IMG/VR virus record: IMGVR_UViG_3300017706_001468
Span: 1-31,726 of that record
Direction: 5' to 3' (one strand)
DNA: 31,726 bases
Source: a virus
Shown: piece by piece, positions 1-31,726 of the stretch
Numbering within the stretch: position 1 is the first letter of the stretch
How the letters are laid out: each line of letters starts with the position of its first letter
Position numbers and translations under genes: made by a program
The notes under the pieces: model-generated
Database searches by the model: none
What the model was told of the DNA's origin: nothing
Seen by the model: the letters and a program-made list of their open reading frames with translations, nothing else

Positions 1-11
1 TAAGAATCATC

Positions 12-39
12 TTGACATTGTCTCATTTTCTTATATAAT
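12..39 (+). promoter_or_regulatory. sigma70-type promoter, first gene
   Basis: TTGACA at 12-17 and TATAAT at 34-39 are separated by 16 bp. A second TATAAT at 47-52 arises because the 10-mer TTATATAATC occurs twice nearby. The gene at 85 has a clear ribosome binding site (AGGAG) 9 bases before its ATG. Both hexamers match the bacterial housekeeping consensus, so this is probably an early promoter. Confidence 0.75.
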
Positions 40-84
40 CATCTTATATAATCAAAACAATGTAAACTCACACAGGAGATAACT

Positions 85-501
85 ATGAGCATTAGAACAA
101 GATTTGAAATCGAAACTTTTGTGTTAGGAGCCCACCCTACACCAGGACGCAAGGCCCAAGCACTTATGTCGGACTTACTACAAGCCCGTGCAGAACAACA
201 TCCAGACTTACCAGTATTAGAAGAAGTATACGAAGCCTTCGCAAAAGACAATAATGTAGAAGAGCTTTTAGCTAATATTGAAACTGAAGAAGAACAGTAT
301 TGGATACAACGGCTAGGACGACTAGCTGCAATTGATATTTTAACAATTGGTAAAGTACAACCTGAGCATATGGCTTACATGGCTTCATTAGAAGACGAAG
401 CATTCGCCGCCGCGGTTAAAACAGCAACAACACTTGCAAAAGAATTAAACGAATCAGTCCAACAGATTGAAGCAGAGCTAGGTGAAGATTTAGTTAGCTA
501 A
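85..501 (+). CDS. Hypothetical acidic protein, 138 aa
   Basis: I do not recognise this protein. It is acidic and predicted mostly helical, with many Glu and Ala residues and no signal peptide, membrane segment or cysteine pair. The start is well supported: ATG at 85 follows a CACAGGAG ribosome binding site and a consensus promoter at 12-39. The stop at 499-501 directly abuts the ATG of the glycosyltransferase gene at 502, so the two are probably co-transcribed. Strong initiation signals suggest an abundant early product. A host-takeover or structural role are both possible, and nothing in the sequence decides between them. Confidence 0.75.
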   Translation: MSIRTRFEIETFVLGAHPTPGRKAQALMSDLLQARAEQHPDLPVLEEVYEAFAKDNNVEELLANIETEEEQYWIQRLGRLAAIDILTIGKVQPEHMAYMASLEDEAFAAAVKTATTLAKELNESVQQIEAELGEDLVS

Positions 502-1152
502 ATGGTCTCTATTCCACAGTATCAGTATAAGATTGATAAATCATCAAAGATAGCAATCTGTGTACCAGTACGAGATCAAGTTACTTCTGTTTTTACATAC
601 AGTCTCGCCATGTTGATGAAACGATGTGGCGAGAAAAATGTAAATGTAACCCTTCATTTTAATATAGGAAGCGAAGTTGCTATGCAACGTCAACAGTTGG
701 TTGACGATATATTAGCCAGCAATCACACCCATATTTTATGGCTAGATAGTGATATGAAATTTCCTTCTGATACGTTAGAGATATTATTAAATCATAATAA
801 ATACATTGTAGCAGGAAATTATTCTACTAGAGTTAAACCACATAGACCGGTGGCCTTTAAAGATCCAAAAAATTTAGATAAAAGAGTTTTTGGTGGAAAA
901 GGATTAGAGGAAGTATATGCAATTGGCAGTGGCCTAATGCTTGTAAATACACAAGTATATAAAAAAATGCCACGTCCATTTTATAGTATAGAATGGAAAG
1001 AAGATTACACTAACTTAGTTGGAGAAGATATTTATTTCTGTAATAAAGCACAAGAATGTGGTTATGAAGTATATGTGGATCACGACTTGAGTAAAAAAGT
1101 TGCACATATAGGAACGAAGGCATATACAATAAAGGACGATTGTTATGATTAA
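502..1152 (+). CDS. GT-A fold glycosyltransferase-like protein
   Basis: This 216 aa protein looks like a single-domain GT-A (family 2-like) glycosyltransferase, which would transfer a sugar from a nucleotide donor. The N-terminal strand (residues 17-25, IAICVPVRD) is typical of the donor-binding half. The sequence LWLDSD gives a DxD-type metal site at Asp82-Ser83-Asp84. Residues 140-150 (AIGSGLMLV) and GEDIYFC (Glu175, Asp176) match the acceptor-side and catalytic-base regions of the fold, and His202 is a plausible third metal ligand. There is no membrane segment. Its start abuts the previous stop and its end overlaps the next gene by 8 bp. Likely substrates are host surface glycan, phage DNA bases or a virion protein; the sequence does not say which. 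Confidence 0.75.
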   Translation: MVSIPQYQYKIDKSSKIAICVPVRDQVTSVFTYSLAMLMKRCGEKNVNVTLHFNIGSEVAMQRQQLVDDILASNHTHILWLDSDMKFPSDTLEILLNHNKYIVAGNYSTRVKPHRPVAFKDPKNLDKRVFGGKGLEEVYAIGSGLMLVNTQVYKKMPRPFYSIEWKEDYTNLVGEDIYFCNKAQECGYEVYVDHDLSKKVAHIGTKAYTIKDDCYD

Positions 1153-2236
1153 TATTTCTAAATCATTTAGAGAATTTAAAGGGCAAAATGTAGTAACGCC
1201 CTGGGATAGATTAAAAAAACATGTATTTGGTAGCTATCCTATAATTACTACAAAATCTAAAGTAAGAGATCCAGATGATCTTGCAAAGTTGGCCTTACAA
1301 TATCAAGGTAAAAGTAAAATGGTATGGGTAGCTGTTGATTACGTTACAATGAGACCAGATTTTCCTTGGCATTATAGACCATCAGATAGAGGACTGAATT
1401 ATATTCACGAGTTTCCTAAATCTATTAAAAGAACCAATAGATCTGTAACTTGGGGAGACTTACAATTAGTACCAACAGATGGTGTTGTATACGGAAAGTA
1501 TAGAAATAAAATTACAGCTAATTATCATGATGCTGACTTTGATGTGTTTATGATTAGTTATCATGAAGAAGAAGCAGATAGAAATTTTCAACTTCTTAAA
1601 CAAAGATTTCCAGATGCAAAACACGTTAAAAATGTAGAAGGTATTGGCAATGCCCACAAGGAATGTGCAAAACAATCAGCAACAGAAATGGTATATATTG
1701 TTGATGCGGATGCAGATATTATGGGAGATTTTCACTTTGATTATGTTCCGCCAATGGCCAAACGTATTAACACAACATATGTATGGAGTGCTAGAAATCC
1801 AATAAATGGTCTAGAATATGGATATGGTGGTATTAAATTATTTCCAAGAGAGCAATTATTAGAAATGGGTCATATTTTACCAGACTTTACCGCAGGTGTA
1901 TCTTTTTATCAACCTGTTAGTAATGTATCAAATGTCACAAGGTTTAATAAAGATCCATATAGAACCTGGCGTAGTGCATTCCGTGAATGTGTAAAACTGT
2001 CAAGTGGAATTCAACAAAGCGAAACTCCTAAGCAAGAAACAATAGATAGACTTGAAACATGGACCACAGTTGATACTGGCGAACGTTTTGGCCGCTATTG
2101 TATTAAGGGTGCATTAGAAGGAAAAGCATATGGTGAAGAACATGCAGATGATGTTGAAGCACTAAACAAAATTAATGATTTTGAATGGTTGCGTGAACAA
2201 TTTGTTGCAAGTATGAAAAAACGTATTACACCTTAA
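1145..2236 (+). CDS. Glycosyltransferase-like protein with DADAD motif
   Basis: This 363 aa protein overlaps the preceding glycosyltransferase by 8 bp, so translation is probably coupled. The central part reads like a GT-A domain: a strand with FDVFMISYHEEEADRN (from about residue 132), then GIGNAHKECAKQSATEMVYIVDADAD, whose DADAD lies at 187-191. Such a run is the usual nucleotide-sugar metal site. The N-terminal 120 residues and the C-terminal 140 do not resemble anything I can name. There is no membrane segment. Its stop shares the palindrome TTAA with the stop of the convergent Nudix gene. It probably works with the neighbouring glycosyltransferase on a common glycan; the fold call is inference from motifs. 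Confidence 0.6.
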   Translation: MINISKSFREFKGQNVVTPWDRLKKHVFGSYPIITTKSKVRDPDDLAKLALQYQGKSKMVWVAVDYVTMRPDFPWHYRPSDRGLNYIHEFPKSIKRTNRSVTWGDLQLVPTDGVVYGKYRNKITANYHDADFDVFMISYHEEEADRNFQLLKQRFPDAKHVKNVEGIGNAHKECAKQSATEMVYIVDADADIMGDFHFDYVPPMAKRINTTYVWSARNPINGLEYGYGGIKLFPREQLLEMGHILPDFTAGVSFYQPVSNVSNVTRFNKDPYRTWRSAFRECVKLSSGIQQSETPKQETIDRLETWTTVDTGERFGRYCIKGALEGKAYGEEHADDVEALNKINDFEWLREQFVASMKKRITP

Positions 2237-2691
2237 GCAGTAATTACAATGCTATTTTGACCATCTAGGATGCTTGATTGCTCCTGGATGGTTTTTATTT
2301 TTTTCATGAATTCTTTACTCTTGCATTGCACTCTAGCACCAGGGTGTATAGGTTGTGGCCATTGGCCAATATTAACCCAACAATAACCTGCACTTTCAGA
2401 ATTTAATGGAGGACAAAACTCCTTACTAACTGTAATTACAAAACTGTTATATTCAAATTTTCTATTTGTAGCAGTAAATTTATTCACTGGTATAATTCGC
2501 AAAATATCAGGAGTCATCATTAATTCCTCTTGTATTTCTCTTAAAAGTGTTTCTATAGGACGTTCGTCATTTTCCCCTTTGCCACCAAAAAATCCCCAAG
2601 TATTGGGATGTGTAACCCTATTACTTCTTAATTGTAGCATAACTCTACCAGAGTCAACACTAAGAAAAATGCATCCGCTTGCTCTAATCAT
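2233..2691 (-). CDS. Nudix hydrolase
   Basis: This protein of about 152 aa hydrolyses a nucleoside diphosphate linked to another group; the substrate is unknown. The Nudix box is clear in the sequence: GKGENDE, seven residues, then REIQEE. It matches GX5EX7REUXEE, but the usual glycine after the last Glu-x pair is Met (EELMM). The residues before the box (WGFFGGKG) are also typical. I start at the ATG at 2689-2691, where MIRASGCIFL begins the first beta strand, rather than at an upstream ATG inside gp15. GGAGA lies about 13 bases upstream. The gene follows the gp15 stop by one base, so it is read with gp14-gp15. Housecleaning of nucleotides or decapping-like roles are known for phage Nudix enzymes. 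Confidence 0.85.
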   Translation of the reverse strand: MIRASGCIFLSVDSGRVMLQLRSNRVTHPNTWGFFGGKGENDERPIETLLREIQEELMMTPDILRIIPVNKFTATNRKFEYNSFVITVSKEFCPPLNSESAGYCWVNIGQWPQPIHPGARVQCKSKEFMKKIKTIQEQSSILDGQNSIVITA

Positions 2692-2692
2692 T

Positions 2693-4048
2693 TTATAGAT
2701 ATAATCTCCAATAACCTGGATTGTAAACACCCTCAAAACTATTTACCCATTCTTTACCATTCCATTCTAATTGATCTCCACTTGATGTATTTGTAACATA
2801 TTGTGGTGTTGAGTTAGTATGATCAAAACTTACAATCCAATTAGCACCATTATATTCTATAATATCATTTTTATAAGCAACTGCTTGGCTCCAAGATGTA
2901 CTTTCTGGAATATCATTTAATAGTAGATATCTTTGTCCTTGTGTTGGTAGAGGAACATTACCATCTCCAGGATAACTTGATTGTGGACTTAAAACACCAT
3001 TTATTGCAGTAAGTGTATTAGTTGGCAATGTTGCAGGGTCAATATCTACCAGCAACGCATTTGTATTATTTGGATCTAAATCTAATCTTCCTATTATGTC
3101 ATTGTCTTTATTACCTGGATTATTATCTTTTCTTAAACGTATTTGACTAATTCCAGGTCTTAAAGTATTGAAATTTTCTAAATCAACTTCCCAATTTAAG
3201 TTTCCGCCATTTTCTAAATCTTGGCTTGTCCCTAACTGGTTTAATAGATATGCCTTGTTATTTTCAAATTTAAGTTTTCTGTCTTCATATGTTACTATTG
3301 TATATTCCAATGTTGTTTTGTCAAATAGTTGTTTTGATTCGAATAAATCTAAGTTCTCATCATCCAAATTATATAGTTCGTTTATTATAGTGTGAATAAG
3401 TTTTTGTTGTTTTAATTTTGCTGGTGGATTAATAAAAATTGGTAATGCAAAGGTTATATTACTTACATCTATAATATCATCAATACTTGATCCAACTGCT
3501 CTACTACTCCAAGTAGTATTTGTCATTTCTACATGGCTCAATGCGCTCCAATCTACTGGATTGCTTGATGTCCTAACATCAAGTGTAGGATTGAATAGTA
3601 CTAGTATTTGTTCTAATAGTTGTAATTTTTGATCTGTATTTGATGTCCAAATATCACAGCTCATTGTAAGATTATAAGGAACTGGTGCGTGTCGTTCTAC
3701 AGTATATCTACTGCCTACATCGTCTAAAGTTTCGCCTGTAGTCTCATCTATCTTTTTTTCAAATACATTTATTTTGTCTACATGATCTTGATAAGTTCTA
3801 CGTTCAGGTAACATACTCAAATCTGTAACATAGCAACTAATAAAAGGAACACTATTTACAACGTTCTCAGAATTTTCTCTTGTAATATGTGCAGCCATAC
3901 GATTAATGTCACCATATCGTACAGGTACTTTTTGGAATATAGGAAGTCCTGTATCATCTGTACCCATCTGTACATTGAATCCACTAAACAATCTTATAAA
4001 CTGTTGAATATATCTTCTTATTTGTTTGTCATAAAAATATTGGGTCAT
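2693..4048 (-). CDS. 15: gp15-like tail sheath stabiliser / tail terminator
   Basis: This is probably the hexameric protein that caps the tail tube and sheath and joins the tail to the neck. Residues 1-210 follow T4 gp15 in order: the aromatic start YFYDKQIRRY, KVPVRYG, a VPFISCYVTDLS strand, YNLTMSCDIWT, LQLLEQILVLFNP, and FALPIFINPP, which corresponds to T4 WSLTFEVNGWMYPP. At 451 aa it is far longer than T4 gp15 (272 aa). The extra C-terminal part is Asn/Asp-rich and ends in a small module (about 366-451) with two repeats of a G-x-W-x pattern, similar to modules in gp14 and gp18 here. The start ATG overlaps the gp14 stop (ATGA), so the two are translationally coupled. Confidence 0.8.
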   Translation of the reverse strand: MTQYFYDKQIRRYIQQFIRLFSGFNVQMGTDDTGLPIFQKVPVRYGDINRMAAHITRENSENVVNSVPFISCYVTDLSMLPERRTYQDHVDKINVFEKKIDETTGETLDDVGSRYTVERHAPVPYNLTMSCDIWTSNTDQKLQLLEQILVLFNPTLDVRTSSNPVDWSALSHVEMTNTTWSSRAVGSSIDDIIDVSNITFALPIFINPPAKLKQQKLIHTIINELYNLDDENLDLFESKQLFDKTTLEYTIVTYEDRKLKFENNKAYLLNQLGTSQDLENGGNLNWEVDLENFNTLRPGISQIRLRKDNNPGNKDNDIIGRLDLDPNNTNALLVDIDPATLPTNTLTAINGVLSPQSSYPGDGNVPLPTQGQRYLLLNDIPESTSWSQAVAYKNDIIEYNGANWIVSFDHTNSTPQYVTNTSSGDQLEWNGKEWVNSFEGVYNPGYWRLYL

Positions 4049-5130
4049 TCAAAATCGCTTCCTGGACTAATTGTATCTGATTTGCTAGTGCCAATTTTTG
4101 ACAGTGCCTGTCGTTCAGAGAATTCTTTATTATCAACAACTGTAGTATTTTCATTATTAATAAAGCTACTTGCATTGTATGTTCTATCACTCCAAGTATC
4201 TGTTTTAACATTATCATAAAGTCTATGCCAACGGCTTCCACGGAAAACAAATAGTCTATTTGGATTAAAGTCAGTCCTCACAAAATAATCACCATCATTT
4301 GGAGTAATTGGAAACTGATCACCTTGTTCCAATGTTTCGCCATGGTCATACTCATTCTCTGGCTCATTAGATCCAAATAAATGTTCAGCCAATGGTAACC
4401 CAATAGGGTTAGCTTCTTCTGCACTTTCAACAATAGCATTACTGATATTAAGTTCTGTTTTGTATGCACTAATTTTATTTTTAAGACTATCTGCATCTTC
4501 AGCAGTACCAAGTATATCTGCGTATTCTTGTGTATCTGTTAATGGTGCAACCTTTACTCTCCAGATATGACTATACCAAGTTTGTGAAAAACCTTCACTA
4601 CCTCTACTTGCATCTTGAACTACATAAAATTTATTAATTGCTTCTTTATCTGCACTTAATAATAGCTCGTCTCTAAGATGGGGAAGTTCTAAAACATCAC
4701 CTGGCATTAGTTTTCTGCCTAACTTTTCTACCATATCGTTTGTATGGAATGTTATAAACAGTGTATCGTTTGTAAGGAATAATCCAAATTGTGTTAAGTC
4801 AAAGTCATTGTCACCAACATTGTACACTCCACGCAATTCAAAAACATCTGGATCATATTTACGATCTCTGTTTTCCATGAATAGCAGGTCTTGTATATTT
4901 GTTTCGTCTATAAGTCCCTCTGGATTGTTTTCTTGTCCTGTAATATTGTCAAGATCTAATCCACTACCATAATTAGGCTCACTTGGGTCTCCTCCTTCAC
5001 TAGGTCTAGGACCTAAGTATTTGTGAATATGAACACCTACGCCACCAATGTCAAATTGCTCGCGGATTGTTCTATCCATAAATTTAAAGTCATTACCTTT
5101 GAAAGGTTTATAAAGAGAGAGTCTGGGCAT
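4045..5130 (-). CDS. 14: gp14-like neck protein
   Basis: This 361 aa protein is probably the T4 gp14-type neck protein, which with gp13 closes the head after packaging and docks the tail. The segment from about 92 to 205 (DPDVFELRGVYNV, FGLFLTNDTLFITFH, LMPGDVLELPH, YVVQDASRGSEGF, HIWRVKVAPLTD) corresponds to the conserved core known from T4-type cyanophage gp14. The N-terminal 70 residues and a stretch near 205-260 are less conserved. Residues about 272-308 hold a P-x-x-G-D-Y plus R-L-F-V-F-R-G-x-x-W module that recurs in gp15 and gp18. It is transcribed from a late promoter at 5151-5158 with AGGA before the ATG, and is coupled to gp15 by an ATGA overlap. Confidence 0.75.
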   Translation of the reverse strand: MPRLSLYKPFKGNDFKFMDRTIREQFDIGGVGVHIHKYLGPRPSEGGDPSEPNYGSGLDLDNITGQENNPEGLIDETNIQDLLFMENRDRKYDPDVFELRGVYNVGDNDFDLTQFGLFLTNDTLFITFHTNDMVEKLGRKLMPGDVLELPHLRDELLLSADKEAINKFYVVQDASRGSEGFSQTWYSHIWRVKVAPLTDTQEYADILGTAEDADSLKNKISAYKTELNISNAIVESAEEANPIGLPLAEHLFGSNEPENEYDHGETLEQGDQFPITPNDGDYFVRTDFNPNRLFVFRGSRWHRLYDNVKTDTWSDRTYNASSFINNENTTVVDNKEFSERQALSKIGTSKSDTISPGSDFE

Positions 5131-5150
5131 ACTTTTTATCCTATATAGTG

Positions 5151-5158
5151 TATTTATA
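5151..5158 (-). promoter_or_regulatory. Late promoter TATAAATA for gp14-gp15-Nudix
   Basis: On the minus strand the sequence is TATAAATA, a perfect T4 late promoter box, ending 20 bases before the gp14 ATG. Expected +1 is about 5145, which leaves a short leader that includes AGGATAA as ribosome binding site. Confidence 0.85.
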
Positions 5159-5222
5159 CGACACAGTGTATGTTTTCATTAGATAAGTAATTATATACAT
5201 ACTTAATAGAAAAGGAAATATT

Positions 5223-6191
5223 ATGTTTAGATTTTTTAAGAATAGAGATTGGTGGTTATGGAGTTGGCTAGGGTCAGCTATCATTTTAGGATCACTATGG
5301 GTTCAAGTTGAAATTGATGTAAAAATCAATGAATGGTTTGGCCAGTTTTATGATATGATTCAAAAAGCATTGGCTTCACCTAATGCAATTACTATGACTG
5401 AATATTGGAGTAGTTTAATTGACTTTATCTACTTGGCAAGTATCTATGTTGCTATTGCAGTAGTGGTAAGCTACTTTACTGCTCATTACCTATTCCGTTG
5501 GAGAACAGCAATGGTAGAATGGTATCATAGTGTATACGATAAAGCACGTACAATAGAAGGTGCAGCGCAACGTGTACAAGAGGACACCATTAAATTTAGT
5601 AGAATTATGGAAGGTCTAGGAACTAGTTTTATAGAAGCCATTATGATACTTGTACAATTTGTTCCAATTCTACTAGGACTTAGTACAGGACTTACAATTT
5701 TCTTCTTTGGTGATTGGCAATATGGTCTTGTTACAGGTGCTCTTATATGGAGTATTGGTGGCACATTATTCTTAGTTGGACTAGGTTGGCTTCTTAGATT
5801 AGTAGGTGTTGAATATGACTTACAGAAAAAAGAAGCAGCATATCGTAAGATACTTGTTATTGCAGAAGACGATAATACTATACGTCCTAAATCCATTGAT
5901 GAATTATTTGTAGATGTACGTAGTATACATTTTAAAAGTTATATTCGTTATCTATACTTTAATATCGGGCGTATTGCATATTTACAAGCAAATGTGTTAA
6001 GTGCTTATGTATTCTTAGCACCAGCAATTGTAACAGGTGCAATTACACTAGGCGTAATGCAACAAATTATTCGTGCATTTGGAAGAGTAGAAGGTTCAAT
6101 GCAATATATACTTAAAGCATGGCCTACTATTATTGAACTAGCAAGTGTATATAAACGTCTACGAGAGTTTGAGCGTCAGATAGAAAAATAA
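5223..6191 (+). CDS. SbmA/BacA-family peptide transporter, N-terminally short
   Basis: This is an inner-membrane protein of the SbmA/BacA family, proton-driven importers of peptides (microcins, proline-rich peptides, NCR peptides, bleomycin). It aligns by eye with E. coli SbmA from about SbmA residue 84 to near the end. Shared blocks include FYDMIQKALASP, LFRWRTAM, IEGAAQRVQEDT (111-122), EAAYRK with AEDD (204-217), YFNIGRIAYLQ, GAITLGVMQQI and a final ASVYKRLREFE. Acidic residues of the family lie in these blocks. At 322 aa against about 406 it lacks the first roughly 80 residues and so the first membrane helices. Several hydrophobic segments remain (near 15-30, 62-90, 137-160, 168-195, 258-282). 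ATG follows AAAGGAAAT. Its stop overlaps the next ATG (TAATG). Confidence 0.9.
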   Translation: MFRFFKNRDWWLWSWLGSAIILGSLWVQVEIDVKINEWFGQFYDMIQKALASPNAITMTEYWSSLIDFIYLASIYVAIAVVVSYFTAHYLFRWRTAMVEWYHSVYDKARTIEGAAQRVQEDTIKFSRIMEGLGTSFIEAIMILVQFVPILLGLSTGLTIFFFGDWQYGLVTGALIWSIGGTLFLVGLGWLLRLVGVEYDLQKKEAAYRKILVIAEDDNTIRPKSIDELFVDVRSIHFKSYIRYLYFNIGRIAYLQANVLSAYVFLAPAIVTGAITLGVMQQIIRAFGRVEGSMQYILKAWPTIIELASVYKRLREFERQIEK

Positions 6192-7015
6192 TGAAAATAG
6201 CATTTTTATTTTGTGGCGAAACTAGAACTTGGGATTCGTCTAATGTTGAAAAAAATCAATATATTCCACAAAAATACAGTACAGTAAGTGATGTATGGAA
6301 AAACACTGTGGAATTTATTGATAATAACCTTATTGATTTTAATGTAGATTTTTATGGTATTACTTGGCAACATTGTTCCCCTATAAAAAACAGAGAGTTT
6401 TTTAAATCTATAAAACTTGTAGACTTTTACGGTAATAGATTTCGTAGTGAATTACAATATGAAACAGCTAGAATTATATCTAATAACAAACAACTTAAAG
6501 ATAAAGATTATCCGTGGAATACAATAGCACAATACTACCATTGGATAGAAGGTTTGAAGTTTGTTTATAAAAATTATGATTATGATTTTGTGGTTAAAAT
6601 GCGATGGGATATTGTCCCACATCATCCACAGCTTATTCTTAATATATTAAATGATCTAAATAATTATGAAGGTACAGATCCAGATTTATGTGTGTTAGCC
6701 GCACAAGACTTAAGAATTACAAATGGTGTTCCAGAATTTATGGATATAGTATTTGGAGTTAATAGTGCCTTGTATAAGAAACGTTTTAAACAAAGTACAA
6801 CTGAGGAAATCCTTCATAAACATGTATTGAGCGATCCCCCTGAGGGTTTGGGAAATATAAGTTTATTCATAGATGATAGTGTAACCAATAGTAAAATACA
6901 TTCACTATTTGATAACAATTGTATACATAGGGTTTTACATAAAGGGTTTAAATACTTTGAAGATTTAGACGATCAAGTAAAAAATTATGGTGGTACAGTA
7001 CGTCCTCCAACATAA
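6191..7015 (+). CDS. Glycosyltransferase-like protein
   Basis: This 274 aa protein starts with MKIAFLFCGETRTW, a Rossmann-like first strand seen in a loose group of glycan-synthesis proteins that begin MKIAxLxxGxxR. A later YDFVVKMRWDIVPHHP segment (near 130-147) has the strand plus R-x-D arrangement of that group, and FIDDS near 228 is a second acidic site. It has no membrane segment and no classical DxD. The TAATG overlap ties its translation to the SbmA-like transporter, so the two are probably made together. A rho-independent terminator at 7034-7061 ends the unit. Family membership is by motif resemblance only. Confidence 0.5.
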   Translation: MKIAFLFCGETRTWDSSNVEKNQYIPQKYSTVSDVWKNTVEFIDNNLIDFNVDFYGITWQHCSPIKNREFFKSIKLVDFYGNRFRSELQYETARIISNNKQLKDKDYPWNTIAQYYHWIEGLKFVYKNYDYDFVVKMRWDIVPHHPQLILNILNDLNNYEGTDPDLCVLAAQDLRITNGVPEFMDIVFGVNSALYKKRFKQSTTEEILHKHVLSDPPEGLGNISLFIDDSVTNSKIHSLFDNNCIHRVLHKGFKYFEDLDDQVKNYGGTVRPPT

Positions 7016-7033
7016 AAAAATTATAACCCATTG

Positions 7034-7061
7034 AAAACGCAGGAAACCTTTCTTGCGTTTT
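7034..7061 (+). terminator. Terminator hairpin of regulatory cassette 1
   Basis: AAAACGCAGGAAA pairs with TTTCTTGCGTTTT across a tiny loop, followed by a run of T. The hairpin is nearly identical to one at 23593-23620 and is followed within three bases by a TTGACA box, making a terminator-promoter cassette. Confidence 0.85.
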
Positions 7062-7064
7062 TTC

Positions 7065-7093
7065 TTGACAACCAATACCTTTTGCTTTATAGT
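7065..7093 (+). promoter_or_regulatory. sigma70-type promoter, cassette 1
   Basis: TTGACA (7065-7070), 17 bp, then TATAGT (7088-7093). The downstream bases ATAAGAGTAAGTTAAA recur at the promoter at 26008. It drives the gene at 7124 (CAGGAG before ATG). Confidence 0.85.
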
Positions 7094-7123
7094 ATAAGAG
7101 TAAGTTAAAAAACAGGAGCAAAT

Positions 7124-7567
7124 ATGTTTGATACAGCCGTAAAATTTGAAGATGTTAGTGCAGAAACAATTGCAATGGAAGATGTACAGTTTGAAGATAT
7201 TGACACTGACATGTTATGCATTGAACATTTTGAAGACTTGCGTCAAGAACTAAATGTTGATAGCGTTTGGAGCATCTGGGACGCAGGTACAATTAGCCTA
7301 GATACTAAAATGTTTAATGATCGTATGCGAAAAGTTACATACGATTTTATACGTGCAGATGCTACTTCAGAAGAGATTTATAAAGACTTAGAAGATGGCG
7401 GTAAACGCTCAATGGTACAAGTTAGTTCATGGGCAGTAAACGGATCGATTAAGTCATTATGGTTGGCTGCTGATAGTTGTATTAAACAAAGCGGAACACA
7501 TCATTCTTATATTGAGAACTTTGAAATGCAAGACGATGGTTCTCTTTCGCTAGTAACAGGATCTTAA
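7124..7567 (+). CDS. Hypothetical acidic protein, 147 aa
   Basis: I do not recognise this protein. It is acidic, soluble, without membrane segment or cysteine motif. The first 45 residues are particularly rich in Asp and Glu; the rest mixes helix and strand with several Trp residues (WSIWDAG, SSWAVNGSIKSLW). Start choice is firm: CAGGAG stands a few bases before ATG, behind a strong promoter. It heads a run with the two small genes at 7570 and 7787. Strong early-type expression suggests a host-directed or replication-accessory role; this is inference. Confidence 0.7.
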   Translation: MFDTAVKFEDVSAETIAMEDVQFEDIDTDMLCIEHFEDLRQELNVDSVWSIWDAGTISLDTKMFNDRMRKVTYDFIRADATSEEIYKDLEDGGKRSMVQVSSWAVNGSIKSLWLAADSCIKQSGTHHSYIENFEMQDDGSLSLVTGS

Positions 7568-7569
7568 TT

Positions 7570-7782
7570 ATGGAAGTAGGTATTTTAAACAAACCAATAC
7601 AACATATTTCGGTAGTTATATGCTGTTTTGCAATAATTGGTATGATTGCGTTTAGTATTAATACAATTCTTAATATGCCACATGTTAATTGGGATATAAA
7701 CGGAAATTGTATAGAAGTGATTAGTCCTGATCCATCGCATAGTTGCCAAAACCTTCCACGCAAATACACTAGCACCGGATAA
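7570..7782 (+). CDS. Small single-span membrane protein with Cys pair
   Basis: This 70 aa protein has one hydrophobic segment (about residues 12-33, ISVVICCFAIIGMIAFSI) and a 35-residue polar tail with GNCIEV and HSCQNLPRKY. The two tail cysteines, spaced about 13 apart, could form a disulfide if the tail is periplasmic. Similar small proteins with a C-x-x-V...C-x-x-L-P-x-K-Y tail recur, from memory, in marine T4-type phages without known function. It starts 3 bases after the previous stop. A holin or spanin-like role is conceivable but there is no supporting neighbour. Confidence 0.65.
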   Translation: MEVGILNKPIQHISVVICCFAIIGMIAFSINTILNMPHVNWDINGNCIEVISPDPSHSCQNLPRKYTSTG

Positions 7783-7786
7783 TATT

Positions 7787-8071
7787 GTGATATTAGATCA
7801 ACATGCTGCAGAATTATTTGTAGAAAATAAAAACATGATGGTTCCATATTATCTTATGGCATCATATGCATATTATAAAGAAGATGACCCTATTTTTAGC
7901 GATGCCTTTTTTGATGAAATGGGCAAGACTATGATAGAAATTTGGGACGATATAGAGCATTTTCATAAGCATCTTATAAGTAAAGGGGACTTAGTTGCAG
8001 GCTCATATTTGGGAGATTACCCAGAGCGTGTAAAAGGTGGTTTGGAAAGTTTAAGAAAAGAAAAGGCTTGA
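7787..8071 (+). CDS. Hypothetical protein, 94 aa, GTG start
   Basis: I do not recognise this protein. It is acidic and probably all-helical (LFVENKNMMVPYYLMASYAYY, then IEIWDDIEHFHKHLI), with a Tyr-rich middle and no membrane span. The likely start is GTG at 7787, four bases after the upstream stop. The first ATG in frame would cut the protein by about 16 residues, so the start is uncertain. Its stop codon overlaps the TTGACA box of the next promoter (8068-8073). Confidence 0.6.
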   Translation: MILDQHAAELFVENKNMMVPYYLMASYAYYKEDDPIFSDAFFDEMGKTMIEIWDDIEHFHKHLISKGDLVAGSYLGDYPERVKGGLESLRKEKA

Positions 8072-8096
8072 CATACTCTATTTTAGGTATTAGTAT
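8068..8096 (+). promoter_or_regulatory. sigma70-type promoter for the 8123 gene
   Basis: TTGACA (8068-8073), 17 bp, TAGTAT (8091-8096). The -35 box overlaps the stop of the preceding gene. The gene at 8123 has TAGGAG as ribosome binding site. Confidence 0.75.
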
Positions 8097-8122
8097 GGCA
8101 ATATAACAGATAGGAGTTAGTT

Positions 8123-9394
8123 ATGGCAGCACCAAAACGTAAAAAAACAACATCGCCACGTCGTGGTAATAAAAAAATTATGGCACCTAGTTTTGACAAT
8201 TGGGAAAAATTAGACGGTGTCGAATTTCATCGGTTAAAGATGTCTGTAAATGATTTCTATTATAGGAACTTTAAGCATACTGATACTATTGAATGGTGCT
8301 TTCAATGGATGCGTGAAAATGAATATACTAAACAGGATATTCAGAGTGCTAAAAAAGCAATTAAACATGAGCAAGTACTTGGTGTAAGATGTAAAATGCT
8401 ATTAGACGGTTGTCCTGATTTCAATCAAAAAGAAGATGATTATTGGCAATCATGTGCAGGCACTGGTGGTAGTATCACGCCTATGACAGAATGGATTATT
8501 TCTAAAATTGATACAGCTATTGATATTGGTAAAGATATTATAGAAGAAAAAAAGGTTGAGGATAGTAAGAAGAAAAATGTATATGTTCCTTCAATTAAAG
8601 AACGATTGCAAGATACATGCGGAGGCATGACTGAGTCTATTGAAGAATTTGTAGACGACTTTTGCAGAAATCCAGATAAAACACTCCTTAAGAAGTTTGA
8701 ACCTATAAACATCTTGCGTAAATTAAATGCAAAGCCAGGGCATGCACGTATCATTCGAAATTGGTATATTGCAGAGCTTAATGAATATGTTGAACTACTC
8801 AATCCTCCAACACCTGCACAAAAGAAAAAAATGACAGAGAAGGAATTGGACTTTTTAGATCAACTTAAAGAAGGTTACAGTCATCTGTCTAAAGCAGAAG
8901 CTAAATTATTTTTAGAAATGTTTCAAAAGATTGTATCAGCTTGTGATATTATTGAGAAAGAAGCAAAAATTACACGTAAGCCTCGCAAAGTAAAAATTAA
9001 GAGTCCTGAAGATATTACAAAAAATGTAAAGTTTAAACTTAGCGATGCAACTTACGGTATTGCAAGTGTTCCACCAGCCAAGCTAATAGGAGCAAATATT
9101 GCAGTAGTGTTTAATTGTAAAACTCGTAAATTAGGAATGTATTATGCAAGTAGTGTAGATCCTAAAGGGTTAGGTCGTCCAGGAAGTGGATTTAATGTAA
9201 AAGGTACTACTATACTAGGATTTGACGAAAATAGAAGTATACAACGTACTATACGTAAGCCCAACGAGTTCTTACCAACAATTAAGAAGTCATCACGTGC
9301 TAAGACAGAGAAAATGTTTGCTACTATCAAAACTACTGAAACAAAAATGAATGGTAGGTTAAATAACGATATAGTAATTATGGCGGTATTTTAG
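8123..9394 (+). CDS. Hypothetical basic protein, 423 aa
   Basis: No function recognised. The N-terminus is strongly basic (KRKKTTSPRRGNKK), suggesting nucleic acid contact. The middle (about 55-290) is helical and charged, with several Cys and Trp residues. The C-terminal part from about 305 (FKLSDATYGIASVPPAKLIGA) looks beta-rich and ends with repeated Arg/Lys. There is no membrane span or Walker motif. Start ATG follows TAGGAG behind a good promoter. From memory, proteins of this kind recur in marine T4-type phages as hypothetical proteins; DNA binding or a head-internal role are options I cannot distinguish. Confidence 0.7.
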   Translation: MAAPKRKKTTSPRRGNKKIMAPSFDNWEKLDGVEFHRLKMSVNDFYYRNFKHTDTIEWCFQWMRENEYTKQDIQSAKKAIKHEQVLGVRCKMLLDGCPDFNQKEDDYWQSCAGTGGSITPMTEWIISKIDTAIDIGKDIIEEKKVEDSKKKNVYVPSIKERLQDTCGGMTESIEEFVDDFCRNPDKTLLKKFEPINILRKLNAKPGHARIIRNWYIAELNEYVELLNPPTPAQKKKMTEKELDFLDQLKEGYSHLSKAEAKLFLEMFQKIVSACDIIEKEAKITRKPRKVKIKSPEDITKNVKFKLSDATYGIASVPPAKLIGANIAVVFNCKTRKLGMYYASSVDPKGLGRPGSGFNVKGTTILGFDENRSIQRTIRKPNEFLPTIKKSSRAKTEKMFATIKTTETKMNGRLNNDIVIMAVF

Positions 9395-9413
9395 AACTTA
9401 AGGCAACAAAATC

Positions 9414-10022
9414 ATGATAAATTTAAGACGCAGTGATGTAGATCCAGAAGTTCTACTTAATCCAGGAGATGATCCTATTGGAATAATTATTGACTGCAAA
9501 GACAATGAAACAGAATGTAGGACATTTGAATTAGAATTATTCCTAGCTGACTTGACTATGACAAGTTTAAAGTATCATGGATTTAAAAACTTTGTATTGT
9601 TTGAAGATAGAGATGACTTTGATATTGCAGTAAACACCTTGGATTGTAATGGAATAAAAAAGGGAATAATTTTACATGCAGGATGCGTAGTAAATGGATA
9701 CTGTAAAGGGCAAATTTTAGACCTGGACCATATCACTGCATATAAAGTAGAAGATAAAGTTTATAGACAATACGTTGTATTTGATGTAGAACAATACACA
9801 TATTTTCAAATGCGAGGGGAATATCTTAAAAATGTTAGAGACTTGGTCAAAAATAAACCTGCACCTGAACTTGGAATACATTATCTGTATCCTTCAGATG
9901 ATAATGTTTTCTTTTATGACGATCTAATAGAACAAAATCTGCCAAATTTAGAAAAACTACCAGATCAGGATTTGGACAGAGCTATTGATATAGTTAGAGA
10001 AATTAAGCATTATGTAAAATAG
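9414..10022 (+). CDS. Hypothetical protein, 202 aa
   Basis: I do not recognise this protein. It is acidic and mixed alpha/beta, with IGIIIDCKDNETECRTFELELFLADLTM near the start, GIILHAGCVVNGYCKG near 82-97, and a helical acidic C-terminus. Four Cys residues are present but not in a zinc-finger arrangement. The start is the ATG at 9414; AAGGC is the only purine run before it. It lies 19 bases after the preceding stop and just before the late promoter of gp13. Its function cannot be assigned from sequence. Confidence 0.65.
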   Translation: MINLRRSDVDPEVLLNPGDDPIGIIIDCKDNETECRTFELELFLADLTMTSLKYHGFKNFVLFEDRDDFDIAVNTLDCNGIKKGIILHAGCVVNGYCKGQILDLDHITAYKVEDKVYRQYVVFDVEQYTYFQMRGEYLKNVRDLVKNKPAPELGIHYLYPSDDNVFFYDDLIEQNLPNLEKLPDQDLDRAIDIVREIKHYVK

Positions 10023-10029
10023 TATATCT

Positions 10030-10037
10030 GCTAAATA
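10030..10037 (+). promoter_or_regulatory. Late-type promoter GCTAAATA for gp13
   Basis: GCTAAATA lies 17 bases before the gp13 ATG and differs from NATAAATA only by C for A at the second base. A start 6 bases downstream keeps the AGGAG ribosome binding site in the transcript. The same C variant occurs at 24880 and 26982. Confidence 0.55.
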
Positions 10038-10054
10038 GTAGTAGGAGATATATT

Positions 10055-10792
10055 ATGAGTGCAGTTTCTAAACTACAAAAAGAAATCGAACTTCGTTTAG
10101 GCGGAGGTATGGTAGACGTTGAACTAGATCCAGAACATTATGAGCTGGCTATTAAGAAAAGTTTACAAAGGTATAGGCAAAGAGCGGAAAACTCTGTAGA
10201 AGAAAGTTTTATTGTTTTAGAACTTACAGCCGGTACAAGTGAATATACTCTCCCTAAAGAAGTAGTAGAAGTCAAAGATATCTATAGACGTACTAGCGGT
10301 ATTAGTAGCGGCACAGGTGCTAATATTGAACCATTCCAAGCAGCATATATAAACACTTATCTTCTAGGTTCTAGTAGACAGGGTGGGATGTCTACATATG
10401 ACTTCCTACAACAAAACAGAGAAACAATGGGTAGACTATTCGGTGCAGAACTAATGTTTACTTGGCGCCCTAGAGATAATAGACTTATTATTCAAAGACA
10501 AATTAGAGCAGATGATACTGTTATATTACATGCTTATAATTATAAGCCTGATGAGGCAATTGTAGAAGATACTTACAGTGGACCATGGGTAGCAGATTAT
10601 GCATTATGTCATGCAAAACTTATGATAGCAGAAGCACGTGGCAAGTTTACACAGATTGCAGGACCACAGGGTGGTACTACAATGAACGCAGACCAATTAA
10701 GGGCTGATGCACAGGCTGACATGGATAAGTTAGAACAAGAGCTTACATTATACATGGATGGGTCTGCTGGCCTAGGGTTTGTAATAGGATAA
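10055..10792 (+). CDS. 13: gp13-like neck / head-completion protein
   Basis: This 245 aa protein is probably the T4 gp13-type neck protein that seals the portal after packaging. Early residues (LQKEIELRLGGGMVDVELDPEHYELAIKKSLQRY) match gp13's [34 protein letters not shown] in pattern. The C-terminal half (WVADYALCHAKLMIAEARGKF, then GGTTMNADQLRADAQADMDKLEQEL) and the end GLGFVIG match gp13 [35 protein letters not shown] and PPFGILVG. It is shorter than T4 gp13 (309 aa) in the middle. It is read in the opposite direction from its usual partners gp14 and gp15, 5 kb away. AGGAG precedes the ATG. Confidence 0.85.
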   Translation: MSAVSKLQKEIELRLGGGMVDVELDPEHYELAIKKSLQRYRQRAENSVEESFIVLELTAGTSEYTLPKEVVEVKDIYRRTSGISSGTGANIEPFQAAYINTYLLGSSRQGGMSTYDFLQQNRETMGRLFGAELMFTWRPRDNRLIIQRQIRADDTVILHAYNYKPDEAIVEDTYSGPWVADYALCHAKLMIAEARGKFTQIAGPQGGTTMNADQLRADAQADMDKLEQELTLYMDGSAGLGFVIG

Positions 10793-10797
10793 TTAGA

Positions 10798-10826
10798 TTG
10801 ACTAATCGTATATAATCGTATATAAT
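10798..10826 (+). promoter_or_regulatory. sigma70-type promoter with stacked -10 boxes
   Basis: TTGACT (10798-10803), 17 bp, TATAAT (10821-10826). Extra TATAAT copies at 10811 and 10833 come from a tandem repeat close to ATCGTATATA. Only the middle copy has correct spacing. Confidence 0.8.
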
Positions 10827-10855
10827 TGTATATATAATTACAGTTAGGAATATAT

Positions 10856-11356
10856 ATGGAAAAGTTTAAACTGCTGGTCATAGGACATGGTAGACACGGA
10901 AAAGATACTGTTTGTGAAATATTAAGAGACAAATATAACTATACTTTCGAGAGCAGTAGTAAGTTTTGTAGTAAACTTTTTATATATAATAATTTAAAAG
11001 ACAAATACAGTTATAAAGATGAGGAGCAATGTTATGCTGATAGGCATAATCATCGTGCTGAATGGTATAACGCTATTTGCGATTACAATAATCCAGACGC
11101 AGCAACTCTTGGTCGAGAAATGTTTAAAGAATATGACATTTATTGTGGCTTAAGAAATAAACGTGAATTTTTTGCAATGCAAAATACCGGTGTATTTGAT
11201 TATGTAATATGGGTAGACAGATCCTTGCATCTACCTCCAGAATCTACAGATAGTATGAGCCTAGAACAGTGGATGTCAGACTATACTATAGACAACAATG
11301 GCACTTTACAAGAGCTAGAATTTAATGTAGACCAATTAGTAAACTTCTTGAATTAA
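10856..11356 (+). CDS. Deoxynucleoside monophosphate kinase-like protein
   Basis: This 166 aa P-loop protein resembles T4 gp1-type dNMP kinases, which phosphorylate deoxynucleoside monophosphates for DNA synthesis. The Walker A loop is GHGRHGKDT (10-18), with Lys16 and Asp17-Thr18. The GKDT ending is typical of the dNMP kinase group. A second region, AATLGREMFKEYDIY, fits the nucleotide-contact helix, and FDYVIWVDRS (near 114-123) is the strand expected in the core. It is shorter than T4 gp1 (241 aa). It is preceded by a strong sigma70-type promoter, as expected for an early or middle gene, although it sits among late genes. TTAGGA is the ribosome binding site. Confidence 0.75.
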   Translation: MEKFKLLVIGHGRHGKDTVCEILRDKYNYTFESSSKFCSKLFIYNNLKDKYSYKDEEQCYADRHNHRAEWYNAICDYNNPDAATLGREMFKEYDIYCGLRNKREFFAMQNTGVFDYVIWVDRSLHLPPESTDSMSLEQWMSDYTIDNNGTLQELEFNVDQLVNFLN

Positions 11357-11391
11357 ATATGTCGATAACTGCCCTGTTTTAACGTATCTTA

Positions 11392-11399
11392 AATAAATA
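11392..11399 (+). promoter_or_regulatory. Late promoter AATAAATA for gp18
   Basis: AATAAATA, matching the NATAAATA late consensus of marine T4-type phages, 57 bases before the sheath gene. The leader keeps AAGGAG close to the ATG. Confidence 0.75.
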
Positions 11400-11456
11400 C
11401 CATTAGATAAAACAAACATCCAAACGAAAATGGATTATTAAGTAAGGAGTCTAAAC

Positions 11457-13808
11457 ATGGCAAATCTTGTCTCGCCTGGCGTCCAGGTAACAGTAACAGA
11501 CGAATCAGTATATGGCCCAGCTGGCGCCGGTACTGTACCAATGCTTTTTATTGCTACAGGCCAGGATAAAATTGATCCTACAGGTACAGAAGCAGATGGC
11601 ATTGCGAAATTTACAAAATCAACAAATGCAGGCAAACCAGTCCTTGTAACATCACAAAGAGAACTAACACAGTACTTCGGTAACTGTGATTTCCGTACAG
11701 TTAGTGGAACAGTACAACAGGGTGATGAAACAAACGATTACGGTTTATTAGCTGCATATTCTTTTCTAGGCCAAAGTGCAGGTGCATACATTGTACGTGC
11801 AAATGTAGATCTAGGAGCATTAAGACCACTTTCAGCAGAACCAACAGGTCCTGCAGCAAATGGAACTTATTGGCTAAACCCTTCAGCAAGTAATTGGGGT
11901 ATGTTCCAATATACAGCAACTGGTTGGGTTGCAGTAACACCAACAGTAGAAATAACAGATGGTTCAGCACCATCAGCGGCAGTAGTTACAGATGGATATC
12001 TAGTAGCAATTGCAGCGGCATCAGGGTCAACAGGAATTGAATACTATAAAGAAGCTAGTGGTTCATGGACAGCTGAAACGCCTACATTTGCACCGCATTA
12101 TAGTGAACCAGCATCACCAAGTGTGGGTGATATTTGGGTTAAAACAACAAAACCAGGTAGTGGTGTAAGTATAAGCATTGCTGAAAATATGGCTGGTATA
12201 TTTGTTGCACACCCAATTAACTATGCAATGGCAACAGATCCAGCAGGTACAACATCAGATACATTCCAAGATGGTACAGCGTCTATAGCACGTACATTAC
12301 AAGACGGTGATTTAACATTAGAAATTGAAGCATCAAAACTTGTTCTAAAATCATATGAATCAGGTGCTTGGGGAAACCTAACAATTGTAGCTCAAACAGC
12401 AGAACCAACAGGTGCCGCAACAGATGGCACAATGTGGTTTGACCCAGATTTAAATCAACTAGCAATTTACGAAGTTGGTACAGATAGTGGCGTACAAAAA
12501 TGGAAGCGTGTAACAAATGTTACGTATGCTACAGCAGCACCAAGTGCAGGCAATGCAGGCAACTATTGGGTAGATACAGACGCTAACGGATATCCTGTAA
12601 TTTACAGAGATAACGGTAGTGCATGGGTACTAAAAGATAATACAGATCAAACAACATCAGGCGGTGTTGTGTTTGGTGATATTACAGCAAATGATACATC
12701 AGCAGGTGTATTTGAATCTGCATTACTAGCAGGTGCACCAAATCCTCTACTACACCCAGTTGGTACAACAGGTATTAACATGTGTCGTTCAGGCGGTACA
12801 GTACGTATGTATGATTCAAGCCTAGGCACAGCATGGAAATGGCGTAACCACGCAGGAAACCAAGCTAGTGGCGCAGGTTCTTTTGGACGTCATGCTCAGC
12901 GTAGAGTAGTAGTAACAGCGATGCAAGCAAGTGCAACAGGATCAGAACTACGTGAAGATACAGTTAACTTCCGTTTAATTGCAGCTCCAGGTTATCCAGA
13001 ACTAATGGATGAAATGGTAGCACTAAACAGTGATAGAGATGAAACAGCATTTATTATTGTTGACTCGCCACTACGTATGAATCCAACAGATGCAGTATCC
13101 TGGATCCAAGGCAACGGCGCAGTTGAAAATGGCGAAGATGGACTAGTAACAAAGAACACATATGCAGCAGCATATTATCCAAGTTCACTAGCTACTGACC
13201 CAGTATCAGGCAACAGCGTAGTAGCACCAGCATCACACATAGCATTATACACATTCGCATATAATGATAATGTAAGTTTTCAGTGGTTTGCACCAGCAGG
13301 CCTAACACGTGGTGTAGTACAAAACGCAGCAAACGTAGGCTACTTAAATGCAGAAGATGAATTTGTACCAGTAGCATTAACACAAGGTTCTCGTGATGCT
13401 ATGTATGAAAAGAAACTTAACCCAATTGCAAACTTCCCAACAGATGGTGTGGTTGTATTTGGCCAAAAGTCTCTACATGCAGGAGCAAGCGCACTTGACC
13501 GTGTAAACGTTGCTCGTTTAACAGCATATCTAAGAGAACGTTTTGCAGTTATTGCAAGACCATTCTTATTTGAAGCTAATGACGAAACAACACGTGCAAA
13601 TGCTAAATCAACTTTTGAAGGTTTCCTAGCAAACATTCTTAAGCAACGTGGTATTTACGATTTTGCAGTAGTGTGTGATGTAACTAACAACACACCTGCA
13701 AGAGTTGATGCAAATGAGTTTTATGTAGATGTAGCAATTGAGCCTACAAAATCTGCAGAATTTATTTACATACCAATTCGTATTGTTAACACAGGCGAAT
13801 TAGCATAA
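11457..13808 (+). CDS. 18: Tail sheath protein gp18
   Basis: This 783 aa protein is the contractile tail sheath subunit. The N-terminus (MANLVSPGVQVTVTDESVYGP) and the C-terminus (FANILKQRGIYDFAVVCD, FIYIPIRIVNT) carry the conserved sheath core that makes the handshake between rings. From about 475 to the end it follows T4 gp18. It is longer than T4 gp18 (659 aa). The excess is between about 120 and 400, where four to five copies of a small Gly/Trp/Tyr module are inserted: near 126-160, 216-235, 312-352 and 358-394. Each has P-x-x-G-x-x-W or -Y followed by a Y...W strand. These probably decorate the outer tail surface. AAGGAG precedes the ATG, and a terminator follows at 13832. Confidence 0.95.
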   Translation: MANLVSPGVQVTVTDESVYGPAGAGTVPMLFIATGQDKIDPTGTEADGIAKFTKSTNAGKPVLVTSQRELTQYFGNCDFRTVSGTVQQGDETNDYGLLAAYSFLGQSAGAYIVRANVDLGALRPLSAEPTGPAANGTYWLNPSASNWGMFQYTATGWVAVTPTVEITDGSAPSAAVVTDGYLVAIAAASGSTGIEYYKEASGSWTAETPTFAPHYSEPASPSVGDIWVKTTKPGSGVSISIAENMAGIFVAHPINYAMATDPAGTTSDTFQDGTASIARTLQDGDLTLEIEASKLVLKSYESGAWGNLTIVAQTAEPTGAATDGTMWFDPDLNQLAIYEVGTDSGVQKWKRVTNVTYATAAPSAGNAGNYWVDTDANGYPVIYRDNGSAWVLKDNTDQTTSGGVVFGDITANDTSAGVFESALLAGAPNPLLHPVGTTGINMCRSGGTVRMYDSSLGTAWKWRNHAGNQASGAGSFGRHAQRRVVVTAMQASATGSELREDTVNFRLIAAPGYPELMDEMVALNSDRDETAFIIVDSPLRMNPTDAVSWIQGNGAVENGEDGLVTKNTYAAAYYPSSLATDPVSGNSVVAPASHIALYTFAYNDNVSFQWFAPAGLTRGVVQNAANVGYLNAEDEFVPVALTQGSRDAMYEKKLNPIANFPTDGVVVFGQKSLHAGASALDRVNVARLTAYLRERFAVIARPFLFEANDETTRANAKSTFEGFLANILKQRGIYDFAVVCDVTNNTPARVDANEFYVDVAIEPTKSAEFIYIPIRIVNTGELA

Positions 13809-13831
13809 ATTCATATAAAATAAACAGAATA

Positions 13832-13850
13832 GGCTGCATTAATTGCAGCC
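13832..13850 (+). terminator. Terminator after gp18
   Basis: GGCTGCA and TGCAGCC form a 7 bp stem with a 5-base loop, followed by TTTTC. It separates the sheath transcript from the tube transcript. Confidence 0.8.
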
Positions 13851-13884
13851 TTTTCTATGACTGGTAAATTTTTTTACCTTTTTG

Positions 13885-13892
13885 CATAAATA
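13885..13892 (+). promoter_or_regulatory. Late promoter CATAAATA for gp19
   Basis: CATAAATA lies 50 bases before the tube gene. A leader from about 13898 keeps AAGGAG before the ATG. Confidence 0.75.
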
Positions 13893-13942
13893 CATATAGA
13901 ACAAATTACTATTAGATTATAGTATTCAAGGAGAAATTAAAA

Positions 13943-14548
13943 ATGGCTGTAATTACAAACTTTGGCGTACCTACTGGCAGCGTGTCAGGTACAACTCTTA
14001 TGCCAAAACTACAATATCGTTTCCGTGTCACATTCACAAGACTGGGCAATGAGGTAAATTCAGATGTTGTAACACAAAACGTAATTAGTGTATCAAGACC
14101 AAGCCTAACTCACGAAGAAGTCGTTGTTGATTCATATAACTCAAAAATGTATCTTGCGGGTAAGCACACTTGGGAAACACTAACACTAACAATGCGTGAT
14201 GACATGACATCAGAAGTTATCAAACAATTAGGTGGACAACTTAACAGGCAAGTTGATCATGCAGATCAAGCAAGCGCCACAGCAGGTTCATCATACAAGT
14301 TTGAAATGATAATTGAAACATTAGATGGTGGCAACGGTAACTCTGTTGTAACCGCTTTTGATAAATGGGAATTAAAAGGTTGTTACCTACAAAATGTTGC
14401 ATATGGTGATTTAAACTATGCTACATCAGACATGGTACAAGTAACGGCAACTATCCGTTATGACCACGCTGAGCATATAATAAATGGAAGTGGTGACACA
14501 CTAAGCAATGGGTTTAGAGGAACTGCAGACGACGGCGCGACAACTTAA
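13943..14548 (+). CDS. 19: Tail tube protein gp19
   Basis: This 201 aa protein is the inner tail tube subunit, polymerising as hexameric rings inside the sheath. The pattern is that of T4 gp19 and related tube proteins: PKLQYRFRVTFTRLG strand near residues 22-36, VISVSRPSLTHEEVVVDSYNSKMYLAGKHTWETLTLTMRDD in the middle, and a WELKGCYLQNVAYGDLNYATSDMVQVTATIRYDHAEH strand pair near the end. The length is close to T4 gp19 (163 aa) plus a short Gly/Ser tail. The gene has its own late promoter and AAGGAG, and is followed after 19 bases by a second tube-like gene. Confidence 0.9.
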   Translation: MAVITNFGVPTGSVSGTTLMPKLQYRFRVTFTRLGNEVNSDVVTQNVISVSRPSLTHEEVVVDSYNSKMYLAGKHTWETLTLTMRDDMTSEVIKQLGGQLNRQVDHADQASATAGSSYKFEMIIETLDGGNGNSVVTAFDKWELKGCYLQNVAYGDLNYATSDMVQVTATIRYDHAEHIINGSGDTLSNGFRGTADDGATT

Positions 14549-14567
14549 TCCAAGATAGGATAACAAA

Positions 14568-15128
14568 ATGGCTCTAGGCACACAAGCACATAAATTGTAT
14601 GGACAAGATACGATTGGTACGATTTCAGCTGTGCCTAGAAACAAATTTAACTTCACTTGTAGTTTAGATACAATTGAAGGAACAGTAGATTTACGCCGTG
14701 TAGCAAGTGTAGTTATGCCAAGTTATACTAATAGGGTACAAACTCTAAATAGTTATAATAAGAAAAAAATAGTACAAACAGGCGTTGATTATAACCCTGT
14801 AATTCTTACAGTATACGACACAAGAGATGCAGCCATAGAAAACTTTTTAAAAAGCTACACGGCATACTACTATGGCGGTCCAATGAACACGCCAAATATA
14901 ATATCACATACTGTTGACGGTAAAGGCTTTAAACTGCAAGGCAGTAAAAATTATATAAGAACTTTTTTTATAGAACGTACTAATTCTTCTGATGATGACA
15001 ATATAATTCAAATATATAACCCAATAATATCAAACATAGATTCAGATACATTAGATTACAGCGACACAGGTCTAGTGCAATATCGACTGACCTTTACGTA
15101 TGAAGGTTATGATATAAAGAGCAGATAA
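14568..15128 (+). CDS. Second gp19-like tube-fold protein
   Basis: This 186 aa protein shares the tube-fold pattern with its neighbour: RNKFNFTCSLDTI strand, VASVVMPSYTNRVQTLNSYNKKKIVQTGVDYNPVILTVYDTRD in the middle, and SDTGLVQYRLTFTYEGYD at the end. This aligns with the order of elements in gp19 but with low identity. T4 has other tube-fold proteins at the two ends of the tube (gp3 at the top; gp48 and gp54 at the baseplate), so this may be a tip or terminator ring rather than a bulk subunit. It follows gp19 by 19 bases with AGGATAAC as ribosome binding site and precedes gp4 by 2 bases. Confidence 0.7.
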   Translation: MALGTQAHKLYGQDTIGTISAVPRNKFNFTCSLDTIEGTVDLRRVASVVMPSYTNRVQTLNSYNKKKIVQTGVDYNPVILTVYDTRDAAIENFLKSYTAYYYGGPMNTPNIISHTVDGKGFKLQGSKNYIRTFFIERTNSSDDDNIIQIYNPIISNIDSDTLDYSDTGLVQYRLTFTYEGYDIKSR

Positions 15129-15130
15129 AC

Positions 15131-15592
15131 ATGGCAAAGTTTATGCAAGGTCTTTATGAGGTCAAAAATCCAAATAAATACATAGGTAAAAGAGCGCCAA
15201 GGTATAGAAGTGGCTGGGAACTTGCTGTTTTTAGAATGTGTGATAATCATCCTAGTGTTATTGGTTGGGGAAGCGAAACGCATCGTATTCCGTATCGCAA
15301 CCCATTAACAGGTAAGACAACTACATATGTTCCTGATATATTAATGGTATATAAAGATACCAAAGGTAATGATCGTGCTGAGATGGTAGAAATTAAACCT
15401 AGTAAACAAACTTTAGGTGAAGCCAAAACACAATCAGAAAAAGCAGCTGCAGTAGTCAATCATGCAAAATGGCAAGCCGCCAGAGCATGGTGTGATGCCA
15501 AAGGATTAGGTTTTAGAGTAATAACAGAAAATGAGATATTTAATAGACCTAAAAATAGTAAACCCAAGCGCAGAAAGAGTAAAAGAAAATGA
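15131..15592 (+). CDS. 4: gp4-like head completion nuclease
   Basis: This 153 aa protein belongs with T4 gp4 (gp50/gp65), needed to finish DNA-filled heads. It has a TnsA-like PD-(D/E)xK nuclease core: Glu30 in GWELAVFR, VIGWGSET at 43-50, then PD at 68-69 (YVPDILMVY) and EIK at 87-89. These fit the expected Glu, Asp, Glu-x-Lys set. YRNPLTGKTTTYVPD matches the gp4 family pattern. The C-terminal 18 residues are very basic (KPKRRKSKRK), suggesting DNA contact. It overlaps the next gene (terminase small subunit) by 4 bp (ATGA). All catalytic residues are present. Confidence 0.85.
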   Translation: MAKFMQGLYEVKNPNKYIGKRAPRYRSGWELAVFRMCDNHPSVIGWGSETHRIPYRNPLTGKTTTYVPDILMVYKDTKGNDRAEMVEIKPSKQTLGEAKTQSEKAAAVVNHAKWQAARAWCDAKGLGFRVITENEIFNRPKNSKPKRRKSKRK

Positions 15593-16137
15593 CTAAGAAG
15601 CTTGAAGAAACATTAAACTTACTTCCTGACATAGAAGATATGTTGCCTAAGGAAGAAGAAGAATTAGAGCCTACAATTGAAGAATTAGAAAACGAAATTG
15701 CAGAGTATCAAGGGGAAATGTCTATTGCTGAACGTACAGATTCTGCATTACCAGCAGTAACAGGACTAGAAGAGCTTGACAGAGAAATGGATGCATATGC
15801 CGCAAAAGCTATGGAAACTTTTGAGGATTTAGTAGACTTAGGAAAAAGTGTAGAAGATAGACATGCAGCTCCAATTTTTGATAGTGCTAGTAAAATGATT
15901 AGTGCCGCATTACAAGCCAAACAAGCAAAAATGGATAAAAAATTAAAAATGATTGAACTACAAATGAGACAGCGTAGACTTGATGTAGATGAAGATAAAG
16001 CACAAGCATACATTCAAAATAAAAACAGAGAGAACGGTGGATCACAAGATCAAGACATTGCAGAAGGCAAAGTTATTGGTAGCAGAAGTGAATTATTAGC
16101 AGAAATAATGAACAAAATGGACAAAAACGATAAATAG
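15589..16137 (+). CDS. 16: Terminase small subunit gp16
   Basis: This 182 aa protein is probably the T4 gp16-type small terminase, a ring that regulates the gp17 packaging motor. The N-terminus is acidic (PKEEEELEPTIEELENE). The centre (about 88-135, RHAAPIFDSASKMISAALQAKQAKMDKKLKMIELQMRQRR) is a long helical hairpin matching gp16 [27 protein letters not shown]. The end GSRSELLAEIMNKM matches gp16 GSPTELMDEI. No DNA-binding helix-turn-helix is visible, as in T4. It is coupled to gp4 by ATGA and separated from gp17 by two acidic genes, unlike T4 where 16 and 17 adjoin. Confidence 0.85.
   Translation: MTKKLEETLNLLPDIEDMLPKEEEELEPTIEELENEIAEYQGEMSIAERTDSALPAVTGLEELDREMDAYAAKAMETFEDLVDLGKSVEDRHAAPIFDSASKMISAALQAKQAKMDKKLKMIELQMRQRRLDVDEDKAQAYIQNKNRENGGSQDQDIAEGKVIGSRSELLAEIMNKMDKNDK
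16129..16136 (+). promoter_or_regulatory. Late promoter GATAAATA
   Basis: GATAAATA overlaps the end of the gp16 gene and lies 18 bases before the ATG at 16155. A +1 near 16142 keeps CGGAGA as ribosome binding site. Confidence 0.7.
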
Positions 16138-16154
16138 TATTACGGAGAATTATA

Positions 16155-16661
16155 ATGAAAAGTTTTATTAACTATCTAGCAGAATCAAAACAAACATGGA
16201 AATTTAGAGTTAAAACTATCCATGAATTAACGGATGAACAATGTGATCGCATTGAGAAGCACCTAATGAAATATGACTCAAAAGGACTTGGTGCTGTGAA
16301 GAAGACAATACTACAAAGTACACCAAAAGACTTTCCTAGCCACAAAGGCTATGAAGTTTTTATGTATGAGTTTGAAACAAACTTACCAGTAAGTGGATAT
16401 CAGGTTAAAACTGAAATTCAAAACATGCTAGGATTACAAGATGGTGTATTTAAAGTAAGAGGCGAGCATGAACAAGATATCGACATGTTAGAAGAATCAT
16501 CAGAGTATGACATGGAAAAAAATGATAGTAAATTAAACGATTCAGATTATAGTGAAGCAGATAAAGTAAAAACTGATGATTATTATGGAGATAACTATAA
16601 TACCAGTTTTGTACAAGAATTGTTAAAACTTAGAAAAGAAAAGGAAAAAGACAATGAGTGA
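16155..16661 (+). CDS. Hypothetical protein with capsid-targeting-like N-terminus
   Basis: The function is unknown (168 aa). The first ten residues, MKSFINYLAE, resemble MKTYQEFIAE, the capsid-targeting peptide that starts several T4 internal head proteins. The end of that peptide (LAE followed by Ser) fits the L/I-x-E rule of the gp21 prohead protease. After it come a compact alpha/beta part (residues 14-105, with WKFRVKTIHELTD and VFMYEFETNLPVSGYQVKTEIQNML) and an acidic, disordered tail. It is driven by a late promoter, has CGGAG before the ATG, and overlaps the following acidic gene by 8 bp. Packaging into the head is a reasonable inference. Confidence 0.65.
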   Translation: MKSFINYLAESKQTWKFRVKTIHELTDEQCDRIEKHLMKYDSKGLGAVKKTILQSTPKDFPSHKGYEVFMYEFETNLPVSGYQVKTEIQNMLGLQDGVFKVRGEHEQDIDMLEESSEYDMEKNDSKLNDSDYSEADKVKTDDYYGDNYNTSFVQELLKLRKEKEKDNE

Positions 16662-17592
16662 TTTAGACAGAATTTTAAAACTTGCTGGCTTTGAAGAAAC
16701 TCAGGGTCATGTAGACGAAGCAGAACAACTAAATGCATCAGACTACAGTTGTGAAGACTGTGGCGACACAATGCATCAACCAACTACAGATTGTTCACAT
16801 GATTGTGATGATGAAACAGGTAGCTGGTGGAAAGATGAAAACGGCAATGGCGTTCCAGATTCAATGGAAGAGCGTTCCATGAAAGAAGACGATATGGAAG
16901 AAGCAGTAGGTGATTCTGCTTCAGGTTTTTATAGAATGCAAGATGAATTTGCAGGTGGTGAAGCAGATGGCGCACACAAAGTCCTTATTGACGAATTAGT
17001 GCGTTACCTAAGTGGAGACCAACTTGAAGATTTTGTTTCAGATTTTGAAAGACACCATGATCTAGTAGGCGACATGGAAGAAGCAGAAATTGATGAAGCA
17101 GAGATTGAAGAAAATGCTTTCAATCAAGCAGCGGCGGCAGCGGCACGTGCGGGCAAAGACACATTTGAGTTTGGTGGTAAAATGCACAAAACTACAATGA
17201 AAAAAGATACTGCACATAAACTAGACGATGATATCCAAATGGAAGCAGAAAAGAATTGCGGATGTGGAGAAACTCCTTGTAAAACTCATGGCAAGATGCA
17301 AGAACAAGAGATTTCAGAAGCACCTACAATGGATACAACACAACTAATTACACTACTTAAAAATGCAGGACTTAGTGAAACAGCTATTCAAGAAAAATTA
17401 AATGAATGGGCGAATACACCAGATAACATTGGAGAAGTAGAACCAAGAGAACACGGAGATGCATATGATTTTGCTCAGGGTGTAAATTTAAGTCTAAAAC
17501 GTTATTTAGATGCAGAAAACATGAAGGTAAATGTACAAGAGCATACAGTAGAAGACATGAAGGCTCTTTACGAAGCTAAAAAGACTAGCTAA
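16654..17592 (+). CDS. Acidic Cys-rich protein between gp16 and gp17
   Basis: Unknown function (312 aa), very acidic. Near residues 33-51 there is a Cys/His-rich patch (CEDCGDTMH, then CSHDC) that could bind metal, and near 200-212 a second (NCGCGETPCKTHG). The rest is low in hydrophobic residues and has a poly-Ala stretch (near 158-165). Several I-x-E sites followed by Ala (for example EIDEA and EISEA) could be cut by a gp21-type protease. It lies between gp16 and gp17 in a late unit and overlaps the preceding gene. The composition suggests a scaffold-like or head-internal protein, but no homologue is recognised. Confidence 0.6.
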   Translation: MSDLDRILKLAGFEETQGHVDEAEQLNASDYSCEDCGDTMHQPTTDCSHDCDDETGSWWKDENGNGVPDSMEERSMKEDDMEEAVGDSASGFYRMQDEFAGGEADGAHKVLIDELVRYLSGDQLEDFVSDFERHHDLVGDMEEAEIDEAEIEENAFNQAAAAAARAGKDTFEFGGKMHKTTMKKDTAHKLDDDIQMEAEKNCGCGETPCKTHGKMQEQEISEAPTMDTTQLITLLKNAGLSETAIQEKLNEWANTPDNIGEVEPREHGDAYDFAQGVNLSLKRYLDAENMKVNVQEHTVEDMKALYEAKKTS

Positions 17593-17606
17593 AGGTTATA
17601 ACAAGT

Positions 17607-17638
17607 AAAAAGGGTTAGATTAATTTCTAGCCCTTTTT
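17607..17638 (+). terminator. Terminator before gp17
   Basis: AAAAAGGGTTAGA pairs with TCTAGCCCTTTTT (one G-T pair) around a 6-base loop, ending in T-run. It ends the 16155-17592 transcript immediately before the gp17 promoter. Confidence 0.85.
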
Positions 17639-17643
17639 CTGTT

Positions 17644-17651
17644 TATAAATA
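17644..17651 (+). promoter_or_regulatory. Late promoter TATAAATA, leaderless gp17
   Basis: Perfect TATAAATA with only 5 bases (CAGTT) between it and the gp17 ATG at 17657. The expected late start lies 6 bases after the box, i.e. at the ATG itself. No Shine-Dalgarno sequence can be present. Confidence 0.8.
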
Positions 17652-17656
17652 CAGTT

Positions 17657-19219
17657 ATGGCAGTAGATACAAGATTAACCAAAACTCCTCATAAAACGGA
17701 AAAATACACAGAAGATCAACTAATGGAGTTGGCTAAATGTGCAAATGATCCTAAATATTTTATGACAGAGCATTGCTACATTCAACACCCAACAAAAGGA
17801 CGTATGCGTTTTGCTCTCTTTGACTACCAGAGAGATCTGGTAGATAATTATCACAACAATAGATTTAGTATAGCAATGCTTGCTAGACAAATGGGCAAAT
17901 CAACAGCCGCGGCAGGATACCTGTTGTGGTATGCAATGTTCCATGCTGACCAAACTATTCTTATTGCTGCACACAAGTATAGTGGTGCTCAAGAGATTAT
18001 GCAACGTATACGATTTGCATATGAAACATTACCAGATTATATTCGTGCAGGTGTAACAGCATATAATAAAGGTAGCTTAGAGTTTGATAACGGTTCACGT
18101 ATTATTGCACAAGCAACAACAGAAAACACAGGACGTGGTTTGTCCATATCACTTGCTTACTTGGACGAGTTTGCATTTGTTAGAGGAACGATAGCCAGAG
18201 AGTTCTGGACAGCATTAAGTCCAACACTTAGTACAGGTGGTAAATGTATTATTACTAGTACTCCAAATATGGACGACGACCAGTTTGCACAAATTTGGCG
18301 TGAAGCTAATAAGAATGTTGACGAATATGGAAATGAATCTGATATAGGTAAAAATGGCTTTGCCCATTTCTTAGCCACATGGATACAACACCCAGACAGA
18401 GATGAAGAATGGGCAGAAGAAGAACGTAATAAAATTGGAGAAGAACGATTTAGACGTGAACATAATTGTGAATTTATTGCGTTTGATGAAACACTTATTG
18501 ATAGTATAAAATTAGCTCAAATGGAATATCAAGATCCGTATGCTAAAATGGGACAAGTACGTTGGTATAGACCAGTTAAAAAAGATCATATATACATGGT
18601 GGCATTAGATCCAAGTTTAGGTACAGGCGGGGATAATAGTGCGATACAAGTATATGAACTACCAGGAATGAGACAGATAGCAGAATGGCAAAATAATAGA
18701 ACACGTGTTCAAGGACAGGTAAAAATTATTAAGCAAATATGTGACTATATTCATACAGAAACAAAAGGTAATTGTGAGCTTTATTATAGTATTGAAAATA
18801 ATACACTAGGGGAAGCAGCATTGGGAAGTGTTATGGAATTAGGTGAAGAAAATATACCTGGTACATTTTTAAGTGAAAGCAAAGCACACGGAAATAGTAA
18901 AAAATTTCGTAGGGGATTTACTACTACACATAAAAGCAAAATATCAGCATGTAGTAAATTAAAACATTGGATAGAAACAGATAAAATGGGTATTGCTAGT
19001 CAAAACCTATTAAGAGAACTAAAAACATTTATTGCACGTGGCAATACTTATGCAGCCAAAGAAGGTGAAACAGACGATTTAGTAATGGCCAGTATTTTGG
19101 TAATTCGCATGTCGCAAGAACTAATAAATTATGAAGAAAAGGCATACGATTATTTGCTAAGTGAAGATGCATATGATGACGATGATTTTGTTCAACCTAT
19201 GCCATTCAGTATGCTTTAA
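17657..19219 (+). CDS. 17: Terminase large subunit gp17
   Basis: This 520 aa protein is the DNA-packaging ATPase and headful nuclease. The ATPase part has a Walker A loop LARQMGKST (75-83, Lys81), Walker B YLDE (Asp170, Glu171) and the coupling motif TSTPN (about 200-204). The nuclease part has Asp318 (VALDPSLGTGG), Glu380 (YSIENNTLGEA) and Asp473/Asp474 (GETDDLVMA), the three acidic positions of the T4 gp17 RNase H-like centre. It is about 90 residues shorter than T4 gp17, mostly at the N-terminus, as is common in marine relatives. The start is fixed by the promoter; KYTEDQLMELAKCANDPKYF begins the family pattern, so a later start is unlikely. All key residues are present. Confidence 0.95.
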   Translation: MAVDTRLTKTPHKTEKYTEDQLMELAKCANDPKYFMTEHCYIQHPTKGRMRFALFDYQRDLVDNYHNNRFSIAMLARQMGKSTAAAGYLLWYAMFHADQTILIAAHKYSGAQEIMQRIRFAYETLPDYIRAGVTAYNKGSLEFDNGSRIIAQATTENTGRGLSISLAYLDEFAFVRGTIAREFWTALSPTLSTGGKCIITSTPNMDDDQFAQIWREANKNVDEYGNESDIGKNGFAHFLATWIQHPDRDEEWAEEERNKIGEERFRREHNCEFIAFDETLIDSIKLAQMEYQDPYAKMGQVRWYRPVKKDHIYMVALDPSLGTGGDNSAIQVYELPGMRQIAEWQNNRTRVQGQVKIIKQICDYIHTETKGNCELYYSIENNTLGEAALGSVMELGEENIPGTFLSESKAHGNSKKFRRGFTTTHKSKISACSKLKHWIETDKMGIASQNLLRELKTFIARGNTYAAKEGETDDLVMASILVIRMSQELINYEEKAYDYLLSEDAYDDDDFVQPMPFSML

Positions 19220-19232
19220 AATATACTTTTTG

Positions 19233-19240
19233 GATAAATA
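19233..19240 (+). promoter_or_regulatory. Late promoter GATAAATA
   Basis: GATAAATA 16 bases before the ATG at 19257. A start near 19246 leaves a very short leader. AAAGGA, the likely ribosome binding site, lies just at or after the expected +1. Confidence 0.7.
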
Positions 19241-19256
19241 CTTTAAAGGATTTAAA

Positions 19257-20537
19257 ATGGAACAACTAGCTTCAGAAATTTTTAATATATTAAAAGGTGC
19301 AAATATGGATATTGTACTGTATAACGATGCAGGACAGAAAACATTAGAACCTGCTGAGGCAACACGTTTTTATGTAATTAACGGTGATTTATTAATTACA
19401 CTTCGAAATGACAATTCTGGACAGACAGAGACTGTAGTACAAATTGGCACAGATTTTAAATTGCAAGACAACAAAACGTTACTTAACAATATCAAGTCAG
19501 TAACACATAATACGATGGGTGAATATAAATTGAGACGCTTTAACAAAAACATACAACCAAAAGATTTTTCACACCAGAGTGTGACTGAAGGATATAGTAA
19601 AGCATTTGGTAGCTTGAAAACAAGTTATATTCAAATGGAAAACTGTAGATTAATCGTCAAGCATACAAAAGGTGTGAATGAAGAAATACGTGGTTCTAGA
19701 AGTAGACATATACACTCATTGTTTGTAGAAGATGGACAAGGAAATCGCCAACAATTTCCACACAAATATATGGCAGGTGCAAAAGCAATGGCAATGCACG
19801 TCAATAATGGCGGGGTGTTTGAAGATTCAAAAGGTAATAAAATACTTGGCATTTGTGAAGAAATCACAGATTTAAATCAATTTTTAAACCATGTAAAGAG
19901 AAATAAGCTAGTAAATGAAGGTAACCAAGAAGTAGTTGAAACATGCAGAAGTCGTATGAAGCAACTTAAAGATGATATACGTAAGTTACATACAAAGGGT
20001 GGTTATGATAAACTGGCTGTAGAAGAAAAAACAGAAGAATTAGATGAAAATTCGGTTGACATTGCACAAAGATTCGTGTATGATACATTTGAGAACAGAA
20101 ACATGGATTCTGTACTTACAACAGTAGCACGTATCGTCAAGGAGAAAGAAACAATGGATCAAATTAATAAAGAAACATTGACATCACTATATGCAATGAT
20201 TAAAGATGGAGCAGACTTTAAATTAAGTCTAGATCCAAACGATCCTTCGAATCCAAATAATGAGGATCCAAAGAAATATAGCGGCCAACAAGGTCCTATG
20301 GCAAAGGTAAGCTCAATGTTATCTTACCTAGCACAAGAGACTAAGAATGATGAAGCAAGTAATGTGTTTAGTAGATTAAGTACTGCTATTCATGATATGG
20401 ACAAACAAACTATATCGCTTGTAGTTAAAGTCATCAATCATATTCTTAAAAAAGGTTACACTGGTGCTAAAAAAGAAGAATCAGTACAACCTATCGCAGA
20501 AACAGTATTAACTGCTATGCGTAGAAAAATTTCCTAA
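19257..20537 (+). CDS. Probable virion-associated protein, 426 aa
   Basis: I cannot name this protein. The ATG at 19257 is preferred over in-frame upstream starts because it follows a late promoter and AAAGGA. The N-terminal 95 residues are mixed alpha/beta. The region around 120-215 (SRSRHIHSLFVEDGQGNRQQFPHKYMAGAKAMAMHVNNGGVFED as the core) matches, from memory, a conserved protein of T4-type cyanophages of unknown function. The rest is helical and charged, ending with a basic tail. There is no membrane span. The late promoter and position after gp17 suggest a structural or head-internal role. Confidence 0.7.
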   Translation: MEQLASEIFNILKGANMDIVLYNDAGQKTLEPAEATRFYVINGDLLITLRNDNSGQTETVVQIGTDFKLQDNKTLLNNIKSVTHNTMGEYKLRRFNKNIQPKDFSHQSVTEGYSKAFGSLKTSYIQMENCRLIVKHTKGVNEEIRGSRSRHIHSLFVEDGQGNRQQFPHKYMAGAKAMAMHVNNGGVFEDSKGNKILGICEEITDLNQFLNHVKRNKLVNEGNQEVVETCRSRMKQLKDDIRKLHTKGGYDKLAVEEKTEELDENSVDIAQRFVYDTFENRNMDSVLTTVARIVKEKETMDQINKETLTSLYAMIKDGADFKLSLDPNDPSNPNNEDPKKYSGQQGPMAKVSSMLSYLAQETKNDEASNVFSRLSTAIHDMDKQTISLVVKVINHILKKGYTGAKKEESVQPIAETVLTAMRRKIS

Positions 20538-20554
20538 GGAAATCAACTATTTGC

Positions 20555-20583
20555 TTGACAGTAAGCAATAAAAATTATATACT
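20555..20583 (+). promoter_or_regulatory. sigma70-type promoter for gp32
   Basis: TTGACA (20555-20560), 17 bp, TATACT (20578-20583). It gives an approximately 70-base leader for gp32. Confidence 0.85.
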
Positions 20584-20607
20584 GTATAGGCAATTAAAGG
20601 CAAAAGC

Positions 20608-20652
20608 GCACAGATGTGTGCAATATACAATACTAATATAGGCTAATATAGG
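20608..20652 (+). promoter_or_regulatory. Putative gp32 translational operator in the leader
   Basis: The leader holds a hairpin (GCACA, loop GATG, TGTGC; 20608-20621) and then two tandem copies of CTAATATAGG (20633-20642 and 20643-20652). The second copy forms part of the ribosome binding site AGGAG. T4 gp32 represses its own mRNA by binding cooperatively to an unstructured AU-rich leader next to a folded element, and this layout is similar. The role is inferred. Confidence 0.45.
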
Positions 20653-20662
20653 AGAAAACAAT

Positions 20663-21703
20663 ATGGCAACTTTAGCAGAAATCCGTGCGAAACTCGCACA
20701 ACAAGAACAATCAACAAGTAGTAAATCTTCAGGTGGCGGCGACAACGCAATCTTTGCACATTGGAACATTGATTCCGGATCAAGTGCAACACTAAGATTC
20801 CTTCCAGATTCAGATCCAGAAAACACTTTCTTTTGGAAAGAACGTCAGATGATGCGTTTTACATTTCCAGGTGTAAAAGGTCATGACGAAAACAAACCTG
20901 TAACTATCCAGGTACCATGTGTAGAAATGTGGAATGAAACATGCCCAGTGCATGCAGAAATTCGTCCTTGGTTTAAAGACAATGCAATGGAAGATATGGC
21001 ACGTAGGTTTTGGAAAAAACGTAGCTACGTATTCCAAGGCTTTGTAACACAAAGCGATATGAATGAGGACAGTGTTCCAGAAAACCCAATTCGACGTTTT
21101 GTAATCTCCCCGCAGATTTATAAAATCATTAGTAGTGCATTAATGGATCCTGACTTCCAGGAGATTCCTACAGACTATGAAATGGGTACTGACTTTAAAA
21201 TTACCAAAGGTACTAAAGGACAGTATGCAGATTATGGTACTAGTAATTGGGCTCGTAGAGAACGATCATTAGATCAAACAGAGCGTGATGCAATTGCGGC
21301 AAATGGATTATTTAATCTAAATGACTTTCTTCCAAAGCGTCCTGACGCAGGAACATTAAATGCAATTTTTGAGATGTTTGAAGCAAGTGTAGATGGTCAA
21401 CTTTATGATCCAGAGCGTTTTGCTACATATTATCGTCCATATGGAATGGATGCGCCTGCAAATACAGGCAATGTAGCACCTGCGCCAGTAGCAGCGGCAA
21501 CACCTGCGCCAGTAGCGGCAGCAGCACCTGCGCCAGTAGCGGCACCAGTAGCAGAAACAACAACTGATACAGGCTGGCAAGATCCAAAGCCAGCGGCAAC
21601 TCCTGCCCCTGCACCAACTCCAGAACCTGCAACTGCAGGTGGTGATGAACAACCAAGCGCACAAGATATCTTGGCAATGATTCGTCAACGTAAAGAATCC
21701 TAA
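20663..21703 (+). CDS. 32: ssDNA-binding protein gp32
   Basis: This 346 aa protein coats single-stranded DNA during replication and recombination and works with UvsX. The N-terminus (MATLAEIRAKLAQQEQ) is the basic cooperativity region. The core (about 28-250) has the gp32 OB fold, with HWNIDSGSSATLRFLPD and, near 105-125, FWKKRSYVFQGFV. A zinc site is likely formed by His74, Cys86, Cys94 and His97 (T4 uses His and three Cys), so one Cys seems replaced by His. From about 268 the tail is Ala/Pro-rich with three PAPVAA-type repeats, then ends EQPSAQDILAMIRQRKES; it is much less acidic than the T4 tail. Promoter and leader structure precede it, a terminator follows. Confidence 0.92.
   Translation: MATLAEIRAKLAQQEQSTSSKSSGGGDNAIFAHWNIDSGSSATLRFLPDSDPENTFFWKERQMMRFTFPGVKGHDENKPVTIQVPCVEMWNETCPVHAEIRPWFKDNAMEDMARRFWKKRSYVFQGFVTQSDMNEDSVPENPIRRFVISPQIYKIISSALMDPDFQEIPTDYEMGTDFKITKGTKGQYADYGTSNWARRERSLDQTERDAIAANGLFNLNDFLPKRPDAGTLNAIFEMFEASVDGQLYDPERFATYYRPYGMDAPANTGNVAPAPVAAATPAPVAAAAPAPVAAPVAETTTDTGWQDPKPAATPAPAPTPEPATAGGDEQPSAQDILAMIRQRKES
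21478..21552 (+). repeat. Short tandem repeat encoding PAPVAA in gp32
   Basis: CACCTGCGCCAGTAGC occurs three times (about 27-base spacing) and encodes the Pro-Ala-Pro-Val-Ala repeats of the gp32 tail. Repeat number may vary between relatives. Confidence 0.8.
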
Positions 21704-21712
21704 AAAACTTAT

Positions 21713-21735
21713 GGAGACGGTATAGAGCCGTCTCC
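21713..21735 (+). terminator. Terminator between gp32 and uvsX
   Basis: GGAGACGG pairs with CCGTCTCC around a 7-base loop, followed by TTTATT. No separate strong promoter is visible before uvsX, so the hairpin probably reduces rather than stops read-through. Confidence 0.75.
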
Positions 21736-21760
21736 TTTATTAATTCTATTGGAGATATAA

Positions 21761-22852
21761 ATGGCAAAACCATTCGATGTAAGTAAATTCCGTAAAAGTA
21801 TTACTAAAGCGGTGCCCGGACTATCTGTCGGGTTTAATGATCCAGATACATGGATTAGTACAGGTAATTATACACTAAACAAACTTATTAGTGGAGACTT
21901 TGATAAAGGTATTCCACTTGGAAAAGTAACAGTATTAGCTGGTGAATCTGGTGCAGGCAAAAGCTATATTGCAGCAGGCAACATTGTAAAAGCGGCACAA
22001 GATCAAGGCATATTTGTTATTCTAATTGACACAGAAAATGCATTAGATGAGAAATGGCTACACGCACTGAATGTAGATACTACACCAGAAAAACTATTAA
22101 AACTTAACATGAGTATGATTGATGATGTTGCTAAAACAGTTAGTGACTTTATGAAAGATTACAAAGCAGAATATGCAGATAAAGAAAAGGACGAACGTCC
22201 TAAAGTATTGTTTGTAATTGACTCGTTAGGCATGATGCTAACACCTACAGATGTTGATCAGTTTCAAAAGGGTGACATGAAAGGTGACTTAGGACGTAAG
22301 CCCAAAGCACTAACTGCACTTGTTCGTAATACTGTTAATATGTTTGGTGAATTTAATGTTGGTATGTTATGTACAAACCACACATACGCATCACAAGACA
22401 TGTTTGATCCAGATGACAAGATTAGTGGTGGACAAGGCTTTATCTATGCATCAAGTATTGTTATTGCTATGCGTAAACTTAAATTAAAAGTAGATGCAGA
22501 TGGCAACAAAACATCACAAGTACATGGTATTAGAGCAGCATGTAAAGTAATGAAAACACGTTATGCCAAACCTTTTGAAAGTGTACAAGTGGAGATTCCA
22601 TATGAAACTGGCATGAGTCCATATAGTGGACTAGTAGATTTCTTTGAAGCAAAAGCAGTACTTAAAAAGGTAGGAAACCGTCTAGAATATACTAGTTCAA
22701 CTACCGGAGAAGTTGTTTTACAATTCCGCAAGGCATGGGAACGTAATGATAGTAACTATTTAGATTTGGTTATGCAAGAGTGGGATAACGAAGTAGTAGA
22801 TGCAATTGAAGAAGATATCATTGATGAAGAGGCAGAAGTAAATGTTGAATGA
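21761..22852 (+). CDS. uvsX: UvsX recombinase (RecA family)
   Basis: This 363 aa protein is the RecA-type strand-exchange protein of T4-type phages. Walker A is GESGAGKS (61-68, Lys67). VIDSLGMML (about 149-157) is the Walker B strand, and CTNHTYASQDMFDPDDKISGG carries the sensing and DNA-binding loops. It is close in length to T4 UvsX (391 aa). It uses gp32-coated ssDNA for homologous pairing and recombination-dependent replication. The ATG follows GGAGATATAA. Its end overlaps the next ORF by 11 bp. All motifs are intact. Confidence 0.95.
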   Translation: MAKPFDVSKFRKSITKAVPGLSVGFNDPDTWISTGNYTLNKLISGDFDKGIPLGKVTVLAGESGAGKSYIAAGNIVKAAQDQGIFVILIDTENALDEKWLHALNVDTTPEKLLKLNMSMIDDVAKTVSDFMKDYKAEYADKEKDERPKVLFVIDSLGMMLTPTDVDQFQKGDMKGDLGRKPKALTALVRNTVNMFGEFNVGMLCTNHTYASQDMFDPDDKISGGQGFIYASSIVIAMRKLKLKVDADGNKTSQVHGIRAACKVMKTRYAKPFESVQVEIPYETGMSPYSGLVDFFEAKAVLKKVGNRLEYTSSTTGEVVLQFRKAWERNDSNYLDLVMQEWDNEVVDAIEEDIIDEEAEVNVE

Positions 22853-23108
22853 TGGTGATTTAGAATTTGTATTTGCATTATATGATAGTGCAAAAGTTAT
22901 TATGGCTGAAAAAGATCGTCCTACTTGGGCTGAAGAAGTTGTTCGCCACTTAGTTGACTTTGGTATCGATGTAAAGCAATGTGCCCCTGATCTAAGTGAC
23001 CATTGTGAATTAATTGAAGCGGCAATTGCTGAGTATTTGGAAGTAGAAAACGAAGATATTGACCTGTATGGTGAATATAATGAAGATGACGAAGAATATG
23101 AATACTAA
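22842..23108 (+). CDS. Hypothetical acidic protein, 88 aa
   Basis: I do not recognise this protein. It is strongly acidic, helical in the first 65 residues (DLEFVFALYDSAKVIMAE, WAEEVVRHLVDFGIDV) and ends in a run of Asp, Glu and Tyr. There is no membrane segment. It overlaps UvsX by 11 bp and the next gene by one base, so it is translated as part of the uvsX operon. It may be a partner of UvsX or the following protein. Confidence 0.65.
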   Translation: MLNDGDLEFVFALYDSAKVIMAEKDRPTWAEEVVRHLVDFGIDVKQCAPDLSDHCELIEAAIAEYLEVENEDIDLYGEYNEDDEEYEY

Positions 23109-23566
23109 TGAGTATATGGTATAATAAAGTAGCACGTAATTTGGGGGAGATAGTTTCGGCCGTCTCTCACTTTGAACGTGAGCTCGATCAAGCAAGATTA
23201 GAAACTTCTATGAAAGGCGTTGTTGAAAAACATAGTCGAGATATGCCAGGTATTGTTGAACATCGTTTCAACCAATTACAAGAAGTAGAAGCAATATTAG
23301 AACATCTTAATACTGAAATGCGAAAACTACGAAGCAAGACTTTTCGTAAATTCCTAGAGAGTTACAATAGAGCTTTAAGTAGCCGTGATGCAGAAAAGTT
23401 TGTTGATGGAGAAGATGAAGTTGTTGATATGCAGTATCTTATTAACGAATTTAGTTTAGTGCGTAATAGATATATTGGTATAATTAAAGCATTAGAAGCA
23501 AAACAATTTCAAATAAACAACATTGTGAAATTAAGAGCCGCAGGTTTAGAAGATATTTCACTATAA
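23108..23566 (+). CDS. Helical protein, possible UvsY analogue
   Basis: This 152 aa protein directly follows UvsX and is a helical, charged protein recurring, from memory, after uvsX in marine T4-type phages. The sequence FNQLQEVEAILEHLNTEMRKLRSKTFRKFLESYNRALSSRDAEKFVDGEDEVV is consistent with a coiled helical core. Its end, VRNRYIGIIKALEAKQFQINNIVKLRAAG, resembles the end of T4 UvsY (YWGILLDFCSGALDAIKSRGFAIKHIQDMRAF) in spacing and in the aromatic and Arg positions. UvsY (137 aa) loads UvsX on gp32-coated DNA. Position and length fit, but identity is low and the equivalence is my inference. Confidence 0.6.
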   Translation: MSIWYNKVARNLGEIVSAVSHFERELDQARLETSMKGVVEKHSRDMPGIVEHRFNQLQEVEAILEHLNTEMRKLRSKTFRKFLESYNRALSSRDAEKFVDGEDEVVDMQYLINEFSLVRNRYIGIIKALEAKQFQINNIVKLRAAGLEDISL

Positions 23567-23592
23567 AAATTAAATTATTTTACAAGTTATTG

Positions 23593-23620
23593 AAAACGCA
23601 GGAAACTTTTCTTGCGTTTT
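23593..23620 (+). terminator. Terminator hairpin of regulatory cassette 2
   Basis: AAAACGCAGGAAA pairs with TTTCTTGCGTTTT; only the 2-base loop differs from the copy at 7034-7061. A TTGACA box follows three bases after the T-run. Confidence 0.85.
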
Positions 23621-23623
23621 TTC

Positions 23624-23652
23624 TTGACACCAAGACGTTTTGGTGCTATATT
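23624..23652 (+). promoter_or_regulatory. sigma70-type promoter, cassette 2
   Basis: TTGACA (23624-23629), 17 bp, TATATT (23647-23652), followed by GTATAAGTTAAA as in the other cassettes. It drives the small genes from 23688. Confidence 0.85.
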
Positions 23653-23687
23653 AAGTGTATAAGTTAAACAAACAGAAAGATTACAAC

Positions 23688-23945
23688 ATGTCAACTGATT
23701 TACGCAATGTACCAAATTTAGATTCAACACGTGAATTGACTCAAACTCGTTTTTGGGGTGGAGTTGACCGTAAGCAGTGTGTACAGATAACACAAAAGAA
23801 AGCACGTGGTTTCAGTCAGCCTACTACGTCAGATGGTTTTTTTAATCATATAGATTTGACTCGTGAACAAGCTCGTGCATTGGCTGTTGAATTGATGTTG
23901 TTTGCTGAAGGTCGTGAAGTAGAAGAATTTGAAGGAGAAGTATAA
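23688..23945 (+). CDS. Conserved small phage protein, 85 aa
   Basis: The start is taken as ATG at 23688 (MSTDLRNVPNLD), since an upstream in-frame GTG would lie at the promoter start site. The motif TRFWGGVDRKQCVQITQ followed by a helix (DLTREQARALAVELMLFAEGREVEEF) recurs, from memory, in a small protein of many marine T4-type phages. The function is unknown. It has one Cys and no membrane span. The ribosome binding site is poor (AGAAAGA). Its stop overlaps the next ATG (TAATG), so the three genes 23688-24888 form an operon. Confidence 0.7.
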   Translation: MSTDLRNVPNLDSTRELTQTRFWGGVDRKQCVQITQKKARGFSQPTTSDGFFNHIDLTREQARALAVELMLFAEGREVEEFEGEV

Positions 23946-24202
23946 TGCAGATTAAAGGCGCAATGACTGTTTTAAATAAACGTTGTGATTTTTATGGTTG
24001 GACATTTGATCAACTGATCGCTAAATTAGATGAAGGCTTTGATGAAAACTATACTGTTCTTACAGCATATGAAGTTTATAAAATGCATAATGGTTATGTA
24101 TGGTGTGGCCTTAACGGCGTTGGGTGGACTACACCTGAAAAGAGCCGTGAAGAAAGCAATGTTTATCATGGTTATGGACACCAGTTAGAGTTGGATCTGT
24201 AA
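23945..24202 (+). CDS. Hypothetical protein, 85 aa
   Basis: I do not recognise this protein. It is small, soluble and rich in aromatic residues (DFYGWTFDQLI, GYVWCGLNGVGWTT), with an N-terminal helix and an acidic end. It starts with TAATG overlapping the previous gene (GGAGAAG before it) and ends with TAATG overlapping the next. Co-translation with both neighbours is likely. Confidence 0.65.
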   Translation: MQIKGAMTVLNKRCDFYGWTFDQLIAKLDEGFDENYTVLTAYEVYKMHNGYVWCGLNGVGWTTPEKSREESNVYHGYGHQLELDL

Positions 24203-24888
24203 TGTTTGATAACTATACAGTTTTAGATGCCCTTGCATTTGCTATAGAAATACACGAACAGCAAGGTTTTGTAAAAAGCGGCCACGGTTCTGTGCGTATA
24301 GCTGATGATGGTAAAACTGAAATACGTACCTTTGATAACAAGACATGTATTTTAGAAAAAATTAAATCAGAAAAAATCCCTGAATCAAAATATATGGATC
24401 AAGCAAAAGAAATGCTTGATCGTATCAATGGCAAACTCATGCTTAAAAAACTTACTAGTAGTTCAAATAGTTTTGAGAATTCTCTTATTAAGGCATTAAA
24501 TGAAGATTTAAACAAATTTGCTGTTAGTTTAATTGCAAGTATGCCTAATAGTATTGTAATTGATAAAAAACGTGAAGTATTAAACGACAAAATGTCTAAA
24601 ATTAAACATACAAGCCAGTATTTTGGTAAAAAAGGTATTCGTTATGATATTGATGTAGATGTTTTGGATGTAAAATATATACAATCAAGTGATGTTTATA
24701 TGATTACTACTGTTTATAATAACGAAAACATTATCAAGTTTTGGTGGAGAGAGCAGCCAGATATTAGTGATATAATAAATGATAAAACAATTACTATTCG
24801 TGGAACAGTTAAAGCTCATGAGCTAAGTAAATTTTCTGGTGCTAAAGAAACTTTAATTAATAGGGTTAAAATTACTAACACTAAATAG
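24202..24888 (+). CDS. Hypothetical protein with OB-like end
   Basis: No firm assignment (228 aa). The N-terminal 90 residues are helical and charged (VLDALAFAIEIHEQQGFV at the start). The C-terminal part is beta-rich and ends with TITIRGTVKAHELSKFSGAKETLINRVKI. This resembles an end segment (GTVK-x-H ... KET or KQT-x-x-x-RVK) seen in several phage DNA-replication-associated proteins of OB-like appearance. The gene shares bases with its upstream neighbour (TAATG), and its last codons contain the CTAAATA box used by the next gene. Nucleic acid binding is a guess. Confidence 0.6.
   Translation: MFDNYTVLDALAFAIEIHEQQGFVKSGHGSVRIADDGKTEIRTFDNKTCILEKIKSEKIPESKYMDQAKEMLDRINGKLMLKKLTSSSNSFENSLIKALNEDLNKFAVSLIASMPNSIVIDKKREVLNDKMSKIKHTSQYFGKKGIRYDIDVDVLDVKYIQSSDVYMITTVYNNENIIKFWWREQPDISDIINDKTITIRGTVKAHELSKFSGAKETLINRVKITNTK
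24880..24887 (+). promoter_or_regulatory. Late-type promoter ACTAAATA, leaderless radical SAM gene
   Basis: ACTAAATA followed by exactly 5 bases (GTTTT) and ATG at 24893. The box overlaps the stop codon of the preceding gene, which weakens it a little, but spacing equals that at gp17 and at 26982. Confidence 0.55.
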
Positions 24889-24892
24889 TTTT

Positions 24893-25963
24893 ATGAATGC
24901 ATGGAATAAACTCGATAAGATAGAAATAGAACTAAGCGGCGATTGTAACGCCGCTTGTCCTTTATGTCCTAGGACAGAGGCAAACTCTCCTTTAAAAGGT
25001 AACGGGAACCACACACTAGAAGATGTTAAAAGATCTTTTGGACATCTTGTGCCAAAATTTCAAGAAGTAGACTTTGAGATAGCATTATATGGATTGGGTG
25101 GAGATCCTATACTTAACCCAGAGTGCTATGAAATTACAAAATGGTTTACTGAAAATGGCGCATATGTAATTATTAGTACTAACGGTGGATATAATAATGC
25201 AGAGTGGTGGACAAAACTTGGACAACTTGATAACCTTACTGTAAAGTGGGCTATTGATGGTGCAGAAAAAACAAATCATCTATATAGAATTAATGTAGTA
25301 TGGGATATTGTAATTCGAAATTTGACAGCATTTACACAAGCAGGAGGAAAAGCATCTTGGGTGTTTATTCCTTTTGACCATAATATGGATGAGTTTGAAA
25401 CTGCAAAAAATATTGCAATTAGTTTGGGTGTAGATTTTGAATCTAAAACAAGTGGGCGTAATGCAGACCATGAGAGTAAAAATGAATCTGTACAGGTAAA
25501 CAAATTAAAGAAAAAAGAAAAACCCCAAACTAGAAAATATAAGCAAAGTAAAACTATACCACATAGGGATATTAGCAAACTTCAAGAAATAAGAAAAAAT
25601 TTAGAAAATTTAGAAGATAATTTAGATTATGATGAAACACTAATAAAAGATGCAGTAGATTCTATAGAATGTAAAGCACTTAATGTTCCTGAGTTATATG
25701 TAAGTGCAGATCAAAAATTATATCCTTGTTGTTTTCTTCATGACACTGAATCATTTAAAAAGAAAAAATGGGATCCTAGTATGGAAGATGATTGGAACGA
25801 TCTAAAATTGCATAGTATGGATTCTATATTACAAAAATCTCCCTTTACAGAATTAAAAGCAAGGATGCATCCAGATCATCCTAATTTTGTAAGAAGATGT
25901 TTGCATCAGTGTGCAGATAAAAATAGTCATCGCACAATAATTAAAAAAATATTTGAAAAATAA
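24893..25963 (+). CDS. Radical SAM protein with SPASM-like C-terminus
   Basis: This 356 aa protein has the radical SAM cluster motif CNAACPLC (Cys18, Cys22, Cys25), which binds a 4Fe-4S cluster and cleaves S-adenosylmethionine. LYGLGGDPILNPEC (from about 66) is the usual GGEP-like region, here GGDP, and ISTNGGY follows. The C-terminal part has ECKALNVPELYVSADQKLYPCCFLHD and later RRCLHQC, which resembles a SPASM or twitch domain with extra cluster cysteines. A basic, low-complexity insert lies near 195-235. The substrate is unknown; SPASM enzymes often modify peptides or proteins. No Shine-Dalgarno precedes the ATG and no precursor peptide gene is visible beside it. Confidence 0.85.
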   Translation: MNAWNKLDKIEIELSGDCNAACPLCPRTEANSPLKGNGNHTLEDVKRSFGHLVPKFQEVDFEIALYGLGGDPILNPECYEITKWFTENGAYVIISTNGGYNNAEWWTKLGQLDNLTVKWAIDGAEKTNHLYRINVVWDIVIRNLTAFTQAGGKASWVFIPFDHNMDEFETAKNIAISLGVDFESKTSGRNADHESKNESVQVNKLKKKEKPQTRKYKQSKTIPHRDISKLQEIRKNLENLEDNLDYDETLIKDAVDSIECKALNVPELYVSADQKLYPCCFLHDTESFKKKKWDPSMEDDWNDLKLHSMDSILQKSPFTELKARMHPDHPNFVRRCLHQCADKNSHRTIIKKIFEK

Positions 25964-25988
25964 TTATAACCTATTGTTTTCTTTAGAT

Positions 25989-26003
25989 AAAGCTATTCGC
26001 TTT
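25989..26003 (+). terminator. Weak hairpin in regulatory cassette 3
   Basis: AAAGC and GCTTT form a 5 bp stem with loop TATTC followed by TTTTC. It holds the place of the strong hairpins in cassettes 1 and 2. Confidence 0.4.
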
Positions 26004-26007
26004 TCTG

Positions 26008-26036
26008 TTGACAACCAATGCGTCTTGCTGTAATGT
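26008..26036 (+). promoter_or_regulatory. sigma70-type promoter, cassette 3
   Basis: TTGACA (26008-26013), 17 bp, TAATGT (26031-26036), followed by ATAAGAGTAAGTTAAAA exactly as in cassette 1. TTGACAACCAAT is also shared with cassette 1. It drives the AAA+ gene at 26069. Confidence 0.75.
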
Positions 26037-26068
26037 ATAAGAGTAAGTTAAAACAAAAGGATAGATAT

Positions 26069-26932
26069 ATGCCAACAGCAATGCAGCTAAAGAAAACTCG
26101 TGTAAAAAAAGCTACTAAAATTTTAGAAGTAGTAAATGATGCAGTTGACAATCCAAATGAAACAGATGAGCAAATCATCGAACGTATGCGTGAACGTTTT
26201 AGTATCTTAGATGATATGACACAAGCATCAATTGATGGTGTTGTACGTGGTATGGTTGTTACTGGACCTCCAGGTGTAGGTAAATCATTTGGTGTAGAAC
26301 AAGTACTAGAAAAGAATAGTTTGTTTGACAAACTAGCAGGCAACAAGATGCGGTTTGAGGTTATCAAAGGTGCTAGTTCTGCTATTGGGTTATACAAGGT
26401 ACTATTTCAGAATGCAGATAAGAATAACGTGCTTGTGCTAGATGATTGTGATACTGTACTGTATGACGAAACATCACTTAACCTGCTTAAAGCGGCACTT
26501 GACTCAAGTAAAAAACGTAAGATTAGTTGGAATACTGATAGTGCATTGTTACGCCGTGAAGGTATTCCAGATACTTTTGAATTTAAGGGTTCAGTTATTT
26601 TTATTACTAACCTTAAGTTTGACAAGGTGCGTGGTAAAATTAAAGACCACTTAGATGCTATTATGTCACGTTGCCATTACTTGGATCTTACAATGGATAC
26701 TACACGTGAAAAGGTATTACGTTGTAAGCAAATTGTTAAAGATGGTATGCTTAATGAGTATCAATTTACCAAAGCTGAAGAAGCAGAGCTAATGAGCTTT
26801 ATGATTGATAACAAAGAAAAATTTCGTGAGATTAGTTTGCGTATGGTTACTAAACTTGCAGATCTTAAAAAGAGTTTTGGCAGTCAAAAGTGGAAGCGAA
26901 CTGCTGAAGTTACATGTATGCGGCGAGTGTAA
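26069..26932 (+). CDS. AAA+ ATPase
   Basis: This 287 aa protein is a single-domain AAA+ ATPase. Walker A is GPPGVGKS (66-73), Walker B VLVLDDCD (121-128), and VIFITN near 176-181 is sensor 1. EVIKGASSAIGLYKVLF follows Walker A where a DNA-like substrate pore or initiator segment would be. The start ATG at 26069 follows AAAGGAT; an upstream in-frame start overlaps the promoter and is rejected. The N-terminal 60 residues are helical with a basic start. Proteins of this kind recur in T4-type marine phages without a known target; it is not gp44 or gp41 by motif. A terminator follows. Confidence 0.85.
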   Translation: MPTAMQLKKTRVKKATKILEVVNDAVDNPNETDEQIIERMRERFSILDDMTQASIDGVVRGMVVTGPPGVGKSFGVEQVLEKNSLFDKLAGNKMRFEVIKGASSAIGLYKVLFQNADKNNVLVLDDCDTVLYDETSLNLLKAALDSSKKRKISWNTDSALLRREGIPDTFEFKGSVIFITNLKFDKVRGKIKDHLDAIMSRCHYLDLTMDTTREKVLRCKQIVKDGMLNEYQFTKAEEAELMSFMIDNKEKFREISLRMVTKLADLKKSFGSQKWKRTAEVTCMRRV

Positions 26933-26953
26933 AACGCACCACGTATACATTTT

Positions 26954-26975
26954 AGACCTGCCTTAGGGCAGGTCT
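26954..26975 (+). terminator. Terminator after the AAA+ gene
   Basis: AGACCTGCC and GGCAGGTCT form a perfect 9 bp stem with a 4-base loop TTAG, followed by TTCCTT. Confidence 0.85.
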
Positions 26976-26981
26976 TTCCTT

Positions 26982-26989
26982 ACTAAATA
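26982..26989 (+). promoter_or_regulatory. Late-type promoter ACTAAATA, leaderless SGNH gene
   Basis: ACTAAATA followed by exactly 5 bases (TTATT) and ATG at 26995. It sits right after a terminator, so the gene needs its own promoter, and no TTGACA/TATAAT pair is present. Confidence 0.65.
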
Positions 26990-26994
26990 TTATT

Positions 26995-27753
26995 ATGAAA
27001 AATGGATTATTTACTTATGGTTGCAGTCATACTTTTGGGTATGGACTACCAGACACAAAGCAAGAGGTAAAAGTACCCTCAGAAACTAATTTTAACAAAA
27101 AAACTTTCAAAAATTTTGGTAGTACTAAAAATTGGGGACAACACATAGCGAACAAATGGGACTTAGAATATTATAACTTTGGAGTAAGTGGAGCAAACAA
27201 TAGAGAAATATTTCATTGGACAAATGAATGTGTAAAGCATAATATGATTCAAAAAACAGATAAGGTTATCTTTTTCTGGAATAATTTTGGATCTAGGTGG
27301 TCAATTTTTAAAGATCCTAGTGTTCCATTTGAAAATACGTTATTAGAAAACCAATACCCACAGGGCTTACCAGCAATCCGTATGTTCTTGCATGATCCAA
27401 AGAAGACCTACGACAAATGGTTTGAAGTGTACCATTCAGCATCAGAAGCAGAAGTAGCAAATTGGCATTATATACATTACACAAATCTTCTAATAGAAAA
27501 AATAGGAATAACTCCTATTAATTTTTTTACAGAGCCTCCTTGGACATATCCAAACGAAGAATTCAGGCATGAATCTGTTACTAAAAATTATTTCAGAGAC
27601 CAACTAAAATATGCATGCCCTATTTTGTTTTTAGATAGAAATATTCCATTTTTAGATCTTGCATCTGATAATTCGCATGCAGGACCAATACAACATAGAA
27701 AATGGGCAAAGATGATGTTACGATGGTTAGATCAAGTAGGATATGAATTGTAA
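26995..27753 (+). CDS. SGNH/GDSL-type hydrolase-like protein
   Basis: This 252 aa protein has the SGNH hydrolase blocks in order: block I GCSHTFG (Ser11 as nucleophile, GCSH instead of GDS), block II NFGVSGANN (Gly66), block III FFWNNFGS (Asn96 or Asn97), block V DNSH (Asp225, His228). These give esterases or acyl hydrolases acting on carbohydrate or lipid esters. There is no signal peptide, so the enzyme is cytoplasmic or virion-associated. The ATG has no Shine-Dalgarno, but block I starts only 9 residues later, so this start is needed. The stop overlaps the next gene (TAATG). A role in altering surface glycans or O-acetyl groups is inferred. Confidence 0.75.
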   Translation: MKNGLFTYGCSHTFGYGLPDTKQEVKVPSETNFNKKTFKNFGSTKNWGQHIANKWDLEYYNFGVSGANNREIFHWTNECVKHNMIQKTDKVIFFWNNFGSRWSIFKDPSVPFENTLLENQYPQGLPAIRMFLHDPKKTYDKWFEVYHSASEAEVANWHYIHYTNLLIEKIGITPINFFTEPPWTYPNEEFRHESVTKNYFRDQLKYACPILFLDRNIPFLDLASDNSHAGPIQHRKWAKMMLRWLDQVGYEL

Positions 27754-28088
27754 TGGAATTTATAATTAAAGCTATATTGGGTGGATTAATTGTAGCAGGA
27801 GTTGTGACAGCAGCTCAGCGTGGTAATCCTACAATTGGTGCATTGATACTTGGTATACCGTTAGGTACAATTATTAGTTTAATTTTCATGTATTACAGTG
27901 GAGTTGAGACCTCAGTATTTCAACAGTTAGCAAAAGAAACTATATATTTTGTTCTTGTTAGTTTGATATTTTTTCCTGTGTTTGTTTATGGTTTGTACTA
28001 TTTTCATTTTTGGATATCGCTGGGTAGTGCAATCGCAGTAACAATGGCATGTTTATTATTACTAAAGTTTTACATTGAAAACTCATAA
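27753..28088 (+). CDS. GlpM-like (DUF3147-type) membrane protein
   Basis: This 111 aa protein has four hydrophobic segments (about 3-20, 28-48, 62-83, 87-107). Pattern and length match E. coli GlpM (109 aa): a start of the type xxIKAxLGxLxV, then IGALILGIPLGTIISL in place of the GlpM IAGLIPLFPTFALIA, and a third span with IFFPVFVYGLYYF like IPYFVYLVSLWYF. GlpM's own role is unclear. Translation is coupled to the SGNH-like gene by TAATG. A phage copy suggests a role at the host inner membrane. The family call is by eye and should be taken as likely, not certain. Confidence 0.65.
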   Translation: MEFIIKAILGGLIVAGVVTAAQRGNPTIGALILGIPLGTIISLIFMYYSGVETSVFQQLAKETIYFVLVSLIFFPVFVYGLYYFHFWISLGSAIAVTMACLLLLKFYIENS

Positions 28089-28092
28089 CTAA

Positions 28093-28121
28093 TTGACATT
28101 TTTAGTATTCTGTTGTATATT
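28093..28121 (+). promoter_or_regulatory. sigma70-type promoter, leaderless uvsW
   Basis: TTGACA (28093-28098), 17 bp, TATATT (28116-28121). The ATG at 28128 lies 6 bases after the -10 box, where transcription should start. Confidence 0.8.
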
Positions 28122-28127
28122 AAGTAT

Positions 28128-29579
28128 ATGAAATGTAAACTTATTATTAAAGATGAAGTAAACTGTAAGTTCGAAGGTATCGATCTCAATACTCGTAAAA
28201 AAATGGAAAAAGAACTAAAGTTCTTTATGCCGTATGCCTATCATGTTCCTGCATACAAGCTAGGAAGATGGGATGGATGTGTGAGCTATTTTAGTATTGG
28301 AGGCGCAACATATCTGAACCTGTTAGACCGTCTATTGCCAATTATTGTAAATGCAAACTATCAAGTTGATATTTTAGATCAACGTAACGATTGGGATTTA
28401 AAATTTAATTTAGTTGACGAAACTACATTCCAACATAAAGTATGGCCTGAAAAGCATCCGGTTGCAGGACAACCTGTAACATTGCGTGACTATCAGATTG
28501 AAATTGTAAACAAGTATTTAGAAACTCCGCATTGTTTACAAGAAATCGCAACTGGTGCAGGTAAGACACTGGTAACTGCTGCACTTAGTGAACGGGTGGA
28601 AAAGTATGGCAGGTCAATTGTAATTGTGCCTAACAAAGATTTGGTTAGACAAACATTTGAGGATTATGAAAATTTAGGTCTTGATGTAGGAGTTTATTTT
28701 GGTGACAAAAAAGATATAGGAAAAACCCATACTATTTGTACCTGGCAAAGTTTAAACAGTATTAAGAAACGGTTCAGAGATGGCCTTGATGAAATGTCCT
28801 TGCAAGACTTTGTAGAGGATGTAGTATGTGTAATAGTAGACGAAGTACACCAAGCTAAAGCAGATGTATTGAAAGATTTACTTACTAAAGAATTTAATCA
28901 TATACCATTACGTTGGGGATTAACTGGCACAATACCAAAAGCAGATCATGAATTTGTTAGCCTTCAAGCATGTCTGGGTGAAGTAGTAAATCGACTTAGT
29001 GCAAAGACATTACAGGAAGAAGGTGTGTTAAGTCAATGCCACGTTAATGTAGTACAAATGAAAGAAATTACAGAGTACAATAACTATCAAAGTGAGTTGT
29101 CATACTTAACAACAAATAAGCCCAGAATTGAGTATGTGAGCGAATTAATTAAAAAGATATCGCTTAGTGGAAATACACTTGTACTTGTAGACAGAATTAA
29201 AGGTGGGCAAATGATATGTGATAATATTCCAAATGCTCAGTTTGTTAGTGGAGAAATGAAAAGTATAGATAGAAAGGATGCATATGATGATATCAATGAA
29301 GGAACTAATCAAGTGGTTGTCGCAACCTACGGAGTGGCTGCCGTGGGTATTAACATTCCTCGCATTTTTAACTTGGTTCTTTTGGAGCCTGGCAAGTCCT
29401 TTGTAAGAGTAATACAGAGTATTGGTAGAGGAATACGTAAAGCAGAAGATAAAGACAGTGTAGAAATATGGGATATAACCAGCACTGCAAAATTTAGTAA
29501 AAAGCATTTAACAGAACGGAAAAAGTTTTATAAAGAGGCAAATTATCCGTTTACTATAGAAAAGGTAGACTGGCAGTGA
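28128..29579 (+). CDS. uvsW: UvsW-type DNA/RNA helicase
   Basis: This 483 aa superfamily 2 helicase unwinds branched DNA and R-loops and helps the switch from origin- to recombination-driven replication. Motif I is ATGAGKT (141-147), motif II DEVH (238-241), motif III LTGTIP (from about 269) and motif VI QSIGRGIRK. The N-terminal 110 residues carry the UvsW-specific domain (GRWDGCVSYF near 46-55). Length is close to T4 UvsW (503 aa, longer C-terminus). The start is ATG at 28128; a TTG five codons upstream overlaps the promoter. No Shine-Dalgarno is present. The stop overlaps the next start (GTGA). Confidence 0.93.
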   Translation: MKCKLIIKDEVNCKFEGIDLNTRKKMEKELKFFMPYAYHVPAYKLGRWDGCVSYFSIGGATYLNLLDRLLPIIVNANYQVDILDQRNDWDLKFNLVDETTFQHKVWPEKHPVAGQPVTLRDYQIEIVNKYLETPHCLQEIATGAGKTLVTAALSERVEKYGRSIVIVPNKDLVRQTFEDYENLGLDVGVYFGDKKDIGKTHTICTWQSLNSIKKRFRDGLDEMSLQDFVEDVVCVIVDEVHQAKADVLKDLLTKEFNHIPLRWGLTGTIPKADHEFVSLQACLGEVVNRLSAKTLQEEGVLSQCHVNVVQMKEITEYNNYQSELSYLTTNKPRIEYVSELIKKISLSGNTLVLVDRIKGGQMICDNIPNAQFVSGEMKSIDRKDAYDDINEGTNQVVVATYGVAAVGINIPRIFNLVLLEPGKSFVRVIQSIGRGIRKAEDKDSVEIWDITSTAKFSKKHLTERKKFYKEANYPFTIEKVDWQ

Positions 29580-30076
29580 AGATTTTAACAGTAGATAACG
29601 AAACATATGATCTGGACGATATTCCAGAAACAATAGACGATTTAAGGTATGGGGTTTTAGATTATTCTAATCAACAAAATATTGATTATTATTTTATTCC
29701 ATTGGTATTTTTAGAAAGTTTTTATGCTCCAGCAGCAGTTTTAAAAATTGGAAAATATACTATTAATATGCCATTGGACTGGAGCATAGTTATATGTGAT
29801 CCAATGGTGGGAGAACCAGAAGTACTTAGTTTAATGAGTCTAAATGATAGGGGATTCCATGCATTTGCATTTAATCCAATTACAGGATTTACTCCTCAAT
29901 ACTTAGATGTAACTATTACAAATATTTTTACAGATGTAAAATGGTATGCTCCAAAATTAAAATTTGGACATTTGTTATGCGTTCCATTGTCAGACGAACC
30001 AAATGCTCCTTGTGCTATGTTTGTTAAGGAATCTAATAAACTTCCTGAAGTATTAGATATAAGTCAATTATGGTAA
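29576..30076 (+). CDS. Conserved unknown protein after UvsW
   Basis: This 166 aa protein begins with GTG overlapping the uvsW stop. It is acidic, mixed alpha/beta, with YDLDDIPETIDDLRYGVLDY near the start, PLDWSIVICDP in the middle (near 66-76) and LKFGHLLCVPLSDEPNAPCAMFVKES toward the end. From memory a similar protein follows uvsW in several marine T4-type phages, without a function. No membrane span or catalytic motif is seen. It is coupled to both neighbours by overlaps, suggesting a replication-side role. Confidence 0.7.
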   Translation: MKILTVDNETYDLDDIPETIDDLRYGVLDYSNQQNIDYYFIPLVFLESFYAPAAVLKIGKYTINMPLDWSIVICDPMVGEPEVLSLMSLNDRGFHAFAFNPITGFTPQYLDVTITNIFTDVKWYAPKLKFGHLLCVPLSDEPNAPCAMFVKESNKLPEVLDISQLW

Positions 30077-30345
30077 AATATTGCAAACGAGTGTTTATTG
30101 CTTTTAGTATTTTAGTTAATACGCTTCTTGGTGGAAAGAATAACCAAACATTTAGTGCAAGAAACTGGCAATTGAAGCGTGACAATAAACCAAATCTAGT
30201 GTATATTATTGATATGGTATTTTTTTTAAAAACTAGTCATTGCCAGGATAGTTGGTCTAAATGGACTATTATCAATAATTCGATAACAAAATACAACGAA
30301 AAAATGGGCTATGGGAATCGGAGGGAAATGTACTTTAATGAGTAA
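30070..30345 (+). CDS. Conserved small protein, 91 aa
   Basis: This protein starts within the end of the previous gene (7 bp overlap). The segment FIAFSILVNTLLGGKNNQTFSARNWQLKR (from residue 9), then NLVYIIDMV and HCQDSWSKWTI, follows a pattern I recall from small proteins in many T4-type and other marine phages. It has one moderately hydrophobic N-terminal stretch. The His-Cys and Trp residues near 57-65 are the most regular. Function unknown. Confidence 0.65.
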   Translation: MVKYCKRVFIAFSILVNTLLGGKNNQTFSARNWQLKRDNKPNLVYIIDMVFFLKTSHCQDSWSKWTIINNSITKYNEKMGYGNRREMYFNE

Positions 30346-30793
30346 ACTGAATATTAAAGAGGAAATGCGAGCAATTGACACCAAGGATCGTCCTTGGTTT
30401 GATAGTCTTACAGACGAGGAAAAAAAGAAATTAAGTCCTTGGTTACTTATGAGATATACTAGTAATTGCAATGACAAAATGTTTACAGAGCATTATTTAG
30501 AATGGACAAATGAAGTTGTAAATGTACATTTTAATAAGTTAAGAAAACATACACAATTACAGTTTCAATTACTACAATTAGTTGGGCTAGGTAAGTCTGT
30601 GTTTCATGCTTGGATAGCACCAGGCAAAGCAGGCAAGAAAAATAAATTACAAGCATGGGTAGCAGAAAACTATAATATGCTTAATGATGATGAAATAGAT
30701 ATAATTTTATCTAACACAACTAAAGACGAATGGAAACAAAAATTTCTTGAGTATGGAATGGATGACAAGAAAATTAAAGAATTGTTAAAATAA
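30338..30793 (+). CDS. Putative clamp-loader small subunit (gp62-like)
   Basis: This 151 aa protein starts at ATG 30338 after GGAGGG, overlapping the previous gene by 8 bp; an in-frame ATG 9 codons upstream lacks a ribosome binding site. The patterns SPWLLMRYTSN, LQFQLLQLVGLGKSVFHAWI and a C-terminus with LNDDEIDIIL resemble proteins annotated, from memory, as clamp-loader small subunits in T4-type cyanophages. Similarity to T4 gp62 (187 aa) itself is weak. If correct it would join gp44, which is not in this window. The call is tentative. Confidence 0.4.
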   Translation: MSKLNIKEEMRAIDTKDRPWFDSLTDEEKKKLSPWLLMRYTSNCNDKMFTEHYLEWTNEVVNVHFNKLRKHTQLQFQLLQLVGLGKSVFHAWIAPGKAGKKNKLQAWVAENYNMLNDDEIDIILSNTTKDEWKQKFLEYGMDDKKIKELLK

Positions 30794-31464
30794 TGTTTAC
30801 TTGTGAATTTTGTAACAAGAGCTTTGTTAAGGAGTCTACACTTTTTGTACACAAGTGCGAAAAGAAACGTAGATTTATGCAGCGTAATGAAAAACACGTA
30901 CAATTAGGATATAGATCATATCAGCTTTTTTATAAAATTAGTACAAATGCAAAGAAAGATAAAACATATGATGATTTTTGTAAAAGTCAATACTATACTG
31001 CATTTGTAAAATATGGAAATTATTGTGTTGACTTAAGAATAGACGATGTTCCATCTCTTACACAATTCTTACTTGATAATAGAATACGTGTAGATAGATG
31101 GACGAGCGATAGAGAATATATAAAATGGGTAAAACATAGACAAAAAAATGAAAGTGTTGAAAGAGCAATAGAACGTAGTATAATGTTCTTACAAGAATAT
31201 TGCCAGGAACACAATGTACTATTTAATAGATACTTTGATGACGTTAGCGTTAACATAATTATATTTCATATTACAAGTGGAAAATTAAGTCCATGGATTA
31301 TATTTGCAAGTCAAAAAGCACAGGCTTTATTGGATTGTATTAGTAGCGAACATATAAAAATGATTTTAGACTTTGTAGATGTAAACTATTGGCAGAAAAA
31401 AATAGAACTAAATCCTAGAGATTTTAACTGGGTAAGCGAATTAATGATGGAAGCAAACTTATGA
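30793..31464 (+). CDS. Zinc-finger protein conserved in marine T4-type phages
   Basis: This 223 aa protein opens with a C2HC-type finger: CEFC (Cys4, Cys7), then His20 and Cys22, with a basic stretch (KKRRFMQR) after it. The rest is helical with aromatic residues (GYRSYQLFYKIS, TYDDFCKSQYYTAFVKYGNYC, SPWIIFASQKA, WQKKI). I recall the same finger-plus-helical layout as a hypothetical protein of T4-type cyanophages. DNA binding by the finger is likely from its form, the rest is unassigned. The start overlaps the previous stop (TAATG) and its stop overlaps the next ATG (ATGA). Confidence 0.65.
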   Translation: MFTCEFCNKSFVKESTLFVHKCEKKRRFMQRNEKHVQLGYRSYQLFYKISTNAKKDKTYDDFCKSQYYTAFVKYGNYCVDLRIDDVPSLTQFLLDNRIRVDRWTSDREYIKWVKHRQKNESVERAIERSIMFLQEYCQEHNVLFNRYFDDVSVNIIIFHITSGKLSPWIIFASQKAQALLDCISSEHIKMILDFVDVNYWQKKIELNPRDFNWVSELMMEANL

Positions 31465-31726
31465 TTGTAAACACAGATATTGATATTGATATTGCAGATA
31501 GAAATAAACTATTGAATATTATTAAACATGTACCTGCCACTATAGAAGAAAAAGGCAAATTTAAAAAACACAATACTGGTGTGTATTTTCATGACATACC
31601 AACTAATCCATTTAATGGGTTAGCAACTATTGATCATAAAAAAGCAGAAGAGTTGGGATACTTTAAAATAGACGTACTAAATGTTAATTTATACAAACAT
31701 ATAAAAGATAGAAAACATTTACAAGA
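31461..31726 (+). CDS. Partial ORF, small DnaE-like protein
   Basis: The gene runs off the window after 88 codons. It begins MIVNTDIDIDIADRNKLLNI and contains KHNTGVYFHDIP and ELGYFKIDVLNVNLYKHIKD. The last is like the GLVKFDFLGL region of bacterial DNA polymerase III alpha (DnaE). From memory, small marine phage proteins with this pattern are sometimes labelled DNA polymerase III alpha-like. A full polymerase is not expected, as T4-type phages use gp43. The function is unknown. Confidence 0.55.
   Translation, partial: MIVNTDIDIDIADRNKLLNIIKHVPATIEEKGKFKKHNTGVYFHDIPTNPFNGLATIDHKKAEELGYFKIDVLNVNLYKHIKDRKHLQ

Follow-up and report, generated by a model that had tools for sequence, protein, structure and literature searches.

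The question raised by this locus is what a radical SAM enzyme does when its gene lies by itself among the recombination genes of a phage, and on which target it acts. The window, that is, the whole stretch of DNA analysed, spans 31,726 nucleotides and corresponds to a 31.7-kb virus contig classed as linear. Its sheath, tube, terminase, gp32, UvsX, UvsY and UvsW genes identify a myovirus, and its UvsX shares 66% identity with the proteins of the jumbo phages Atu_ph07 and Phosso and 65–66% with that of GAP32; these sequence comparisons relate the virus to jumbo myoviruses. The answer to which we give an even chance is that the product, P0001, is a twitch-type radical SAM (rSAM) enzyme performing one step of a phage-specified tailoring pathway, perhaps with a glycan-type target. 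Two genes matching tail sheath families were observed in the window, one at 2693–4048 on the minus strand (phrog_11196, 1.4e-98) and a long one of 783 aa at 11457–13808 on the plus strand (phrog_10581, 8.3e-197).

Homologs of terminase, UvsX and UvsY were found in the compared regions of Atu_ph07, Phosso and GAP32, and a gp32 homolog in two of these three (not Phosso). For OB30, the rSAM gene and AAA32, no homolog was found in the same regions at E < 0.01. The features surrounding the rSAM gene are as follows.

23108–23566, plus strand: UvsY-like recombination mediator (phrog_231, 1.5e-17), bounding the variable region on the left.
23624–23652, plus strand: sigma-70-like promoter match (11/12), ahead of a four-gene run in which the rSAM gene is last.
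24202–24888, plus strand: OB30, 228 aa, upstream of the rSAM gene; OB-like by visual impression only, with a partial phrog_2319 match (function unknown).
24882–24887, plus strand: TAAATA, resembling a T4 late promoter core by pattern, 5 nt upstream of the rSAM start codon.
24893–25963, plus strand: rSAM gene for P0001 (ATG at 24893, stop at 25961–25963; 356 aa), a predicted radical SAM enzyme with a C-terminal twitch-like domain.
26018–26932, plus strand: AAA32, AAA ATPase (phrog_1250), downstream of the rSAM gene; its true start is probably near 26070.
28113–29579, plus strand: UvsW-like helicase (Pfam and PHROG matches; homologs in Phosso and GAP32), bounding the variable region on the right.

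The rSAM gene begins 4 bases past the OB30 stop. Sigma-70-like consensus matches numbered 9 in the region, compared to 16.5 in shuffled sequences. TAAATA lay at most 30 nt before a start in 7 of 36 cases (0.72 expected), and ATATAA likewise in 7, of 66; exact TATAAATA was rarer than chance (2 found, 6.1 expected), both copies preceding starts. The TAAATA before the rSAM ATG is partly forced because it overlaps the OB30 stop codon, and a late-gene link of the rSAM gene was rejected on these two grounds. A nine-pair hairpin over the CxxxCxxC codons (24933–24957) was kept in L005, L009, L010 and L011 and partly in L015, and was absent from L014, L016 and L021, so that it was dismissed as a general feature. 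At 27753–28088 the window also encodes a GlpM-like protein (22.6 bits, below the Pfam cut-off), a homolog of which lies between OB30 and AAA32 in 6 of 80 loci.

The following features were located within the rSAM gene.

24944–24967, plus strand: CxxxCxxC codons, C18–C25, for the SAM-binding 4Fe-4S cluster predicted from the sequence (Cys in 93/93 rows).
25463–25570, plus strand: basic stretch by charge count, codons 191–226, in the linker between barrel and C-terminal domain.
25670–25912, plus strand: putative twitch-like domain, codons 260–340, with C260, C279, C280, C336 and C340, placed by alignment and by the structural neighbours BlsE, SkfB and BtrN.

A preliminary description of this DNA had proposed a radical SAM protein with a CxxxCxxC motif at residues 18–25 and a Cys-rich C-terminus, and the analyses bore this out. 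P0001 matched Pfam Radical_SAM (PF04055) at 5.8e-7 and 30.3 bits, barely exceeding the cut-off of 29.5, and its predicted fold and invariant Cys residues agree with that identity. Residues 18, 22 and 25 of the motif were confirmed as Cys and, together with C260, C279 and C280, were invariant in all 93 rows of the family alignment, while C336 and C340 were each kept in 92 rows with one gap; this Cys conservation exceeds chance. The same description had named clear orthology to a known enzyme of nucleotide or cofactor modification as evidence against its reading; no such orthology was found, and none of the 21 NCBIfam models matching P0001 at E ≤ 1 reached its cut-off. Searched against PDB sequences, the family profile scored best with NifB, a cofactor-building enzyme (6.9e-7), over positions 5–99 only, in the common radical SAM core. 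P0001 is almost certainly a radical SAM enzyme of the twitch-like class, and it probably cleaves SAM reductively, the activity predicted for it.

The C-terminal end had been described as SPASM-like, which held for the presence of an auxiliary-cluster domain and was not supported for a full SPASM domain with several clusters. No match to Pfam SPASM (PF13186) was found at E ≤ 0.1, and P0001 has five C-terminal Cys where the SPASM pattern has seven. Exactly five Cys follow residue 240 in 31 of the 33 orthologs and six in the other two. The twitch motif consists of C-x(9-15)-G-x4-C followed by a distal CxxC or CxxxC pair. In the P0001 family the spacing of 18 residues between C260 and C279 was found in 33/33 orthologs and 88/93 rows, and C336-x3-C340 (CxxxC) in 33/33 orthologs; C280 is an additional invariant Cys beyond the twitch spacing. 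The position of the motif glycine is occupied by Q in the window protein and by G in 49/93 rows, and among the 33 orthologs by Q (12), L (11), S (5), F (2), M (2) and G (1). Because C260-x18-C279 and C336-x3-C340 match the twitch Cys spacing, although the motif glycine is missing from the window protein and nearly all orthologs, one auxiliary iron-sulfur cluster of twitch-like type is likely, rather than the two of SPASM.

Structure prediction with AlphaFold2 on the 93 alignment rows gave a confident model (pLDDT 92.3, pTM 0.91; lowest block 201–210, pLDDT 55), a partial TIM barrel that matches solved radical SAM enzymes. Comparison by VIA-align Z placed SuiB on top (Z 19.7, 264 residues, 4.0 Å), followed by BlsE (18.2, 261 residues, 4.3 Å), SkfB (18.1, 254 residues, 3.6 Å), DesII (17.6), anSME (17.2), MoaA (16.7), PqqE (16.4) and BtrN (15.9). 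BlsE, BtrN, SkfB and SuiB (Z 15.9–19.7) share with the P0001 model the barrel followed by an auxiliary-cluster domain, at a sequence identity of 12–18%. The substrates of BlsE, DesII and BtrN are sugars or aminocyclitols. The peptide enzymes SuiB, SkfB and anSME match the P0001 fold as well as or better than the sugar enzymes, which counts against the glycan reading; since Z differences under 1 are ties, the fold is undecisive between peptide and sugar substrates. Among curated families, the closest to P0001 is NF033640 (N_Twi_rSAM), the best NCBIfam match (residues 6–250), yet with 41.3 of the required 170 bits and an alignment that starts at model position 109 of 398. Unlike N_Twi_rSAM, P0001 carries its Cys-rich domain at the C-terminus and has nothing ahead of the barrel.

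An unusual basic insert had also been reported near residues 195–235. A basic segment is real at 191–226 (net +6), whereas the entire linker 191–259 of the window protein is neutral (15 K/R, 15 D/E). The charge of the segment is at least +1 in 33/33 orthologs (median +4) and in 32/60 paralogs (median +1), and because of this difference the segment is regarded as a mark of P0001 and its orthologs, not of the superfamily. It would also suit a nucleic acid or an acidic protein, which is counted against the glycan-type tailoring reading.

The family was assembled from viral sequences. A single-sequence tblastn search of annotated phages returned 4 records, all below 60% identity and each aligned over less than 80% of the query. 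When viral contigs were scanned with profiles, 311 and 177 relatives were confirmed, and 80 were retained from each scan. A gap in scores separated 53 distinct sequences at ≥206 bits (the window and some fragments included) from all others at ≤148 bits, and the sequences above this gap were taken as orthologs. The family alignment (A3) holds 93 of 108 representatives, with all 33 orthologs and 60 paralogs; 15 paralogs were left out by hand without a written rule, and the starts of L016 and L018 were moved inward. In a tree built from all 33 orthologs and 15 paralogs, taken as every fourth row, the paralogs L043 and L052 fell inside the ortholog side (support 91/81, with a long-branch warning), and the ortholog set was for this reason based on the score gap.

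The dN/dS ratios (NG86) of five rSAM pairs ranged from 0.049 to 0.260, including 0.083 for window–L009, 0.149 for window–L010 and 0.260 for window–L014, any dS above 1 being near saturation; these low ratios are beyond chance and indicate purifying selection and a maintained function. Horizontal transfer was rejected on composition, the GC content (0.32) and codon distance (0.294) being within the range of other genes. A profile scan of a bacterial genome collection found 6 distant relatives (24–31% identity). They gave no clue to function, as no shared context was seen around the three of these six loci inspected (L089, L090 and L093), and NF033640 exceeded its cut-off in 0/5 bacterial genomes with relatives and 0/14 controls.

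Two further forms of the gene were observed. In L015, the rSAM gene at 7572–8186 combines a window-type start with an L012-type middle, by recombination or as an assembly chimera. In three phage records, rSAM paralogs are split into a core ORF and an overlapping, separate twitch/SPASM-like ORF:

L259, 1922–2590 with 2577–2897: split rSAM paralog, the second ORF matching Pfam SPASM.
L264, 1059–1739 with 1726–2079: split rSAM paralog.
L169, 8142–8792 with 7859–8155, minus strand: split rSAM paralog.

The occurrence of the gene at the window site was surveyed in the best 80 of 220 AAA32 relatives. OB30 was present in 79 of these loci, in order with AAA32, the remaining locus (L285) being cut on that side. 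An rSAM gene lies between OB30 and AAA32 in 7 of the 79 informative loci, which represent three lineages, the window being a further member of one of them. In the other 72, no rSAM gene was found in the covered part of the UvsY-to-AAA32 interval (in L269, L278 and L309 this part excludes the UvsY side), and 68 of the 72 carry another ORF of at least 40 aa there. The same empty slot was seen in 7 of 12 records with both UvsX and AAA32, a count not independent of the 79-locus survey, and 5 of the 12 have rSAM family matches elsewhere in the record. Other placements were found in L021, where a distant ortholog lies between UvsY and OB30 alongside a second radical SAM gene, a DAO-family oxidoreductase and others, and in L081, where a 28%-identical relative lies between UvsX and UvsY. 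The rSAM gene is accessory in its phage group, and its presence in few relatives together with these other placements indicates that it is cargo. In L263 (1948–2652), L261 and L262, a 234-aa protein like ones in rSAM clusters fills the gap between UvsY and OB30, with no rSAM gene; its family occurs in 9 of the 80 rows of the survey.

The ortholog itself was far more sociable elsewhere. Neighbourhoods were counted at 64 ortholog loci (L104–L167), found through their rSAM gene and holding 40 distinct ortholog sequences; F names denote our own single-linkage clusters, F1 being glycosyltransferase (GT)-like through the window protein w2, F3 PP-loop-like by motif and eye, and F6 fibre-like by eye. 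Another rSAM gene lies at most six genes away in 64/64 loci and immediately before the ortholog in 61, and 52 have at least three further rSAM genes within six genes (median 5). Within the same distance, F1 was found at 55 loci, F4 at 50, F3 at 47, F6 at 23 and F9 at 15, while the carbamoyltransferase F15 was near just 3, a point against the tailoring reading. Four neighbours of the ortholog in L115 exceed the NF033640 cut-off (194–422 bits), P0001 itself being below it. The cluster F4 (e.g., L115, 7539–7763) is a uniform 74-aa protein of unknown family, found at 54 of the loci L104–L167. It was rejected as a universal partner or precursor, being present in 2 of 15 family-holding records and uniform along its length, unlike a precursor; no non-rSAM partner was common to all contexts, which also counts against that reading. 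In L016 (7709–7993, by Pfam) and L017 (same cluster), a zf-CHCC zinc-finger protein directly precedes the rSAM ortholog; this type of phage also has genes for MoxR-like and VWA-metallopeptidase proteins.

At the level of whole records, 12 of the 15 family-holding records searched have at least two rSAM places (A3 or PF04055 matches), and the single-place records G000, G003 and G011 are fragments of 13–32 kb. One gene may count twice in this search; because the PF04055 search missed the window's own gene, the counts are lower bounds. Window-type UvsX and terminase were sought in 16 operon-bearing records and found in G012 alone (198 kb; UvsX 84% and terminase 67% identical to those of the window), where the ortholog lies in an rSAM operon at 134538. 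The rSAM operon is therefore present in the phage group to which the window belongs. The covered stretch of G012 just past UvsY held no rSAM, OB30 or AAA32 homolog, and the other 15 operon-bearing records (41–102 kb) held neither UvsX nor terminase of the window's kind, the latter result speaking against the tailoring reading. A sister contig, G001, carries an rSAM gene 98% identical to that of the window, with four family places (two being halves of one split gene) and five PF04055 places. The contig carries a B12-binding radical SAM ORF (Pfam), with a second look-alike by eye, and a radical SAM protein with an N-terminal SPASM-like (N-twitch-like) domain, its SPASM score below the cut-off; redoxin, methyltransferase and FNR-type oxidoreductase genes were also found. 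The G001 genes indicate that the window gene is alone only locally. The partner genes lie tens of kilobases from the rSAM gene, which again tells against a common pathway. P0001 quite probably belongs to a phage multi-radical-SAM tailoring system.

The link to sugars comes in part from the window itself.

1145–2236, plus strand: w2, with a GT-A-like glycosyltransferase fold in the predicted model; cluster F1, members of which lie near rSAM operons.

The 50 PDB matches listed for the w2 model are, by their titles, glycosyltransferases or contain such a domain (best E 7.5e-6; TM-scores 0.23–0.33, normalised to the whole model). The idea that w2 belongs specifically to the pathway was rejected, since the protein is widespread irrespective of the rSAM gene (207 relatives, of which 80 were kept at 66–100% identity). 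In the cluster locus L102, UDPG_MGDP dehydrogenase and carbamoyltransferase domains were confirmed. The w2 fold and the sugar-type domains of L102 favour a glycan or amino-sugar target. Because the orthologs found mostly lie amid rSAM, GT-like and PP-loop-like genes, a glycan or small-molecule target is at least as likely as a protein; a glycan or amino-sugar as the actual target of P0001 is a tentative assignment, somewhat short of even.

Multi-rSAM phage systems are already known from Campylobacter, marine T4-like and pelagimyophage genomes. The respective papers report 11 and 12 radical SAM proteins in CP220 and CPt10, with an interchangeable module that includes glycine amidinotransferase (PMC2853527), 12 radical SAM genes in one marine T4-like genome (PMC5332604), and pelagimyophage host-recognition clusters that vary by radical SAM cassettes (PMC7029224). 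As annotated, CP220, CPt10 and F379 (Firehammervirus) have clustered rSAM genes with a nucleotide-diphospho-sugar transferase and an amidinotransferase, and they carry P0001 homologs at 25–27% identity. The F35 proteins of the operon loci are 24.5–27.2% identical to the F379 amidinotransferase (best E 1e-34); Pfam found no domain in one of these F35 proteins. The Campylobacter phage rSAM genes are clustered and weakly similar, whereas the window gene stands alone amid recombination-region genes. The accessible text of the marine T4-like and pelagimyophage reports does not name the P0001 subfamily, its operon order or the jumbo-type accessory slot, and a literature search of titles and abstract openings found no published description of the function of the P0001 family. 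New here appear to be the P0001 subfamily with its predicted fold, its place in operons and its accessory slot, and the family is apparently unnamed.

We infer the cluster content, the radical chemistry, the electron supply and the glycan or virion target of P0001 as follows. P0001 would bind SAM at the C18/C22/C25 cluster and generate a 5'-deoxyadenosyl radical, which would take a hydrogen from a substrate positioned close to the auxiliary cluster; this second cluster may anchor the substrate or accept an electron. The reaction would be one C–H tailoring step in a phage-encoded many-enzyme pathway, the remaining enzymes of which would be encoded elsewhere in the same genome, so that no adjacent substrate gene would be needed. 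What it modifies would be a phage-specified group, a glycan, an amino-sugar or something similar, attached to the virion or to the host surface. The gene itself is cargo in a variable slot between two recombination-region genes.

The same evidence was weighed for other functions. The closest folds include SuiB, SkfB and anSME, all of which modify peptides or proteins, and they would fit a maturase acting on a protein of the phage, such as a tail fibre, or of the host, with the basic segment, positive in every ortholog, as the docking site. The preliminary description had likewise named a virion or host protein as the possible target and the insert as a possible docking loop. The F6 genes counted above, fibre-like by eye only, and an aspartyl/asparaginyl hydroxylase domain in the rSAM cluster of the w2-related record L264 are in accordance with such a maturase. 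No precursor peptide was seen beside the gene among ORFs of at least 40 aa in the contexts examined; the absence of an obvious adjacent precursor, noted in the preliminary description, was thereby upheld, and the small upstream ORFs 28 and 29 do not accompany the gene consistently, being absent from L005 and L010–L014, which retain it. F4, missing from 13 of the 15 records, does not resemble one either. An RRE is present in SuiB and SkfB, although not in all maturases, whereas the first strand of the P0001 model lies at residues 9–12, with no RRE-like domain ahead of it, and no NCBIfam peptide-maturase cut-off was reached. We therefore consider protein maturation a minority prospect, unlikely on balance, and the cross-link, epimer or formylglycine-type oxidation proposed as its chemistry is held with equal reserve.

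The position between UvsX/UvsY and UvsW, together with the basic segment, could instead indicate modification of phage DNA or RNA. One of the two PP-loop-like neighbours in L115 gave weak partial matches to TilS, LarE and QueC-like models, all below the cut-off where one exists. The site is not conserved, however, with 72 of 79 relatives lacking the gene there, F1 GT-like genes lie near 55/64 orthologs, and no tRNA- or DNA-modifying radical SAM family exceeded its cut-off, so that a nucleic-acid substrate is improbable. Least probable by far is a viperin-like nucleotide enzyme or a defence or anti-defence factor. The PADLOC pVip match (residues 12–111, E 1.1e-5, 23 bits) is weak and confined to the common radical SAM core, viperins appear among the folds at Z of about 14 with twitch and SPASM enzymes above them, and no viperin model was among the 21 NCBIfam families.

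A broader version of the preferred tailoring reading may be considered, with rather low confidence, in which jumbo-type, other large and Campylobacter phages share one biosynthetic system of up to about 20 rSAM enzymes plus partners, with P0001 as a detachable module. The partners would possibly comprise PP-loop-like, amidinotransferase-like, carbamoyltransferase, aminotransferase and B12-type radical SAM proteins, and P0001 might stand in the operon in some members and alone in others, both parts being as doubtful as the whole. If true, the product of such a system would be novel, either a modification of a surface or a small molecule. The accessible portions of the cited literature offer no answer to why a virus needs at least ten radical SAM enzymes. 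Because the enzyme occurs both in operons and alone, with close relatives empty at the same site, its product should be traceable by comparison. Should P0001 act on a glycan of the virion or of the receptor, its tailoring would add a new layer to the chemistry of phage–host recognition.
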